Assembly: GCA_001798135.1 (NCBI GenBank)
Contig: MGRJ01000006.1
Location: forward strand, 1 to 64,000
Length of the DNA: 64,000 nt
Origin: Deltaproteobacteria bacterium RIFCSPHIGHO2_02_FULL_40_28
GTDB taxonomy: Bacteria; UBA10199; 2-12-FULL-40-28
Direction: 5' to 3'
The notes beneath the pieces were generated by a model. It ran no database searches. It saw only the letters and a program-made list of their open reading frames with translations, and had not been told where the DNA came from. Positions 1 to 64,000 of the stretch are shown one piece after another. Made by a program: the position numbers and the translations under genes. The number at the start of each line of letters is the position of its first letter. The first letter of the stretch is position 1.

Positions 1-127
1 ATAATAAACTCAAACAACAATGGCAAGTGATTTACAGAAATAATAAGATTTTTAAATGATGCGGTGCGTTAGAGGTTGGGGCTACTTTTTATTAACTGGC
101 TTTTTTAAAAAGGACTTTACTAATCCA

Positions 128-164
128 AGTTTCAAATATATTTTATAGTTTCAAATATATTTTA
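128..164. repeat. 18-bp tandem direct repeat upstream of RDD gene
   Basis: The 18-bp unit AGTTTCAAATATATTTTA occurs at 128-145 and again at 147-164 (period 19). It lies just upstream of the ribosome binding site of the RDD gene. It could be a double regulator site or an AT-rich promoter duplication. The rest of the first 190 bases shows no recognisable gene. Confidence 0.6.
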
Positions 165-190
165 ATTTTGTTTGGAGGAGAAAAAAGAAA

Positions 191-628
191 ATGAACATAC
201 AAAATAAAACCTTTAGTTATGCTGGTTTTTGGAAAAGATTTGCTGCTTTTGTAATCGATATGTTTATTTTAGCCATTGGCAATTTTTTTATTGGGTTTAT
301 TTTTGCTATTCCTGATGATGTTTTGACTGGCAAAGCTGAGTTTATTAAATCTGTTGATAGTTATATTCTTTCGGGTCTTTTTGCTTGGGTTTACCAAGTA
401 GTTATGGAAAGTTCTGTTAAACAAGCCACACTCGGCAAAATGGCCCTCGGAATAGTGGTAACTGATTTATCTGGAAATCGAATGTCCTTTGGAAAAGCAT
501 GCGGTCGCTATTTTGGGCAAATACTTTCCGTATCTATATGTGGCATAGGATTTCTTATGATTGGTTTCACTGCAAAAAAGCAAGGGCTTCATGATATTAT
601 GGCTAGGTGCCTTGTGATAAATAAATAA
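191..628 (+). CDS. RDD family membrane protein
   Basis: A 145-residue integral membrane protein of the RDD family. It opens with the family-type segment YAGFWKRFAAFVIDMFIL, in which an aromatic/basic stretch runs into the first membrane helix and carries the Arg and Asp that name the family. Two further hydrophobic segments lie near residues 55-75 and 110-128. The family is thought to act in transport or ion exchange, but no substrate can be read here. The start is supported by GGAGGAG about 10 bases upstream. It stands alone, and a partial copy of a composite repeat follows it at 646-716. Confidence 0.85.
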   Translation: MNIQNKTFSYAGFWKRFAAFVIDMFILAIGNFFIGFIFAIPDDVLTGKAEFIKSVDSYILSGLFAWVYQVVMESSVKQATLGKMALGIVVTDLSGNRMSFGKACGRYFGQILSVSICGIGFLMIGFTAKKQGLHDIMARCLVINK

Positions 629-645
629 AGAGAATAGGATTTTGT

Positions 646-716
646 TTGACGAGCCCTGAGCAAAGCCTTTGGGCGAGGAGTTTCGCAGGCAAGGAAAAGT
701 CCCCTTGGGGGACACA
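646..716 (+). repeat. Composite inverted-repeat element C1 (partial copy)
   Basis: This is the divergent member of a family with full copies at 9988-10086, 16062-16161 and 30420-30516. It keeps the core GACGAGCC..GGGCGAGGAGTT.CGCAG and the right arm (AAAAGTCCCCTTGGGGGAC), but the left arm is mostly lost. It lies between the RDD gene and the end of mltD. Confidence 0.7.
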
Positions 717-739
717 ATGTAAAAACGAATTATTATTTT

Positions 740-2773
740 TTAAAGATGCCCTAAGGCAATGCGAGGATCGGGGTTTATAGCAGCATAAATCTTAATTTTC
801 TGATTTGGAGTAAGGCCATCGCGGGTGAGGCGGTTCCAGCTTCGTAATTGTTGCACCGTTACCCGGTAACGCCTGGCTAACTTCCACAAAGTATCTCCAT
901 AACGCACTTGATGAACAATTAAACGCCCAGCTTCATTGGCAATAGAAGTGCGCGTGTTGGCCACCATGCGAGGACTTGTAGCCTCTACCGGCTTAGAAAT
1001 AACATTTGCTCCCGCCACAGGCCTAGATACAACAATATTTTTTCCAACATAAACTGTGTTGCCTTTTAAACGATTCCATTCTCTTAAATCAGAAACACTC
1101 ACTCCCTGTTTTTTGGCAATTAAAAACAAGGTGTCTCCCCTGGCTACTTTATAAAGCTGGGGCTTTGCTACTTGCGCAGAAGAAGGATTATAGGCTACAG
1201 GCATTACTGGATTGGCTTCACGAATGGTAAGAATTTGTCCAGCTTTTACCTTATTGGTGGTAAGCTGATTGAGGCTTTTAAGCGTTTCAAGGCTTACACC
1301 ATTTCTGGCTGCAATAGTAGACAAAGTATCTCCCCTTTTTACCGAATACAACATGGGTTTTACAGGTTCTTGGGGAGGCTCTGTGGGAGTAGGTTCTTCG
1401 GGAGATGTGGGTTGGGGTTCATCGGTAGTAAATTCTTTGCCTGGGCTATTCGATTTTTTTGCAAACAAAGTTTCTAACGCGGCTGGATTTCCTTTATTGG
1501 GAATTAAAACAATACTCCCAGGAGTAAGCTTACCAGATGGTTTTAATTTATTAGCCTGGGCAATACGTGTTTTGCCAATGCCATAACGTTTAGCAAGAGT
1601 AACCAAGGTTTCGTGACGTTTTACTTTATGAAACGTAAACATCACCCGCATATTTTTTGGAACACGCGCATAATTTTCTTCGAAAGTATCCAAGGTGCCC
1701 TTGGGAAGCATAACACAATATTGTTTATCATTAGGAGTAACCCCAACCATAAGCGCAGGATTTAAATTTTCCACTTCCTTTAAAGGAACCCCAGCACAAC
1801 GGGCAATAACCGAAACATCGGTTGCATCGGGCACTGTTGCAACATCAAAAGCTAGGGGCTTTCCAAAAAGGTTGGAAGAATAACCATACTTTCGATAATT
1901 TTTAACAATAGTAGCTGCTGCTAAAATTTTTGGAACATAATCCTTGGTTTCTTGACGAAGCGCCCTAGACCTGGGTGAAGCTAATTTCCAATAATCCCTG
2001 GTGCCCATCTTTTGTATGGCACTATTTACTTTGCCAGCTCCTGCATTGTAGGCTGCAAAAGCCAAATACCAGTTTCCATAGGCTTGATAGAGATCTTTTA
2101 AATGAGCTGCGGCTGCCTTGGTTGCCTTAATTAAATCTCGGCGTTCATCTACAATGCCACCCGAACTTAAACCATAAAGCTTTCCGGTAGAACCAATAAA
2201 CTGCCAGGGACCAGCTGCACTGGCATGAGAATAAGCATGTAAATTAAAACCACTTTCAATCATGGCTAAAAAAACAAGATCGGTGGGCAGATTATAGTCG
2301 CGTAAAATTTCCTCCATCACAGGAGCGTAAAGACTGGCACGCGAAATCCAGCGAGTAAAATTTTTGCGCAAAGGACCATTAAAAGTGCGAATCCAGCGAT
2401 CTACCGCTGCATTATGCACCATGGGAATGTTATAACCCTTGCGAGGAGACCAGGTTTTATTGGGAGCATCAAAAATGGATTCGAGCTCGGGAAAGCTTTC
2501 TTCTTTCTGCGAACCTCTTTGTTGCTTTAAGCTTTGGGCGATATGATACTCAACAAAATCCATGCGCCCACCAGGGCGAGCAGAAGCTACGGGGGCAGTT
2601 TGCTTTTCTTGCACCTCATTATCCTCAAGAACAGCGTTTAAACTCTCTTGGTCTTCATCAGAAGATCTTACATCTCCTGTAAACAAAGAGCCTCCGCAAG
2701 CTACTAAAAGAGGAAAAAATAAAAGAAAAACCCATCTCAACCCTAAAAATACCGCCAGAACTGCCTCCTTCAT
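740..2773 (-). CDS. mltD: Membrane-bound lytic murein transglycosylase D-like lipoprotein
   Basis: A 677-residue lipoprotein that should cleave peptidoglycan glycan strands in the periplasm. Residues 1-26 form a lipoprotein signal ending in LVAC (Cys26). An SLT transglycosylase domain follows at about 145-280, with the catalytic Glu in MIESGFN (E173), then SAAGPWQFI and AYNAGAGKV. The C-terminal half carries four LysM peptidoglycan-binding repeats starting near 382, 473, 540 and 619, separated by a Pro/Glu-rich linker around 445-470. Classical MltD has fewer LysM units. The gene is monocistronic with its own upstream AT-rich region. The family assignment is strong; the exact subtype is inferred. 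Confidence 0.93.
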   Translation of the reverse strand: MKEAVLAVFLGLRWVFLLFFPLLVACGGSLFTGDVRSSDEDQESLNAVLEDNEVQEKQTAPVASARPGGRMDFVEYHIAQSLKQQRGSQKEESFPELESIFDAPNKTWSPRKGYNIPMVHNAAVDRWIRTFNGPLRKNFTRWISRASLYAPVMEEILRDYNLPTDLVFLAMIESGFNLHAYSHASAAGPWQFIGSTGKLYGLSSGGIVDERRDLIKATKAAAAHLKDLYQAYGNWYLAFAAYNAGAGKVNSAIQKMGTRDYWKLASPRSRALRQETKDYVPKILAAATIVKNYRKYGYSSNLFGKPLAFDVATVPDATDVSVIARCAGVPLKEVENLNPALMVGVTPNDKQYCVMLPKGTLDTFEENYARVPKNMRVMFTFHKVKRHETLVTLAKRYGIGKTRIAQANKLKPSGKLTPGSIVLIPNKGNPAALETLFAKKSNSPGKEFTTDEPQPTSPEEPTPTEPPQEPVKPMLYSVKRGDTLSTIAARNGVSLETLKSLNQLTTNKVKAGQILTIREANPVMPVAYNPSSAQVAKPQLYKVARGDTLFLIAKKQGVSVSDLREWNRLKGNTVYVGKNIVVSRPVAGANVISKPVEATSPRMVANTRTSIANEAGRLIVHQVRYGDTLWKLARRYRVTVQQLRSWNRLTRDGLTPNQKIKIYAAINPDPRIALGHL

Positions 2774-2898
2774 GAAAAATCCCCTTGTGAAAGGGGAAAA
2801 CCCTATTTAAACGAGGATGAACCAATTAAATTTCAAATATAATATACTGCTTTTACCATTTGAGATCAACCTTAAATTTTATAAATAGTTTCAATTAC

Positions 2899-4191
2899 TT
2901 ACCTTAAATTTTGAAAAAGGAGAAAAATGAGCAAGCCGGCGAGGGTTAAACCCAAAAGCGTCAAAACAAATTGGATAAAACTACGCCTTTTAAGTTTTTG
3001 ATCTTTATCAATAAATCCACCAGCCCCCAGTGGGGTGCCATATTTTTGATCAAAAGGACCTGCGTCTTCCCCCGAAAAGCCAGCTAACAAGCGCTTTTTA
3101 CGCTCGTGAACTAAATTTTGTTCCAACTTTTCCCTGGCTTCTTTATTAGCCTGGCTCTTCACAAGACTTAAAGCCGACCCAGTTGCTGCCTCTGCTGGCA
3201 CATGAGCCAATTTTAAAAATTGAAGTTCTTCACCCAACTTGGTTAAAATATCAGGAGCAAGAGTTTCTCCTGGTTGCAACTTTTCTAAAGCTAAAAGCAC
3301 CTCCGGATTTTCAACCAAAACACGGGCAAATTTTTCGGAAAGAACTTTTTCACCATTTTGAAACCGAAGATCAGTAACTAAAGTCATCCCACTTTGGGTG
3401 GCCTTGTACAAACCACGAAAAAGAGCATCAACCAAACTTTGTAATTTTTGACTCACTACTTGTTCTACACTCCCTTTTGAAAGAATATTTAAGAAAAAAG
3501 TTTTCCAACTCTCTGGTGTTTTTGCAGCCAGCCCCAAACAAGTTGTTGTATTTATGGGAATCATCTCTTCACCAGCAAACAGCCTCTTTAAAAGACCTTC
3601 CAATGAGTTTTTATTGATTGAAGCTTCTACCTTTTGAAGTAAATTGAGGGTTTGTTGGTTTAAACCTTCTGGCAAACTTTCTGATCCCCGCGTTAGCCTG
3701 CCCCCCTCTTCTGTTTTAGCCTCCCTGGACAAAGCCACTTCTTCTTTGAGAACCAAAACAGTGGTTGGTTTATCCTGAAAAAAATGACGCAGACGAAAAA
3801 GCTGAGAAAACGTTTCTTTGCTTAGTGCGGCTTGATTTCCCATCGAGCGATTTTGTAAACCTTGGGAAAGATTTTGATGATTGGGATCTTGCAATAAAGG
3901 ATCTTTAACAACTTGGCGATAATGTTCGGGCAAAGCCTGGGGCTTACGAGGCATCTCTTGTGAGGCCAAATGCGACAAAACTCTAGCCTCAGAAGGGGAA
4001 CGTTTTTCTAAAACCATTTTGTTTGTAAAATCTCTCTGGCGATTGGGGCCATCAAAATGATCTGCACTTTTCACTTCCTGATGATGTGGAGAAGATTTTT
4101 TTTTGGCCTGAAGTTCTTCTGCTTGATCAGCAGGACTTGCTTGCGCATTGGAAACTAAAACGTTTGGATCAAATCCTGGTGGTGTAGCCAT
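2899..4191 (-). CDS. Unknown tail-anchored protein
   Basis: A 430-residue protein I do not recognise. Residues 1 to about 130 are polar and rich in Gln, Pro, Lys and His, and look disordered. The middle is helical and Leu-rich, with stretches such as LLKRLFAGEE and LVDALFRGLYKA. The last 25 residues form one hydrophobic segment (FIQFVLTLLGLTLAGLLIFL) after a KLKRRS basic patch, which suggests a C-terminal membrane anchor with the bulk in the cytoplasm. It has no signal peptide. It is divergent from mfd, with only 53 bp between the starts, so promoters probably overlap. Confidence 0.6.
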   Translation of the reverse strand: MATPPGFDPNVLVSNAQASPADQAEELQAKKKSSPHHQEVKSADHFDGPNRQRDFTNKMVLEKRSPSEARVLSHLASQEMPRKPQALPEHYRQVVKDPLLQDPNHQNLSQGLQNRSMGNQAALSKETFSQLFRLRHFFQDKPTTVLVLKEEVALSREAKTEEGGRLTRGSESLPEGLNQQTLNLLQKVEASINKNSLEGLLKRLFAGEEMIPINTTTCLGLAAKTPESWKTFFLNILSKGSVEQVVSQKLQSLVDALFRGLYKATQSGMTLVTDLRFQNGEKVLSEKFARVLVENPEVLLALEKLQPGETLAPDILTKLGEELQFLKLAHVPAEAATGSALSLVKSQANKEAREKLEQNLVHERKKRLLAGFSGEDAGPFDQKYGTPLGAGGFIDKDQKLKRRSFIQFVLTLLGLTLAGLLIFLLFQNLR

Positions 4192-4244
4192 GAAAAAAAC
4201 CTTTATGGGTTAGATGCTTTATAGTACCACAAAACAATCAAGGG

Positions 4245-7200
4245 ATGCCATTAAATCAATTACTCGAGTTAAAAGGATTAGAAGCAGGAAAAACCATCAG
4301 CTTGAGGGGTTTTGAAGGATCTTCTAAAGCTTTTTTTCTAGCCCACTTTCTTGTTACAAAAAAACAAATTTCTATTTTAGTTGTACCCAGTATTAAAGAA
4401 GCTTTGTTTTGGAAAGAAAATATTTCTTTTTTTCTACCCCAAAATATCCCCGTAGAAATTTTTCCGTCCCTGGACGTTCTTCCCTACTTTAATCTTTCCC
4501 CCAATCCCGATCTTCTTCACGAACGACTCCGTCTTTTAAATCTTTTACACGAACATCAACAAAATCCTTTCTTGATGATTGTAACTCTCGCTAGTTTAAC
4601 GCGAAAACTCATGCCTACTGCAGATTTTTTGCGTCATCGCCATATTTTAATTAAGGGAGACGAAATTAATCGGGATGAATGGTTTGTAAAATTAACCAAC
4701 CTGGGTTACCAGCGCACCCCCTTGGTGGAAGACCGTGGCACCTTTGCCGTACGGGGCGGGATTGTTGATATTTTTTCTCCGGCCCATCTCTACCCTTGCC
4801 GCATCGAATTTTTTGACACAATGATAGAATCGATCCGTTTTTTTAATCCACAAAATCAAAAATCAATTGATACGGCTGATCAAATTGTGGTGACTCCCGC
4901 TCATGAAATTATATGGGACATTAAAAAACAAGAATTTTTAAAAACTCTTAAAAATCGTTCTGACGAAGCCGAAATTTCCAAGGCAGAACGAGATCCTATT
5001 GCAGAAATGATTGAAAACCAGGTTTATTTTAACGGGATCGAAACCTATCTTCCCCTTTTTTACAAAAATACAGCCACACTTTTTGACTACCTTCCCAAAG
5101 ATTGCATTCTTTTTTATGACGCGCTCTCAGAGTTGCAAATACTACAAAATCAGGCGATGGCAGAACATCAAAGCCATTGTGAAAAATCAACAAGCCTAGA
5201 ACGCATTGTTCCACCCACGAATCTTTTTGCTTCCTTTGATGAAGTTTTGGAACTCTCATCCTTTTTTCCCGTTATCGATTTTTCTTATACCGACCCTACA
5301 GTAGGGGCACGGCGCGCCGTGCCCCTACATGTAGAAACAAAATCCAATTTTTTTCTGCGTCAAAAATTAGAGGCTATTCGCCATAGTGAGCATGGGTTAA
5401 AGCCCTTGGCAGATGAGATTGAGGCCAAACGAAAAGCTGGTTTTCGCATTAGTTTAGTAGCTATTAATCTTGCACAAAAAGAACGCCTCAAAGATCTTTT
5501 GGCCCGCTTTCACCTTCCCCTTTACGAACCACAAAGTACCGATGAAATTAACAAAACCATCGAAGAATCACTGACAACCACTACTTCCACCTCCTTAATT
5601 CAACTTTTCTGTGGAACTTTAAACGAAGGTTTTGAATGGGAAAAAAATCATCAATGGTGGATTACCGATCAAGAAATTTTTGGGAAAAAAGCAAAAAAAG
5701 TTCACACCAGTTCGCAACACGAGGCTTTTTCTTCCTTCGAACAAATGGTTCCGGGAAACTATGTGGTTCATGCCCAACACGGGGTTGGCATTTACAAGGG
5801 CCTTGTTAATCTGGAAATTTCTAAAATCAAAAACGACTTTCTTTTGTTGGAATACCTGGGTGGCGATAAATTGTATGTGCCAGTCGATCAACTGAATAAA
5901 ATTTATCAATACACGGCCCAAGAAGGCATCCATCCCATGCTGGATAAAATGGGTGGAATTACCTGGGCCAAAACACGTGAAAAAGTAAAAGCAGCAACCC
6001 GCAAACTAGCTGCCCAACTTTTGCAAATTCAGGCAGTGCGCATGGCTGCCAAAGGTTATGCTTTTTCCCCGCCCGATGAATTGTACGAAGAGTTTGAAGC
6101 CACATTTCCTTTTGAAGAAACACCCGATCAAGAACGAGCCATTTGTGAAGTACTAGCCAACATGCAAGAAGATAAACCCATGGATCGTCTGGTGTGTGGA
6201 GACGTGGGGTATGGAAAAACAGAGGTGGCCATTAGGGCTGCGTTTAAAGCCGTAGAAGATCATAAACAAGTGGCATTATTAGTTCCCACAACGGTTTTAG
6301 CCTTTCAACATTTTGAAACTTTTCGAAAACGGTTTGAAAATTATCCAACCGGCATTGCCCTTCTCTCCCGCTTTCAAAGTGCAGCAGAACAAAAAATAAC
6401 ACTTAAAAAATTAGCAAAAGGTGAAGTGGATATTATTATTGGAACCCACAGGCTTCTTTCGGAAGATATTTCTTTTAAAGATTTGGGGCTTTTAATCATC
6501 GATGAAGAACACCGCTTTGGTGTGACTCAAAAAGAACGAACAAAAAAACTAAAAAAGTTAGTGGATGTTTTAACCCTCTCGGCCACTCCCATTCCCCGTA
6601 CCCTTAATTTTGCCTTAACAGGAATTCGTGATCTCTCACTGATTAACACTCCGCCAGAAAATCGTTTGGCTATCCGGACTTATGTAACGCATCTTGATGA
6701 AGGAGCCATTCGTGAAGCTCTCTTACGAGAAATGAAAAGAGGGGGCCAAATTTACTTTGTGCATAACCGGGTTCAAAGCATTGCACGCATGGCAGAAAGG
6801 CTTCAAAAAATTGTCCCCGAGGCCAAAATACGCATTGGGCACGGGCAAATGCCAGAAGAAGAACTGGAAAAAGTGATGGTGGATTTTATGGAACATCATT
6901 TTGATGTTTTGGTGTGCACAACCATCATTGAATCGGGTTTGGATATTCCACTTGCCAACACCATGATTATCAATAGAGCCGATACCATGGGCTTGGCCCA
7001 GTTGTATCAATTACGTGGACGAGTGGGAAGATCGCATCATCGGGCTTATTGTTATCTTTTAATTCCACAAGATGTGTTGATTACCGCGTCTGCTAAAAAA
7101 CGCCTTTCGGTGATTCAACGTTTTACGGAATTAGGATCGGGTTTTAAAATTGCGTCGCACGATTTGGAAATTCGTGGGGCTGGAAATATTTTAGGACAAG

Positions 7201-7754
7201 AGCAATCCGGACATATTGCTGCTATTGGGTATGAGTTGTATGTAAAACTTTTAGAAGAAGCTGTGATGGATTTAAAAGGCACTAGCCATGAGGAAGATTT
7301 TGATTGCGAGGTAAAATTGCCCATTGCTGCTTCTATTCCAGACCACTTAGTACCCGATACTCAATTACGTTTGGTTTTATACAAACAAGCTTCCTCACTG
7401 AAAAGTGAAGAAGAATGCTACCACTTAAAAGAAGAATGGACCGATCGCTTTGGAAACCTACCTTACGAAATGGAAAATTTAATTAATCTTATTTTGGCTA
7501 AAACACTCGCACGCAAACTTAAAATTAGCCAGATTTCCTGCCAGGGAAATGTGTATGTTTACCAGGTAAACAGAACCTCACCTATTCCAACTGATTATTT
7601 TCTTAAACAAACAAAAACAAATGCAAAAAAATATAAAATTTTACCTGATGGAAAATTTGTAATTCGCGAATCGATGGCTAAAAGCGAAGAAGATTTATTA
7701 AAAACAGTGCAGAAACATTTAAAGGAGATGACAATTTTTTCCTCTCCTACGTAG
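4245..7754 (+). CDS. mfd: Transcription-repair coupling factor Mfd
   Basis: An 1169-residue superfamily 2 translocase that removes stalled RNA polymerase at lesions and recruits UvrA. The N-terminal UvrB-like module is followed by the CarD-like RNA-polymerase interaction domain near residues 500-570 (GNYVVHAQHGVGIYKG). The helicase core has Walker A GDVGYGKTE (about 652), DEEHRFG (about 753) and TLSATPIPRTL. The TRCF C-terminal domain closes the protein. Codons 353-362 (VGARRAVPLH) are encoded by a perfect 28-bp palindrome belonging to an intergenic repeat family, in a variable part of the protein. The stop codon TAG lies inside another repeat. The start has AGGG immediately before ATG, so translation may begin slightly differently. 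Confidence 0.97.
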   Translation: MPLNQLLELKGLEAGKTISLRGFEGSSKAFFLAHFLVTKKQISILVVPSIKEALFWKENISFFLPQNIPVEIFPSLDVLPYFNLSPNPDLLHERLRLLNLLHEHQQNPFLMIVTLASLTRKLMPTADFLRHRHILIKGDEINRDEWFVKLTNLGYQRTPLVEDRGTFAVRGGIVDIFSPAHLYPCRIEFFDTMIESIRFFNPQNQKSIDTADQIVVTPAHEIIWDIKKQEFLKTLKNRSDEAEISKAERDPIAEMIENQVYFNGIETYLPLFYKNTATLFDYLPKDCILFYDALSELQILQNQAMAEHQSHCEKSTSLERIVPPTNLFASFDEVLELSSFFPVIDFSYTDPTVGARRAVPLHVETKSNFFLRQKLEAIRHSEHGLKPLADEIEAKRKAGFRISLVAINLAQKERLKDLLARFHLPLYEPQSTDEINKTIEESLTTTTSTSLIQLFCGTLNEGFEWEKNHQWWITDQEIFGKKAKKVHTSSQHEAFSSFEQMVPGNYVVHAQHGVGIYKGLVNLEISKIKNDFLLLEYLGGDKLYVPVDQLNKIYQYTAQEGIHPMLDKMGGITWAKTREKVKAATRKLAAQLLQIQAVRMAAKGYAFSPPDELYEEFEATFPFEETPDQERAICEVLANMQEDKPMDRLVCGDVGYGKTEVAIRAAFKAVEDHKQVALLVPTTVLAFQHFETFRKRFENYPTGIALLSRFQSAAEQKITLKKLAKGEVDIIIGTHRLLSEDISFKDLGLLIIDEEHRFGVTQKERTKKLKKLVDVLTLSATPIPRTLNFALTGIRDLSLINTPPENRLAIRTYVTHLDEGAIREALLREMKRGGQIYFVHNRVQSIARMAERLQKIVPEAKIRIGHGQMPEEELEKVMVDFMEHHFDVLVCTTIIESGLDIPLANTMIINRADTMGLAQLYQLRGRVGRSHHRAYCYLLIPQDVLITASAKKRLSVIQRFTELGSGFKIASHDLEIRGAGNILGQEQSGHIAAIGYELYVKLLEEAVMDLKGTSHEEDFDCEVKLPIAASIPDHLVPDTQLRLVLYKQASSLKSEEECYHLKEEWTDRFGNLPYEMENLINLILAKTLARKLKISQISCQGNVYVYQVNRTSPIPTDYFLKQTKTNAKKYKILPDGKFVIRESMAKSEEDLLKTVQKHLKEMTIFSSPT
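5296..5334. repeat. GTAG-type palindrome inside mfd (A1)
   Basis: The 28-bp perfect palindrome at 5301-5328 begins GTAGGGGCACGG and ends CCGTGCCCCTAC. It is extended by outer CTACA/TGTAG arms. It matches the GTAGGGG...CCCCTAC ends of intergenic repeats at 7937, 29845, 32181 and 45458. It is read in frame in mfd. Confidence 0.85.
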
Positions 7755-7777
7755 GGACAGGTTCTAAACCTGCCCTA
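7751..7777. repeat. GTAG-type repeat A2 (contains mfd stop)
   Basis: GTAGGGACAGGTTCTAAACCTGCCCTA forms a hairpin around TTCTAA. The TAG stop of mfd (7752-7754) is part of its GTAG foot. A near-identical copy sits at 29806-29833. Confidence 0.75.
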
Positions 7778-7813
7778 TTGTCTATGTTGGGATTGTTGAA
7801 AAATACCTCCCCT

Positions 7814-7886
7814 CTGTCATCCCTGCGAAAGCAGGGATCCAGAACCTATTGAAAAGACTGGATTCCCGCCTTCGCGGGAATGACAG
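7814..7886. repeat. GTCATCCC-type inverted repeat B1
   Basis: CTGTCATCCCTGCGAAAGC ... GCGGGAATGACAG are paired ends around two small hairpins (CCCTGCGAAAGCAGGG and TTCCCGCCTTCGCGGGAA). Outer GTTGAAAAATA/TATTTTTCAAC arms at about 7795 and 7905 may define a larger element. The type resembles intergenic repeats widespread in proteobacterial genomes. Confidence 0.75.
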
Positions 7887-7933
7887 AATTGATGGAAAAC
7901 TATATTTTTCAACAGACCCATGTTAAATATTTA

Positions 7934-7962
7934 TTCGGGCGGGTTTGGAACCCGCCCCTACG
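7934..7962. repeat. GTAG-type repeat A3
   Basis: GGGCGGGTTTGGAACCCGCCC is a hairpin followed by CTAC, i.e. the GTAG foot on the minus strand. It is almost identical to the copy at 29845-29870. Together with A2 and B1 it fills the 235 bp between mfd and acs. Confidence 0.75.
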
Positions 7963-7989
7963 AAAGATATTTTTTTCGTGCTTCTGATT

Positions 7990-9972
7990 TTAATACGCAA
8001 TTCTCTCTTTAGCTAATTTTTCTACAACAGTTGGATCTGCGAGTGTAGACGTATCACCCAGGTTAGATAAATCCCCTTCTGCAATTTTTCGTAAAATACG
8101 ACGCATTATTTTTCCACTACGTGTTTTAGGTAAGGCTAACGCAAATTGAATCACCTCTGGTTTAGCAATGGCTCCAATTTCTTTTTTTACATGATTAAAA
8201 AGTTCGGTTTTGAGCTGATCACTCACTTTAATTCCATCCTTCAAACTTACAAAAGCATAAATGGATTGCCCCTTAATATCATGAGGGATGGGCACCACAG
8301 CAGCTTCGGAAACATTGGAGTTAGAAACAAGCGCACTTTCTACCTCGGCCGTACCAATGCGATGACCAGAAATATTTACCACATCATCAATGCGACCTAA
8401 AAGCCAGTAATCACCGTCTTCATCTTGCCTGCATCCATCCCCTGTGAAGTAAAGATTTTTGAAAGTTGAAAAATAAGTTTGAATGAAACGATCGTGATCT
8501 CCCCAGGTGGTGCGCATCATCCCTGGCCAGGGTTTTTTAATACACAATTTACCACCTTCATTTACATCACAAGTACTTCCATCATCCCGCAAAATAAGAG
8601 GCTCAACTCCAAAGAAAGGATAATTGGCAGAGCCTGGCTTAAGTGTGCTGGCTCCAGGAAAAGGTGAAATTAAAATTCCACCAGTTTCAGTTTGCCACCA
8701 GGTATCCACAATGCTGCAATGCCCATGACCAATTTCACGATAATACCAAAGCCAAGCTTCGGGATTAATGGGTTCGCCCACACTTCCCAAAATTCGCAAG
8801 GAATCGAGTTTGTATTTTTGTGGCCATTGGTCGCCCTCACGCATCAAGGCACGAATAGCCGTTGGAGCTGTATAAAAAATATTCACCTGATGTTTATCAA
8901 TCGTTTGCCAAAATCGATCGGGATGAGGATGGGTGGGAACCCCTTCAAAGAGTAAGGTTGTAGCTCCATTGGCTAGAGGTCCATACACTAAGTAACTATG
9001 CCCAGTTACCCAACCAATATCTGCTGTACACCAAAAAACTTCGCCTTCTTGATAATCAAAAATATATTTAAAGCTAGAAGCTACATGAAGAAAATACCCG
9101 GCTGTGGTATGCAACACTCCCTTGGGTTTACCGGTGGAGCCTGAAGTGTAAAGAATAAATAAGGGATCTTCGGCTTTCATCACCTCGGCTTGATTTTCTG
9201 GTTTTGTTTTTTCAATGACCTCGTGCCACCATACATCACGCCCCTCTTGCATCATTACTTTTCCATTTCCTCTTTTTAAAACAATCGATTTTTTAATACC
9301 GGGGCATGCAGTTAAAGCCTGATCTGCAATTGCTTTGATGGGAATTTCTTTTCCGGCCCTAAAACCCACATCGGCTGTAATTAAAAGGCTGCTTTGTGAA
9401 TCCTGAATGCGATCTCTTAAGGCATTGGCTGAAAAACCACCAAAGACAATGGAATGAATGGCACCAACACGCGTGCAAGCCAACATGGCAATGGCTGCCT
9501 CTGGTACCATGGGCATGTAAATGCAAACTCGATCACCTTTTTGAACCCCCAGATTTTTAAGTACATTGGCAAAACGGCATACATCAACGTAAAGCTCTCC
9601 GTAAGTAATTTTACGAACCTCTTCTTCTTTTTCCCCCTGCCATAAAATGGCCACCTGGTTTTTGCGTTTGGCAAGGTGGCGATCTAAACAATTAACAGAA
9701 ATATTGAGCGTGCCATCTTTAAACCAGGTGTGTTCAATTTGATTTTTGTTTGTTTCCCAAGTGTAGTCACAAGATTGTGTAGGAAAAGAAAACCAATCTA
9801 AAAGTTTGGCTTCGTTTAACCAAAAATTGTGAGAATCGTTAATTGATTGAGAATATTTTTTTTGATATTCTTCCCGCGAGCGAATGTGTGCTTTTTCTGA
9901 AATGGTTTTTGATGGCGGAAAACTTTGTCCTGCATGTGATAAAGATTGAATAGAAATATTTTTTTCATTCAT
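7990..9972 (-). CDS. acs: Acetyl-CoA synthetase
   Basis: A 660-residue AMP-forming acetate-CoA ligase that activates acetate to acetyl-CoA through acetyl-AMP. The length matches the family. The adenylation P-loop motif [14 protein letters not shown] lies near residue 275. The acetate-pocket/core motif [10 protein letters not shown] follows near 415, and YFTGDG near 500. The C-terminal SGKIMRR Lys near 620, which is acetylated in many homologues, is present. The start is supported by AGGGAG a few bases upstream. With the beta-oxidation genes downstream it suggests acyl/acetate carbon use. A composite repeat (C2) separates it from the HAD gene upstream. Confidence 0.97.
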
Positions 9973-9987
9973 ACCAACTCCCTGCTA

Positions 9988-10086
9988 GAACCCCCTGGGG
10001 GATCTTTTCTTTGCCTGCGGAACTCCTCGCCCCGAAGGCTCGTCAAACAGTCCTCGGCTACAGAAAAGACCCCCCAAGGGGTCTCC
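9988..10086 (-). repeat. Composite inverted-repeat element C2
   Basis: The outer arms (CCCCCTGGGGGATCTTTTCT and AGAAAAGACCCCCCAAGGGG) pair with each other around the family core CTGCGGAACTCCTCGCCC..GGCTCGTC..ACAGTCCTCGG. Arms differ from those of C3 and C4 but stay complementary. It fills the gap between HAD and acs, both on the minus strand. Confidence 0.8.
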
Positions 10087-10098
10087 CCAGCAACCATA

Positions 10099-10770
10099 TT
10101 AACAACACTCACTAGGAAAATGCGACAAATCAGGTATAACCCACGTAGCCCCTGCATCCTTTAATGTTTCTGCTTTCGTTCGCCCTGTGCAAACAGCTAG
10201 AGTCTTGGCTCCAATAGCTAAGCCACACCTTACATCATGAATGGTATCTCCCACTACAATTACTTTTTTTGGAGAAGTTTTTAAATATTGGGTGGCTCGG
10301 GTAAGTGCTAATCTTGTTAAAACTTCTCTATCAGCTGAATCACTTCCATAACCACCATAGTCAAAATAAGAACGCAGACCTGCTCTTACCAATTTATGAT
10401 GTGCTGCTCTTTCATAATTGCCTGTAGCTAATCCCATAGAAACATGGGCTAGAGAGTGAAGGTACTTAAGCACTTCAGGCACATGGGGCATGAGACGAAA
10501 ACGAGTGGCAGTTTTTAAGGCTTCGGGCAATTTAATGGAATAAAGTTCTTCAATTTGTTTTTTTTCATCTAACGTTGGCATTTGCCTAAAACGATTAAAA
10601 TATATTTCTTCCAAAATAGAATCATCCGTTCTTCCATCAGGTTCGATTTTGCTCCAAATATCTTTCACGCCATAAAGTTCAAAAAAAACATTTTCAAAAG
10701 CCAAGCCCCCTGCCCCACCTGTTAGTAAAAGCGTTCCATCAATATCCCAAAGAAAAACAGTTTTGCTCAT
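10099..10770 (-). CDS. HAD-superfamily hydrolase (phosphoglycolate phosphatase-like)
   Basis: A 223-residue haloacid dehalogenase-type phosphatase. Motif I is DIDGTLLLTGG near residue 9, giving the nucleophile Asp and the acid/base Asp. The cap domain is helical at about 20-95. Motif II lies around ATGN (about 117). Motif III/IV is VVGDTIHDVRCG near 173. The arrangement is of the Gph/PgmB type, but the substrate cannot be read from sequence. The ribosome binding site is weak. It is upstream of acs on the same strand, separated by the C2 repeat. Confidence 0.85.
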   Translation of the reverse strand: MSKTVFLWDIDGTLLLTGGAGGLAFENVFFELYGVKDIWSKIEPDGRTDDSILEEIYFNRFRQMPTLDEKKQIEELYSIKLPEALKTATRFRLMPHVPEVLKYLHSLAHVSMGLATGNYERAAHHKLVRAGLRSYFDYGGYGSDSADREVLTRLALTRATQYLKTSPKKVIVVGDTIHDVRCGLAIGAKTLAVCTGRTKAETLKDAGATWVIPDLSHFPSECC

Positions 10771-10850
10771 TAAAAAAGTCTATGAAACCAAAATAAAAAA
10801 GGAAAGAAAAGATTAAGGGGCACTTCTATTTACTCAAACTTTTTTCTATT

Positions 10851-10980
10851 TGTCATTCCCGTCCGTCTGAGGCGGATCAGGACAGAATCCGTCATCCCGG
10901 CCGAAGCAAGTATTTCGAGCGGAGAGCCGGGATCCATCCCATGAATTAATTCTGGATCCCGCATCAAGTGCGGGATGACA
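10851..10980. repeat. GTCATCCC-type composite repeat B2
   Basis: Begins TGTCATTCCCGTC and ends GTGCGGGATGACA, with internal GTCATCCCGGCC...GAGCCGGGATCC and GGATCCCGCATC parts. It looks like two adjacent copies of the repeat. It lies in the 453-bp gap between the HAD gene and the thiolase operon. The rest of that gap is AT-rich and holds only the thiolase promoter region. Confidence 0.7.
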
Positions 10981-11159
10981 GAATGGGTGCTCTAAGGTTT
11001 TTTAGAAGGAGTTTGAAAAGCACTTGTTGCCATAAATCCTCACTTGGTTATCTTATCGTACATTCCTCTCCTTCGTTGCTACATTTTTTGCAATTTTTCA
11101 ATTTTTTGCAATTAATAATTACTAAATACTGCTGTGCTGATCATAAGCCCATCAACTAC

Positions 11160-11188
11160 TTGACATCCCCATCACTTGGGATTATGCA
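11160..11188 (+). promoter_or_regulatory. Sigma-70-type promoter of the beta-oxidation operon
   Basis: TTGACA at 11160-11165, a 17-bp spacer, and TATGCA at 11183-11188. It lies 36 bp upstream of the thiolase start codon. Confidence 0.6.
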
Positions 11189-11189
11189 C

Positions 11190-11203
11190 TGAATGATCAT
11201 TCA
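11190..11203. promoter_or_regulatory. TGAATGATCATTCA palindrome, likely TetR/FadR-type operator
   Basis: A perfect 14-bp palindrome lying directly downstream of the -10 box, where a bound repressor would block initiation. Its half-site TGAATGA/TCATTCA is that of the Bacillus-type TetR-family FadR box of fatty-acid degradation genes, here without the central spacer. No regulator gene is in the window. Confidence 0.55.
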
Positions 11204-11223
11204 TTTTTTAAAAAGGAGTTGTT

Positions 11224-12384
11224 ATGCGTGATGCCGTTATTGTTGCTGCAGTTAGGTCCCCCATGGGGCGTGCACTTAAAGGAAACTATGTTTGGACCCG
11301 TATCGATGACCTCGCTGCCGAAGTGGTAACTAAAGCCCTGGCTAAGATTCCCAACCTTGATCCAAACCTGGTTGAAGATCTTATTTTAGGTTGTGCCATG
11401 CCCGAAGGCGAACAAGGTATGAACCTGGCACGTAACGTGGCCTTTTTAGCTAAGCTCCCCCTTACTGTAGGATCAGTTACCGTTAATCGCTTTTGTGCTT
11501 CATCACTTGAAGCCATCAATACAGCAGCTCTTAATATCATGGTTGGAAATGGTGATGTGATTATTGCTGCAGGCGCTGAAAGTATGAGCCATGTTCCTAT
11601 GGGTGGTTTTAATCCATCCCTCAATCCACTCCTCATGCAAAAGGGAATGCCCGATGCCTACATTTCGATGGGAATTACCGCAGAAAATCTGGCAGAAAAA
11701 CATAAAATAAACGGCGAAGAACAAAATAAATATGCTGCTAACTCACACATTAAGGCCTTAAAAGCCATGAAGGAAGGTTTGTTTACAGAAATTGTAGAAG
11801 TTACTGTAAAAAAACAAGATGGATCAACAGCCTTGGTTTCAATTGATGAAGGTCCACGTGAACCCGATTTAGCAAAATTAGCTGCCTTAAAACCTGTTTT
11901 TAGAGAAGGTGGCTCGGTAACTGCTGGAAATTCATCCCCCTTAACTGATGGGGCTGCTGCTGTTATTTTAATGTCTGCCACAAAAGCTAAGGAATTGGGC
12001 ATTAAGCCCCTGGTGAAAATTCGTGCCATGGCTGTTGCAGGATGCGCACCAGAAACCATGGGTGAAGGCCCTGCCTATGCGGTTCCTAAGGCTTTAAAAC
12101 GAGCGGGCTTAAGCTTAAAAGACGTCGATATTTTTGAATTTAATGAAGCCTTTGCGGTGCAAACCATGAGTGTGAGTAAAATGCTGGGGCTTGATTACTA
12201 CGACCCACGCATTAATCCCAAGGGTGGAGCCCTTGCACTAGGCCATCCTCTTGGTTGTACGGGTGCTCGTATTATGTCGACCCTTGTGCAAGATTTGATT
12301 GGTTACAATAAAAACATCGGCTTGGAAAGTATGTGCATTGGTGGTGGGCAAGGCCTTGCCACCATTGTGGAAAGGTTAAACTAA
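11224..12384 (+). CDS. fadA: Acetyl-CoA C-acyltransferase (thiolase)
   Basis: A 386-residue degradative thiolase that releases acetyl-CoA from 3-ketoacyl-CoA, the last step of beta-oxidation. The nucleophile Cys is in VNRFCASSLEA (about residue 91). The second pair of catalytic residues is in GHPLGCTGAR (His about 340) and CIGGGQG (Cys about 372). The start has AAGGAG eight bases upstream. The stop codon is immediately followed by the ATG of the dehydrogenase/hydratase fusion, so the two are cotranscribed. Regulation is probably by the palindrome overlapping the transcription start. Confidence 0.95.
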   Translation: MRDAVIVAAVRSPMGRALKGNYVWTRIDDLAAEVVTKALAKIPNLDPNLVEDLILGCAMPEGEQGMNLARNVAFLAKLPLTVGSVTVNRFCASSLEAINTAALNIMVGNGDVIIAAGAESMSHVPMGGFNPSLNPLLMQKGMPDAYISMGITAENLAEKHKINGEEQNKYAANSHIKALKAMKEGLFTEIVEVTVKKQDGSTALVSIDEGPREPDLAKLAALKPVFREGGSVTAGNSSPLTDGAAAVILMSATKAKELGIKPLVKIRAMAVAGCAPETMGEGPAYAVPKALKRAGLSLKDVDIFEFNEAFAVQTMSVSKMLGLDYYDPRINPKGGALALGHPLGCTGARIMSTLVQDLIGYNKNIGLESMCIGGGQGLATIVERLN

Positions 12385-14814
12385 ATGGAAATTAAAAAAG
12401 TTGCTATTATTGGTTCGGGAGTCATGGGAGTTGGCATTGCTGCCCACTTGGCTAATGCAAAGATTCCTTCCATCCTTTTAGACATTGTTCCCAAGTTTAC
12501 AGATGAAGATGCAAAAGTAGGTTTGAAGGAAAATTCTTCGCGCTTTCGCAACAAGTTATCCTTAAACGCAATTGAAAATGTTCTTCCTACCCTAAAACCC
12601 TCTCTCATTTTCGACATTAAAGATGCCAAACTCATTCAAGTGGGAAACATGGAAGACGATATTTCCAAAATTTCAGAATGTGATTGGATTGTAGAAGCCG
12701 TAACCGAACGTCTCGAAATTAAAAAAATTGTCTTCACCAAAGTAGAACAACACATGAAACCAGGAGCTATTGTAAGCTCTAATACTTCTGGTCTTCCCTT
12801 AAAAGATATGTCTGAGGGACGCGGGGCTGAATTTAAAAAGAATTTCATCATCACTCACTTTTTTAATCCTGTGCGTTACATGAAATTAGTAGAAGTAGTG
12901 ACAAGCAAAGAAAATAAACCCGAAGTTATTTCTACCATGGTGAATTTTTTAGAAAACACTTTGGGCAAAGGTGTTGTGTACGCAAAAGATACCCCCAACT
13001 TTATTGCCAACCGCATTGGTGTTTATGCATGGATGAAGGTTTTAAAAGATGCACTCGCCAATAATTACAAAGTTGAGGAAGTAGATGCCATTGTAGGTCA
13101 AGCCCTTGGACGCCCTAAGTCTGCGGCTTTTAAAACAGCCGACATGGTTGGGCTTGATACCATTGTGCATGTTTCTAAAAACACTTATGAGGTATGCACC
13201 CAAGACGAAGAACGCGAAGTTTTTAAAATCCCCCCTGCTTTGGAGGGCATGGTAGAAAAAAAATGGCTGGGTGGAAAATCGGGACAAGGTTTTTATAAGA
13301 AAAATAAAACTCCTCAAGGAAAAGAAATTCTTTCACTCGATTTAAAAACTCTTGAATATAAACCCCAAGAAAAATTTCGTTACGACTCCCTTGGAGCCGC
13401 AAAAAATTTAGACGAGCCGAGTGAAAAAATAAAAACAGTTATTAACGCTAGCGATCGTGCTGCCGCATTAGCCTGGAGAAATACCAGTGCCACCTTGGTG
13501 TATGCTGCCAACCGCGTTCCTGAAATAGCAGATGATATTGTTAACGTTGATAATGCCATGAAATGGGGTTTTAATTGGGATTTAGGCCCTTTTGAAACCT
13601 GGGATATTATCGGCGTAAAAACAATTGTAGATCGCTTGAAAAAAGAAGGAAGTGCGGTTCCTAAATTAGCCGAAACTGTACTCCAAAAAGGAAAAGGTGC
13701 TTTTTACATTCATGAAAATGGGCAAACTTCCTATTTTGATATTGGTACATCCACCTACAAACCTGTTCCTATCAAGAAAAATATCTTGGTTATTAAAAAT
13801 CTAAAAGAACAAAAGAAAGAAATTAAATCCAATGCAGGAGCATCGCTTCTTGATTTGGGTGATGGCGTTTTGTGCGTTGAATTCCACACTAAAATGAATG
13901 CCATCGATAACGACATTGGACAAATTTTAAACGATGCTGTTGATTTAATGGAATCAAACAATTCTTACCAAGGCTTGGTGGTTGGAAATGATGGACCTAA
14001 TTTTTCTGCAGGAGCCAATCTCATGTTGTTATGGTTAGAATCTCAACAAAAAAATTGGGCAAGCATTGAAGCTTTAGTAAAAGGTTTTCAAGATGTGTGC
14101 ATGAGACTTCGATATTCCTCTAAGCCAGTGGTAGCTGCTCCCTTTGGAATGGCCCTGGGCGGTGGTTGCGAAGTAACCATGGCCTGTAATGCCGCTCGTG
14201 TGTATGGCGAACTTTATATGGGCTTGGTGGAAGTAGGTGCCGGGCTTATTCCTGGTGGTGGTGGTAATTTGAGATTACTTTTGAATAATGAAGCAGCCCT
14301 TAAAGCCAAGGGGGCCAAGGGTTGGGCAGGGCCTTCTGATGGAGGTTTTTTCCCCAAAGTTCAAAAAACATTTGAAACTGTGGCCTTTGCTAAAGTTTCT
14401 ATGAGCTGCAAAGAAGCCATGAATTACAATTATCTTAAAAAATCAGATCGTATTACTCTTTCACGCGAACATCTTTTAAGTGATGCCAAAAAAGATGTTT
14501 TAGAGTTAGCTAAAACCTATCAACCTTCTAAACCTCGTGAAGATATTTTGGTTGCAGGCGTGGGTGGAAAAATGGCGCTCTTTAATGCTGTGGGTAATTT
14601 TAGACTGCAAGGACTTATTTCTGAACACGATGCCCTTATTGCCCAAAAATTAGCTCATGTTCTTTGCGCAGGAGATCTGCCTAATCAAGGTTTGGTTTCT
14701 GAGCAATATCTTTTGGATATTGAACGGGAAGCCTTTTTATCACTTTGTGGTGAAGAAAAATCTCAAGCCCGCATGCAACATTTGCTCATGAAGGGAAAAC
14801 CTCTCCGTAATTGA
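12385..14814 (+). CDS. fadN: 3-hydroxyacyl-CoA dehydrogenase / enoyl-CoA hydratase fusion (FadN type)
   Basis: An 809-residue bifunctional beta-oxidation enzyme. The dehydrogenase comes first: Rossmann motif IGSGVMGVGIAAHLA at residues 9-23, then the dehydrogenase signature THFFNPVRYMKLVEVV (about 155) and the C-terminal helical domains to about 470. The crotonase/hydratase domain follows at about 490-700 with NFSAGANL, an oxyanion-hole GMALGGGCEV and a GLVEVGAGLIPGGGG loop. This order is the reverse of E. coli FadB and matches Bacillus FadN. It directly follows the thiolase with no gap. The product with the thiolase would be acetyl-CoA and a shortened acyl-CoA. Confidence 0.93.
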   Translation: MEIKKVAIIGSGVMGVGIAAHLANAKIPSILLDIVPKFTDEDAKVGLKENSSRFRNKLSLNAIENVLPTLKPSLIFDIKDAKLIQVGNMEDDISKISECDWIVEAVTERLEIKKIVFTKVEQHMKPGAIVSSNTSGLPLKDMSEGRGAEFKKNFIITHFFNPVRYMKLVEVVTSKENKPEVISTMVNFLENTLGKGVVYAKDTPNFIANRIGVYAWMKVLKDALANNYKVEEVDAIVGQALGRPKSAAFKTADMVGLDTIVHVSKNTYEVCTQDEEREVFKIPPALEGMVEKKWLGGKSGQGFYKKNKTPQGKEILSLDLKTLEYKPQEKFRYDSLGAAKNLDEPSEKIKTVINASDRAAALAWRNTSATLVYAANRVPEIADDIVNVDNAMKWGFNWDLGPFETWDIIGVKTIVDRLKKEGSAVPKLAETVLQKGKGAFYIHENGQTSYFDIGTSTYKPVPIKKNILVIKNLKEQKKEIKSNAGASLLDLGDGVLCVEFHTKMNAIDNDIGQILNDAVDLMESNNSYQGLVVGNDGPNFSAGANLMLLWLESQQKNWASIEALVKGFQDVCMRLRYSSKPVVAAPFGMALGGGCEVTMACNAARVYGELYMGLVEVGAGLIPGGGGNLRLLLNNEAALKAKGAKGWAGPSDGGFFPKVQKTFETVAFAKVSMSCKEAMNYNYLKKSDRITLSREHLLSDAKKDVLELAKTYQPSKPREDILVAGVGGKMALFNAVGNFRLQGLISEHDALIAQKLAHVLCAGDLPNQGLVSEQYLLDIEREAFLSLCGEEKSQARMQHLLMKGKPLRN

Positions 14815-14867
14815 CTTTGTTAGGCTTTCTGGCAATATCCCCCCTATCTCATTAAAAAGGAGGTCTT

Positions 14868-15569
14868 ATGCATTTATCACTGTTTACTCCAGATGGAGCT
14901 TTGTTTTTTTTACGTTGGATCCATGTCTTCGCAGGCATTATCTGGATTGGAATGTTGTATTACTTCAATTTTGTTCAAGGTGAATTTTTCAAAGAAATTG
15001 ATGCAGGTGTTAAAGGAATCTGTACACAAAAATTGGTTCCAAGGGCCTTATTTTGGTTTCGCTGGGGAGCCATGATTACTTTTATATCGGGCCTTCTCAT
15101 CATTACAGGCACCATGCATACAGGAGTTCCTCTTAAATCAGCTTGGGGCGTCTTAATTTTAATTGGCAGCGGAATTGGAACCCTCATGTGGTTTAATGTT
15201 TGGTTTGTTATTTGGCCGGCACAAAAAGTAATTATTGCCTCGGCAGTGCAGGTAGCCTCTGGTGGGCAAGCTCTCCCAGGAGTAGCAGATAAGGCTTCTA
15301 GGGCTTGGGTTGCCTCAAGAAGCAATGTGATGTTTTCACTCCCCTTGCTTTTTTTTATGGGAGCTGCACGACATCTCATTTTATCGCGTAACTTTGATAC
15401 GGTTTCTTACTGGTCGGTTGTTGGTTCTATTGGTGGGATTTTTTTACTTTTGGAACTCAATGCCCTGAAAGGAAAACTGGGTCCCTTGCAAACAGTAAAA
15501 GGTGTGATTCATTGTGGGGTAGTTCTTACTTTGGCAATTTATCTTTTGGTTGAAGCCACAACCCTATAA
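14868..15569 (+). CDS. PuuD-like (urate oxidase N-terminal family) membrane protein
   Basis: A 233-residue integral membrane protein with about six to seven helices. The opening RWIHVFAGIIWIGMLYYFNFVQG and the later NVWFVIWPAQKVI are typical of the membrane domain of PuuD, annotated as urate hydroxylase, where the membrane part is followed by a cytochrome c domain in the same chain. Here the cytochrome c is a separate downstream ORF. A clear AAGGAGG precedes the start. It trails the beta-oxidation operon by 53 bp, so cotranscription is likely. No other purine gene is present, so a role in urate use is not supported; a haem-linked membrane redox role is a guess. Confidence 0.75.
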   Translation: MHLSLFTPDGALFFLRWIHVFAGIIWIGMLYYFNFVQGEFFKEIDAGVKGICTQKLVPRALFWFRWGAMITFISGLLIITGTMHTGVPLKSAWGVLILIGSGIGTLMWFNVWFVIWPAQKVIIASAVQVASGGQALPGVADKASRAWVASRSNVMFSLPLLFFMGAARHLILSRNFDTVSYWSVVGSIGGIFLLLELNALKGKLGPLQTVKGVIHCGVVLTLAIYLLVEATTL

Positions 15570-15577
15570 ACCTTGAA

Positions 15578-16051
15578 ATGGGATTTAGAAGAAAGGAAAT
15601 AAATCTTTCACAAAAGACGTGGTCTTTAAGGCATCGAGCCTTAAAGCCACTCGCTCTCGCCAATTTGTCAGTTTTTTTCGAATGGTCAAATTGGCTGCGA
15701 GATGCTTTTGGTTCAAGATTTATTTCCTTTCTTCTAAATCCCAGTATTATCCTTTCTTTTTTTTTCTTCATCTCATGTTCTTCTGAACCAGTTTCCACAG
15801 TAAATCCTCTAGCTAATCGCGGGAAACAAATTTATATGGCTAATTGCATTAGCTGTCATTCTCCCGATCCGAGGCAAGATGGCCCTTTGGGACCTGCTAT
15901 TCATGGCTCTTCAAAAGAACTTCTTGAATATCGCCTTTTAAAAAGAAGTTATCCCCCTTCCTATTCTCCAAAAAGACCTTCTACCTTAATGCCTCGTTTT
16001 GAACATCTAGCAGGCGATATTGAAGCCTTAACTTCCTATTTGAATGAATAA
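15578..16051 (+). CDS. Cytochrome c-like lipoprotein with repeat-encoded N-terminus
   Basis: A 157-residue ORF whose functional part is a small class I cytochrome c: CISCH haem motif (Cys90, Cys93, His94) and a likely axial Met in LMPRF (Met138). Before it lies a hydrophobic stretch IILSFFFFISC resembling a lipoprotein signal (Cys67). Residues 1-55 are encoded by a 163-bp inverted-repeat element, and no ATG, GTG or TTG in frame lies between that element and the signal peptide. The repeat therefore supplies the start codon, or the gene has lost its start. Its partner is probably the PuuD-like membrane protein just upstream. Confidence 0.65.
   Translation: MGFRRKEINLSQKTWSLRHRALKPLALANLSVFFEWSNWLRDAFGSRFISFLLNPSIILSFFFFISCSSEPVSTVNPLANRGKQIYMANCISCHSPDPRQDGPLGPAIHGSSKELLEYRLLKRSYPPSYSPKRPSTLMPRFEHLAGDIEALTSYLNE
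15580..15742. repeat. Three-stem inverted-repeat element D
   Basis: Outer arms at 15580-15606 and 15716-15742 are perfect 27-bp inverse complements (GGGATTTAGAAGAAAGG...). Inside are two further stems: GTGGTCTTTAAGGC/GCCTTAAAGCCAC with a 5-base loop and one bulge, and TCTCGCCAATTTG/CAAATTGGCTGCGAGA. Together they would fold as a three-way junction. It lies between the PuuD-like gene and the cytochrome c coding region. Confidence 0.85.
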
Positions 16052-16061
16052 TCAATTTAAG

Positions 16062-16161
16062 AGGGACTGGGAGGGGTATTTCTTTCGTCGCTGCGGAACT
16101 CCTCGCCCTGAAGGCTCGTCAGACAGTCCTCGCTTCTCAAGAAATACCCCTCCCAGTCCCT
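16062..16161 (-). repeat. Composite inverted-repeat element C3
   Basis: Arms AGGGACTGGGAGGGGTATTT and AAATACCCCTCCCAGTCCCT are perfectly complementary around the core CTGCGGAACTCCTCGCCC..AGGCTCGTCAGACAGTCCTCG. It sits 10 bp after the cytochrome c stop and could terminate its transcript. Confidence 0.85.
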
Positions 16162-16171
16162 TGAATGTTTA

Positions 16172-16188
16172 TTTCTCAAAATGAAATA
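16172..16188 (+). repeat. 17-bp direct repeat, left copy
   Basis: TTTCTCAAAATGAAATA, repeated exactly at 16592-16608. The pair flanks the orphan signal-peptide ORF and its terminator. The roughly 230 bases between this copy and that ORF hold only a short TTCTCA/TGAGAA dyad near 16198. Confidence 0.6.
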
Positions 16189-16416
16189 ATTTTTATTCTC
16201 AGAGTGAGAAATTCTCTTTTTGATTAAACCAAGCATCCATTCTGTGTAAAGTTTCTTTGCAACAAAAACTATCTCTTACTCACCACTTTGCTTACAGATT
16301 TTTGTCCAGTGTCCAAAACAAACATAGATACCAAACCACAACTTGTTACATGGCACAGCCCTTGCTTTGTAGGTTTTAAAAGCACGACACAATTGGGTTG
16401 GAAATAGGGAGCACTT

Positions 16417-16497
16417 ATGAAACAAAAACTTTTATCCATACTTCTAACTTTATTTTGTCTTTCATTAACCAGCTTTGCATGGGCCAAACAACTCTAG
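16417..16497 (+). CDS. 26-residue orphan signal-peptide ORF
   Basis: The peptide has a charged start (MKQK), a hydrophobic core (LLSILLTLFCLSLTS) and an AWA cleavage motif, then only KQL before a TAG stop. It is a textbook Sec signal peptide with almost no mature protein. AGGGAG six bases before the ATG and a strong intrinsic terminator 30 bp after the stop suggest a discrete small transcript. It could be a truncated exported-protein gene, a small membrane peptide, or a leader. No similar sequence elsewhere in the window explains it. Confidence 0.5.
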   Translation: MKQKLLSILLTLFCLSLTSFAWAKQL

Positions 16498-16526
16498 AAT
16501 AATTTTCTTCACCCCAAAGCCATAGA

Positions 16527-16561
16527 GGTTGAGTGGGATAAAACCCACTCAGCCTTTTTTT
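16527..16561 (+). terminator. Intrinsic terminator after the 26-residue ORF
   Basis: GGTTGAGTGGG / CCCACTCAGCC stem (11 pairs, one G-T) with an ATAAAA loop, followed by seven T. Confidence 0.85.
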
Positions 16562-16591
16562 ATTTTTATCAAAATGAAAATTTAAAGCTCC

Positions 16592-16608
16592 TTTCTCAAA
16601 ATGAAATA
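16592..16608 (+). repeat. 17-bp direct repeat, right copy
   Basis: TTTCTCAAAATGAAATA, identical to 16172-16188. The 403 bp between the copies contain only the 26-residue ORF and its terminator. Confidence 0.6.
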
Positions 16609-16747
16609 GGAATAAGGGGAGCAAGAAAAAAATTAAGAAATAAATATATGAAATTATTAAATAATTTTTTAAAACTTAAACTCTTATGATGGCCTTTTTT
16701 TTGCATGTATGAAGGGTATTACGGGTGGAAATTTAAAAGGGATTAAA

Positions 16748-17944
16748 ATGGTTAACCAGAACCCATTTAATTTTTTCACTCAGTATCGAAATACTTTTTT
16801 ATTCATCTTCAGCATTTTATCTCTTCTTTATTTAAACTCTTGTGCCAGCGGACAAATGTTTGCTCCCTGCGAATTTTTTGATGCCAATGGAAAATGCATT
16901 GATGCTCCAGCAGCAGAAGAAGAAGCAGCACCTGTAGCCGAAGAAGAACCAGCCCCCGCTGCAACAGAAACAACTGTTGTTGATACCTCATCTACCAATA
17001 CGTGTACCGAACCTGCTACTACATGCTCAAATATCTGGAGTGAAGAATTAAAATATGTTCCTACAACAACTTATTTCACGTTTTTAATTAAACCCAACGA
17101 TCTCATTAATGCCTCTATCATTCAATCGGGGCTTAGCAAATCTACACAGGCCACCGAAGGATTACAAAAAGGGAAAGATCTTGTTTCTGCATCTCTTACT
17201 CCCCTAGGATACAGCCTCGATAGCTTAACTTCAGCTATGCTGCAAATTCTACCCGAAACAGCATCTTCTTCCATTGATGGCCCTAATTTTATGATGGCTT
17301 CCTTCAGCCAATCCACCAGCCTTTGGAGTGAAATGGCAACCCTTCTTGCTACAGGTGCAACTCTCACAATAAGCGGCAAATCCATGACCATCACGAGTTA
17401 TAGTTACGTTACAGATATAGCAGCACATCGTGTTCACTTAATGGAAACCGACCGCATAGATGATCCCACAGCTGATCAAGATTTTGAATGCCTCTTTTTT
17501 GAAACCAAAGGGATGTGTGGATACACAGAAGCCCTTAATACAGCGCTATCTACAGCTAAGGGAGAAACAGCTTCTATTACTACAACAACCATGGGTACTG
17601 CTTTTACAGCTGAGGGTTGCAATGAAATTCATGCAATTCTTAATACCAAGGTATTTGAAAGTTCTACCGCAGAATCGAGTACAAAGCAGTTTTTTGATGC
17701 CATGAAAACATTTTCTGGCACAGGAGATGCTGCAACGGGATTTGATTATATTGAATTAAAACTCGATACCACTGAAGCAAGTGAATTAACAACAGGAGAA
17801 ACTGTTGGTTACAGCAAACTTACAGCTGCTTACTGGATTGATAGTAGTTGGCAAGCCAGAATCATTATTGAGTTAACAGATAACTTTGTAACGCAGATAG
17901 TTGAAATGATGGGATCTACTTCAACATCTGCAACCACACCATAA
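16748..17944 (+). CDS. Unknown acidic lipoprotein
   Basis: A 398-residue protein from the ATG at 16748, chosen because AAGGG lies just upstream; an in-frame ATG at 16709 would add 13 residues. It has a long signal segment (FLFIFSILSLLYLNSC) with a lipobox Cys. A low-complexity Ala/Glu/Pro/Thr linker (EEEAAPVAEEEPAP) follows, then a Ser/Thr-rich domain of about 300 residues with several Cys. I recognise no family. It is followed 21 bp later by the MopE-type gene on the same strand, so the two probably form an operon of outer-surface proteins. Confidence 0.6.
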   Translation: MVNQNPFNFFTQYRNTFLFIFSILSLLYLNSCASGQMFAPCEFFDANGKCIDAPAAEEEAAPVAEEEPAPAATETTVVDTSSTNTCTEPATTCSNIWSEELKYVPTTTYFTFLIKPNDLINASIIQSGLSKSTQATEGLQKGKDLVSASLTPLGYSLDSLTSAMLQILPETASSSIDGPNFMMASFSQSTSLWSEMATLLATGATLTISGKSMTITSYSYVTDIAAHRVHLMETDRIDDPTADQDFECLFFETKGMCGYTEALNTALSTAKGETASITTTTMGTAFTAEGCNEIHAILNTKVFESSTAESSTKQFFDAMKTFSGTGDAATGFDYIELKLDTTEASELTTGETVGYSKLTAAYWIDSSWQARIIIELTDNFVTQIVEMMGSTSTSATTP

Positions 17945-17965
17945 GAAAAAAGGAATTGAATAAAA

Positions 17966-20900
17966 GTGAAAAAAACTTTTTTCATAACTATTGTGCTCTT
18001 TGTTTTGGGAATTCTTGTATCTTCTGGGGCCTTTGCTGTTGAAGTTAAAAAAAGAGGTTCAAAAAAATTAACTGCTTCAGTCAAAGAAACTAATCTCGTA
18101 GAGGCAACTCAAACTTCCAAACCTGTAGCAGAACCAATAGAAGCACCAACAACTAATCCTGCTTATGATCAATGGCTTAAAACATATGAGACACAAGGGA
18201 CTGAAGTTATTAATGCACTTCCTGCCACTCAAGGGACCGAATTACCAGGTATGAACATATTTTGGGATACAAAAGATACAACAAACACAACAAGTCCTAC
18301 TACAAAACCCAGAGATAACTCAATTCCAGTAGAGGAAAACACAAAACTTACAACACCTGACATAACAGAAACAAGGACTCCAGCTATTGCACCAGAACAA
18401 ACTACACAACAAACTACAGAAAACCAAACTGCCTGTGTACCACAAACAGAAGTGTGTGATGGCAAAGATAACAACTGCGATAATCAAATTGATGAAGGTG
18501 TAAAAAATGCCTGTGGTACTTGTGGTACCGTTCCTGATGAAACCTGCGATGGTGTTGATAACGATTGTGATGGAACCATTGATGAGGATGTAAAAAATGC
18601 CTGCGGTACTTGTGGAGCTGTTCCAACAGAAACTTGCAATGCTCTAGATGATGATTGTGATGGAGCCATTGACGATGGAATTACGTGTAATCCAACACAA
18701 ACCACAACAGCCGAATGCACTCCTGGAACACAAGAAGCCTGCTCTGCAACCAATTGCACTGTAGGAGTTGATCCGGGCTGTACAACAGATAATCAAATAT
18801 CAAACGATGGCCAAGGAGAATGTGGTACAGGCGCACGCAAATGCGGCTATGATGGTCATTGGGGTTGGTGTGCGTTCCTCAAACCAGAAACTGAAATTTG
18901 TGGCGATGGGAAAGATAATGACTGCAATGGAACAATAGATGATGGGGCTGGGTGCACACCAGCTACTACAGATCAAGCAAGAGGTTATTGCGGTGATGGA
19001 GTTGTTGATACCTATGAACAATGCGATTTAACAGCGGGAGTAACAACCGGATTTTATTGCGATGGGGGTTGCAAATTAAAAGAAGATTTCACATGTCCAG
19101 ATGGGGCTGCCAGTTCCACTCCCACAGAGGTTTTATGCGTAGCTAACGAAACTGCCACTTCTGCTGCTGGTGAACACAGCGCCATTTGCTTTACCAAAGA
19201 TAAAGCACCTGTCATTTATTTTGACAGCTTTATAGGTGGATCGGGACATGCTGTGCAAAATAATGGTGATCTTTTATTCTCTGATGACTCAAATAATATT
19301 TATGAAATCAATAAACAAACTCTGGAATTAAAAACCATTGCTCCCAATTCAACCACACCCGATTATCAATTTGGAAATCCCAATGGTTTGGCAGTAGCCG
19401 ACAATTCGACTCTCTTCATTGCAGAAGCCAGTGGGGGAAGAATTTCAAAAATGGATACCACAGGGGCTCTTGAAGCCATTTCAACAGATTATGCAACTCC
19501 CCAAGGCGTTGCAACCGATACAAACGACAAAATTTATGTCACTGATTATTCTGGAAATATTTATACCTTGGAAAAAGCAATAGATGGTTCCGGTCAAACC
19601 ATCTACAACAAAACTGTCTTTTTAGATCTTAATACCTACCTTACCAATGCTAAAATGACAGGTTATGCCAATAACGAAGCCAGCTTGCGAGTTTATAATA
19701 ACAAACTGATTGTTCCAGATTACCAAGGTGGCAGGTTGTTTGCCATTGACATTGCTAGCAAACAAGTAAAACTTTTAGCTGAAGGAATAAGCTCAGCAAG
19801 AGGAGTTACTTACCATACTGGCTCTCTTTTTGTAAGCGATTTCAACGGAGGTAAAGTTTATAAAATTGATCTGAATAAAAAAACAACAGAACTTTTCTTA
19901 GACGCAAGCACAGGCCTCCATGGACCCTTTGGAATGGAATGGGCCAGATTGTGTTTAGCAAAACCAACCATCACTCCCCCCACTGAATGCACACCCACTA
20001 CTGAAGTTTGTGATGGTACAGATAACAATTGTGATGGCCAAATTGATGAAGGAGTTAAAAATTCTTGTGGGACCTGCGGGGATGCACCAACCGAAATTTG
20101 CAATGGTGTAGATGATGATTGCGACGGCACTACTGACGAAGATATTACACCACAAACTTGCTATACTGGTGATGCCGATACAAAACATGTGGGAGTATGC
20201 ACAGATGGCACATCAGCTTGTGTTAACGGACAATGGTCAACAGAATGTAGGGATGAAGTTCTCCCTGATAATACCGATCAATGTGGTGATACAGCTGACA
20301 ATAATTGCAATGGAAGTATTGATGAAAATTGCGAATGTAATCCAGGCGAGTCTCGCTCTGTTGGAGCCACAGCAAGAGTTTGCAGACAAACTTGCAGCTC
20401 GGATGGAAAATGGAATGAAAAATATGATTATGTGAGCGGTGATGGGACAGAAACCTGCGATGGAATTGATAACGATTGCGATGGCAATATTGATGAAGAT
20501 TTAGTGCAAGCCTGTGGAAATGAATGTGGTCAATCAAGTCAAACCTGCACCAATGGAAATTGGAGCGAATGTTCGGTCACACAACCTACAACAGAAACCT
20601 GCGATGGTGTTGATAACGATTGTGATGGGAGTATCGACGAAGATATTTCAGTTGCTTGCGAAAACTCCTGCGCCCAGCCAGGTATTCAAACGTGTGCCAA
20701 TGGCACCCTTACAGCTTGTAGTGCTACCGAAGATTTATGCACTCCACCACCAGCAGCAGTACCTGCTGAACAAACAGAAGGATCTGTTGAAACAGGTGGA
20801 GAAGGAGAAATTCAAGCTAGTTGTGCTAATGTAGGCCTTGCCATGTCAGATATTCCAGCATTAGGAGTAGCTGAAGCACAAAATTTTGAGGCCGGAGATG

Positions 20901-21169
20901 AGGTCATTGTAGAAACTGCAACTGGAGTCAGTGTTACTTTAGAACCTGTGATGGCAAATGGAAATTACACAGGCACATTTATGGTGGAATGTTTGGGAGA
21001 AAGTGAAACAACACTTGAAATGTTGGGAGTGGGTTGCAACCTTACTTCTAAACAAAACAATCATTCTCAAAATATTGTTTGGCTTATCCTCTTAGGTCTT
21101 ATCCCTGCTTTCGTATTACGCCTTAGATTTCCCCTTACAAAAAAGGTCTTACGTTTACATCTCTATTAA
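17966..21169 (+). CDS. MopE-type repeat surface protein with central beta-propeller
   Basis: A 1067-residue secreted protein starting at GTG, with an N-terminal signal peptide ending near SSGAFA. Nine Asp/Cys-rich repeats of the putative metal-binding MopE type (for example CDGVDNDCDGTIDED) are arranged as four before and five after a central region. That region (about residues 410-670) has YWTN/NHL-like propeller motifs such as NGLAVADNSTLFIAEASGG. The C-terminus has GVGCNL, a hydrophobic helix (IVWLILLGLIPAFVL) and Arg/Lys residues, a three-part tail resembling the MYXO-CTERM sorting signal. The repeats bind metal in MopE of Methylococcus; here the function is unknown. Its last 4 bp overlap folB. 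Confidence 0.85.
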   Translation: MKKTFFITIVLFVLGILVSSGAFAVEVKKRGSKKLTASVKETNLVEATQTSKPVAEPIEAPTTNPAYDQWLKTYETQGTEVINALPATQGTELPGMNIFWDTKDTTNTTSPTTKPRDNSIPVEENTKLTTPDITETRTPAIAPEQTTQQTTENQTACVPQTEVCDGKDNNCDNQIDEGVKNACGTCGTVPDETCDGVDNDCDGTIDEDVKNACGTCGAVPTETCNALDDDCDGAIDDGITCNPTQTTTAECTPGTQEACSATNCTVGVDPGCTTDNQISNDGQGECGTGARKCGYDGHWGWCAFLKPETEICGDGKDNDCNGTIDDGAGCTPATTDQARGYCGDGVVDTYEQCDLTAGVTTGFYCDGGCKLKEDFTCPDGAASSTPTEVLCVANETATSAAGEHSAICFTKDKAPVIYFDSFIGGSGHAVQNNGDLLFSDDSNNIYEINKQTLELKTIAPNSTTPDYQFGNPNGLAVADNSTLFIAEASGGRISKMDTTGALEAISTDYATPQGVATDTNDKIYVTDYSGNIYTLEKAIDGSGQTIYNKTVFLDLNTYLTNAKMTGYANNEASLRVYNNKLIVPDYQGGRLFAIDIASKQVKLLAEGISSARGVTYHTGSLFVSDFNGGKVYKIDLNKKTTELFLDASTGLHGPFGMEWARLCLAKPTITPPTECTPTTEVCDGTDNNCDGQIDEGVKNSCGTCGDAPTEICNGVDDDCDGTTDEDITPQTCYTGDADTKHVGVCTDGTSACVNGQWSTECRDEVLPDNTDQCGDTADNNCNGSIDENCECNPGESRSVGATARVCRQTCSSDGKWNEKYDYVSGDGTETCDGIDNDCDGNIDEDLVQACGNECGQSSQTCTNGNWSECSVTQPTTETCDGVDNDCDGSIDEDISVACENSCAQPGIQTCANGTLTACSATEDLCTPPPAAVPAEQTEGSVETGGEGEIQASCANVGLAMSDIPALGVAEAQNFEAGDEVIVETATGVSVTLEPVMANGNYTGTFMVECLGESETTLEMLGVGCNLTSKQNNHSQNIVWLILLGLIPAFVLRLRFPLTKKVLRLHLY

Positions 21170-21531
21170 CGCTTAGTGTGCCGTTTTTTTCGATGAATGG
21201 AAACCGATATTTTCTTAGCATGGCGAATAGCCAGAGGCTTATCCACCATCACTTTAATTTCTTGAATAGGAAAAGATTGAAGAAGAGTGTCCGCCACGGC
21301 ATGGGCAATACTTTCAATGAGATGATAATGCTTGAGAGATAAAACCCCACGAATAATAGAATCTACCGCATCGTAATCGATGGTATCTTTTAAATGATCA
21401 GACTTGGCTGCTTTTTTTGCATCGATAGGGATTTCAATTTCAATTAAAAGCTTTTGTTTAATATTTTTTTCCCACTGATAAAAACCAAGAGTTTCATCGT
21501 ACTCAAAACGTAAATGAAGATAATCACGCAT
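21166..21531 (-). CDS. folB: Dihydroneopterin aldolase
   Basis: A 121-residue folate-pathway enzyme that converts dihydroneopterin to 6-hydroxymethyl-dihydropterin and glycolaldehyde. The order is family-typical: GFYQWEKN near the start (usually G.ypwEr), the conserved Tyr in IDYDAV, LIESIAHAVADTLL around residue 75 with the substrate-binding Glu, and the C-terminal VDKP (Lys). The length fits. It is divergent from folE with 38 bp between, forming a small pterin cluster, and its stop overlaps the preceding surface-protein gene by 4 bp. Confidence 0.85.
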   Translation of the reverse strand: MRDYLHLRFEYDETLGFYQWEKNIKQKLLIEIEIPIDAKKAAKSDHLKDTIDYDAVDSIIRGVLSLKHYHLIESIAHAVADTLLQSFPIQEIKVMVDKPLAIRHAKKISVSIHRKKRHTKR

Positions 21532-21569
21532 GATTGACAGTGCCTACCAAATTGATTAGGACGTAAGCA

Positions 21570-22208
21570 ATGACATACAGCTCCCAGAAAAAAATAATGG
21601 ATAACACCCTTGTCTTGCAAGGAAATCGCTCACTGGTACTCGATCCCAAAGAAAAAGAAAAAACAGCAAAACTTATTAGACAACTTATTGAAAATATTGG
21701 TGAAAATCCAAATCGTGAGGGTCTCCTAAAAACTCCAGAACGTGTGGTGGAATCTCTTCGTTTTTTAACCAGGGGATATTCAGAAAATCCCGATGAAGTC
21801 ATTAACGATGCTGTTTTTCATGAACGCCATGATGAAATGATTGTGGTGAAAGATATTGTTCTCTACAGTCTTTGCGAGCATCACATGCTTCCCTTTATTG
21901 GTAGGGCCCACGTGGCCTATCTCCCCAAGGATAAAATTATTGGTCTTTCCAAAATTGCCCGTTTGGTTGATATTTTTGCCAGAAGGCTTCAGGTACAAGA
22001 AAGACTTACTCAGGAAATTGCGGATACTCTTCACAAAGCTCTTAACCCGTTAGGAGTTGGTGTGATTGTAGAAGCCGAGCATCTTTGCATGCAAATGCGA
22101 GGAGTTCAAAAAAGAGGTTCGGTGATGATTACTTCGGCCATGTTAGGAGCGTTTCGTGATCGCCCTGCCACACGCGAAGAATTTATGTCATTTGTAAGAC
22201 ATAACTAA
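21570..22208 (+). CDS. folE: GTP cyclohydrolase I
   Basis: A 212-residue zinc enzyme that opens GTP to form dihydroneopterin triphosphate, the precursor for folate and queuosine. Zinc ligands are seen in LCEHHMLPF (Cys and His, about residue 102) and EHLCMQMRG (Cys about 173). The GLSKIARLVDIFARRLQVQERLT signature is intact. AGGA lies 8 bases before the ATG; a second ATG at 21597 is possible. It sits beside folB and queD, which use its product. Confidence 0.97.
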   Translation: MTYSSQKKIMDNTLVLQGNRSLVLDPKEKEKTAKLIRQLIENIGENPNREGLLKTPERVVESLRFLTRGYSENPDEVINDAVFHERHDEMIVVKDIVLYSLCEHHMLPFIGRAHVAYLPKDKIIGLSKIARLVDIFARRLQVQERLTQEIADTLHKALNPLGVGVIVEAEHLCMQMRGVQKRGSVMITSAMLGAFRDRPATREEFMSFVRHN

Positions 22209-22217
22209 TTAAGGAAA

Positions 22218-22311
22218 GCGGGTCCTGCCACCAGGAGGTTTCCCGCTGGTGCTCGCCCTCAATGAATTCGGGCTGCGCGCCATCGGAAGCCCTCCTCCTG
22301 GTGTCACCCGC
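22218..22311. repeat. Inverted-repeat element F
   Basis: Outer arms GCGGGT..CCACCAGGAGG and CCTCCTGGTG..ACCCGC pair over about 16 bp. The inside has GCTCGCCC/GGGCTGCGC. Its architecture is like the C elements, but the core differs. It lies between folE and queD, ending 11 bp before the queD start, so it will shape translation of queD. Confidence 0.7.
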
Positions 22312-22321
22312 AATGCTAATA

Positions 22322-22735
22322 ATGAAAATCCATCACATACAACTTAGCGCTTCCTACGATATTTACGCCTCGCATATTTTAAAAAATCCAAAATGGAATG
22401 CTCAAAAAAATAAAAAAGTTTTTGGTCATTGCGCCCGTCTTCATGGCCACCAATACCGTGCTATCGTAACAGTAGCTGGAAAAATAAATTCTGAATCGGG
22501 AATGTTGATTAATGGTTACGATTTAGATGCTCTTGTTAAAAAACATATTCTAGAATACCTTGATCATCATCATTTAAACGAGGCTGATCCTTTTTTTAAA
22601 ACTCATCTCCCAACAGCAGAATGGATTGCTGTTTTTATTTTTAAAAAATTAAAAAACAAACTGCCAAAAAATTGCAAACTCACAAAAGTTCGTGTTTACG
22701 AAACCCCCAATCTTTATGTCGACTATCCCAACTAA
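22322..22735 (+). CDS. queD: 6-carboxy-5,6,7,8-tetrahydropterin synthase (QueD/PTPS family)
   Basis: A 137-residue enzyme of queuosine precursor synthesis that acts on the FolE product. The catalytic Cys and zinc His residues are in HCARLHGHQYR. LDHHHLNE gives the catalytic His, and PTAEWIAVFIF and VRVYET complete the fold. The start at 22322 (or 22313) is chosen because upstream in-frame codons fall in the repeat element F and have no homology to the family. It overlaps the NUDIX start by 20 bp. Confidence 0.88.
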   Translation: MKIHHIQLSASYDIYASHILKNPKWNAQKNKKVFGHCARLHGHQYRAIVTVAGKINSESGMLINGYDLDALVKKHILEYLDHHHLNEADPFFKTHLPTAEWIAVFIFKKLKNKLPKNCKLTKVRVYETPNLYVDYPN

Positions 22736-23171
22736 TCACTCCAAAAATCAACATCCCATTGCTACAGTTGGGGCTCTTATTTTTAGAGGCAAAAAAATCC
22801 TTCTCGTTAAAACACATAAATGGAAAAACACTTGGGGAATTCCAGGTGGAAAAATTAAATATGGCGAAGAAGCCAGCAAGGCCTTAAAAAGAGAAATTAA
22901 AGAAGAAACCGGTTTACAAATAAAAAATATTAAGTTTGTTTTGGTTCAGGATTGCATTCACTCTCAAGAATTTTACAAACCAAGCATGCATTTTTTACTG
23001 CTTAATTACACTGCCACCACAACCAAAACTAAAATAATTTTAAATGACGAAGCCGAAAAATATGTTTGGATTGAAATAAAAAAAGCTTCGAAACTTAAGT
23101 TAAACAAACCAACACGGTATTTGATTAAGAAATTAACATATGATCAGCTAAGCGAAGCGATAAGCCCATGA
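22716..23171 (+). CDS. NUDIX hydrolase
   Basis: A 151-residue NUDIX protein. The NUDIX box GGKIKYGEEASKALKREIKE followed by ETGL is complete (G.5.E.7.REU.E-E.GU), so it should hydrolyse a nucleoside-diphosphate-linked substrate with Mg2+. It begins with an IATVGALIFRGKKILLVKTH beta strand pair typical of the MutT group. Translation likely couples to queD, whose end it overlaps; in that setting a dihydroneopterin triphosphate or nucleotide substrate is possible but not shown. Its 3' end overlaps the convergent GMC gene by about 47 bp. Confidence 0.9.
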   Translation: MSTIPTNHSKNQHPIATVGALIFRGKKILLVKTHKWKNTWGIPGGKIKYGEEASKALKREIKEETGLQIKNIKFVLVQDCIHSQEFYKPSMHFLLLNYTATTTKTKIILNDEAEKYVWIEIKKASKLKLNKPTRYLIKKLTYDQLSEAISP

Positions 23172-24915
23172 TTGTAATTTGAGGATTAACCCTGGGGGAT
23201 AGAGGTAACACTGAGGCATCACATAGATAAACATGGTTTGTGCCCATCAATTTTAAATTAGTATCTACCACCCGCCCCATGCCTGCCGTCCCTTGGGGAT
23301 GAAAACCACTCGTCATCACCTGAGTTGTTTTGACCACTCTCGGATCAAACCCTTGCAACTGTTCTAAAGAATCAAACTCGTTGATTATGCCAGCAAGGGG
23401 AAGGAGAACTTTTTTGGCCCCAGCATGAAAAAAGGCCTCTCCAATCAATTTAACAACACATACGATATCGTGGACATCCTCCTTCATCAGTGGATGGCGA
23501 ATCAATGGCCAGTCATGTAAAAAGGAAACTTTTCCACTAGCCCTTTCAGCTAACAAGAAAGCAAAGGAAGCTACATAATCATACCGTTCCATCCAAAAAC
23601 GATGACGCGCTCCAACAGCCTGAATTAAAGGAGCAGCTGCTGATGGAGGCGTAAAAATCCCCTCAAAAACAACTCGGGGAAGTTCTGGAGCCCGGTATCC
23701 CAAACTTTGCGGTATCCCATGGCCACCATAAACAGGTTCATCAAAAAGTGCAAAAACCTTGCTTGCTGGATGGGTTTTAAAACAATCTCCCGCTCTCCTC
23801 CAATATTTTCCTAAATGATTAGTACGTAACAGCTTAGGACTTTCAAAGGCTCCCCCTGCAATCACTAGCTTCTTGGCCTTCAAAAAGAAGGGACTCCCGG
23901 ATGCGAGGCCACAAACCGTTACACCGTCTTTATTTTCTGTAACCTTCGTTACATAGCTGCGCGCCAAAATTTGAGCCCCTGCAGAAATCGCCAAAGGCAA
24001 AAAACTCCGATCCGTCCCATTTTTCGATCCTGTGGGACAAACAAAACAACATCGTCCCGATCCTTCACAGCCCGGCGCATTACGAGCAAGAACATAGGCC
24101 CCCTTCCTACCCATCCGTTCCAACCCCTTCTCAAACAGATAGGCTGAATTTCCTAAAAGAGACCGATCAGGAATATAAACACCCAAAATTTTTTCCACTT
24201 CCTCAAAGTAGGGATCCAATTCCCCGCTTGTTGCAAAACAAGTATTTAACAGTTGATCCCATTCTTGAAGGGCAAGACTTGTTGGGCGAAAACAGGTCCC
24301 CGAATTTACCGGGGTAGTTCCACCCACCGTAGATCCAGCAAGGGACAAAACAATCCCCTTGCTTGTTGAAATCGTACATCCCTGCTTATAAAAATAATGT
24401 TCGATGGTATAAGAGGTAGTTTGAGGTTCAACTAAATCTCCAGCTTCCACAACAACAACCCTGTAACCTTTTTGGGCCAAACGGCTGGCAACGGGGGCCC
24501 CGCCCGCACCCGAGCCAATCACAATTACATCCCATTCGTTTTGCCCAACGGTGTAAGTTAAACGACCCTGCAAGGGATGTGCTTTTTTTAAGGATGGTTT
24601 TTGATCACCCCACACCTGATCCCAGAGTGGCATCCGCACCAAAAGAAAAGAAAGGCGCACCCAGAAAATCCGATGATGATGAAGAAGGGATTGAAAACCC
24701 TCAAAATCAGAAGAAGAAAGACAGCTCGCCCTTGACAATTTTCCAAACAAGAAAAGTGGAAAAACCCACTCAACCAATGCAACAACCACAGGATACACCC
24801 ACCTAACCGGCCAAGGCAGCCTTTTGATCCTTAAAATAGCATTGTGCACCTTTTGAGGAATTTCATCTACCAAAACTCCATTCGTTTGAAACCAGCGGGC
24901 TAAAAATTTCTTCAT
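23125..24915 (-). CDS. GMC-family FAD oxidoreductase
   Basis: A 596-residue flavoprotein of the glucose-methanol-choline family. The FAD-binding VIVIGSGAGGAPVASRLA starts near residue 131, after an N-terminal extension with a hydrophobic stretch around 35-60. The motif GAFESPKLL and the C-terminal GFHPQGTAGMG..NLKLMGTNHVYLCD..NPQITIMGLS carry the catalytic His and a conserved Asn. A Cys-rich stretch (CEGSGRCCFVCPTGSKNGTD) is seen in sterol or long-chain alcohol oxidase relatives. Substrate is unknown. Its start overlaps the upstream membrane protein's stop by 4 bp, so the pair is an operon. Confidence 0.88.
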   Translation of the reverse strand: MKKFLARWFQTNGVLVDEIPQKVHNAILRIKRLPWPVRWVYPVVVALVEWVFPLFLFGKLSRASCLSSSDFEGFQSLLHHHRIFWVRLSFLLVRMPLWDQVWGDQKPSLKKAHPLQGRLTYTVGQNEWDVIVIGSGAGGAPVASRLAQKGYRVVVVEAGDLVEPQTTSYTIEHYFYKQGCTISTSKGIVLSLAGSTVGGTTPVNSGTCFRPTSLALQEWDQLLNTCFATSGELDPYFEEVEKILGVYIPDRSLLGNSAYLFEKGLERMGRKGAYVLARNAPGCEGSGRCCFVCPTGSKNGTDRSFLPLAISAGAQILARSYVTKVTENKDGVTVCGLASGSPFFLKAKKLVIAGGAFESPKLLRTNHLGKYWRRAGDCFKTHPASKVFALFDEPVYGGHGIPQSLGYRAPELPRVVFEGIFTPPSAAAPLIQAVGARHRFWMERYDYVASFAFLLAERASGKVSFLHDWPLIRHPLMKEDVHDIVCVVKLIGEAFFHAGAKKVLLPLAGIINEFDSLEQLQGFDPRVVKTTQVMTSGFHPQGTAGMGRVVDTNLKLMGTNHVYLCDASVLPLSPRVNPQITIMGLSLRLADHMLIS

Positions 24916-26243
24916 GTGGATGGGGTAACCCTTTCAAGCATGGCAGTTCTTACAGCCTTGCTATGATATTCTTTTTTTGTTTTTTGATCGTGGATGTGGA
25001 GTTCCAGCGTAGCTACCCCTGAATTACGACAGGTTAATTTTGAGCCATCAGGATCCTCATAGGAAAGGGTTGCCACCATGTTATCAGAGCCAAAAATGGC
25101 TTGACCCTCAATCACAAAACGCCTGGATTTGATTTGAAAACTCCAACCTCCGGGGATTTCTTGTTGGGTTATTTTTTGAAAAAGATTAAGAGAATGAAAT
25201 TCGTAAAATCTTTCTTCTATCTTCAACACAAACCAAGAGATTGGGCCACGCACTTTTCCTAAAAATGGTGTTCTCACAGCCAAGCCCTCAAAAGCCAACG
25301 AAGAATCTTCAAACTGATTGGCATGCACCCAAAACCAATCATGGGCATGGCCTTTGCCTGAAAAATGCCCCCACATTCCCTTTGCATCATTTACTGAAAA
25401 AGATGTGTCATCTCTCTGGATGATCCCTGACACACGTCCATCAACAGCTGCACTCCAATAAACAGAACGAGCTAAACCCAAGAGCCTCAAAGACAAAGGA
25501 ACTGGTGAAAAAAAATGTTCTGAAATTTTACTTTGGAGATCCCAATGGGCCTTTATGGTGGTCCCCAAAAACCTCCCATGGGCTAAAATTGGAAAGCCCC
25601 ATTGTTTGAGAAGATTTTCATCCAAGCAAGCTGCTGGTAAAATTCTTTTATCGCTCTCAATGATGTTATTTTTCGGATCAAAGTGCACAGACCAGAAGGC
25701 CACTTCATTGGTGATCCCCTGCCTTAAGGTGTGTCGAAACCAAAAAACAGAACCAGATTCTAACAAAACTCGCCCAAAATAAACTTCATAAAACGGCTTT
25801 TGTCCTCGAAAAACCAACTTGAGAGGATGGGGAGCTAGAAGTGCAAAACGAAAATTTCTCCTTGCTGCAACCAAAGTTAAGGCCACAAAACCATCAGCAA
25901 AGGCGCACAAAAGCCATAGAGGGCCATACCATACAGCAAAATAAAAAAAGCCCAAGGTACTGGTTAACTTCGCCAAAATCAAAACAACATAGACCCCCCT
26001 CTCTTCTGGATAACGGGCACTCAGGAAGGCACAGGCTGATACCGCTGCCATCAAAGATAGAGCCAGAACATACCAAAGATTTGTAGCAGGCCCTTGGATC
26101 ACAATCGGCACGCCTAAAAAGTAGGAAATCTTCACCAACCACAGGGAAACATGATTGGGAGCCACAACAAAGGTCAAGCCCACCACAACAAAAACCCATC
26201 CCCAAAAACGGCTTAAAACCGGATAGAACGATTTTTGCATCAT
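24912..26243 (-). CDS. Membrane protein with lipocalin-like (CrtC/tocopherol cyclase-like) domain
   Basis: A 443-residue protein. Residues 1 to about 125 hold four hydrophobic segments, beginning FWGWVFVVVGLTFVVAPN. The remaining 300 residues are beta-rich, with Trp/His motifs such as GKGHAHDWFWVHANQF, which resemble the AttH/CrtC/tocopherol-cyclase superfamily that binds isoprenoid or sterol-like lipids. That assignment is by eye and tentative. It is translationally coupled to the GMC oxidoreductase, suggesting a two-gene lipid-modifying unit. It is divergent from metF. Confidence 0.6.
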   Translation of the reverse strand: MMQKSFYPVLSRFWGWVFVVVGLTFVVAPNHVSLWLVKISYFLGVPIVIQGPATNLWYVLALSLMAAVSACAFLSARYPEERGVYVVLILAKLTSTLGFFYFAVWYGPLWLLCAFADGFVALTLVAARRNFRFALLAPHPLKLVFRGQKPFYEVYFGRVLLESGSVFWFRHTLRQGITNEVAFWSVHFDPKNNIIESDKRILPAACLDENLLKQWGFPILAHGRFLGTTIKAHWDLQSKISEHFFSPVPLSLRLLGLARSVYWSAAVDGRVSGIIQRDDTSFSVNDAKGMWGHFSGKGHAHDWFWVHANQFEDSSLAFEGLAVRTPFLGKVRGPISWFVLKIEERFYEFHSLNLFQKITQQEIPGGWSFQIKSRRFVIEGQAIFGSDNMVATLSYEDPDGSKLTCRNSGVATLELHIHDQKTKKEYHSKAVRTAMLERVTPST

Positions 26244-26321
26244 GTAAAAAGTCTAGCGTGTCTCCCATTATCACTCAAGAAAAATTGACAAGAGCCATCT
26301 TCCATATTACCTCTAACACCC

Positions 26322-27179
26322 ATGAATTTTAAGGATTTCTATCAAGATCAAAAAGTCAAATTTTCATTTGAGGTCTTTCCACCAAAAACTGAAGAAGGTG
26401 TTCGATCTCTTTTTTCCGAACTCAATCAAATTCAAAATCTAAACCCAGCCTTTATCTCGGTAACCTATGGAGCCATGGGCTCTACCAGGGATTTAACCAG
26501 AGATTTAGCCATTAAAATTAAAAAAGAGTTGGGTTTAACCACTGCTTTTCATTTTACTTGTGTTGGCAGCACACGCAAATCCATCAAAGAGTACGTAGAG
26601 CACTTGAAAAAAGAAGGACTCAATTTAGTGGTAGCCTTAAGGGGAGATGCTCCTCAAAAAACTAACAAGTTTACTCCTCCCCTGCATGGTTTTTCTTATG
26701 CCAATGAATTGGTAGATTATTTAAAACAGATCAATGGCTTTAGCATTGCAGTAGCGGGTTATCCTGAAGGACATATTGAAGCTCCCAATAAAAATGTAGA
26801 TCTTGAAAATTTAAAACGCAAGGTGGATGCAGGTGCAGATAGTGTGATCACTCAACTTTTTTTTGATAACAAAGATTATTTTGATTTTGTAAATCGAGCC
26901 CGAAAAATAGGAATTTCTATTCCCATCATTCCTGGAATTTTGCCAATTCTTAATGTCAAACAGGTAGAACGCTTGGCAGGCTTGTGTGGCGCCAAAATCC
27001 AGGCAAACCTTCATCAAAAACTTCTTCAATGTGGCGAAGATATTTTAGCCATGCGTGAAATTGGTATTGAACATGCCACCACTCAGTGCCAAGAGCTTAT
27101 CAAAAAAGGTGCTCCTGGCATTCACTTCTACATGCTTAACAAAGCTCATAGCGTAGAAAAAATACTAGCTAACTTGTAG
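26322..27179 (+). CDS. metF: Methylenetetrahydrofolate reductase
   Basis: A 285-residue FAD-dependent TIM-barrel enzyme that reduces 5,10-methylene-THF to 5-methyl-THF for methionine synthesis. The start FSFEVFPPKTEEG gives the catalytic Glu. Later YGAMGSTRDLT, LVALRGDAP, AGYPEGH and ADSVITQLFFDN are all family signatures. The length is that of bacterial MetF without the regulatory domain. No clear Shine-Dalgarno precedes the ATG. A mmuM-like methyltransferase lies at 49.0 kb. Confidence 0.95.
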   Translation: MNFKDFYQDQKVKFSFEVFPPKTEEGVRSLFSELNQIQNLNPAFISVTYGAMGSTRDLTRDLAIKIKKELGLTTAFHFTCVGSTRKSIKEYVEHLKKEGLNLVVALRGDAPQKTNKFTPPLHGFSYANELVDYLKQINGFSIAVAGYPEGHIEAPNKNVDLENLKRKVDAGADSVITQLFFDNKDYFDFVNRARKIGISIPIIPGILPILNVKQVERLAGLCGAKIQANLHQKLLQCGEDILAMREIGIEHATTQCQELIKKGAPGIHFYMLNKAHSVEKILANL

Positions 27180-27187
27180 CACCCCAT

Positions 27188-27607
27188 TTATTCTATCGTA
27201 ATTGTTCCAGTTGGAGGACTCAGTGCCTCTTCAAAATACCGGCAATAAAAATAATAAATCGTCCCAACAACGGCATCGGCTGGGATGGTTAAAATCCCTA
27301 CTCCATCAGAAGGCACTTCTACATCAAAAGTTCCCGAATCATCAAAGGCATCGGTTGTTGTTTGGCTAGTAATGGTGTGAGGAGAATAATCGTGGTTTAA
27401 AATACTAAGAGTTTCACCCGCTCCCGCAGTTAGATTAGAAGTAGCTAGAGTGCCACCACTGGTAATGATAATTACCTTCGTATCGCTTCCCGAATCAGTA
27501 ACACTACTTTCATCTCCACAATCAATAAAACTAACAAATAGTAAAAAACAAAAAGCCCCCAGAAATACCAGGGGCTTTTTCAAAAAATGATGACAAGATC
27601 TAAGCAC
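27188..27607 (-). CDS. Cupredoxin-like lipoprotein
   Basis: A 139-residue protein starting at GTG (or TTG at 27583). The signal region ends in the lipobox FIDC, followed by an acidic/Ser linker and a Greek-key cupredoxin-like domain. The copper-ligand positions are only partly kept: SPHTI supplies the first His and YYFYCRYF the Cys, but the second His and the Met expected 5-10 residues after the Cys are absent (EEALSPPTG follows). It may not bind type 1 copper. The hairpin at 27550-27580 overlaps the signal-peptide codons. It follows glnA by 29 bp. Confidence 0.65.
   Translation of the reverse strand: MLRSCHHFLKKPLVFLGAFCFLLFVSFIDCGDESSVTDSGSDTKVIIITSGGTLATSNLTAGAGETLSILNHDYSPHTITSQTTTDAFDDSGTFDVEVPSDGVGILTIPADAVVGTIYYFYCRYFEEALSPPTGTITIE
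27543..27582 (-). terminator. Intrinsic terminator downstream of glnA, overlapping cupredoxin signal codons
   Basis: On the minus strand AAAAAGCCCC / GGGGGCTTTTT form a stem of ten pairs, then TTTTTGTTTTTT. It lies about 55 bases after the glnA stop, inside the first 25 codons of the next gene. Confidence 0.8.
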
Positions 27608-27636
27608 TCTTTAACAGAGGCCTTTGTAAAGGCCAA

Positions 27637-29052
27637 TTAACAGTCATAGTAGAGATGAAACTCATACGGAGTTGGCCTCAACCGACTCGGTGCAACCTCA
27701 TTCTCCAACTTGTATTCAATCCATGTATCAATCACATCATTTGTAAAAACATCACCCTTCAAAAGAAAGGCGCGGTCTTTATCCAAGGCAGAAAGAGCTT
27801 TCACCAAATTATGAGGAATAGCTGGAATAGCCTTAGCTTCTTCTGGGCTTAATCCATAGATATTTTTATCTAAGGGTTGGCCCGGATCAATGCGATTTTC
27901 AATTCCATCTAAACCTGCCATCAACATGGCAGCAAAAGCTAAGTAAGGATTACAAGATGGATCAGGTGTTCTAAACTCCAGTCTTTTAGCCTTAGGGGAT
28001 GGAGAATACATGGGAATACGAACAGCAGCTGAACGGTTACGTGAAGAATAAGCTAGTTTAACTGGAGCCTCAAACCCAGGCACCAATCTCTTGTAAGAGT
28101 TAAGGGTTGGATTTGTAATGGCTACAAGGGCTGGAGCATGTTTTAAAATACCTCCAATATACCACATGGCTTCTTGACTCATGCCAGCATATTTATCACC
28201 AGCAAACAAGGGCTTGCCTGCCTTCCAAATGGATTGATGAGTATGCATCCCCGAACCATTGTCATTAAACATAGGCTTGGGCATAAAAGTCACCGTTTTA
28301 TTGTGACGCTTGGCCACATTTTTAACGATGTACTTGTACCACATCATGGTATCAGCCATTTTTAATAGGCTATCAAACTTCACATCAATTTCAGCCTGCC
28401 CTGCTGTGGCTACTTCGTGATGTTGTTTTTCAACAGCAATTCCTATTTTTTCCATTTCCAAAATCATCTCAGTACGGATGTCTTGTTGGCTATCAACAGG
28501 AGCACAAGGGAAATATCCACCTTTAAAACGTGGCTTATGACCTAAATTAGGACCTTCATCAGAACCAGAGTTCCAAATGGCCTCGTCAGAATCGATAAGG
28601 TAGTAGCCTTGGTTTTCTTTTTGATCAAATTGCACATTATCAAAAATGAAAAATTCGGCTTCGGGCCCAATATAGGCGGTATCGCCAATACCAGTTGATT
28701 TTAAATATTGTTCGGATCGACCTGCAATCCCACGGGGATCCCGGTTGTAAGGCTGACGTGTGATAGGATCGATTACGTTTCCAACCAAGGAAAGTGTGGT
28801 TTCAGCACAAAAAGGATCAATACGTGCAGAAGATGGATCAGGTAAAATAAGCATGTCTGATTCGTTGATGGCTTTCCATCCTCGAATAGAAGAACCATCA
28901 AAACCGTTACCTTCTTCAAAAAGATCATCATCAAGCAGATCCATCGAAATTGTAAAATGTTGCCAGGTGCCCAAGAGATCAACAAATTTTAAATCGACCA
29001 CTTTGCACTGTTTATCTTTTGCATAAGCAATAACGTCTTTTCCCGTTTTCAT
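27637..29052 (-). CDS. glnA: Glutamine synthetase, type I
   Basis: A 471-residue ammonia-assimilation enzyme making glutamine from glutamate with ATP. It has [12 protein letters not shown] (about residue 50), [10 protein letters not shown], the ATP-site motif [12 protein letters not shown] and the active-site loop [27 protein letters not shown] keeps the Tyr that is adenylylated in GSI-beta enzymes. The start is placed at 29052 because AAGGAG lies 7 bases upstream; a longer reading to 29112 adds 20 unconserved residues. glnB lies upstream on the same strand. Confidence 0.97.
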
Positions 29053-29198
29053 ATTTTTTCTCCTTATTTTTTTATTCTCCTTATAAAGAAGATCTAGGGC
29101 TCTTAGCCCCATTTAATTTAAATTGCAAAACAAAAAATGGTAGCCCTTGTCATTTTTTTCTGTTCATGATGATGTTGGTTATAGCTATCTTGAGAAAA

Positions 29199-29591
<393 letters not shown>

Positions 29592-29730
29592 TTATACCAA
29601 GAAATAAATTTTGTAAGTTACCTATTTATATGGATTTCTAGTATTGAATCAAAATAAAAAATGATGCAAAGTGAGGCAGATGATTAAAAAAGTGGCAAAA
29701 AACTCTGCAATGGCAAAAACCATCTACTCT

Positions 29731-29797
29731 GTCATTCCCATGAAGATGGGAATCCATCTTTGGATTTAAGATGGATCCCCGCCTACGCGGGGATGAC
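29731..29797. repeat. GTCATCCC-type inverted repeat B3
   Basis: GTCATTCCCATGAAGATGG ... CCTACGCGGGGATGAC, with the ATCCATCTT/AAGATGGAT inner pair. It has the same type and order of elements as at 7814-7962. Between glnB and this repeat (29538-29730) I see only AT-rich sequence. Confidence 0.75.
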
Positions 29798-29805
29798 AAA
29801 ACTAC

Positions 29806-29833
29806 GTAGGGTCAGGTTCTAAACCTGACCTAT
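29806..29833. repeat. GTAG-type repeat A4
   Basis: GTAGGGTCAGGTTC / AAACCTGACCTA hairpin, near-identical to 7751-7777. Confidence 0.75.
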
Positions 29834-29844
29834 TTTGTTTTATT

Positions 29845-29870
29845 TAGGCGGGTTTGGAACCCGCCCCTAC
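29845..29870. repeat. GTAG-type repeat A5
   Basis: GGCGGGTTTGGAACCCGCC with a CTAC foot, near-identical to 7934-7962. It ends 19 bp before the start of the NYN gene. Confidence 0.75.
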
Positions 29871-29889
29871 AACAGGACCCGCTATTGTT

Positions 29890-30420
29890 ATGGCTATTAT
29901 TCTCATCGATGGTTACAATTTAATTCGGCAATCTGCCCAACTCAAAACTTTTGAGGCTCAAAGCTTGGAAAAAGGCCGCATGGCTCTCCTACGCAAGCTT
30001 TCTGCTTTTCAAAAAACAAGTTCTCATCGCATTTTGGTTTTTTTTGATGCAGCCAAAACAGATAATTTGTCCACCGAAGAAATAAAAATAGGGAATATTG
30101 GTGTAGTTTTTTCAGAACAAAATCAAAAAGCAGATGAATTAATGATAAAAAAAACCAGAGAATTAGGAAGTGGTTGCTTGGTGGTAAGTTCTGATCGTGA
30201 AATTTTAGCTGCTGCCAGAAAAGAAGGTGCTGCTTTTTTATCTTCGCCTGAATTTTTAAATCAAATGGAAATGAAATTAGTTTTTGAAAGTTCTCTCAAA
30301 GCAGATGATGCAGAAATTGAAAAACCACTCCACAAACGTTGGATCACCATGAAAAAAGGCCCCGCCAAACGCTTACCTAAAGCCAAACGGAGAGCCATGA
30401 ATCAGTTGAAAAAATCATAG
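29890..30420 (+). CDS. NYN-domain (YacP-like) nuclease-fold protein
   Basis: A 176-residue protein with the PIN/NYN RNase fold. It starts MAIILIDGYNLI with the first acidic residue, has VFFDAAKT, a conserved DELMIKKTRELG segment and VVSSDREI. YacP of Bacillus (Rae1) is a ribosome-linked mRNA endonuclease; that role is inferred from family only. The C-terminus is very basic (KRLPKAKRRAMNQLKKS). The ATG at 29890 is chosen; an in-frame ATG at 29854 lies in repeat A5 and encodes no conserved residues. Its stop abuts repeat C4. Confidence 0.85.
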   Translation: MAIILIDGYNLIRQSAQLKTFEAQSLEKGRMALLRKLSAFQKTSSHRILVFFDAAKTDNLSTEEIKIGNIGVVFSEQNQKADELMIKKTRELGSGCLVVSSDREILAAARKEGAAFLSSPEFLNQMEMKLVFESSLKADDAEIEKPLHKRWITMKKGPAKRLPKAKRRAMNQLKKS

Positions 30421-30516
30421 GGACAGGGGGGAGTGTTTCTTGAGGAGCGAGGACTGTCTGACGAGCCTTCGGGCGAGGAGTTCCGCAGGGACGAAAGAAA
30501 TACTCCCCCCTGGCAC
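30420..30516 (+). repeat. Composite inverted-repeat element C4
   Basis: Arms GGGACAGGGGGGAGTGTTTCTT and AAGAAATACTCCCCCCTGGC pair around GCGAGGACTGTCTGACGAGCCTTCGGGCGAGGAGTTCCGCAG (positions 30447-30488). It starts at the last base of the NYN stop codon and is followed by eight T, so it may act as that gene's terminator. Confidence 0.85.
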
Positions 30517-30527
30517 TTTTTTTATTT

Positions 30528-31256
30528 TTATTCGTTATCTTCGATGTATTCGAGCAAAATCTGCCCCTGCATTTCCATCATGTAGGAATAATCTTCCAAG
30601 GTAGGATTTAAACTAATTACACTGGCCATTAAGGAACTAGGTTCCAAAATTTCCAAACTATCTTCTTCATAATTAATTAAAGCATGTTGTTGAATCCCCA
30701 TGGCATGACCTAATTCGTGGGCTACAACCCAGGCATCCACATGCCCTTCTTTTACTTCCATGGCAAAATCGGTTACAACACGTCCGGCATCATACTTGCC
30801 ATCTACATACACATTGCGGCTGTAAGTGTAGCCAACAATATTATTATTTGTGGCAATACCCAAATCTTCGGAATCTTCATCAAAATAAACTTCTGAAACC
30901 TTATAGATGGGACGAACATCATCACTCCAAGTGGACGTTACATAAAAAGCCTGAAAACCAATAAAACCATTGGCCATGTCAATACCCGCTGTCACTTCTT
31001 CTTTTTCGTCCTCATCAAAACAAGCTAAATAAACTGGAACGGGTACCGAATTAACTTGAGTAGTTTGATAATCGTCGTGGATAAATGTGCCCCACTCAAA
31101 ATTATCTCCAGTTGTTAATCCTTCAAACGGACTCACCGTTGCCGCACCTTGTTCAGATAAACCACTTGCGCCAGATTCTGAAATTCCCTCTGCTTCACCG
31201 CAAGAAATCACCCCAACAAGGCATACCAGTAGGAATGCCTTCGTCCATGTCCCCAT
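30528..31256 (-). CDS. Lipoprotein metzincin-like metalloprotease
   Basis: A protein of about 242 residues. The start at ATG 31256 gives MGTWTKAFLLVCLVGVISC, a good lipoprotein signal; a longer reading to 31322 is less likely. The zinc-binding motif HELGHAMGIQQH (about residues 178-189) matches HExxHxxGxxH of metzincins, and SLMAS downstream could supply the Met-turn. The domain before it is a beta-rich catalytic half as in matrixin relatives. It should act outside the inner membrane. No inhibitor or partner gene is adjacent. Confidence 0.8.
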   Translation of the reverse strand: MGTWTKAFLLVCLVGVISCGEAEGISESGASGLSEQGAATVSPFEGLTTGDNFEWGTFIHDDYQTTQVNSVPVPVYLACFDEDEKEEVTAGIDMANGFIGFQAFYVTSTWSDDVRPIYKVSEVYFDEDSEDLGIATNNNIVGYTYSRNVYVDGKYDAGRVVTDFAMEVKEGHVDAWVVAHELGHAMGIQQHALINYEEDSLEILEPSSLMASVISLNPTLEDYSYMMEMQGQILLEYIEDNE

Positions 31257-31429
31257 ATATCCCGACTTGTTGAAATTCCACCCCGTCCGATAAGGACCCC
31301 ATGTAGAAATGTCTTTCAACAAAATCTTAAAAAGTTAAGGATTTTAGGTATTTAGCCTAGTATCCTTAGAGTTTGTTTTTTTGGGCTCATAGTAGTTATC
31401 GGTTAGAAAACAAGAGAGTTGCGAAAAAA

Positions 31430-32071
31430 TTAACAGGAGCGAATGATTTTTTGAAGGATAATGGAAGCCAGGTTTTTTTTAGCAGATGGTCCTAAGTGCA
31501 AAAAAACACCTTTTTGATTTAACAAAGTTATTTTGTTCTTATCAGAATTAAATCCAATTCCTTTTTGAGAAACATCATTTAAAATAATCCAATCACACTT
31601 TTTAGAATGCAATTTTTGCTTGGCATTCTGTAAAAATTTTTCAGTTTCTGCTGCAAAACCTACAATGATTTGATTTTTTCTTTTTTTGGAACAAATTTCT
31701 TTTAAAATATCGGGGTTGCGAACTAACTTAAGAGTAAAACTTGATCTGGTTTTTTTAATTTTTTGCTTTGAGAAATGCTTGGGACGATAATCCGCAACCG
31801 CTGCTACCATCATCACAACATCTTGTTTTGCAAAATGTCGCATTACTTGAGTGCGCATTTGAAGAGCTGTTTGTACTGGAATGAATTTGGCCTTATTGGG
31901 AGGTTTTAAACTAACGGGTCCACTCACTAGCGTAACTCTATGCCCTAAAGTGATGGCAGCATGTGCCAAAGCATATCCCATTTTACCTGATGAAGCGTTA
32001 GTTAGGTAGCGCACCGGATCGAGGGGTTCTTGTGTAGGACCGGCGGTAATGAGAATGTTGAGTTTTTTAGA
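31430..32071 (-). CDS. coaB: Phosphopantothenate-cysteine ligase (CoaB domain, standalone)
   Basis: A 213-residue protein that joins cysteine to 4'-phosphopantothenate in CoA synthesis. It begins with the CoaB-domain signature LNILITAGPTQEPLDPVRYLTNASSGKMG (residues 5-33) and has AVADYRP, the Lys-rich loop, VGFAAET and the nucleotide-binding ILNDVS. In most bacteria this is the C-terminal half of a bifunctional CoaBC. Here it starts exactly at the domain boundary and is separate from coaC, 239 bp away, with paired repeats between. Confidence 0.92.
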   Translation of the reverse strand, partial: SKKLNILITAGPTQEPLDPVRYLTNASSGKMGYALAHAAITLGHRVTLVSGPVSLKPPNKAKFIPVQTALQMRTQVMRHFAKQDVVMMVAAVADYRPKHFSKQKIKKTRSSFTLKLVRNPDILKEICSKKRKNQIIVGFAAETEKFLQNAKQKLHSKKCDWIILNDVSQKGIGFNSDKNKITLLNQKGVFLHLGPSAKKNLASIILQKIIRSC

Positions 32072-32180
32072 CATAAAATTTGTGAATCCCAAAATAAAAA
32101 AATTGTCATCACGAGAAGGCCAAACAAGAAAATGTCATTGCATTGATGGATCCCTACGGGCTAAAGCCCGGAGCCCTCTG

Positions 32181-32239
32181 GTAGGGGCGGCCCCCTGTGG
32201 CCGCCCATGAGAAGGGCAACCACGGGGGGTTGCCCCTAC
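32181..32239. repeat. Paired GTAG-type repeats A6/A7 between coaC and coaB
   Basis: GTAGGGGCGGCCCCC..GGCCGCCC (32181-32206) and GGGCAACC..GGTTGCCCCTAC (32214-32239) are two hairpins in opposite orientation with outward GTAG/CTAC feet, the arrangement of paired REP units. A further CGGGCTAAAGCCCG hairpin lies at about 32157. Confidence 0.8.
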
Positions 32240-32310
32240 GTGTCCCCACGATGATAAAAAAACAACATACAGTCCCAAAAGGAACACCCCTCCCGACTTC
32301 ACTATGCGCA

Positions 32311-32898
32311 TTATTTTTTCTTTTTCGAACGTGTAAGCAACTCTTCTACCGCCGATACAATGAGAAAAGGTTCCGACATTCTTCCATGCCCCTCATACCC
32401 ACAAGCTAGCGAACCTGAGTCAGGTCCTACCACTTGCCATCCAAGCCCAATGAGTTTATTCAAATTTTCCTGCACAATTTTATTTTCAAACATGTGTACA
32501 TTCATGGCAGGAGCAAGCAAAATGGGGGCCCGAGTTACACACACAATGGTGGAAAGTAAATCATCACATAAACCATGGGCTGCTTTTGCTAAAAAATTGG
32601 CTGTGGCTGGGGCAATAACCATTAAATCTGCGGAGTCAGCCAAGGTAATATGCCCCATCTCAGATTCTTGGGTTAAGTTAAATAAATCATCATGAACTTG
32701 ATTGCAGGAAAGCGCTTGAAAAGTCATGGGAGTTACAAATTGCTTGGCAGATGAGGTCATCACCACATGCACATCTACTCCCTCTTGGATTAGCAGACGC
32801 ACCAGCTCGCAGGATTTGTAACAAGCAATACCGCCAGTCACTCCAACGATAATTCGTTTTCCTTTCAACACTGTTTTTGAGTTTTTCGTTTTCATCAT
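32311..32898 (-). CDS. coaC: Phosphopantothenoylcysteine decarboxylase (CoaC domain, standalone)
   Basis: A 195-residue flavoprotein that decarboxylates phosphopantothenoylcysteine. It has VGVTGGIACYKSCELVR (FMN binding; residues 18-34), the active-site His near VTPMTF, LLAPAMNVHMFEN with the PAMN motif (about 140), and the substrate-clamp Cys in GSLACGYEGHGRM. The chain ends in SKKKK where a fused CoaBC would continue into CoaB. It is divergent from the AMMECR1 gene with 28 bp between. Confidence 0.93.
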   Translation of the reverse strand: MMKTKNSKTVLKGKRIIVGVTGGIACYKSCELVRLLIQEGVDVHVVMTSSAKQFVTPMTFQALSCNQVHDDLFNLTQESEMGHITLADSADLMVIAPATANFLAKAAHGLCDDLLSTIVCVTRAPILLAPAMNVHMFENKIVQENLNKLIGLGWQVVGPDSGSLACGYEGHGRMSEPFLIVSAVEELLTRSKKKK

Positions 32899-32926
32899 TT
32901 CTTTCTTTTATGTTATTCTCCATTTT

Positions 32927-33472
32927 ATGCTATCTGAAAAGCAAAAAGAAGAGCTTTTAGCTTTGGCCAAAACTACCCTTTCCTCCCATATTTTAGGGAA
33001 ACCCTTGGCTCCCTTTTCTAATCCAGACCCTGTTTTTCACCAAAAGGTGGGGGCTTTTGTGACCCTTCATAATCAAGGAGAACTTCGGGGCTGTATTGGG
33101 ATGATGGAATCGCACTCTCCCCTCTTTGAAACCATCATTCAAATGACAAAAGCAGCTTCAACAAAGGATCCCCGCTTTGTTTCTGTTTCTGAAAATGAGT
33201 TGGGGGAAATTGATATTGAAATTTCAGTTTTAACACCTCGAAAAAAAATTAATTCTATTGAAGAAATTGAGGTAGGAAAGCATGGTTTATGGATTGAAAA
33301 AGGTTTTCATAAGGGAGTGCTGCTTCCACAGGTTGCAAACGAACAAAACTGGGACCGTGAGAAATTTTTATCTCATACTTGTGTAAAGGCCGGACTTCAT
33401 CCTGATGAATGGAAAAAAGAAAATACCACCATTATGATCTTTGAAGCCCTGGTTTTTGGAGAAAAGAATTAG
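32927..33472 (+). CDS. amrA: AMMECR1-domain protein (AmmeMemoRadiSam system protein A)
   Basis: A 181-residue AMMECR1-domain protein. LRGCIGMMESH is the signature Cys/Gly stretch (residues 43-53), followed by KAASTKDPRFVSVSENELGEIDIEISVL and the GVLLPQVA segment. The biochemical role of the domain is not established. In many bacteria it is clustered with Memo and radical SAM genes; those two partners are not in this window, so this copy may act alone. The SprT-like gene follows by 51 bp. Confidence 0.85.
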   Translation: MLSEKQKEELLALAKTTLSSHILGKPLAPFSNPDPVFHQKVGAFVTLHNQGELRGCIGMMESHSPLFETIIQMTKAASTKDPRFVSVSENELGEIDIEISVLTPRKKINSIEEIEVGKHGLWIEKGFHKGVLLPQVANEQNWDREKFLSHTCVKAGLHPDEWKKENTTIMIFEALVFGEKN

Positions 33473-33522
33473 GTTGCCCTTTTTAAGGAATGTATTAAGG
33501 AGCCCACCTTTATGAGGGGCAT

Positions 33523-33999
33523 ATGGTTTCAAGAAAAAAAGTAACCAAAAAAGGAAAGAAAAAACCCATAAACGAGGTGAGAATGAGGGTAAAGGTTTCT
33601 CCACGTTTGTTATGGGTGGTTCCCTATCTTAAAAAGGCCAAGGCTAAAATGCCCTCGCTTACCTTGCCTACCCAAGTTCGTTCGTTTAAACCTACAAAAA
33701 CACGCATCATGCGTATTTTAGGAAATGTTTACTTTGAGACCAAAATTATTGTTTTAGCAACACATACTCAGCAACTTTTTGAAACCAAGTCTGGAAAAAC
33801 CAGGGTTAAACGCATTATTTCAATTCCCCGCTCCGAAATTTTAGATACCCTGGCTCATGAGTTGGCTCATTTAAGACATCCCGATCACAACTACGAACAC
33901 GAAGAATACACGGGCACCATTTTTAAAACCTTTGGCCTTACTCAAAAATGCCCCACTTGCAAAGGCACTGGAAAAGTAGCGCTTGAAAGCAAACCGTAA
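33523..33999 (+). CDS. SprT-like zinc metalloprotease-fold protein
   Basis: A 158-residue protein. The first 25 residues are very basic (SRKKVTKKGKKKP). LDTLAHELAHLRHPDHNYEHEEY (about residues 109-131) carries HExxH with a downstream acidic/His ligand, as in SprT/SprTN relatives that act on DNA-protein crosslinks. The C-terminal CPTCKGTGKV looks like half of a zinc ribbon. GAGGGG lies 7 bases before the start. It heads a same-strand run into the two DUF507 genes. Confidence 0.78.
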   Translation: MVSRKKVTKKGKKKPINEVRMRVKVSPRLLWVVPYLKKAKAKMPSLTLPTQVRSFKPTKTRIMRILGNVYFETKIIVLATHTQQLFETKSGKTRVKRIISIPRSEILDTLAHELAHLRHPDHNYEHEEYTGTIFKTFGLTQKCPTCKGTGKVALESKP

Positions 34000-34016
34000 A
34001 AGAGTAAAAAGGATCT

Positions 34017-34298
34017 ATGCGTCTTCATCCCGAGCAAATTCAAAAAATTTCCAAGATGGTCTTAAAAAAAATCAAGGGAAGTGGGTATGTAACCTTTAAA
34101 GTTTCAGAAGAAAAAATTTTTGAAAAAATTGTGGGTGTGATTACAAAAAACATGTTTGAGGAATCCAAGCTGGATGAAGAGGCCCAAAAAAAAATGGATC
34201 AAGCCCGTTCGCAAATTAAAAGCGGCGATTTAGACGAACACCGGGCCTTTCAAATGATTAAAAAACAATTAGCAAAAGAAAAAAAATTCGTTTTATAA
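34017..34298 (+). CDS. DUF507 family protein (copy 1)
   Basis: A 93-residue all-helical protein of the DUF507 type found mainly in Aquificae and deltaproteobacteria. It starts MRLHPEQIQKISKMVLKKIKG and ends in a basic helix (MIKKQLAKEKKFVL). Function is unknown. AAGGA precedes the start. The second DUF507 gene begins 3 bp after its stop, and the two share the MR...I..(I/L) start, so they look like an ancient tandem duplication or heterodimer pair. Confidence 0.75.
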   Translation: MRLHPEQIQKISKMVLKKIKGSGYVTFKVSEEKIFEKIVGVITKNMFEESKLDEEAQKKMDQARSQIKSGDLDEHRAFQMIKKQLAKEKKFVL

Positions 34299-34300
34299 AT

Positions 34301-34573
34301 ATGCGATTCACTGAAGAAAGAATATCCCATTTATCCCACCTCATCCACGATGGTCTCTACATGGATGATTTTGTAGATTACACAGACGAAGACGAAGCAT
34401 TGGCCATCATCAAAAAAGCTTTTGTAGAATTTGTAGCCATTGATGAAGCTTGCGATCATATCGCCAGCCAAAAAGTAGCCTCTCTCAAAAGAGGAGTAGC
34501 CCAGGGTGGAAGCGAATGGCTTATCCTTCATCGTAAGTATTATGAAGAAGAAATGCGTAAAAAAGGCTTTTAA
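34301..34573 (+). CDS. DUF507 family protein (copy 2)
   Basis: A 90-residue helical protein related to the preceding gene, starting MRFTEERISHLSHLIHDGL. It is far more acidic in the first half (DDFVDYTDEDEAL) than copy 1, and has a conserved-looking C-terminal GSEWLILHRKYYEEEM. The opposite charge character of the two chains would suit pairing. No ribosome binding site is visible, so translational coupling with copy 1 is likely. Confidence 0.72.
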   Translation: MRFTEERISHLSHLIHDGLYMDDFVDYTDEDEALAIIKKAFVEFVAIDEACDHIASQKVASLKRGVAQGGSEWLILHRKYYEEEMRKKGF

Positions 34574-34641
34574 GTACAACTGGTTACCGTATTTTATGAA
34601 CTTCAGTGTCTATTTTTATCCTTCTTTTAAACATCACCCCC

Positions 34642-34669
34642 TTGACAATCCCTAGCTAAACCCTATATT
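34642..34669 (+). promoter_or_regulatory. Sigma-70-type promoter of groESL
   Basis: TTGACA at 34642-34647, a 16-bp spacer, and TATATT at 34664-34669. It is followed by an imperfect palindrome CGATCTCGCGCGATCG (34677-34692) in the start region that could be an operator. No CIRCE repeat is seen. Confidence 0.65.
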
Positions 34670-34749
34670 CCTCCCCGATCTCGCGCGATCGTTGTATTTA
34701 AGGGTCGCCGATATCTTTACTTAAATAAAACTGAATAAGGAGAGAAATC

Positions 34750-35052
34750 ATGGCAACAAAAAAATTAAACATTCGTCCTCTACATGATCGCTTGATTGTG
34801 AAAAGACTTTCAGAGGAAGAAAAAACCAAGGGTGGTATTATCATTCCCGATACTGCAAAAGAAAAACCTCAAGAAGCAGAAGTGATTGCAGTTGGAAATG
34901 GAAAAGTGTTGGAAGATGGCAAAAAAGTTCCACTTGATGTGAAGGTGGGAGACAAGGTTTTGTTTTCCAAATATTCTGGAACTGAAATCAAATTTGAAGG
35001 CGAAGAATACCTCATTATGCGTGAGGAGGATATTCAAGCCATTGTTGGTTAA
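34750..35052 (+). CDS. groES: Co-chaperonin GroES
   Basis: A 100-residue lid subunit for GroEL. It has the typical [13 protein letters not shown] start, the mobile loop [17 protein letters not shown], and the [14 protein letters not shown] end. AAGGAGAG precedes the start. It lies 26 bp upstream of groEL in the standard operon and follows a clear housekeeping-type promoter. Confidence 0.99.
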
Positions 35053-35057
35053 TTTAA

Positions 35058-36716
<1,659 letters not shown>

Positions 36717-36742
36717 AAGATTTTCGCCACAAGCGAAACACA

Positions 36743-36777
36743 AAAACCCCGCTCTCACAAGGAGCTGGGTTTTTTTT
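36743..36777 (+). terminator. Intrinsic terminator of groESL
   Basis: AAAACCCCGCTC / GAGCTGGGTTTT stem with a TCACAAG loop and a run of eight T. A second small stem (TTTTCGC/GCGAAA) precedes it at 36721. Confidence 0.85.
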
Positions 36778-36814
36778 GGGCTTTTTCAACTGGGCGCGCC
36801 AATGAGGGGCGCCA

Positions 36815-37189
36815 CTACTTACTCAGCATGTGATCGATTTTATGAACGAGGGTAGCTACATGAAAGGGTTTGGTTACATAATCATCTGCACCGTATTTTA
36901 AACCTGTTAAACGATCATGTTGAGAATCTTTTGCTGACAGCATCAGCACTAAAGGTTTTTTGGTGGTTTTTTCCGAACGAATTTTTTGACACAGTTCAAT
37001 GCCACTCATTCCAGGCATCATAATATCCAAAATAACAAGATCAGGGGGGCTACTTTTGATCTTCTCCCAGGCTCTCTTGGGATCTAGGGCCGAATCAATC
37101 TCATAATTCTTGGGTATTAAAACCGTTCCCAGCATTTTATGAACCTGGGGATCATCATCCACAATAAGAATTTTCTTTTGGTTCGCCAT
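36815..37189 (-). CDS. Single-domain response regulator (CheY-like)
   Basis: A 124-residue receiver domain with no output domain. The acidic pair is in IVDDDPQVHK (residues 9-11), the phospho-acceptor Asp is in LVILDIMMPGMSG (about 54), the Thr/Ser is in LMLSAKDS, and the Lys is in YVTKPF (about 106). It should signal by protein contact. No histidine kinase is nearby, so its partner is elsewhere. The 247- and 453-residue lipoprotein genes lie upstream on the same strand. Confidence 0.9.
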   Translation of the reverse strand: MANQKKILIVDDDPQVHKMLGTVLIPKNYEIDSALDPKRAWEKIKSSPPDLVILDIMMPGMSGIELCQKIRSEKTTKKPLVLMLSAKDSQHDRLTGLKYGADDYVTKPFHVATLVHKIDHMLSK

Positions 37190-37232
37190 ACCAAAAGTCT
37201 ATCCTATTTTTTAAAAAAAAGACAAGGGGGGA

Positions 37233-38594
37233 TTAAGGAATACTTAAAAGGGAAACCGAATCGTTTAATTCGTTCCCAACAATCACAACAAAGGGGTTTG
37301 TATCTAATGCCAAATCTGTTGGTCTTAAACCAACTCCATCGGAGGTTACCATGGTGTCTGTAACGGTATTTGTATCCAAACTAATCAAGCTGATTGAATT
37401 ATCATTTTTATTGGCCACAAAAGCTTCATTTGTACTTTCGTTGATAGCAATGCGCGTGGGCCGCTCTCCAACTGTAATGGCTGTTTGTGTAGAGAAATCT
37501 GATCCTGAAAGCCTGATCACGCTTCCATTAGTTCGATCAGTAACTAAAGCTTCAGTAGCACTATTAAATAATTCTACACCACCCCATTCGCCGCTTCCCA
37601 AATTAACCTGACTGGAAAGAGTGAGGGTATTGGTAGACGGCCCTTCCGCTACAACAATAGAAAAAACCGTATCTCCATTATCAAATTCACTTAAAATCGC
37701 AGCTCGTATCTCTCCACCAGATGTTTCATCAAGAGATAATGCAAAGGAAGATTCATGAGAGGCTAATGCAGAGGTGGGATGAGTAACTACCAGGGTATCT
37801 CCTACGCTAGGACTTACACCTGCTGAATAATCAATTAAACTTACTGATGTACTTGCTGTTTCATGTGCTACAAGAGCAAAACTATTCCCAGCACTGGCAG
37901 ATACCATGCGTGGAGAACTTACTGAAACCGATCCCGTAATAGAGCCCGAAGTATCCATCAAAGAAAACACCCCATTGCTTGCATCCACCAAAACAGTTTC
38001 TCCAGAACCCTGATCTAAATCGAAATCCTGCACAACAAAACTCGTAAGTGAAAAAGTGCCTGTTTGAGCTAAGGTTGATAAATTAAAAACAGAAAGGCTG
38101 GAATCAGTTCCATCTGTTGTCGCTGTAAAACCACGATCTGTGCCAGGCAAAACAGAAACAGCAACAACATCTCCAGATAGGGCCAGGGTTCCACTAGCGG
38201 CTGTTACTGTTGTACTTGTTGATTCTCCATCGGCATTTGTTTGGGTAATTTGAATTGAATTCCCGGCACTGCCTGTTATCACACAAGAATCGTCAGCACC
38301 AAAAGATCCATCACTAGCAGCTATGACAGTACAACTGGGCCCAGAGGCTACAGAAAGATTAAGGGCTACAACACTTGCACTCCCTTCAACAGCTCCTTCC
38401 GAACCAGAGACAGCCAAGGTTCCATCTCCACGATCAATCACTGCAATGAGTCCTGCCACAGGAACTGGGATAGAAGTGGATGGAGTTGCACTTCCACAAG
38501 AACAAAGCAAAAATAAAGCTAAAAAAAGAAAAAGGGATCCACCTCCCTTTAAAAAAGGGCTTTTTTTTCTAACGATCTTGAGCGGATAATTCAT
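37233..38594 (-). CDS. Lipoprotein with YncE-like beta-propeller
   Basis: A 453-residue secreted lipoprotein. A hydrophobic signal (LFLALFLLCSC) ends at Cys. A Ser/Thr/Gly/Ala-rich beta domain follows to about residue 140, then propeller-blade repeats of the YVTN/YncE kind such as RIAINESTNEAFVANKNDNSISLISLDT and LALDTNPFVVIVGNELNDSVSLL. The low Lys content and many Ser/Thr suit an extracellular protein. I do not recognise a specific function. The inverted-repeat element E lies 63 bp upstream of its start. Confidence 0.65.
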   Translation of the reverse strand: MNYPLKIVRKKSPFLKGGGSLFLFLALFLLCSCGSATPSTSIPVPVAGLIAVIDRGDGTLAVSGSEGAVEGSASVVALNLSVASGPSCTVIAASDGSFGADDSCVITGSAGNSIQITQTNADGESTSTTVTAASGTLALSGDVVAVSVLPGTDRGFTATTDGTDSSLSVFNLSTLAQTGTFSLTSFVVQDFDLDQGSGETVLVDASNGVFSLMDTSGSITGSVSVSSPRMVSASAGNSFALVAHETASTSVSLIDYSAGVSPSVGDTLVVTHPTSALASHESSFALSLDETSGGEIRAAILSEFDNGDTVFSIVVAEGPSTNTLTLSSQVNLGSGEWGGVELFNSATEALVTDRTNGSVIRLSGSDFSTQTAITVGERPTRIAINESTNEAFVANKNDNSISLISLDTNTVTDTMVTSDGVGLRPTDLALDTNPFVVIVGNELNDSVSLLSIP

Positions 38595-38656
38595 CTGGAC
38601 CCTTTCTCATTTCCCTTTTATACCATAATTCCTTTTTTTCACCCCTTTTATTTTTT

Positions 38657-38772
38657 CATTTTCAAGGCGACACTTACAGCCCCAACGTTTAAGGGATAGG
38701 TTCTTTGGGTCCTCTTAGAACCGTTCCCTACCTGGGACAAACTTGGTTCCATAAAATGTCGCCTTGAAAATG
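38657..38772. repeat. Inverted-repeat element E
   Basis: Perfect 16-bp arms CATTTTCAAGGCGACA (38657-38672) and TGTCGCCTTGAAAATG (38757-38772) enclose a strong inner hairpin AGGGATAGGTTCT / AGAACCGTTCCCT. The right arm abuts the stop codon of the upstream lipoprotein gene. The layout is like elements C and D, with a different core. Confidence 0.85.
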
Positions 38773-39516
38773 TCATGGCAAATAGTCGCAAGCTTCGCCA
38801 CTAAAGGTTGCCATCAATTCGTCAGTGGTTAAACTAACCGAATTACCCGAGTTGATTTCGTTAATGACAACATTGCCGCTCATGGCAGCAATAACACTCG
38901 CAGTAGAATCAGCACCTGAGTATCCAAATACAGAGATATCAAAAATCAGGGAATAATCTGTGCTGGCTGATGAAATCAGGTTTCCAGAAACGGTATCATA
39001 ATTTTCTTGTACGAGAGTTAAATAAAGAACATCGCTACTTAAACCTGCAACAAGACTTGTCCAGGAACCAGAACTTGTATCATAAGTCCCACTTTGGGTA
39101 CCAGTCATCCCGCCATTCATCACAACATAATCTTCATCTGTATCCGTGATCAGACAATTAGCCGCAAGATAATCAGTCATCGTGTAGTTAATAATACAAC
39201 CAGAGTAGAAAATACTTTCACCAGAATCGCTCTCTTCTCCACAATCAGGTGTTGCGAGGGTTACATCAAATCCAGTAGCTGTTTCAATAGCACGAACCGA
39301 TGGAGGCGGGGCTGATTCAGAACTAGAAACACTTCCTGTAACCAGTGCTGTTAAAAAAGTTTGAGTAAAGCTGACAATTTCTGGATCCACATCTTCTAAA
39401 GCCAGTGCACTACTCGCTTCAGAATCTGAATCTGTGCTCTCACCAGAACTGCCACAAGCTACAAAGCTTAAAATAATTCCTAAAATGATTACCCATTGTC
39501 CCAGGATCTTTTTCAT
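38773..39516 (-). CDS. Unknown lipoprotein
   Basis: A 247-residue protein with a standard lipoprotein signal, MKKILGQWVIILGIILSFVAC, followed by a Ser/Asp/Glu-rich linker (GSSGESTDSDSEASS). The remaining 200 residues are beta-rich and acidic, with four to five Cys that could form disulfides (CGEES, GCIINY, NCLITD, EACDYLP). No family is recognised. GAGGAG lies upstream of the ATG. It is divergent from the kinase-EBP gene, with 266 bp of very AT-rich DNA between them. Confidence 0.6.
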   Translation of the reverse strand: MKKILGQWVIILGIILSFVACGSSGESTDSDSEASSALALEDVDPEIVSFTQTFLTALVTGSVSSSESAPPPSVRAIETATGFDVTLATPDCGEESDSGESIFYSGCIINYTMTDYLAANCLITDTDEDYVVMNGGMTGTQSGTYDTSSGSWTSLVAGLSSDVLYLTLVQENYDTVSGNLISSASTDYSLIFDISVFGYSGADSTASVIAAMSGNVVINEINSGNSVSLTTDELMATFSGEACDYLP

Positions 39517-39589
39517 ACTTTACTCCTCTTTTTGAGTTGGGACATAATTATCCCAAACCCAAGCAAAGAATAAGCAAGATCAATGCCAA

Positions 39590-39782
39590 CTTATATAACT
39601 ATATGTTTTTAATTATTTTTTTTAAAATTATAGGGTACATCTATTAATTTATTATAATTTTTAATTATTAATTTATATAAAAAATGCATATAATATATAA
39701 CTAATTTTTTATTATAAATATTTGTTTTTATTATATTTTTTATTTTTTGTAATTAATATCTTTTTTATATAAAATAAAAAGA
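39590..39782. promoter_or_regulatory. Extremely AT-rich intergenic region upstream of the kinase-EBP
   Basis: About 190 bp with almost no G or C (many TTTATAT, TATAAT-like words). Several -10-like sequences occur, so no single promoter can be chosen. Such tracts favour bending and nucleoid-protein binding. Confidence 0.45.
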
Positions 39783-42700
39783 ATGAAAATAGGTGAATAC
39801 ATTATCGAAAACGAAATTGGTTGCGGGCTTACTTCAACTATTTATCGGGCTACAAAAGATAATCAAAAATTAGTCTTAAAACTTTTTAATTCCGAAATTT
39901 CAGATGAACTCAAAAGTTTTCTTTTTTTTGAATTTACTCTCCTTCGCGAAGTATCACATCCAAATTTAGTTTCTGTTGTAGATTTTGGCCTTCATCCCAC
40001 CACAAACCAATTTTTTATTGTAGAAGAAGAAATAAAAGGAGACTCTCTTTGTGAATTTTTTAAAGAAAATAAAGAAAACAAATCTATCGCTCTTTTTGGA
40101 GAATGTCTTAATGCCTTACATGCTATTCATCGTACTGGTTTTTTGCATGGTGATCTATCCCCTGCCCATATACGTATCATCAACCAATCAGATGGACCTT
40201 TAGTAAAAATTATTGATCTTGGCATGAGCCATCCTCATTTAAGTCAACAAGGCGGTACTCCCGAATACATAGCCCCAGAAAAAATCACAGGTGATGGTGT
40301 TGATTTTAGATCTGATCTTTATTCTTTGGGTGTTTGCTTTTATGAAGCACTAACAAAAAATAACCCCTTTCTTAAAAAAAGTCTTTCAGAAACTCTCGCA
40401 AGCCAAGTGTCAGTGGAACCAAAACCATGCATAGAATTAAATCCAAAAATTCCACCTCAACTGGCCAAGGTGATCACTGAATGTTTGAGAAAAAATCCAG
40501 TAGATCGCCCACCCTCTCTCGCTTTTATTCAAGAAGCCCTTGGCTTATCGGCTTTTTCAGCAGACTTCACAAAAAATGCGCTCATTCATATTAAAAATTC
40601 TTGGATTGGAAGAGAAAAAGAAAAAAACGAAGCCATCACCTGGGCTTTTCATGCAAAACAAGGATCTGCCCTTGTTATCATGGGTAAAAAAGGTCTTGGA
40701 AAATCAAACCTTGCAGAAGAAATTCGTCTCGAAATGGCCAAGAAAGGACTGAAGGTTACCCCTTATTTAGAAAATATTTCAGAAAAAGAAACTCAGTTTG
40801 TTATTTTTAACAACAAAAGAAATATTTTACCAAAAGATTTAGAAAAATTTTTGTCTTTTAATAAAACTCCTCCACCTCTCTTGATTTTAATTACGCCAGA
40901 TCAAAATGATCTTTTTAATTTTCTTAAAAAATACTCCTTTGCTACTACAACAATCCAGCTTCGTCCCCTTGATCGAAAAGAAATAATTCATCTCATTGTA
41001 TTAAATTCTGGGGATAAAAATCCCCCTGCTTCTCTTGTTGATTTCATTTTTGAATCTTCACAAGGCAACCCAGCCCTAGCTAACGATTTACTTCGATCAA
41101 TTGCAGAAACAGAACATCTTGTTGATTCGCATGGGAACTGGAATTTAGCTCCACTGGCTGAAAAAAAACTAACTTTAGAAAAACATCTGACCAAAAGTGA
41201 TTTACTGTATGAAAAAATACTACAAAGCAAAAATAAAAATGAAAAAATTGAACTTTTCCTTCGTCTCGCCGAAAACAAATTAAGAACAGAACAAACTCAT
41301 GACATCACCCTGCTTTTTGATGAAATAGAAAAACAAATAAATACTCTCCCAGAAAAAAATGAAAGCCTTTATAGACAGGCTCAGTTAATTGAAAAGAAAG
41401 TATGGTTCTTGCTTTTAAAAAATAAATTTAATAAGGGAGCAGAACTTTTAAAAACAGCACAAGCTTTTTTACAAAAATCAAAAAATAAGGATCCCTTACT
41501 CTCACTTAAACTCTCTAACTTCAAAGGACATATTTATCTTCATCAAGGAGAGCTTAAAAAAGCTAAAGATCTATTAGAAAAAAATTATAAACTCTGGAAA
41601 AAACTTCCTCTCCATCAAAAACAAAGAGTCATTAATAATGATTTGGCTCTTCTTTTGGTTGCTGAAAATGATTTTGAAAATGCCATTTTAATCCACCAAG
41701 AAATGCTTCATTTTTTGGAAGAGCATCTTCCCGAAGCCCTGCTCATTGCAAGAATTCATTATGCATTGGCCGAATGTCATCAAAAACAAAAAAAATTAAG
41801 AGAAGCCAGCCAACATCTTTTAATCTGTTCTGATATTTCACGATCAGAGAAACTTTGGTCTCTTCTTTTACGTTGCTATAACGCTATGGGAAATATCGAA
41901 AGGGAAGAAGGTCATGTTTCTCCTTGTTTAGAAAGTTATGAAAAAGGATACCGTTTATCTCTCTATCTCAAAGACACCCTTTCTGGGGCTATCTTATCTC
42001 AAAATGCAGGAGCTGTTTATGCAGAGCAAGGAAATGCCTTAAAGGCCAAGGAATACCTGATACGCTCCGAAAATTTATTAAAACAACTGGATACAAACCT
42101 TCCTTACATCAAGGAACTTTCTACCCGTAATTCAATTGAATTAACTCATTTAGAAAAAACTTCTCTTAAAAAGGAAAAACCAAATTTTATGAATGAAAAA
42201 TTAAAAGCCATCCTTCATATCAATCGTTTTTTAAACTCCGAACACGACCCTCAAGCATTACTACGCATTATTTTGCGTTATGCCTTAGATCTTTCAGGTG
42301 CAGAAAGTGGTTTAATTCTAACAGAAAAAAATAAGAATGAACTTCAGGTAGAAACCAGCCTTAACATCGAGGTAGATGACAATCTTACTCAAGTGAGTTG
42401 TCAGACAGCACGTAGGGTTTTAGAAACAGGTCAAGCTCTTAAAACCAATAATGCCGCAGAAGATGAGGCCTTTAAAAATTATCAATCCGTCCTTCTTTTA
42501 GGATTAAAATCAATCTCCTGTCTCCCTATTCGAGCTCAATCTAAAATTTTGGGGGTTCTTTATTTGACCCATCGCTTTCAAAAAAATCTTTTCCAACCAG
42601 AAACAGAAGAAATCCTCCAGGCTTTTGCTGATCAAGCAGGATTAGCTTTAGAAAATGCCAGACTTCTTTCAGAAATTGAGAATCAAAATCAAAAACTTAA

Positions 42701-43952
42701 AAATACACTTTCAGAAACAGAAGAAAAATTAGAATTGATGGAAGAAAATCAAGAATACAATCAAAACCAGGGAGATATTGTTACCTCTTCTTCTCAAATT
42801 AAATCTCTTTTAAAATTAGCAGGAAAAGTTTCTGTCACCGATATTTCTCTTCTTATTCGTGGAGAATCTGGCACAGGAAAAGAATTATTAGCAAGATTTA
42901 TCCATCAAAAAAGTACGCGGAGCAAAGGACCTTTTATAACCATCAATTGTTCGGCGCTTCCAGCCTCATTAATTGAAGCAGAACTTTTTGGCTATAGAAC
43001 CGGGGCCTTTACAGGAGCTGTGCGTGACAAAAAAGGCTTAATTGAAATGGCTGATGGGGGCACTTTGTTTTTAGATGAAATTGGTGAGCTTGATGTTGCC
43101 CTTCAAGCTAAACTTTTGAGAACGATTCAAGAACGAGAAATCCTTAAGCTGGGAGACACTAAACCCATGCCCGTTAATATTCGTTTGCTTTGTGCTACCC
43201 TTAAAAATCTGAAAGAAGAAATAAAAAAAACAACCTTTCGTGAAGATCTCTATTACCGTGTGGCAGAAATGGAAATAGTTTTGCCTCCTTTAAGAGAACG
43301 AAAAGAAGACATTCCTATTCTTCTTCCTTACTTTGTTAAAAAACACGCCAAAGCCATGGGGCTTAATAAAGTTCCACAAATTGACAAACGCTTGGTAAAA
43401 TTTTTTCTGGGTTATTCTTGGCCAGGAAATATTCGCGAGTTTGAAAGCAAAGTACGCATTGCCTTAGCCTTGTGCAATGGTAAAATTCTAAGCATTCATG
43501 ATCTTCCACCAGAAGAAAAAGAAAAACTCACACAAAGTAAAAATGATGGCCCATTTATTTCAATCAACACCACGCAAAAAATAGAAAACATTTCTGACAC
43601 TTCATGGGAAAAGTTAATTCAAGAAGGCAAAACGTGGCATGAAATTGAAACTTTGATCATGGCCAAGGCTCTCATTGATGCTCATTGGAATACAGCCCTG
43701 GCTGCAAAAACTTTAAACATGGGGATAGCAACTCTTTACAACCGCATCAGACAAGAAAAATTAAAAGACAGAATCGAAGAATTCCAAAAAATTCCCTCCC
43801 CACCTCTCAACCATCTCAAAAATTGTAAAAAAGAAGTATTCAAAGCAGCCCTCACCCTTTCCCAGCTTAAGCCTCACCCCGCTTCTCGTCTTCTCAACGT
43901 CTCCCCCGCTATGTTCTACAAGTGGATTAAACCAAAAATCTCCTCATTTTAA
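39783..43952 (+). CDS. Ser/Thr kinase - ATPase - TPR - GAF - sigma-54 activator fusion
   Basis: A 1389-residue signalling protein. Residues 1-260 are a Ser/Thr kinase: Gly-rich loop IGCGLTSTIY, HGDLSP catalytic loop (about 122), DLG, and GTPEYIAPE. An ORC/NB-ARC-like ATPase with P-loop GKKGLGKS lies at about 303. Helical TPR-type repeats run from about 460 to 800. A GAF domain lies at about 825-965, then a coiled coil. A sigma-54 AAA+ domain follows: GESGTGKE (about 1024), GAFTGA (about 1075) and LFLDEIGELD. A Fis-type helix-turn-helix (NTALAAKTLNMGIATLYNRI) and a second HTH-like tail end the chain. It likely converts a signal into sigma-54 transcription. The catalytic Lys (LVLKLF) and HxD Asp are kept, so the kinase may be active. 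Confidence 0.88.
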   Translation: MKIGEYIIENEIGCGLTSTIYRATKDNQKLVLKLFNSEISDELKSFLFFEFTLLREVSHPNLVSVVDFGLHPTTNQFFIVEEEIKGDSLCEFFKENKENKSIALFGECLNALHAIHRTGFLHGDLSPAHIRIINQSDGPLVKIIDLGMSHPHLSQQGGTPEYIAPEKITGDGVDFRSDLYSLGVCFYEALTKNNPFLKKSLSETLASQVSVEPKPCIELNPKIPPQLAKVITECLRKNPVDRPPSLAFIQEALGLSAFSADFTKNALIHIKNSWIGREKEKNEAITWAFHAKQGSALVIMGKKGLGKSNLAEEIRLEMAKKGLKVTPYLENISEKETQFVIFNNKRNILPKDLEKFLSFNKTPPPLLILITPDQNDLFNFLKKYSFATTTIQLRPLDRKEIIHLIVLNSGDKNPPASLVDFIFESSQGNPALANDLLRSIAETEHLVDSHGNWNLAPLAEKKLTLEKHLTKSDLLYEKILQSKNKNEKIELFLRLAENKLRTEQTHDITLLFDEIEKQINTLPEKNESLYRQAQLIEKKVWFLLLKNKFNKGAELLKTAQAFLQKSKNKDPLLSLKLSNFKGHIYLHQGELKKAKDLLEKNYKLWKKLPLHQKQRVINNDLALLLVAENDFENAILIHQEMLHFLEEHLPEALLIARIHYALAECHQKQKKLREASQHLLICSDISRSEKLWSLLLRCYNAMGNIEREEGHVSPCLESYEKGYRLSLYLKDTLSGAILSQNAGAVYAEQGNALKAKEYLIRSENLLKQLDTNLPYIKELSTRNSIELTHLEKTSLKKEKPNFMNEKLKAILHINRFLNSEHDPQALLRIILRYALDLSGAESGLILTEKNKNELQVETSLNIEVDDNLTQVSCQTARRVLETGQALKTNNAAEDEAFKNYQSVLLLGLKSISCLPIRAQSKILGVLYLTHRFQKNLFQPETEEILQAFADQAGLALENARLLSEIENQNQKLKNTLSETEEKLELMEENQEYNQNQGDIVTSSSQIKSLLKLAGKVSVTDISLLIRGESGTGKELLARFIHQKSTRSKGPFITINCSALPASLIEAELFGYRTGAFTGAVRDKKGLIEMADGGTLFLDEIGELDVALQAKLLRTIQEREILKLGDTKPMPVNIRLLCATLKNLKEEIKKTTFREDLYYRVAEMEIVLPPLRERKEDIPILLPYFVKKHAKAMGLNKVPQIDKRLVKFFLGYSWPGNIREFESKVRIALALCNGKILSIHDLPPEEKEKLTQSKNDGPFISINTTQKIENISDTSWEKLIQEGKTWHEIETLIMAKALIDAHWNTALAAKTLNMGIATLYNRIRQEKLKDRIEEFQKIPSPPLNHLKNCKKEVFKAALTLSQLKPHPASRLLNVSPAMFYKWIKPKISSF

Positions 43953-44013
43953 AATAATGCATTGCGTTATAAACCTTCCTTGCTTTTTCAAAAAAGCAAA
44001 AGAATTTGGTTAC

Positions 44014-44042
44014 TTGACAAGGTTCAATAAAATCAATATTAT
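44014..44042 (+). promoter_or_regulatory. Sigma-70 promoter of porin gene
   Basis: TTGACA at 44014-44019, a 17-bp spacer, and TATTAT at 44037-44042. It predicts a 5' untranslated leader of about 145 nt before the porin ATG. Confidence 0.7.
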
Positions 44043-44063
44043 CGCCCCAACTTCTTTGTTCAT

Positions 44064-44175
44064 CTAAGGCCCCCATAAGGGGGGATTTAGATCTTCGTTA
44101 GTGATTTCAATAACTTGGAAACGATCGGGACGTCCGTCGTTTCCAGGGGAAGGTCTTAGCCGACGAAGAACCATT
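44064..44175 (+). ncRNA. Structured 5' leader of porin mRNA (possible cis-regulatory RNA)
   Basis: Two hairpins: ATCTAAGGCCCCC / GGGGGGATTTAGAT (44065-44096) and TGGAAACGA / TCGTTTCCA with a GGGACGTCC-type loop (44115-44144). A longer-range pair, CTTCGT (44093) with ACGAAG (44164), could enclose the second. It ends about 10 bases before the AAGGAG site. No known riboswitch class is recognised. Confidence 0.45.
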
Positions 44176-44194
44176 AAAAAGGAGAGGAACTAAA

Positions 44195-45367
44195 ATGAAA
44201 AAACACCTGTTAACCGGGTTGTTCGCAGTTATCAGTATGGTAGCTGTGAGTGCAACCGTTATGGCTAATGGTACACCGGCTCCAGAAGCCGCCGCCGAAG
44301 GCGTCGAAATTTCTGGACACGTTACTGTTGTGACCGGCTATCAGCATGACGACAAAGATGCCGCCGTTGCTGGTGGAATCAACCTTGGTGGTATGGGAGA
44401 TGCAATTCTCGCTGCCACTGTCGCTGATGCGGATCATTTCCGCTTCATCGTTGATGAGGTTGAATTAGATCTCCAAAAAAGCTTTGGAGAAAACATCCGC
44501 TTGCGTGCCGACCTTGATTTCAGAGATGCAGCTAACACCAACTGGCGTGCTGCTGATGTCTTTGATCTCGAGCAGGCCTATGTCACAGCCAATTTGGCTG
44601 CTGGCAATGGTATTGAATTCCTGATTGGTAAATTCAATGCCCCTGTTGGTGTCGATGTGGTTGATCGCCATGAAAACTGGCTGATCTCCTACAACTCTGC
44701 TTTCCGTTGGATGACCCCTACTCAGGTCACCGGTGCAAAGTTGTACTACGCATTCAACGACTTGGTGGATTTCCACTGGGCCGTTGTTAACGACCTCAAC
44801 TCCAACGGCTTTGCCGCTGATTCTGCAATGCCTTCAACCTTGTTTCGCTTAGGCTTTAACTGGGGTGAAGAAGGTCGCGAATCCACAGTAGGCATTTCTG
44901 GTGGAGCTGGTCCTGAAAACTCCAACGCTTTGGGTGTTTCCCATAATGCTCATTGGGATTTCTTCGGCGACTTAGACGCAGTAATCGCTCTGTCCGACTC
45001 CATCACCTTAGCTGGTGAAGGCGTATGGCGCCAGACCGATTCCGTCACAGCCGGAAGAAACCAAAAGGCCATCGCCGGTTTTGCAGCTTTAAATTATGCT
45101 GCTTCCGACGTTTGGGATGTTACCTTCCGCTTTGATTATCAGTGGGAAATCAATCCCGTTACTGGTACAGGCGCTTCAACCACTGGTTCCTTCTGGAACG
45201 GTGGATTTGAAGGACAGCTCTGGAGCGGAACTGTTGGCGCAGGGTATGTGATTACAGACGGTGCAAAGATGAAGCTAGAATATCGCTTCGACTATGCTAA
45301 AACCGCTGGTGCTGCCCTTAATTCAGACTACCACTCTGTGTTAGCTGAATTTGCCTATACGTTCTAA
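44195..45367 (+). CDS. Outer-membrane porin-like beta-barrel protein
   Basis: A 390-residue exported protein. The signal peptide ends at VSATVMANG. The mature chain alternates polar and hydrophobic residues with many aromatic girdle residues, ends in FAYTF (terminal Phe, typical of outer-membrane barrels), and contains LRADLDFRDAANTNW and GKFNAPVGVDVVDRHENW, the latter similar to the OprP/porin-type first loops. The GC content and codon choice look richer than neighbours, as expected for a highly expressed gene. It has its own promoter, structured leader, AAGGAG site and terminator. Confidence 0.8.
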   Translation: MKKHLLTGLFAVISMVAVSATVMANGTPAPEAAAEGVEISGHVTVVTGYQHDDKDAAVAGGINLGGMGDAILAATVADADHFRFIVDEVELDLQKSFGENIRLRADLDFRDAANTNWRAADVFDLEQAYVTANLAAGNGIEFLIGKFNAPVGVDVVDRHENWLISYNSAFRWMTPTQVTGAKLYYAFNDLVDFHWAVVNDLNSNGFAADSAMPSTLFRLGFNWGEEGRESTVGISGGAGPENSNALGVSHNAHWDFFGDLDAVIALSDSITLAGEGVWRQTDSVTAGRNQKAIAGFAALNYAASDVWDVTFRFDYQWEINPVTGTGASTTGSFWNGGFEGQLWSGTVGAGYVITDGAKMKLEYRFDYAKTAGAALNSDYHSVLAEFAYTF

Positions 45368-45387
45368 GTCTTACAAAGGCTTGAATT

Positions 45388-45425
45388 AAAAAAACCCCTC
45401 TAGTGAAAGCTAGAGGGGTTTTTTA
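45388..45425 (+). terminator. Intrinsic terminator of porin gene
   Basis: AAAACCCCTCTAG / CTAGAGGGGTTTT stem of about 13 pairs with a TGAAAG loop, then TTTTT. Confidence 0.92.
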
Positions 45426-45457
45426 TTGCCTAGACTTCTTAAATCTGTCATTTCAAT

Positions 45458-45485
45458 GTAGGGGTGAATGATCATTTACCCCTAC
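45458..45485. repeat. GTAG-type palindrome A8 in front of tmk
   Basis: GTAGGGGTGAATGATCATTTACCCCTAC is palindromic except for one mismatched pair in the stem. It contains TGAATGATCATT, close to the palindrome at 11190. It ends 4 bp before the tmk start, leaving no room for a ribosome binding site. Confidence 0.8.
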
Positions 45486-45489
45486 TATA

Positions 45490-46131
45490 ATGGCAAAATC
45501 TTTATTCATTACATTTGAAGGTATTGAAGGGAGTGGCAAAACAACGCAAATTCGCCTCCTCAATGATTGGCTTACCCAAAAAAAAATTAAAACTGTCCTC
45601 ACACGCGAACCCGGCGGAACCCCTTTGGCTGATAAAATTCGTGAAATTCTTTTAACACCAGAACATAAACACATCACTCCTCTATGCGAACTTCTTCTCT
45701 ATACAGCCTCAAGAGCAGAACACATAGCCACGGTTATTAAACCTGCCCTCCTTCGTCACAAAACTGTTCTTTGCGATCGCTTTATGGATGCAACCCTGGC
45801 TTATCAAGGATATGCACGGGGATTCCCTTTAAAAACAATTCATGAACTCAATTCTCTTGTTTCCGAAAACATTAAACCTCATTTAACTTTTCTTTTGGAT
45901 TTAAAAGCAGAGCAAGGATTATTTAGAGCCCTGGGTAGAAACGCGGTTTGTCTTACTTCCAATAGAGAAGCCAGATTTGAATATGAACCAGAAGTTTTTC
46001 ATACGAAAGTCCGAGAAGGATATCTTGATTTAGCAAAAAAAGAAGCAAGCCGTTTTTGTGTACTTGATGCCACTTTAAGTGAGCAGCATATTCATCAACA
46101 AATTATCAAACGTCTTGAAAATATATTATGA
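45490..46131 (+). CDS. tmk: Thymidylate kinase
   Basis: A 213-residue dTMP kinase supplying dTDP. P-loop FEGIEGSGKTTQIRLL (residues 8-23), the DR motif CDRFMDATLAYQG (about 95) and the thymidine-pocket Tyr are present. The reading starts at ATG 45490, which fits the family start MAKSLFITFEG; there is no Shine-Dalgarno because a GTAG-type palindrome is directly upstream. It overlaps holB by 4 bp, a typical tmk-holB pair. Confidence 0.95.
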   Translation: MAKSLFITFEGIEGSGKTTQIRLLNDWLTQKKIKTVLTREPGGTPLADKIREILLTPEHKHITPLCELLLYTASRAEHIATVIKPALLRHKTVLCDRFMDATLAYQGYARGFPLKTIHELNSLVSENIKPHLTFLLDLKAEQGLFRALGRNAVCLTSNREARFEYEPEVFHTKVREGYLDLAKKEASRFCVLDATLSEQHIHQQIIKRLENIL

Positions 46132-46916
46132 ATTTTAATTGGCCACTTCTCCTAGATTTAGCTCATAAAAACACTCTGCCCCATGCCTTTCTTTTTTATG
46201 GATTAAAAGGTATTGGAAAAAAAAAGATGGCCTTAGATTTTGTGTCTTGGCTTTTTTGTAGCGCCTCCCAAAAACAAAACCAAGCTTGTTTAGCATGCCC
46301 TTCGTGTAAAAAAATTTTAAATCATAATCATCCTGATTTATTTTTAATTGATCCAGAAGATGAAAATATCAAAATCGAAACAATTCGTGAACTCCTTCCC
46401 ATGCTTGCTTTTAGTCCCTTGGAAGCTTCATTTAAAGTTGTTATCATTAACCAGGCTCATCAATTAACAATGGGCGCTGCCAATAGTTTGCTAAAAACCT
46501 TAGAAGAACCTCCCAAACAAACTCTTTTTTTTCTGATAGCTCCCAATCTTTCATTAATGCTTCCTACCATTCGTTCTCGCTGCCAAAAACTTTTCTTCCC
46601 GGAAACTCCTCTCAAACAAAATCATCTACAAATGGAAGAATTCGCAAAAGATTTAAACGAACTCATCAGGAAAAAAGAAAGCTTTGTTGCACAAAGCACG
46701 CTGGCACAAAAATGGAAAGAAAACTCAAATGAACTGCCTCTCTTTTTAGAAAATCTAAAAGAAAAAATATTTTCTTTGATGATCCAAAAAAAAGATTTTA
46801 AATTTTTAACCGCCTTAAATCTCATTCGGGCGGCAGAAATAGCTCTTCATCGAAATGTTGGGCCACAAATTACCCTGGAAAATCTTTTCATGGACCTTTT
46901 ACCCATTCTTCGATAG
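46128..46916 (+). CDS. holB: DNA polymerase III subunit delta'
   Basis: A 262-residue clamp-loader subunit. HAFLFYGLKGIGKKKMALDF is the degenerate P-loop region (delta' does not hydrolyse ATP), CLACPSCKKILNHNHPDLF is the zinc module, and LLKTLEEPP..IRSRCQ are sensor motifs of the family. It overlaps tmk by 4 bp and is followed 9 bp later by metG, forming a three-gene unit. Confidence 0.93.
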   Translation: MNFNWPLLLDLAHKNTLPHAFLFYGLKGIGKKKMALDFVSWLFCSASQKQNQACLACPSCKKILNHNHPDLFLIDPEDENIKIETIRELLPMLAFSPLEASFKVVIINQAHQLTMGAANSLLKTLEEPPKQTLFFLIAPNLSLMLPTIRSRCQKLFFPETPLKQNHLQMEEFAKDLNELIRKKESFVAQSTLAQKWKENSNELPLFLENLKEKIFSLMIQKKDFKFLTALNLIRAAEIALHRNVGPQITLENLFMDLLPILR

Positions 46917-46925
46917 GGCACCAAA

Positions 46926-48437
46926 ATGGAAAAATTTTTTATCACTACAGCTATCGACTACGTTAATAGCATCCCCCATCTAGGAACTGCCTACGAAAAA
47001 ATTGGAGCCGATATTATCGCCCGCTTCCACCGTTTAAAGGGAGAGCAAGTTTATTTTCAAATGGGAAACGATGAACATTCCATCAATGTAAAAAACGCCG
47101 CAGAAAAAGAGGGATTAAGTCCACAAGAATATTGTGATCAAATGCGACCCAAATTTGAGGATGTATGGAAAAAATTAAATATCTCCTATGATCAATTTAT
47201 TCAAACAAGTAATCCCAAACATCATCAAGCGGTTCAAAAATTTTTTGATCTCATTAACAAAAATGGAGATATTTATGAGGGGGATTACGAAGGCCTCTAT
47301 TGCGAATCATGCGAAGCTTTTTATACCGAAAAAGATTTAACAGACGGACTTTGTCCAAATCATAAAACAAAACCATCTACAATTAAGGAAAAAAATTATT
47401 TTTTCAAACTTTCAAAATACGAAAAACCTCTCTTGGAATATATTTCTAAAAATCCAAACTTTATTCTCCCAGAAATGAGAAAAAACGAAATTATAAATGT
47501 GATTAAGGGAGGGCTAAAAGATGTAAGTGTTTCCCGCTCTGGGTTTGATTGGGGAATTAAACTTCCAACTAATCAAAAACATGTTGTGTATGTTTGGTTT
47601 GATGCCCTCATTAATTACATTACCTGGATTGGCTTTGCAGATGATGCTGAAAAATTTTCAAAAATGTGGCCTGCAAGTCTTCATGTTGTTGGGAAAGACA
47701 TCACCCGCTTTCATTGTGTAATTTGGCCTGCCATGCTGCTCTCTGCGGGTTTACAACTTCCAGAAACCGTTTTTGGTCACGGCTTTGTGTATTTAAAGGG
47801 TGAAAAAATGAGCAAATCTCTAGGCAACGTTGTTACTCCACTTGATGTAGTTAACCAATATGGTGCCGATGCCTTGCGTTACTACTTGATGCGCACCGCC
47901 AGTTTTGGGGATGATAGCAATTTTACCTGGGATGATTTTATCAACCGCTACAATAGCGATTTAGCAAACGGATTGGGTAATTTGGTTAGCCGCACTTCAG
48001 GAATGATCACGCGTTATTTTGCAGGTAAACTTCCCATCATCACTTTAAGTGAAAAAGATTTATCTTTAACCAAACGTCATTCGGAAGTTTTTTTACAAGT
48101 AGAAAAACTTTTAAATCCCAAAAAATCTGGAGATATTTTATTTCATCGGTCTCTTGAATCTATTTGGGTTTGGATTTCTGAAATCGATCGCTACATTGAT
48201 AATGAAGCTCCGTGGACTTTAGCTAAACAAAATAATCAAAAAAGATTAAATGAAGTTTTAATCACCATCTCTCAATGTCTTTTTTATCTCTGCCCTCTTT
48301 TACAAGCTTTTATTCCTGAAACAGTAGAAAAAATTCGCTCTCTCTATGGATTCGAAAATGATTGGAATGACATGAAAGAAATCAATGTAACTAAAGGAGC
48401 GGCTTTATTTCCTAGGATAGAAGCACCAAAAACCTAA
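46926..48437 (+). CDS. metG: Methionyl-tRNA synthetase
   Basis: A 503-residue class I synthetase. The HIGH-like HLGT (PHLGTAYEKIG, residues 17-27), the KMSKS loop EKMSKSLGNV (about 297) and the connective peptide with CESCEAF..CPNH (zinc-type knuckle) are present. The C-terminal anticodon domain with WTLAKQN is complete, but the extra MetG dimerisation domain of E. coli is missing, as in many short bacterial forms. It ends 4 bp inside the convergent lipoprotein gene. Confidence 0.97.
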   Translation: MEKFFITTAIDYVNSIPHLGTAYEKIGADIIARFHRLKGEQVYFQMGNDEHSINVKNAAEKEGLSPQEYCDQMRPKFEDVWKKLNISYDQFIQTSNPKHHQAVQKFFDLINKNGDIYEGDYEGLYCESCEAFYTEKDLTDGLCPNHKTKPSTIKEKNYFFKLSKYEKPLLEYISKNPNFILPEMRKNEIINVIKGGLKDVSVSRSGFDWGIKLPTNQKHVVYVWFDALINYITWIGFADDAEKFSKMWPASLHVVGKDITRFHCVIWPAMLLSAGLQLPETVFGHGFVYLKGEKMSKSLGNVVTPLDVVNQYGADALRYYLMRTASFGDDSNFTWDDFINRYNSDLANGLGNLVSRTSGMITRYFAGKLPIITLSEKDLSLTKRHSEVFLQVEKLLNPKKSGDILFHRSLESIWVWISEIDRYIDNEAPWTLAKQNNQKRLNEVLITISQCLFYLCPLLQAFIPETVEKIRSLYGFENDWNDMKEINVTKGAALFPRIEAPKT

Positions 48438-48970
48438 CAGCCTGGCGAACACGAAAGTTGATGCACAGCATGACATTCGGAAAAAGGATACCAGTCACAA
48501 TCTGCATCTGATGTGTTAATCACAACATCGTAACTCATGGTTCCCACCCAGCCTGTTGTGAGTTGAGAATAAGAATTGATGGTGGCAGTTAAAACAATAT
48601 TGTTAAAACTTAATTGACACCCAGGACCTATGTAGGTGGTGTTGTCATTGAGAAGACTCAATCTATTTTCGATATAAGTTCCAGTTAATTGGATTTCTCC
48701 ATTGATATCAACTGAGGCTGAAGAACCCACCTGATCAAAATCAAATTCGCTAGAACCTCCCGTAATCATGGTAGACCCACATTCATCTCCAGTGGTTGTT
48801 TGTTGAGTACAAGAAAAACATTCTTCATCGAGAGAAAGAGTAGAACTAGAAGTTGAAGTAGAAGTAGAATCATCGGAATCATCATCATCACCCCCACCTG
48901 AACAAGCAGGAGCAAATAGAGAAATCCCTAGTAAAATCAACACTATTAAAAAGTTTCTACCAAACCCCAT
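48434..48970 (-). CDS. Small unknown lipoprotein
   Basis: A 178-residue secreted lipoprotein. Signal FLIVLILLGISLFAPAC ends in the lipobox. An unusual Asp/Ser/Thr linker (GGGDDDDSDDSTSTSTSSS) follows. The body is beta-rich and contains seven or more Cys (ECFSCTQ, CDWYPFSECHAVHQLSC), suggesting several disulfides. No family recognised. It is convergent with metG and divergent from the homocysteine methyltransferase with 30 bp between. Confidence 0.6.
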   Translation of the reverse strand: MGFGRNFLIVLILLGISLFAPACSGGGDDDDSDDSTSTSTSSSTLSLDEECFSCTQQTTTGDECGSTMITGGSSEFDFDQVGSSASVDINGEIQLTGTYIENRLSLLNDNTTYIGPGCQLSFNNIVLTATINSYSQLTTGWVGTMSYDVVINTSDADCDWYPFSECHAVHQLSCSPGC

Positions 48971-49000
48971 CCCAAATAGGATACCATACTTTGAACTTAA

Positions 49001-49825
49001 ATGAACCTAAAAGATTATCTAGCTGCCTCCCCTCCCATCCTGATGGATGGGGCTTTTGGGAGTCTTTTACATCTCAAAAAAGGGGGGGAAGTGCGTCCTT
49101 CTTTTGAATGGAATACACTTGATCCAGAACTTGTTTCTACCATGCATGCCCAATATAAAAAAGCAGGGGCTCAAATCATGCAGTCTAACACTTTTGCCTT
49201 ATCTTCTTGGGCTATCAACCACAATTGGACTACTCAGCAAATTTCAAAAGAGATTCATCTGGCTGCAAATATCCTTAAAAAAATAAAAGGAGTTTTTTTC
49301 GCTGGAAATATTGGCCCATGCAACACAAATTTGCAAAAGGCTTCTGATATTTATGCACAACAACTTGAAAGTTTTTATGAAGAAGAGCTTTTTTTAATCA
49401 TTGTAGAAACAATGCAAACTCAAAAAGAGGTGGAGGCTTTTCTAAAAGCTTATGAAAAACTCAAAACAGATTCGTCACAGCTGATCATGATGGCAAATGC
49501 AAGGACTACAGCTATCCAAATTCTTTCGATCATTCCAGAATCGTGGATACTTAGTTTAGGATTTAATTGTGGTAACCATCCCCAAATATTTTTAAATCTT
49601 TTGGAACAATTCAAATCAACAAAACCAATCATCGTAAAACCATCCAGGGGAATTCCTCAAAAAAATGAAAAAGGAGAACTAGTTTATCCCATCAGTGATA
49701 AAGAGTGGGTTTTATATGTTGAAAAACTAATAAAGTTTGGAGCAAAATTGGTTGGAGGATGTTGTGGAACCACACCGGAAACTATAAAAAAACTTAAAGA
49801 TGCCCTCACCCTCCCCTCTCCCTGA
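49001..49825 (+). CDS. Homocysteine S-methyltransferase family protein
   Basis: A 274-residue zinc methyltransferase of the MmuM/MetH N-terminal type. LMDGAFGSLL opens the barrel, and zinc Cys ligands are FNCG (about 188) and the GGCCGTTPETI pair (about 251-252). It would transfer a methyl group to homocysteine to make methionine; the donor (S-methylmethionine or another) cannot be told. The last codons (LTLPSP) and the stop are inside a long inverted repeat shared with comF. Confidence 0.85.
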   Translation: MNLKDYLAASPPILMDGAFGSLLHLKKGGEVRPSFEWNTLDPELVSTMHAQYKKAGAQIMQSNTFALSSWAINHNWTTQQISKEIHLAANILKKIKGVFFAGNIGPCNTNLQKASDIYAQQLESFYEEELFLIIVETMQTQKEVEAFLKAYEKLKTDSSQLIMMANARTTAIQILSIIPESWILSLGFNCGNHPQIFLNLLEQFKSTKPIIVKPSRGIPQKNEKGELVYPISDKEWVLYVEKLIKFGAKLVGGCCGTTPETIKKLKDALTLPSP

Positions 49826-49847
49826 GGGAGAGGGGTTGGGGTGAGGG
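49803..49847. repeat. CCCTCACCC-type inverted repeat carrying two stop codons
   Basis: CCCTCACC..CCCCTCTCCCT / AGGGAGAGGGG..GGGGTGAGGG is a long hairpin of a type common in proteobacteria. The TGA of the methyltransferase (49823-49825) and, on the other strand, the TGA of comF (49806-49808) both lie within it. Confidence 0.8.
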
Positions 49848-50534
49848 GGTCAACACATTCAAACACACTGTATAAGCCATCACCTGTTTGGCTCCCGCTG
49901 TTTTCAGTGTTCTAGCAGCTTCTGCCATCGTGGCACCTGTACTTAAAACATCATCAATTAAAATAATTTTTTCCCCAACCAAGGATTTTCCTTTCCAAAC
50001 AAAAATATTTCTTAAATTATGAAGTCGCTCCTGCCTTGAAAGCTCGGTTTGAGGTTGTGTGGATTTTAATTTGATCAGTCCATCTAGGAGAGGAGTTTTT
50101 TTTATTTTTGATATCACGCGAGCCATTTCTAAGCTTTGATTAAAACCTCTTTTTCGCAAGCGGCTTTTAAAAAGGGGGATGGGAAGAATAAAATTTCCTT
50201 CTATGTAAGGATGATATTCACAAAAAAGATTTCCAAAACATAAGGCAAGTTCCCTCTTCTTTCCAAATTTATAACGAGCAATCAGATCAGAAGCAACCCC
50301 CTCGTAGAGAAAAAGAGAGCGATGAAAATCAAAAGTGTTTTTTTTTGGATGGGTTAAACACACACTACAAAGTTGTTCACTTAATGGGTAACCACAACGT
50401 TCACATTGAGGATGGGGCACAAATAAAATGTCTTTTCTGCAAGAAGCACAAAACCATTGGGGATAAACACCTTTCTTTTCACACACCACACAAAGGCGAG
50501 GTAGGATGGTCTCTAAAAGTAAATCTAAAATCAT
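49806..50534 (-). CDS. comF: ComF family phosphoribosyltransferase-like protein
   Basis: A 242-residue protein. Two Cys pairs (VVCEKKG, CASC, then CERCGYP..CSVC) form a zinc module in the first 65 residues. The PRPP-binding loop IILIDDVLSTGATMAEAA (about 192-209) is intact. In competent bacteria ComF helps DNA uptake; the role here is unknown. The C-terminus (NVLTPSPQPLSLRERGG) is encoded by the CCCTCACCC repeat and is probably not functional. Its start overlaps gpmI's stop by 4 bp, as the last gene of a tightly packed operon. Confidence 0.88.
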   Translation of the reverse strand: MILDLLLETILPRLCVVCEKKGVYPQWFCASCRKDILFVPHPQCERCGYPLSEQLCSVCLTHPKKNTFDFHRSLFLYEGVASDLIARYKFGKKRELALCFGNLFCEYHPYIEGNFILPIPLFKSRLRKRGFNQSLEMARVISKIKKTPLLDGLIKLKSTQPQTELSRQERLHNLRNIFVWKGKSLVGEKIILIDDVLSTGATMAEAARTLKTAGAKQVMAYTVCLNVLTPSPQPLSLRERGG

Positions 50535-52081
50535 GATTCAATAAGGCTTACTCCTTGCATCACTTTAGGCTTAGAAAAATCCCAGAGATCTAAAATGGTT
50601 GGAGCAATATCACACAAACGCCCAGAAGATTTGAGAGTAATCCCAGATTTTTTGGAATCAATCAGAATAAAAGGCACGGGATTTAAAGTATGACTGGTGT
50701 GAGGTGCCCCACGATTGTCCACCATTTGTTCGGCATTTCCATGGTCTGCGGTAATGAGTACAATACCATCTTGATTCAGAATAGAAGGAATAATTTCTCC
50801 CAAACATTCATCAACCACCTGCACCGCTTTAATGAGTGCATCGGGTTTTGCTGTATGTCCAACCATGTCGCTATTTGCAAAATTAAGAACGATAAATTGA
50901 TATTTATTTTTTGCAATAAGCTTAATCAGTTCATCTTTTACTTGATAAGCACTCATTTCAGGTTTTAAATCGTAAGTGGGTACCTCTCGTGGAGAAGGAA
51001 TTAAGACATGATCTTCACCTTCAAAAACCGTTTCACATCCTCCATTAAAAAAGAAAGTAACATGTGCATATTTTTCTGTTTCTGCAATGCGCAGCTGTTT
51101 TAATCCATTTTCACTCACAATTTCTCCAAGAGTTTGAGTCGGATGACTGGATACAAAAGCAACAGGAAGCGAAAAACTGGCATCATAAAGAGTCATGCAA
51201 ACAAAACACGAAAGCTCTGGGAAAAATTTGCGTGGTATTTCTTGAAAATGAGAGTCGGTTAAAATACGTGTTATTTCACGGGCCCGATCGGCACGAAAAT
51301 TAAAAAAAATAACAACATCCTGATCAGAAATAGCACCAACAGGAAAACCATCACCATCAACTACTGCCTGGGGTACAATAAATTCATCATAAATTCCTTT
51401 TTGATAAGATTCGTGAACAATGCTCAAAGCATTGGTTTTGCCAATTTTATTCAAACCAACTAACACCTCATAGGCTTTTTCAATTCTCTCCCATCGTTTA
51501 TCCCGATCCATGGCATAAAAACGTCCCATCACACTGGCAATAGTGCCCACACCAATTTGTTTTATTTTTTCTTCTAATTGTCTGATACATTTTTCACCAT
51601 CATTTGGAGCCGTATCTCTACCATCCAAAAAACAATGCACATAAACTTTGGTAAGCCCTTTCTTTTTTGCTAATTCGAGCAACGCATAAAGATGATCCTG
51701 ATGACTATGAACAGCCCCGTCTGAAACTAAACCCATTAAATGAAGCCCAACATTTTTTTCTTTTGCAGTTTTTATGGCTTGCAAAAAAATTTCGTTTCTA
51801 AAAAAAGAACCGTTCTCGATCGCCTGATAAATTTGTGAGAGACCTGAATAAATAATTCTGCCGGCACCTATATTCATATGGCCCACTTCTGAATTACCCA
51901 TAATACCTTGGGGCAGCCCCACAGCAGGACCGGAGGCATTAAGTTCAGTATGAGGATAATTTTTCCAGTAAAAATCAAAATTGGGTTTTTGAGCAAGGGC
52001 AATTCCATTGTGGTTTGTACCACAACGCAAACCCCATCCATCAAGAATGATCAAAGCAATAGGTTGTACTACATTAGTCAT
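50531..52081 (-). CDS. gpmI: 2,3-bisphosphoglycerate-independent phosphoglycerate mutase
   Basis: A 516-residue Mn-dependent glycolytic mutase. The nucleophile Ser is in GNSEVGHMNIGAG, with ALIILDGWG before it, HCFLDGRDTAP in the middle and ITADHGNAEQM near the end. The start at ATG 52081 is chosen because the protein family starts there and it overlaps the end of rsfS by 8 bp; longer readings add unconserved residues. It belongs to the obgE-proB-proA-rsfS-gpmI-comF unit. Confidence 0.96.
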   Translation of the reverse strand: MTNVVQPIALIILDGWGLRCGTNHNGIALAQKPNFDFYWKNYPHTELNASGPAVGLPQGIMGNSEVGHMNIGAGRIIYSGLSQIYQAIENGSFFRNEIFLQAIKTAKEKNVGLHLMGLVSDGAVHSHQDHLYALLELAKKKGLTKVYVHCFLDGRDTAPNDGEKCIRQLEEKIKQIGVGTIASVMGRFYAMDRDKRWERIEKAYEVLVGLNKIGKTNALSIVHESYQKGIYDEFIVPQAVVDGDGFPVGAISDQDVVIFFNFRADRAREITRILTDSHFQEIPRKFFPELSCFVCMTLYDASFSLPVAFVSSHPTQTLGEIVSENGLKQLRIAETEKYAHVTFFFNGGCETVFEGEDHVLIPSPREVPTYDLKPEMSAYQVKDELIKLIAKNKYQFIVLNFANSDMVGHTAKPDALIKAVQVVDECLGEIIPSILNQDGIVLITADHGNAEQMVDNRGAPHTSHTLNPVPFILIDSKKSGITLKSSGRLCDIAPTILDLWDFSKPKVMQGVSLIES

Positions 52082-52511
52082 GACGAGTGGCATATTTTCT
52101 AGCTTTAACAACCAAGGGAATGGCATCATGCCATAATTCTTCGAGACGATAAAACTGGCGCGTTTCATTTAAAAAAAGATGACAAACACAATCACCATAA
52201 TCCAAAAGAATCCACTGGGCTGTCTCAAAACCTTCCCATCCCAAGGGTTTTCTTTTAAATTTCTTCAACACTTTTTCCTCTATTCTTTCGGCAATAGCGA
52301 TAGCCTGGCGTGTATTACTAGCCGAGGCTATCACCATGTAATCAGTAAAACTTGATTTGCCTCTTAAATCAAGAACCACAATACCTTCTGATTTCATATC
52401 CAATAAAACACGATGAATTTCTAAAAGATATGCAGGTGGAGCTGAGGGTGTTACCTTTTTTTTCTTTACCTGCTTTTTCTTTACTTGTTTTTTCTTTTTT
52501 GTTTGTTTCAT
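52074..52511 (-). CDS. rsfS: Ribosome silencing factor RsfS
   Basis: A 145-residue protein that binds L14 and blocks subunit joining. The conserved DLRGKSSFTDYMVIASASNTRQ and GWEGFETAQWILLDYGDCVCHLF are clear. The first 22 residues are an unusual Lys/Gln stretch (KQTKKKKQVKKKQVKKKKV). The gene usually follows nadD; here it follows proA with a 4-bp overlap and no nadD is present. Confidence 0.93.
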   Translation of the reverse strand: MKQTKKKKQVKKKQVKKKKVTPSAPPAYLLEIHRVLLDMKSEGIVVLDLRGKSSFTDYMVIASASNTRQAIAIAERIEEKVLKKFKRKPLGWEGFETAQWILLDYGDCVCHLFLNETRQFYRLEELWHDAIPLVVKARKYATRHD

Positions 52512-53761
52512 TTTCTAACCTGTCCGTTTCCACGGACCACAAACTTTGTTGTTGTTAATTCGTTTAAACCCATGGGGCCAAAGGCATGGAGCTTCGTGGT
52601 AGAAATGCCTACTTCGGCTCCCAAACCAAGCTGCCCACCATCATTAAATCGTGTGGAAGCATTAACAAGGATACAAGATGAATCCAATCCCGTGATAAAA
52701 AGGTCAGCATTTTTTTTGCTCGATGTTAAAATAGCCTCGGTATGAAGTGAGCCATACTTGCGGATAAAAGAAATAGCCTCTGCAATATTTTTTACAACAT
52801 GAACAGAAAGAATTAAATCGAGATATTCAGTTGACCAATCTTTTTCGGTAGCTTTTTTAATCCCAGGAATTATTTTGCAAGCAAGAGAATCGCCACGCAA
52901 TTCAACTTTTTGTTTAGCAAAAATTGATTTTAAAAGTGGAAGAAATTTTTTAGCAATTTTTTGATGAACCAAAATATTTTCTACGGCATTACAGACACCA
53001 GGTCTTTGAACTTTAGCATTTTCGATGATACGAATGGCTTTTGATATAAGAGCTGATTCATCTACAAAAATAGTGCACACTCCTTTATCATGCTTAATCA
53101 CTGGGATTTTGGAATGTTTTTCCATAAAACGCATCAATCCTTCCCCACCACGCGGGATGATCAGATCAATCAAATGAGAAAGTTGAAGCATATCAATCAA
53201 AATTTTTCTTTCTGGAGTGGGAATAAAAGTAATAGCGGAAACTGGTAGTTTATTTTTGATTAAAACTTTTTGAAGCAGAGCAACTAAGGTTTGATTTGAA
53301 TGAAAAGCTTCAGACCCCCCACGCAACACAACAACATTTCCAGATTTAAAACAAAGTCCAGCTGCATCAACTGTAACATTTGGTCTGGCCTCATAAACTA
53401 TCCCAATCACTCCCAAAGGAATTCTCATTTTTGAAATTTTAAGACCATTAGGCCGTTTCCATGAAGAAACAAGAACACCCACAGGATCGGGCAGGCGAGC
53501 AACATTCTCCAGAGCTTTGGCCATTTCTTCAATTCTTTTTTTATTGAGAAGCAAGCGATCGATAAAAGCACAAGACAAACCTTTTTTTTCTGCGAATTTG
53601 ATATCGTAAGAGTTGGCTAAAAGAATTTTTTTGAAATTTTTTCTTAACGTCTTGGCCATTTCAACCAAAACTTTATTTTTAGTTTTTGTAGGAAGATGGG
53701 CAATAAGTGGGGCAGATTTTTTACTTTGGATGATTAATTTTTCGAGCTGAATTTTATTCAT
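52508..53761 (-). CDS. proA: Glutamate-5-semialdehyde dehydrogenase
   Basis: A 417-residue proline-biosynthesis enzyme that reduces gamma-glutamyl phosphate. PLGVIGIVYEARPNVT and the nucleotide-loop LRGGSEA are present, and the active-site Cys is in KVQRPGVCNAVE (about 258). STRFNDGGQLGLGAEVGIST near the end is family-typical. Overlaps proB and rsfS by 4 bp each. Confidence 0.97.
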   Translation of the reverse strand: MNKIQLEKLIIQSKKSAPLIAHLPTKTKNKVLVEMAKTLRKNFKKILLANSYDIKFAEKKGLSCAFIDRLLLNKKRIEEMAKALENVARLPDPVGVLVSSWKRPNGLKISKMRIPLGVIGIVYEARPNVTVDAAGLCFKSGNVVVLRGGSEAFHSNQTLVALLQKVLIKNKLPVSAITFIPTPERKILIDMLQLSHLIDLIIPRGGEGLMRFMEKHSKIPVIKHDKGVCTIFVDESALISKAIRIIENAKVQRPGVCNAVENILVHQKIAKKFLPLLKSIFAKQKVELRGDSLACKIIPGIKKATEKDWSTEYLDLILSVHVVKNIAEAISFIRKYGSLHTEAILTSSKKNADLFITGLDSSCILVNASTRFNDGGQLGLGAEVGISTTKLHAFGPMGLNELTTTKFVVRGNGQVRK

Positions 53762-54558
53762 CTTTTTTTATTTGAAGGAAGAAAAAGCGTTCCTACATCT
53801 TCGTGGTTTATAATTTGAGATAAAATTTTTTGTGAGCCTCCATGAGCCACCAATGCAGGAATACCATTTTGAGTAACATGTTTAGCGGCAAGCAGTTTGG
53901 TAACCATCCCTCCTATACTTTTTTCACTTTGGCTTCCACCTGCAACAGAAACATGGCTTTTATCGATCTTGGTTACAACCGATACTCGCTTTGCATGAGG
54001 ATGGGTTTTAGGATCTTTATCATAAAAACCATTGATATCACTAAGCATCACAAGCAAATCAGCTTTAACAAGCCTTGCCACAAAGGCTGAGAGTTGATCG
54101 TTATCGCCAAACTGAATTTCATCAACCGACACGGTATCATTTTCGTTTACAATGGGAACAATTCCTTCACGTAATAGTTCCATAATGGCATGCTGTGCAT
54201 TACGATAGCGTTTTTTACTTTTAAAATCGTCCCTGGTTAAAAGAATTTGTGCCACTTTCATTTTATTTTTGGCAAAAATATGAACAAAGTGTTGCATTAA
54301 TACAGGTTGACCCAAAGCCGCTACGGCTTGTTTGTGTTCTAATCTCTCTGGCCTTTTGTGCAAGCCTAAGGCATGCATGCCACAAGCAATAGCTCCCGAT
54401 GAAACTAAAACCAAATGTATCTTTCTTTGCTTAAGTAAAAAAACTTGTTTGCTTAAGTTTCGAAAAAAAGCTGTATTAATTCCAGAATTTTTTGTTATCA
54501 ACCCACTACCAATTTTAACAACGAGTGTTTTAATTTTTAAAATTTTTTCTGTTCGCAT
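53758..54558 (-). CDS. proB: Glutamate 5-kinase (short form)
   Basis: A 266-residue amino-acid kinase that makes gamma-glutamyl phosphate, the first proline step. VVKIGSGLIT, VLVSSGAIACGMHALG, NENDTVSVDEIQFGDND and GGMVTKLLAA are all present. The C-terminal PUA domain of the E. coli enzyme (367 residues) is missing, as in many bacteria. It is adjacent to proA with overlapping ends, and follows obgE by 1 bp. Confidence 0.96.
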   Translation of the reverse strand: MRTEKILKIKTLVVKIGSGLITKNSGINTAFFRNLSKQVFLLKQRKIHLVLVSSGAIACGMHALGLHKRPERLEHKQAVAALGQPVLMQHFVHIFAKNKMKVAQILLTRDDFKSKKRYRNAQHAIMELLREGIVPIVNENDTVSVDEIQFGDNDQLSAFVARLVKADLLVMLSDINGFYDKDPKTHPHAKRVSVVTKIDKSHVSVAGGSQSEKSIGGMVTKLLAAKHVTQNGIPALVAHGGSQKILSQIINHEDVGTLFLPSNKKR

Positions 54559-54559
54559 T

Positions 54560-55564
54560 TTATTGATCCTGTTTATCCCCCAAAGTTTCTCTTAAGTAAT
54601 CAAGAAATTCATCCAATCCAGCCCTAGTGACAGCTGAGATCACAAAAACCTTCCGACCCATTTTTTTAAAGGGCTCAACCATCTTTTTTAACTCGTCCTC
54701 ATTGCTTATCAGATCTTTTTTAGTCAAAGCAATGACTTCGTTTTTTTTTTCAAATTCTGGGTTGAAATGCAGCAGTTCTTTTCGGATCATTTCATAGCGC
54801 TTTTCTACTGGCAACACCTCATCAGGAGACAGGCTAATTAAGTGTACAAAAATGCCTGTGCGCTCGATATGTTTTAAAAAACGATCTCCCAAACCAACCC
54901 CTTCGTGGGCCCCCTCAATAAGGCCTGGAATATCGGCCATGGTAAAAGGATGATATCCCATCACCACACCAAGATGAGGAGTAAGAGTGGTAAAAGGATA
55001 ATCTGCAATTTTTGGTTTTGCATGAGTTGTAACCGAGAGAAGGGTAGATTTTCCTGCATTAGGAAAACCAATTAAACCTACATCGGCTAAAAGTTTAAGC
55101 TCTAATCTTAAGTTTTTTTCTTCGCCTGGAAGTCCAGGCTGGGCATGATCTGGAGCTTGATTGATTGAGCTTTTAAAAAAAGTGTTCCCTCTTCCACCTA
55201 ATCCTCCTTTTACAGCTAAAAAATGTTCTTCTCCTTCTTTAAAATCTTTCAAAAGCTCCCCTGTATCGTTGTTATAAATCAAAGTACCAACGGGCACTTT
55301 AATAATAATATCTTGACCATCTTTTCCATCCTTCATACTTCCCATGCCATGCTCGCCACGCTCCGCCTCAAAATGCCTCAGGTATTGGAAATCAATTAAG
55401 GTAGACATTCCTTCATCCGATTGAAAAATCACATGCCCACCCCTGCCTCCATTTCCTCCATTAGGACCACCCAATGGAACAAATTTTTCACGTCGAAAAG
55501 AAACACATCCCTTCCCACCATGACCGGCCGTTACTGTAATAAGTGCCTCATCGATAAACTTCAT
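54560..55564 (-). CDS. obgE: Obg GTPase
   Basis: A 334-residue ribosome-associated GTPase. The Gly-rich Obg fold starts MKFIDEALITVTAGHGGKG and has GGNGGRGGHV. The G domain follows at about 160: GFPNAGKSTLLS (G1), DIPGLIEGAHEG (G3), LTKKD (G4) and SAVTR (G5). The acidic C-terminal extension of E. coli ObgE is lacking. It heads the operon. It normally follows rplU-rpmA, but here those genes lie 3.2 kb away beyond an opposite-strand gene. Confidence 0.97.
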   Translation of the reverse strand: MKFIDEALITVTAGHGGKGCVSFRREKFVPLGGPNGGNGGRGGHVIFQSDEGMSTLIDFQYLRHFEAERGEHGMGSMKDGKDGQDIIIKVPVGTLIYNNDTGELLKDFKEGEEHFLAVKGGLGGRGNTFFKSSINQAPDHAQPGLPGEEKNLRLELKLLADVGLIGFPNAGKSTLLSVTTHAKPKIADYPFTTLTPHLGVVMGYHPFTMADIPGLIEGAHEGVGLGDRFLKHIERTGIFVHLISLSPDEVLPVEKRYEMIRKELLHFNPEFEKKNEVIALTKKDLISNEDELKKMVEPFKKMGRKVFVISAVTRAGLDEFLDYLRETLGDKQDQ

Positions 55565-55601
55565 AATTCACTTCTACTGCTGTTGCAAAAAAACACATAC
55601 T

Positions 55602-55629
55602 GTCAATAAATTGACGTTCGTGTCAATTT
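55602..55629. promoter_or_regulatory. Inverted-repeat half-sites between obgE and the delta-60 lipoprotein gene
   Basis: AAATTGAC-N6-GTCAATTT (55608-55629) is a perfect dyad. A third half-site GTCAAT at 55602 forms another dyad with ATTGAC. On the minus strand TTGACA motifs coincide, so the region may hold the obgE promoter with an operator. Confidence 0.45.
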
Positions 55630-55762
55630 GAGAGAACCTTTTTACTTCTTTTTTAAAAACAAGAAAAGGTTAAAAGTATACTCATAAAATTATAATTATT
55701 TCATGTATTTATCAATAAATATTCTATTCTTTCTGGCACAAACCTTGCTGTGTAAGGAGGCT

Positions 55763-58700
55763 ATGCGAGGGGGAAATGTACTTCGAATTCTATTGCTTTG
55801 TGGTGTATTGGCTACCACTGTCGTTAATTGCAACGAAACCGACCCTAGCCTCATGCAAAATTTTGGTTCTTGTTCCCCCAATAATTTAGGTGGAAATTTT
55901 GATAGCAGCGAAAGTAGCGGGGCACTAGAAGCGGGTTACCCTGTTGATATCCCAGCCCCCTTAGCTAAAAGCATTGATGGTATTGATGGCAGCTCCGTAA
56001 CCTTTCATGAAGGGGTTTCTTCTAATATCTCAACTGAATTTCTTATCTCAACTGAATATGTTGAAACAAGTTATGTAGGAAAAGTAACCTTCAAGAAAAA
56101 AAATGGAGATAATGGCGATGTATTTGTTGTTAAAGATGGAGTGATTGTACAAACTCTCACTCCTGATTTTGATGGCGATGCTTACATCTACACCCTCTGG
56201 ATTGCTACAAGCGATTTGGATAACGATATTTTCTTGGTTGTGCCTGGATCGGGATCAAAAGTTGTATCGGGGGCAAGTACTGGGGATGTGAGCTTCCCGG
56301 TGACCATACGTGTAACACAAAGTTTAGATACGTATGTGCTTACGGTTCTTATTACTGCAACTGCCATCACTGTTCAAGATACCGATGTTCAAGCAGAGAT
56401 TAAAGAAACCTTTCCCACTTCCATTGATACCGGGGATATTATTGCTACCGCTACAAATGATTCAGGAATTTTACTTACTCAAATTAATTACAAAGAAAAT
56501 GTAAACTCAGTTTATACACAAGTTGATAACGAACCTCATGCTCTCAAAAGTCCAGACTCCGAGACCGTTTATTTTCTTGATGAAGAAAGTGATATCTTCA
56601 AAATAGATCCAGATAGCTTAGATGAAATTACACTTGTAGATTTTAGTGGTAATATCCCTGGAAGAGATTTTGATATCAGAGGGAATTTTATGACTTTTAT
56701 TATTAGAGTAAGCCATAATTCTGGCCCAACTACTTCTTCTATGGCCTTTAAAGACATAGACACTGGAGTAGATTTTATCCCTCCCCTAGACCCCGCAGAA
56801 CAAGTGGTTACAAAAATGCATGTTACCTGGTTTGACGAAAGTAAAATTATTGTTGGGAAAAAATTTGCGGATGGGACTACCGCACTGCAAATATGGAATG
56901 TTGGACCTTACTTAATTGGTGCAGCCACTAGCCCTAACATAGAATTCAATTATACAGGAGTGTTAACAAACATTGGACACATAACTACCGATGATGGTGC
57001 CCTGGGAAATGCTTTCTTTGAATGTAATGATGGCGAAATTTGCAAGATCAATCAAGACACCAAAGAAGTCGAAGTGATTGTAAGCAGTAATCTCTATAAA
57101 GCTGACAATCCTGTTTTGGCTTCTCCTTATAGCTATTTGATGTTTGAGGCCATTCGAGATGAAAATCCCGCACCAGTGCTTGGTGTTTATTCTTTAGAGA
57201 CAGAAACCGTCACACCTGTAGCCATGGGACAATTTGCAACTAGAGTTGCTGGCAAACCCAACTTGATAGCTTATATTGGAAAATTAAAAACAGAAGAAAT
57301 TCAGGTAGCTCTTACCAATTTAGGAAATATTCCCAAACTTACTCAAACAGATCTGTCCATCACCCCTACTTCCATTTACAAAGGACTTGATTATATTACT
57401 TCACTTTCAGGCGTAGGCGGAATTCCTCCCTACACTTTTAACCTTGTTTCTGGAACTGGAATCCTGGATACAAGCTTGGGTCTTTTTAAAGGCACGGGCG
57501 TAGGAGCTGCTACTATCAAGGTAAAGGATGATGCTGGAAGCCAAGCTGCAGCAACCGTTACAACCATAGCCCACGGAGGACTTGACCCATCTTTTGCTGA
57601 AAATGGAATTGCAACTAACGATCTAGGTACCAATGATGGTTTAAGAACCGTTACTATCAATAGCAATGGTAAAATTATAGCAGCAGGAGTGGTTACCCAA
57701 TCGGGGCAACAAAACACCTTGGTCGTTCGCTATAAAGCTGATGGCAGTTTAGATACTACCTTTGACACCGATGGAGTAGCTACTTTTAATGTGGCCGATG
57801 GGGCTGATAGAGCACAAGCTATCATCATTGATTTACAAGGACGTATCTTGATTTGCGGTCTCCTGACTAATGCCACCCCCAATAAAGATGCCTATGTCAT
57901 GCGACTTACAGCAGCAGGGGCTTTGGATAGTACTTTCGCAACAGGCGGTCTTAATAAATTAGCTTACTCCGCTAGCGTTGATGATGCTTGCCATGGCATG
58001 AACATTGGTACCGATGGCTCTATTTATGTTGGTGGTGATATATCAGAGAGTTCTAGTGTCTTTGTAGTTTCCAAACTCGATACCTCTGGAAATTTAGACA
58101 GCTCTTATGGAACAAGCGGCTCCACTAAAATTAGTTTTGGCACTGGAGATGCCATACTCTCCGATATCGTTATCAGTAACACCAATCAAATTTATGCGGG
58201 AGGAAGTTATACTCCAGATGGCTCGAGCAATTCTGATTTTGCAATGGCCAAGCTTAATGCAAGCGGCGTGCTTGATACTTCTTTTAGTACAGACGGCATC
58301 ACAACTACTGATTTTGGAGGAGATGATGTGGGTGGTAAAATGTTTTTTCGTGCAGCTGCTCCTAAAGACAAAATCTTTATGGCAGGCACTACCACTGCTT
58401 ATGGTACAACAGATATTGCTGTACTAGCCGGTTTTTCAGATGGAAACCTAGATACCTCATTTGATAGCGATGGCCTAGTTACCCTGATTGATGCCGATGG
58501 AACTGATGGAGATGGAGATATTTTGTATACAGACAATGGGCTTTTCATTACAGGAGCTATGAGTTCGGGCTCAGAACTAGATTGGGCCGTTATACGATTA
58601 AAAGCAGATGGTACAAGAGATACCGATTTTGGTGTAGATGGTATTGCAAACATTGATATAAATGCAGATGATAAACCAAGAGGCATCATGCTGGATTCAG

Positions 58701-58777
58701 ATAAACGCATCATTACCGTTGGTGGAACCGATACGGGTTCTGATGTTCATTCTGTTGCGATAAGAATGTGGCCTTAA
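55763..58777 (+). CDS. Delta-60-repeat surface lipoprotein
   Basis: A protein of about 1004 residues. From the ATG at 55763 ([22 protein letters not shown]) it has a lipoprotein signal; AAGGAGG is only 2 bases upstream, so the longer start at 55703 remains possible. The N-terminal two thirds is a beta-rich region with propeller-like parts. Residues of about 615-1000 carry seven repeats of the delta-60 type, each beginning LDxxF..DG (for example [13 protein letters not shown] and [13 protein letters not shown]). It is probably outward-facing. It sits on the plus strand between rpmA and obgE, which are adjacent in most bacteria, and overlaps rpmA by 4 bp. Confidence 0.8.
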
Positions 58778-59031
58778 GAAGTGGGAATAATGCTTACTTT
58801 TTGCCGGCCACCTGCGGCATGAGAAAATTGCACTTTTCCTGTAACCTTGGCAAACAAGGTGTAATCAGAACCAACTCCAACATGAAGACCTGGATGAACA
58901 CTGGTCCCTCGTTGACGAACTAAAATTTCACCAGCATTTACAAGCTGTCCACCAAAACGTTTAACGCCTAATCTTTGCCCATGGGAATCACGTCCGTTTC
59001 TAGATGAACCGCCTGCCTTCTTGTGTGCCAT
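58774..59031 (-). CDS. rpmA: 50S ribosomal protein L27
   Basis: An 85-residue ribosomal protein with the conserved N-terminus [20 protein letters not shown] near the peptidyl-transferase centre, followed by [17 protein letters not shown]. No N-terminal propeptide is present. It is cotranscribed with rplU, 8 bp downstream of its stop. Confidence 0.98.
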
Positions 59032-59039
59032 AGTAACCT

Positions 59040-59348
59040 CTAAGCTTGGATATCCTCAATGGTAACACGGGTTAAATACTGTCTATGCCCCTGTTTTTTA
59101 TGATACCCTTTGCGTCTTTTAAACTTGCCAACAATTATTTTCTTGCCACGACCCTGGCTTACAATTTTGCCTACAACCTTAGCTCCAGCAATATAGGGAG
59201 TTCCAATGGATGTTTTATCTCCATACACCAAAATCACTCGATCAAAAATAACAGCATCCCCAGGATTACCTTCGACTTTATTCACTAAAATCTCATCACC
59301 CTTAGAAACCTGGTATTGTTTGCCACTTGTTTCAATCACAACTGTCAT
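59040..59348 (-). CDS. rplU: 50S ribosomal protein L21
   Basis: A 102-residue ribosomal protein with [15 protein letters not shown] at the start and [16 protein letters not shown] near the end, both typical of L21. It precedes rpmA in the canonical order. Confidence 0.98.
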
Positions 59349-59411
59349 AAAATCTCCAAAAAACCTTTTAATTTCAGAAGCCTGCTCTTATATGTTGTCA
59401 GAAAAAACTTG

Positions 59412-60692
59412 TCAAGATTTAGATGGCTGGGTCTTTTTAGGGGGAGGGCTTAAAGGAGGAGGGATAACTGGTTTAGTCTCGGGTGGAGATTCTTTTTTCA
59501 TTTCATTACTTTGTTTTTTTTTGACAAAGCTCCCATCCGCCAATTGAGGATTTAAGGTTGTAATAATTTCATCATCTACCCTTAAATTTCCATCAATCAC
59601 GAGCTCGTCCCCCATTTCTTTTTTTACTTGAACAGGAACAAGTTTTGCACGCGGCCCTGCCAAGGCATACACCACTTGGCCAGAAGGTCCATCTACCACA
59701 GCATGTTTAGGGACCACCAAAAGTTTATCCACCTTGCGTGTGGTAATCACAGCACGTCCCTCTAAGCCTTCTTTAATCAAACCACGATCGTTAGGAATAT
59801 GAACACGCATTTCGAGAGCTTTTTTAACAGGATCGATGGAAGGACTAATAAAAAAAACGCTCGCCTCGGTGATGATATCAGGAGCAGAAATAGGGTGTAC
59901 CTTCACGCCAACCATTTTATCAACATAAGAACTTATTTCTTTTGGAATATGAAAAACAAGGGTGACAGGATTTAAATTCACCAAGTCAAAAACTGGATTT
60001 TTTGAAGCAGCTTGGGCTCCTTCATTGATATAACTTTTACGCACCATCCCTGCAATAGGAGCTTTTACAGTAAGCAATTCTAAACGTTTTTGAATATCAT
60101 CAAGTTCGCGATCGAGCCTTTCTTTTCTTGCCTCTAAAACTCGGATATCAGCCTGATCGGGCTTGGGGGTGGCTTCTGCTACTGGTTTTTCTTCTAAATC
60201 AGGGTCTCCTGTTGGTTTAGGAATGGGTTTATCCCTCGCTTCTTCATCTAAAAAAAGAGGCTCTTGATTTTCTGCTTTGGGCTGATCAGCTTCTGGGACA
60301 TAGGGTCCTGGTGCTTGCGCTATAAAGCGCAGGCGATCAATGGCTTCTTCGGTTTCTTTGGCTTCTTGTACTTTTTGATCGTAAAAACTTTTTAAATCTT
60401 CGGTTTTTAATTGACAAAGGGGATCACCAAAATTCACCATGTCTCCTTCATTGACCATCATTTTTTCAACTAAACCTCCTACCTCAGCAATAACAGTGAC
60501 TTTTTCAGAGGCTTCAAAAATACCTTCGGCAAAAATCTCGCGGGGCATTTCTTGCAAACGTGGTTTGATGGTTTGTACCTCAAAGACAAGATCACTAGGG
60601 CCTGCAACTTTTTGCTTGGTTTCGAGAGCACAGGTATCAAGAAAACTTAAACTAAAACCTATCAGGGGAAATAAAAAAACTTTTAAATTCAT
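59412..60692 (-). CDS. RND/HlyD-type periplasmic adaptor protein
   Basis: A protein of about 426 residues from ATG 60692 (GTG at 60728 possible). An N-terminal signal-like stretch (FLFPLIGFSLSFLDTC) is followed by the barrel/lipoyl segment AEVGGLVEKMMVNEGDMVNFGD (about 65-85), a coiled-coil hairpin interrupted by an unusual acidic/Pro linker (EADQPKAENQEPLFLDEEA and KPTGDPDLEEKPVAEATP), then the second lipoyl half VKAPIAGMVRKSYINEG and beta-barrel domains. The C-terminus is Lys/Pro-rich. The inner-membrane pump that should accompany it is not in the window. Confidence 0.82.
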   Translation of the reverse strand: MNLKVFLFPLIGFSLSFLDTCALETKQKVAGPSDLVFEVQTIKPRLQEMPREIFAEGIFEASEKVTVIAEVGGLVEKMMVNEGDMVNFGDPLCQLKTEDLKSFYDQKVQEAKETEEAIDRLRFIAQAPGPYVPEADQPKAENQEPLFLDEEARDKPIPKPTGDPDLEEKPVAEATPKPDQADIRVLEARKERLDRELDDIQKRLELLTVKAPIAGMVRKSYINEGAQAASKNPVFDLVNLNPVTLVFHIPKEISSYVDKMVGVKVHPISAPDIITEASVFFISPSIDPVKKALEMRVHIPNDRGLIKEGLEGRAVITTRKVDKLLVVPKHAVVDGPSGQVVYALAGPRAKLVPVQVKKEMGDELVIDGNLRVDDEIITTLNPQLADGSFVKKKQSNEMKKESPPETKPVIPPPLSPPPKKTQPSKS

Positions 60693-60748
60693 GAGGTGGG
60701 CTATAAGAACTAGTTGAAAAAAAGACACAAATCAATGAAAAATCAACC

Positions 60749-61492
60749 ATGAAACAAATTCTTCTCCTGTGTGCTGCCAAACCAGAATGGGCATCACTAA
60801 AAAAATTTTTGGATTTTAAAAAGCAAGAAGGGCCTCTTCCCTTTTTTCATGCCAAAACCAAGCATATAAGCATTACATTAGTGCAAATTGGCATTGGGAT
60901 AGCACAGGCCAAAAAAAGTATTCTCTCGCTTCTCTCTATCATTCCTCCCCCCGATGAAATTATTCATTTTGGAGTTTCAGGAAGCCTTGTCCCAGATCTT
61001 GAATCCGGAGATGTTGTTATTCCCTCTCATGTTTTTTTTCATACCCAACAATCCTTGGAGTGTCATTTAGCTCTTAGGCAAAAACTAAAAGAAGCCACCT
61101 TAGAAGCTCAATTAAAAGTAATAGAAGGAGACCTGTTAACCAGCCCTTTTGTTCTTAAAACAGAACAAGAAAAAAAAGAAGCTCATCAAAAAACCAAAGC
61201 TTTTATTGTAGATATGGAAACCCATCCGGTGCTTCAAATTTTTACCACAAAAAATATTCCATATGCTGCCTTAAGAGTTATTTTTGATACGCTTTGCGTA
61301 GATCTTTCCAATTTGGATGATGCGGGCATGATGGATGAAATGGGGAATATAAGTACCACCAAAACATTGGGAACCTTGGTTAAGAAACCAAAAATGATTT
61401 TTGAACTCTTGCCTTACAGAAAATTATTAAGTTTATGTCAGATTCGATTGGGTCTTGTTTTAGAAAAATATTTACAAAAAACTTCCATCTGA
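60749..61492 (+). CDS. Nucleoside phosphorylase-superfamily protein (MTA/SAH nucleosidase or HpnG-like)
   Basis: A 247-residue protein with the phosphorylase fold. It opens ILLLCAAKPEW, has QIGIGIAQAKKSI, HFGVSGSLVPDLESGDVVIP (typical loop G..G....GD...), VDMETHP (ribose-binding Met-Glu) and FDT as the candidate catalytic Asp. It is related to PNP/MTA nucleosidases and the hopanoid-associated HpnG. The base specificity is not clear. The last 21 bp overlap the convergent ribonucleotide reductase-like gene. Confidence 0.75.
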   Translation: MKQILLLCAAKPEWASLKKFLDFKKQEGPLPFFHAKTKHISITLVQIGIGIAQAKKSILSLLSIIPPPDEIIHFGVSGSLVPDLESGDVVIPSHVFFHTQQSLECHLALRQKLKEATLEAQLKVIEGDLLTSPFVLKTEQEKKEAHQKTKAFIVDMETHPVLQIFTTKNIPYAALRVIFDTLCVDLSNLDDAGMMDEMGNISTTKTLGTLVKKPKMIFELLPYRKLLSLCQIRLGLVLEKYLQKTSI

Positions 61493-63544
61493 CGGAGTAA
61501 AATAAGAACCCAATGCGTTTTCTGACTGATCGAGATAAAACTTGGCTCCAATGGGTTTGCCTGTCCATAAAAACAAGGCAGAACTCCAAAAAAAGTGCGG
61601 GGCTCCTCTATCAGGTAAGAAAACAAGTTGCCCCCAAAAGCCAGAACACCATAGGCCCAGTTGATTTAAAACAAAATTCCAATCATCCAATTCGAAATAC
61701 TGGGGTTTCCCCTTTTGCTGGGAAATCAAAGCCACTAGGGGAGGAGAAAAGGAAAGAGATTTTAATCCCATTTCATAAGCACGTAAAACTAAAGTACTGC
61801 ATTCCTTGGATGTAAGGCCAGAATGAATAGGAATGAGTTTAAAAACCCCTTCTTCTGTAAATTTTTGAAAAGCTTTTTGGATAGCCAGATGAATATCATA
61901 ATTCCACAGGGTGCTAGGTGGTTCAATGCCAGGGGTTACGCAAAAAATAGAACTTACCTCTCGGGCATCTCCCAAGGCAGTAACTGTTGCATGTCTTCTT
62001 CTTTGAGACTTGGCTAATTTGCTCTCAGCAAAATTAAAAAATACTCCACGACGATCTGCTAACCTATGACTGGCTTCATTAAGCTGTCTTTGAATAAAAG
62101 ACATGAGAGTTTCAATCAAACTTAAAGCCTCGTTCGATTGGTAATTTATTTTGAGTTGCGTGAGTAAATCAGAAAAGCCAGTAACACCAATCCCTAGTTT
62201 TCGATCTTGACTATGAACCTTGTCTCCTTTGGTTTCCATAATTTCGGCCAAGTTATCCAAAAAATGAAGAGAGGCTTTCAAGGTAAAGGCTAATTTTTCC
62301 CATTCGATTTGACCTTGGTACCCATGGTTGGCCAAGTTGATAAAACCTCCAAAACAAGCTTCGGATTGATGAAGAGAAATAGCCTGACGGGGAGAATATC
62401 CTTCAATAAATCCCAATCTGGGAGTGGGATTGTATTTTTCGAGTTGGTCAGAAAAAATAATATTTACCAAATCAGAATGAGGTTTTAAAGAAGCCAGTTT
62501 TAAAGCCTCAGTGATGGTTTTTTCAACAGAAGGAATAAGACCAAATTTTGTGAGGTGCCGATCTGCTAGACATAAAACCCAAGATAAGTTTGAGTCTCCT
62601 TTCAGGTTTTCAAACAAGAGATCAAAAAAACGGGAATCATCAGGATTAATATGAATCACACTTGCTGTGGGCTCTTTGTTTTCTTTACACATCATACGTG
62701 CAGATAAAATTAATTTTATTAAATCCCCGGCCTCGGGCAAGTTGGCATCAGCTTGAGGAATTTTTACCAAATTAATCAGACAGGAAATTCCCTGTTTCCA
62801 AAGCCTTCCTGCCTTTTTAAGATTATCTAGCATTTCTTCTAAATGCTGGCCCAAAAAGAGAGCCATTGTAGGATACAAAGGGCCCCTTCCAAAGTTTTTC
62901 AAAGAATGAGGATGGGGAAAAAACAATCCCTCATGTAAAATTTTTTCAAAAATTTTCATCGTACTTTCAATTTTAGCTAAAGGTTCATACCGTTGGTCAA
63001 TACGGGCCATATCTTTTGCAATCCGAGATAAAAATCCTCTGGCATCTTCTAATAAATTTCCCTTGGCATTGCGGAGGCAATAATTTTCTTCTAAAATTTT
63101 TAAACCGATAGCAGGCAGAAGTGTAGACGAAAACCTGGATTTAGGCATTTGTGGAGCAGGAGTAACCAATTCTTGTTTGGTTTCCTGTTTTTGGGGGCGG
63201 GCCAAAATGGCAAGAATATCCTCTGAAAGGCTATCTTGCGCCGGGGGAATCATTGGCTTTGTTTGCTCTAAGGGGAAAACTTTTGGCAAACCCATCAAAC
63301 CCAATTCTTTTAGTTTTGTAAAAACAGCATCATCTAAAAAGGCTGGGCTCACCCACTCTAGCTCTTTTTTATTCAGCTCTTTTTCAATTTCATCAGCAAT
63401 AAGCCTCGCCATGGGTTCGGTTAGTTGTTCATGTTTTCTAAGCAGATCTAAAACAAAAGTGTCTTTTTTAAACCGAACAAGACCCTTAAAAGCCATAGAA
63501 TCTGGCTTGTCTTTTTTGTTCGAATTTTTAGGAAACAAAGCCAT
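61472..63544 (-). CDS. Degenerate class II ribonucleotide reductase paralogue
   Basis: A 690-residue protein whose layout follows B12-dependent NrdJ: N-terminal ENYCLRNAKGNLLED (about 153), FFPHPHSLKNFGR (208-220, FxPNSPTLMNAG in active enzymes), RKLGIGVTGFSDLL (448-461), RRRHATVTALGDAREVSS (515-532) and HLAIQKAFQKFTEEG (552-566). The key motif NPCGE is SPRQA (384-388), so Asn, the thiyl Cys and Glu are all gone, while C397 at the position of the third Cys remains. The second Cys (SAC) is YPT (224-226). The PTGT phosphate loop is DAREV. It should be inactive as a reductase; a regulatory or new catalytic role is possible. Confidence 0.75.
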   Translation of the reverse strand: MALFPKNSNKKDKPDSMAFKGLVRFKKDTFVLDLLRKHEQLTEPMARLIADEIEKELNKKELEWVSPAFLDDAVFTKLKELGLMGLPKVFPLEQTKPMIPPAQDSLSEDILAILARPQKQETKQELVTPAPQMPKSRFSSTLLPAIGLKILEENYCLRNAKGNLLEDARGFLSRIAKDMARIDQRYEPLAKIESTMKIFEKILHEGLFFPHPHSLKNFGRGPLYPTMALFLGQHLEEMLDNLKKAGRLWKQGISCLINLVKIPQADANLPEAGDLIKLILSARMMCKENKEPTASVIHINPDDSRFFDLLFENLKGDSNLSWVLCLADRHLTKFGLIPSVEKTITEALKLASLKPHSDLVNIIFSDQLEKYNPTPRLGFIEGYSPRQAISLHQSEACFGGFINLANHGYQGQIEWEKLAFTLKASLHFLDNLAEIMETKGDKVHSQDRKLGIGVTGFSDLLTQLKINYQSNEALSLIETLMSFIQRQLNEASHRLADRRGVFFNFAESKLAKSQRRRHATVTALGDAREVSSIFCVTPGIEPPSTLWNYDIHLAIQKAFQKFTEEGVFKLIPIHSGLTSKECSTLVLRAYEMGLKSLSFSPPLVALISQQKGKPQYFELDDWNFVLNQLGLWCSGFWGQLVFLPDRGAPHFFWSSALFLWTGKPIGAKFYLDQSENALGSYFTPSDGSFL

Positions 63545-63639
63545 GGGGAATAAGTTTATCGTAAGACAATATTTGTTTAGGTGTCAACCCATGTCTTTGG
63601 ATGATAATATATATGGCAATTATACCGGAAAAATGCCGA

Positions 63640-64000
63640 CTAGTAATACATTTTTATGATATCAATTATTTTCCTCGTAACGCTGGTTAAGGGGTAATTG
63701 ATCAATTGTGCCTTTGAAACCATTTTGCCTTCACCTTGGAATAATGTTTTGGATTTTGAATGAACGAGGTAGGGATAAACCTTCATCCTGCGATTCATAA
63801 TAGAATGTTTAAGCAAGGGGAGGTTTTCTTTAACCTTAATATTTCTAAGACCAGTTTTTTGAAGTTCTTTTTTCAAAAGAGAAAAATCTTTTGCAACTTC
63901 CTGCTCTACTTCTAAAAGAGGAAACTCCCACTGATTTCCCAAAACCTCTCCCAACTTTCTTTTCCTTAAAAGAAATTTTGAATCTTTTGTTAAAATTAAG
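63640..64000 (-). CDS. mutY: A/G-specific adenine glycosylase MutY, C-terminal part (runs off window)
   Basis: The open frame continues beyond the window end (bases 63955-64000 read on without a stop). It encodes LILTKDSKFLLRKRK..LGNQWEFPLLEVE, LLKHSIMNRRMKVYPYLV and YPLTSVTRKIIDII, which match the Nudix-like C-terminal domain of MutY that recognises 8-oxoG. The glycosylase domain lies outside. The assignment rests on this domain only. Confidence 0.72.
   Translation of the reverse strand, partial: LILTKDSKFLLRKRKLGEVLGNQWEFPLLEVEQEVAKDFSLLKKELQKTGLRNIKVKENLPLLKHSIMNRRMKVYPYLVHSKSKTLFQGEGKMVSKAQLINYPLTSVTRKIIDIIKMYY

Follow-up and report, generated by a model that had tools for sequence, protein, structure and literature searches.

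The cytochrome c locus and element D

In the window, i.e. the whole 64-kb stretch of DNA that was analysed, an open reading frame for a c-type cytochrome with a CISCH haem motif is located on the plus strand at 15578..16051 (PF00034 at residues 80-156, E 8.4e-8). It follows a Urate_ox_N-like membrane protein gene on the same strand (14868..15569; PF06181, E 8.6e-17), which has orthologues in relatives. The first 55 codons of the cytochrome frame run through a foldback element at 15579-15743, here named element D, in which perfect arms surround two inner hairpins. The ORF listing agrees with the initial annotation that the frame begins at the left edge of the element and is open throughout, and likewise no usable start was seen between the right arm and the hydrophobic stretch, as in-frame ATG, GTG and TTG codons are absent there. 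A single in-frame TTG was read within the core of the element.

The left arm (15579..15607) and the right arm (15715..15743), both given on the plus strand, constitute a 29-nt perfect inverted repeat. The inverted-repeat search yielded arms of 37 nt at 92% identity, of which the printed arms showed the perfect run of 29 bp; the arm length of 27 bp given before was thus too short, whereas the two inner hairpins were recovered in the folds (plus strand, 15619..15650 and, with a T-rich loop, 15654..15701, boundaries approximate). It had also been proposed to check whether the arm sequence is unique to the locus, and a search of the source genome found the arms of D nowhere else. The conserved 100-nt core (15611..15710, plus strand) consists of the closing stem CAAAAG/CTTTTG and the two hairpins in a three-way junction, and was matched by a covariance model with 110.3 bits. 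Folding of D gave z values versus shuffles of −12.1 (DNA) and −12.7 (RNA), and as good a fold was obtained in 0 of 200 shuffles. In the whole 64 kb, element D and a second foldback near 16050 are the only places where a perfect 20-mer has its reverse complement close by, and 20 mononucleotide shuffles of the 64 kb contained no inverted perfect arms, even at 16 bp. A phage or viral origin of D was rejected after empty searches, with zero matches of the element among 50,697 phage records and of two core patterns in viral_contigs.

Further repeats were noticed in the window. A second foldback family is present at 16045-16178 and 30409-30527, one copy beginning right at the cytochrome stop; it has 41 matches in the genome including self-arm hits. 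Its core (GCGGAACTCCTCGCC...GCTCGTCAGACAGTCCTCG) is conserved, the two arms of a copy vary in concert, and copy L312 has perfect arms of wholly different sequence. Inverted repeats of the TGTCATTCCC...GGGATGACA type lie at 29730-29798 and 10879-10991.

The Urate_ox_N-like gene and the cytochrome are paired in several relatives, and many named loci of the upstream gene carry the same pair. Comparison with orthologous cytochrome loci, as the initial annotation had suggested, showed that the cytochromes adjoining this gene in genomes G003, G004 and G011 lack the element and have a short signal peptide at their very start. The covariance model detected the element at 2 of the 42 loci of the upstream gene, namely in the window and in G002; the G002 copy is a different one, which follows the same upstream gene and precedes a different downstream gene. 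Together with the locus-unique arms, these results uphold the view that D is an insertion which has become the 5′ end of the reading frame. At the site orthologous to D, GTAGGGGC...GCCCCTAC hairpin repeats were observed between the two genes in G004 (L061) and G003 (L065).

If both arms were inserted, the probable inserted stretch comprises 162 nt or 54 codons (15581..15742, plus strand); its exact ends are deduced from the in-frame cytochrome ORF left after excision and from empty sites of other copies in a sister species, which lack both arms. Three alternative excisions of D were considered, i.e. removal of both arms (162 nt; MSIILSFFFFISC), retention of the right arm (135 nt removed; MRFISFLLNPSIILSFFFFISC) and retention of the left arm (135 nt removed; MGFRRKEINLSIILSFFFFISC), and each leaves in frame what we take to be a lipoprotein-like signal. 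The two-arm excision product is the shortest and resembles the sequence in G003 (MRFFILSFCLFLLSC), although its putative signal peptide has no positive charge; the left-arm product has the most usual positive start, and the right-arm product has an MRF start like that in G003. Since all three excisions restore an in-frame signal, they do not discriminate between the arms as the native one.

Conserved core and copy-specific arms

In its own genome (G000; 2.16 Mb, 31 contigs), element D was found at six further places, mostly as core matches. A covariance model built from 13 sequences and applied to genomes at E 1e-4 detected the 100-nt core 11 times in this genome, D among them, and gave 155 matches across the class, where 10 of the 46 genomes were positive; the phylum-level search comprised the same 46 genomes. 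BLAST against 14 genomes outside the class gave no match to the element. Many copies are paired in convergent orientation at distances of about 90-200 bp (L034/L218, L217, L222, L234, L235 and L242, and further L198, L213, L212, L225 and L051).

An alignment of 94 copies supports a three-way junction with strong covariation: 94.6% of cells are in standard pairs as compared to 70.1% in shuffles, the alignment having been fitted to the covariance model so that pairing is favoured by construction. Both sides are altered in 29 of the 31 pairs, sliding of the partners abolishes the signal, and all controls are far lower. G-U accounts for 49 of about 2,740 paired core cells, with two of the pairs holding 30 of these. 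This near-absence suggests that core pairing matters in DNA rather than in RNA.

Around each copy in the source genome lies a different, almost perfect inverted repeat with arms of about 23-34 bp. The outer arm positions comprise 231 Watson-Crick pairs out of 234, two mismatches, one gap and no G-T pair. Between these copies, the outer arms match at 0.50 (0.49 when shuffled), the cores at 0.82; the right arms measure 24-34 nt and are rich in pyrimidines (C+T 173, A+G 82). A survey of 124 copies, which did not include all 155 matches and contained some extras from within fetched stretches, revealed arm pairing above the 99th percentile of the null (left and right flanks of different genomes) in 109 copies; among the 15 below this threshold, some end at contig or stretch boundaries. 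Close copies in G016, G020, G025 and G035 have partly common arms. In G042, the core of L052 is 98% identical to that of L209, yet its arms are unrelated, perfect and 25 nt long.

Empty sites and other in-frame copies

Nine places in genome G009 match the flanks of copies in G020, the two being sister species of one genus. For the G020 copies L171, L175 and L179 clear empty sites lacking the core and both arms were identified in G009; this subfamily has arms partly common between copies and hence provides no test of copies with wholly unique arms. A target-site duplication was not evident at these three sites, where the flanks are only 71-81% identical. As read from the sites, at L171 and L175 the upstream gene ends on a stop codon provided by the inserted end. 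The G009 site of L174 agrees with an empty site by length; for L174, L182 and L183 both flanks were matched but not base-clean, and for L176, L189 and L173 one flank alone was matched. Conversely, the element is absent from G020 at the positions of the G009 copies L190, L193, L195 and L199, without a clean empty site, and other repeat-like sequence occupies the L195 and L199 sites there. This comparison of genome sequences shows that copies were inserted in the sister species since these parted. For the copies of the source genome no empty site was found among the relatives returned, which share at most its order and none its family. The initial annotation had regarded the left arm of D as an inverted copy of the flank and the right arm as the original strand; this was not established, as neither arm is present at the clear empty sites.

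Other copies are located within protein genes. In a prepilin-like gene of G009 (L195), the ATG and GFSLLEV are 66 codons apart through the element. Orthologues are present in all 46 genomes, of which 12 leaders were read, and those in G016 and G035 read MKKGFSLLEV; L195 was therefore rejected as proof of a native right arm, MKK standing directly before GFSLLEV. At the same leader site, other repeat-like sequence, made up of GGTCCATGG-like units, is in frame in the pilin leaders of G020, G025 and G030 (L321, L324 and L325, respectively). In G009 L199, MKR is followed by the element and then by LFTLFLLFACSS (LFTLFLLFAC) and a SurA-like domain, which corresponds to a lipoprotein leader. G020 L181 lies in the linker of MutL at residues ~94-141, between PF01119 (2-79) and PF08676 (156-233). 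Less certain in-frame copies are L190 (BamA/POTRA), L057 (lipoprotein) and L222 (GspK-like). Because 168 out of 720 reading frames across copies are open, one in-frame case alone is weak; it is the repeated occurrence at leaders that carries weight.

Origin of the element and its arms

Of the systems compared, the element family appears nearest in behaviour to selfish repeats of the Rickettsia palindromic element type. Those are described as palindromic repeats of ~150 bp inserted in frame into unrelated protein genes (PMC10969869). D, L195, L199 and L181 are likewise short palindromic repeats in frame in protein genes; differences are the other bacterial group, the conserved three-way-junction core and the copy-specific arms. 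Like MITEs, the family is small, non-coding, dispersed and presumably moved in trans, with terminal inverted repeats, but these are unrelated between the copies of G000 (at the shuffled level) and partly common in G020 and G016, a parent transposase was not found, and no clear target-site duplication was evident at the three empty sites with their diverged flanks. Dispersed palindromes mostly close to gene ends are also typical of REP/RAYT (Y1) systems, from which the Y-shaped core of ~100 nt differs. The definitions of MITEs and REPs do not fully fit the family. Perfect inverted repeats inside protein-coding genes are described for nematomorph mitochondria, with no conserved mobile core mentioned in the accessible text (PMC6649704). 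In the literature searched, in part and with few subscription journals covered, no description was found of foldback elements that combine a conserved core with arms specific to each copy.

Two candidate motors were rejected. Y1 transposase (PF01797) is present in 38 of the 46 genomes but has 0 matches in the carriers G035 (95% complete) and G042 (83% complete), which also sets the family apart from REP/RAYT. Reverse transcriptase (PF00078) was found in none of the carriers G000 (the source genome), G002, G003, G009, G016 and G025.

On balance, we slightly favour the interpretation that D belongs to a family of small mobile palindromes, non-coding and presumably non-autonomous, and was inserted together with its arms behind the start codon of the cytochrome gene. 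The conserved unit would be a Y-shaped fold of single-stranded DNA composed of a closing stem and two hairpins whose loops are conserved. A putative enzyme would recognise the folded DNA and insert the core together with the arms, and the arms may stay or become exact mirror images by DNA synthesis that copies one arm from the other inside the hairpin; such copying would allow the arm sequence to change fast while pairing is retained. At the cytochrome locus, a lipoprotein-type cytochrome c gene would have received the insertion immediately after its start codon. As the length of D is divisible by three and the frame is open, the gene would read through it, with 54 predicted codons added before the signal peptide.

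A tentative alternative, possible though rather unlikely, is inverted copying of the flank: the core would join a target end, the folded end would copy ~25-30 nt of flank in reverse, and the strand would switch back at microhomology, leaving one arm native and the other as its copy. Arms that are locus-unique, perfect and narrow in length range in G000, found nowhere else in the genome in the case of D, would follow from this, as would the unrelated perfect arms around the 98% identical core of L052/L209. A shared TG is present at the left junction of D, and a shared AAAAAA in L195 if its right arm is native. At L024 (G000 C29, 1625-1656) a perfect TTATCCACA, a DnaA-box-like site, crosses the outer edge of the right arm; two near matches lie within 32 bp as compared to 7 in 31 kb elsewhere, a contrast noticed after the fact. 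The three DnaA-box-like sites clustered beside this arm possibly mark an origin or a regulated promoter. Moreover, the right arm of the G002 copy contains, ahead of the next gene, a GGGAGG similar to a ribosome-binding site, and a stop codon lies inside the left arm of L028. These three cases hint that an arm may be native, but the native side would then differ by copy (L028 versus L024). The empty sites in the sister species and the L195 orthologues in G016 and G035, which lack either arm, argue against flank copying, as do the arm parts common to close copies in G016, G020, G025 and G035. That core and arms are of different origin, the folded core copying the target in reverse by snap-back and giving an inverted instead of a direct target duplication, is considered doubtful.

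It appears improbable that the copies are structured RNAs or bidirectional terminators which multiplied by duplication and are maintained by selection on the transcript. Many copies follow a stop codon within ~30 nt, several are flanked by convergent genes, and T runs open several right arms, but G-U pairs are almost absent, the arm pairing is far longer than a terminator requires, copies are in frame within leaders and MutL, and the 64-kb window holds no Rfam match at gathering threshold. Insertion of the core into pre-existing hairpins, with arms older than the insertion, would explain unique arms without copying and is very improbable: direct evidence was not found, long perfect hairpins are uncommon, with perfect 20-nt arms occurring in the window only at D and at the second-family copy near 16050, and the clear empty sites show no hairpin.

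For the mobile palindrome favoured here, arms that are unrelated between copies and letter-perfect within a copy are not explained by ordinary transposition, in which terminal repeats are inherited, nor by selection on RNA, under which wobble pairs would be common. The pattern points to palindrome arms that are renewed quickly from a DNA template. With its repeated and independent in-frame insertions near start codons, the family provides a test bed for the lengthening of signal peptides and linkers by selfish DNA.

Follow-up and report, generated by a model that had tools for sequence, protein, structure and literature searches.

The closest described counterparts of the protein reported here come from viruses and from two other bacterial ribonucleotide reductases (RNRs). 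The R1 proteins of betaherpesviruses, namely UL45 of HCMV, M45 of MCMV and U28 of HHV-6B, have lost RNR activity and are kept for protein–protein functions (PMC5469499, PMC11772975). In P. aeruginosa, the class II RNR is split into NrdJa and NrdJb and includes a non-catalytic component (PMC4520616), and in the active class Ib RNR of B. subtilis (NrdE) a truncated ATP-cone drives oligomer formation and regulation (PMC9669993). We found no precedent, in the literature searched, for a dead class II RNR with a second job in a bacterium.

The gene analysed in the present study lies in a 64,000-nucleotide stretch of DNA (the window) from Deltaproteobacteria bacterium RIFCSPHIGHO2_02_FULL_40_28, genome G000 in our set. 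What its product has in common with the betaherpesvirus R1 proteins is that it is a homologue of the RNR large subunit whose enzyme activity appears to be lost; however, those proteins are viral, of class I type and act on host signalling, whereas the present case is bacterial and of class II. It also differs from NrdJb, which is a thiol-exchange subunit, in being an apparently dead, full-length barrel.

An NrdJ homologue stripped of catalytic residues

The ORF at positions 61472–63544 of the reverse strand runs unbroken from ATG to stop, encodes 690 amino acids and was matched to class II RNR (NrdJ) by profile, sequence and fold. The Pfam barrel PF02867 matches it with an E-value of 5e-20 (72 bits against a cut-off of 23.9), and a degenerate RNR all-alpha domain occupies residues 145–217 (62894–63112, reverse strand), where PF00317 matches across residues 145–201 at E 6.7e-5, under its curated cut-off. 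The best NrdJ profile was NCBIfam PRK08665 (E 1.4e-53), although the score of 182 bits is far under the equivalog cut-off of 961, and the closest solved structure by sequence in a PDB search was T. maritima NrdJ (E 7e-17). When an AlphaFold model of the protein (pTM 0.71) was submitted to Foldseek, the top matches were all T. maritima NrdJ (E 1.6e-26, TM about 0.6); because this AF2 model was built on an input alignment of intact NrdJ sequences, the fold agreement is partly imposed, and the claim of homology rests on the sequence statistics. With barrel and NrdJ profiles matching far beyond chance, the protein belongs to class II RNR (NrdJ) as a homologous fold. Compared with NrdJ of the PRK08665/TIGR02504 (NrdJ_Z) type, as in T. 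maritima (1XJE, 3O0O), it has the same domain order, fold, second-half barrel motifs and second redox Cys, but is without the thiyl Cys, the Asn and Glu, the first redox Cys, the PTGT motif and the loop-2 residues, and no TSCPD domain was detectable.

A preliminary description of the window had reported an overall NrdJ layout including RKLGIGVTGF and HLAIQKAFQKFTEE, both of which were found in the ORF, and three substitutions, all borne out by our alignment. SPRQA replaces NPCGE at residues 384–388 (62381–62395), with loss of the thiyl Cys and of the catalytic Asn and Glu; YPT replaces SAC at residues 224–226 (62867–62875), with loss of the first redox Cys; and DAREV replaces PTGT-x at residues 526–530 (61955–61969), all on the reverse strand. 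The Cys that was described as following the thiyl position by 11 residues is likewise present, being Cys397 (62354–62356, reverse strand) counted from Arg386, and it is the aligned equivalent of the second redox Cys; of the redox pair, C226 is therefore Thr and C397 is kept. In addition, the loop-2 specificity-site residues R-G-A-N read K-E-P-T. We take these aligned positions to be the thiyl, redox and specificity-loop residues established for class II RNR in T. maritima NrdJ. All 59 named intact NrdJ proteins examined keep the thiyl Cys, the catalytic Asn and Glu, both redox Cys and the R-G-A-N of loop 2 (59/59 for each), whereas in the window protein none of the features that an active class II RNR needs, i.e. 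thiyl Cys with Asn and Glu, redox Cys pair, PTGT strand and loop 2, is intact. On this alignment the window protein is very probably a catalytically dead NrdJ, and the description of a full-length dead paralogue is supported by the 690-residue frame as well as by the motifs. Annotation from the barrel domain alone would label such dead genes as functional RNRs.

Dead relatives, locus and the intact reductase

The genome (2.16 Mb in 31 contigs, rated 100% complete) contains a single further PF02867 gene. It lies on contig C23 and encodes a class II NrdJ in which the motifs NPC, HACF and PTGT and a cluster of Cys at the C-terminus are present; this is the intact nrdJ that the preliminary description proposed to look for. 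This enzyme is PRK07562-like, whereas the window copy is PRK08665-like. A search for class III NrdD gave nothing in this genome or in any of the 46 genomes of the class; with the intact C23 NrdJ as the only other RNR, dNTP supply presumably rests on it. The C23 gene (3492–6761 of its contig) carries a large in-frame intein-type insertion right after the NPC of the thiyl motif, and its frame is 1578 amino acids long as against about 1180–1250 in most relatives of the order. The intact RNR of G001 (contig C186) has a long in-frame intein-type insertion at its HAC motif, in a 1485-amino-acid frame.

Each of the eight genomes of the order combines an intact, longer-type class II RNR with a second gene of NrdJ type, and in six of them (G000 to G005) this second copy is dead to a varying degree; those of G006 and G007 keep NPCGE and PTGT or PAGT. 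Dead copies were also found in G010, G011, G017, G021, G026, G031 and G043, bringing dead relatives to 13 of the 46 genomes of the class; those from outside the order belong to three further families, and the gene is missing from most of the rest. The loss of residues is graded, with G002 keeping three Cys, G003 one and G004 none, and the set lost differs by lineage. Stop-free frames of about 650–1000 codons occur in nine genomes of seven families, and shortened ones in G001 (341 amino acids) and G005 (about 490). Of the two catalytic-type copies, that of G007 is without the N-domain and that of G006 is frame-broken (8781–10875 of its C40 locus), with two frames around a missing stretch that reflects either a deletion or an assembly error. 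G011 also holds a second damaged NrdJ (G011a, 1659–3314 of contig C33), in which the thiyl Cys is Tyr and one in-frame TAG is present; this is a separate loss, in an NrdJ branch other than that of the window gene. In a profile scan of named genomes, NPCG and a PTGT-type motif are intact in each of the best 80 NrdJ matches, which come from other lineages and served as outgroup and catalytic control. Relatives of the window protein were found neither when named genomes were scanned with the single protein nor in a scan of viruses, and the matches from a plasmid search were ordinary RNRs by annotation.

The 3′ part of mutY (HhH-GPD, NUDIX_4; 63640–64000, reverse strand) lies about 95 bp upstream of the dead gene and runs past the window edge, and a nucleoside phosphorylase-like gene of the PNP_UDP_1 family (60749–61492, forward strand) is convergent with the dead gene and overlaps its 3′ end by 21 bp. 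Elsewhere in the window, a 1024-amino-acid ORF (55703–58777, forward strand) appears, by eye, to consist of delta-60-type repeats in its second half. A same-strand mutY precedes the NrdJ-type gene in G000, where the gap of about 95 bp applies, and in G003, G004, G006 and G007; the G000 and G003 loci both have a nucleoside phosphorylase-like gene, an efflux adaptor and an L21 gene nearby. In G001 and G005 the divergent neighbour of the dead gene is a large gene, smc to judge by eye, and in G010, G011, G017 and G021 it is a LysM/SLT gene. Each of these three contexts occurs in more than one genus, and two of them in more than one family. The common mutY locus argues that the dead and catalytic-type copies are orthologues. 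Dead orthologues share the catalytic loss, as the preliminary description proposed to check, but what it named as a refutation, orthologues with intact catalytic residues, was also found in part: G006 and G007, at the same mutY locus, keep these residues, and death is therefore a derived, lineage-level event.

In the tree, the dead copies fall on one side of a branch with support 89/98, and the catalytic-type copies of G006 and G007 are sister to them inside a 13-row group with support 95/99. Branches of the dead copies in the order are 1.7–4.7 changes per site long, G002 excepted. A grouping of G002 with its family members G006 and G007 was rejected (p 0.008), and a single group of the six order members was not (p 0.116). 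Because the branches are long and dead and catalytic orthologues share the mutY locus, the number of catalytic deaths in the main clade is not fixed by the tree. Sequence change in the dead copies is rapid: the G000 dead gene is 26–30% identical to its orthologues in the order and to other dead copies; for the adjacent mutY the identity between G000 and its relatives in the order is 44–48%, and for the intact RNR about 65–76%.

Constraint and conserved regions

We simulated neutral drift of the window CDS down to 50% amino acid identity, and the 100 runs gave a mean of 18.6 stops with a minimum of 11, as against none in the 690 codons of the window gene. Between the dead genes of G000 and G004, 43% of sites differ at codon position 2 and 70% at position 3. 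The dN/dS value was 0.21 for the dead pair G021b/G043b, with a Fisher p of 7e-15 for unequal rates, as against 0.03 for the active NrdJ that these genomes also encode; no other dead pair was similar enough for a reliable estimate, and this one comes from another order and another locus than the window gene. The window CDS thus has neither the stops and frameshifts nor the neutral pattern of a pseudogene, the dN/dS part of this statement being taken from its dead relatives. The full-length maintenance to which the preliminary description pointed is supported by these measures, with reading frame and constraint on the amino acid sequence both kept; the dN/dS comparison that it called for was made in dead relatives from elsewhere in the class. 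These data show that the constraint on the dead copies is real, and looser than that on the working RNR.

Conservation within the dead family is concentrated in two regions, each with a median identity between families of 0.38 as against 0.12–0.22 for the rest of the protein: a truncated, ATP-cone-like N-terminal helical domain (residues 24–86; 63287–63475, reverse strand) and the core of the second half of the barrel, including N403, L418, HFLDN and RKLGIGVTGF (residues 403–512; 62009–62338, reverse strand). Within residues 446–512, 15 of the 19 residues conserved in intact proteins are retained. N403, L418, F428 and G456 are kept in 12 of 12 dead members, and the structural residues N403, L404, L418, F428–N431, R448, G456, L461 and Y468 almost throughout, whereas the catalytic, redox and loop-2 sets have been lost. 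Residues 222–360 rank among the least conserved, as does the stretch of the barrel in which the elements for effector binding and dimer formation canonically lie. At two positions the dead clade repeatedly carries one particular replacement, His for N518 and Pro for S538 (7/12 each), and the window protein has both.

The likeness of the N-domain to an ATP-cone comes from profile comparisons. PF03477 weakly matches seven of ten N-domains of the family at E-values up to 1 (best 2.8e-4), with no match listed for the N-segment of the window protein itself, and in a profile–profile comparison the family N-domain aligned to true ATP-cones with P 5.6e-5 and a probability of 66, the alignment beginning past the KRDG hairpin. 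This nucleotide-binding hairpin is absent from all ten N-domains aligned. A shortened, ATP-cone-derived N-domain is what the window protein would share with B. subtilis NrdE, its resemblance resting on these weak profile matches; NrdE is an active enzyme, however, whereas the catalytic domain here is very probably dead.

Possible roles of the dead copies

On balance we favour a pseudoenzyme, i.e. an NrdJ-type RNR that has shed its radical chemistry along with the sites for substrate and effector and would still be selected as a folded protein; that the dead NrdJ has some selected, non-catalytic role is likely. The leading rival is a relic in slow decay, under near-relaxed selection since the other NrdJ took over, its frame open by chance or through a weak constraint against misfolding. 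We consider such a relic rather unlikely. The very long branches of the dead copies, the low identity of the dead gene to its orthologues, the graded loss of different catalytic residues in each lineage and the broken or shortened copies in G001, G005, G006 and G011a are what decay would produce, but the long stop-free frames persist despite large divergence where the drift simulation expects many stops, the dead pair G021b/G043b has a dN/dS of only 0.21, synteny is conserved and the N-domain is as conserved as the barrel core.

The preliminary description had offered dNTP sensing as one possible role, with the allosteric sites of an RNR kept in the absence of catalysis. An N-domain resembling an ATP-cone and an overall RNR fold retained in the predicted model would suit a dNTP or ATP sensor; however, the loop-2 residues R-G-A-N are K-E-P-T here and largely gone in the dead family, the KRDG hairpin at the start of intact cones is absent and residues 222–360 are poorly conserved. 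Since both effector-site signatures are lost, this suggestion is not supported, and we regard it as the least probable of all. Hardly more credible is a new enzyme activity in the old RNR barrel, for which the recurrent His and Pro replacements might be cited: no invariant new set of polar residues fills the former active site in the dead proteins, and different lineages have different residues at the thiyl, PTGT and loop positions. A more specific form of the pseudoenzyme reading, partnership with the active RNR, would make the protein an alpha-like subunit, itself non-catalytic, which joins the intact NrdJ in a complex and tunes its activity. It has in its favour that every genome with the dead gene also has an intact class II RNR, that truncated cones drive the oligomers of the B. 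subtilis class Ib enzyme (PMC9669993) and that the split RNR of P. aeruginosa combines catalytic and non-catalytic subunits (PMC4520616), but we judge it improbable. Since nearly all genomes of the class have an intact RNR, co-occurrence weighs little, and most of these genomes have it without a dead copy; moreover, the intact NrdJ sits on another contig and has no cone-like N-domain on inspection, and the dead protein is poorly conserved where the canonical dimer interface would lie.

If the pseudoenzyme reading is correct, the supply of dNTPs by the PRK07562-like C23 NrdJ would have left the PRK08665-like copy free to lose catalysis, and this copy may have been kept for a non-catalytic protein–protein role exerted through its truncated cone-like N-domain and half-barrel. 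Our best guess is an oligomerizing protein that would act as a scaffold or modulator, possibly for enzymes of nucleotide metabolism or DNA repair, with oligomerization suggested because cones and truncated cones in known RNRs work via oligomer formation (PMC9669993); by this analogy, assembly through the N-domain is conceivable, although we would not call it probable. The whole proposal, in which a bacterial clade has turned an entire class II RNR into a non-catalytic structural or regulatory protein that assembles through its N-domain with a partner from nucleotide metabolism or DNA repair, its dead copies being kept across an order and further families, is put forward tentatively.

Dead NrdJ copies beside a working RNR in related bacteria suggest a non-enzymatic job. 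The order presents a graded series in which G006 and G007 have catalytic-type copies, G002 a partly stripped one and G000, G003 and G004 fully stripped ones; with five members of the series at one mutY locus it would, to judge from the sequences, constitute a natural experiment in which an essential radical enzyme loses its chemistry and keeps its fold.
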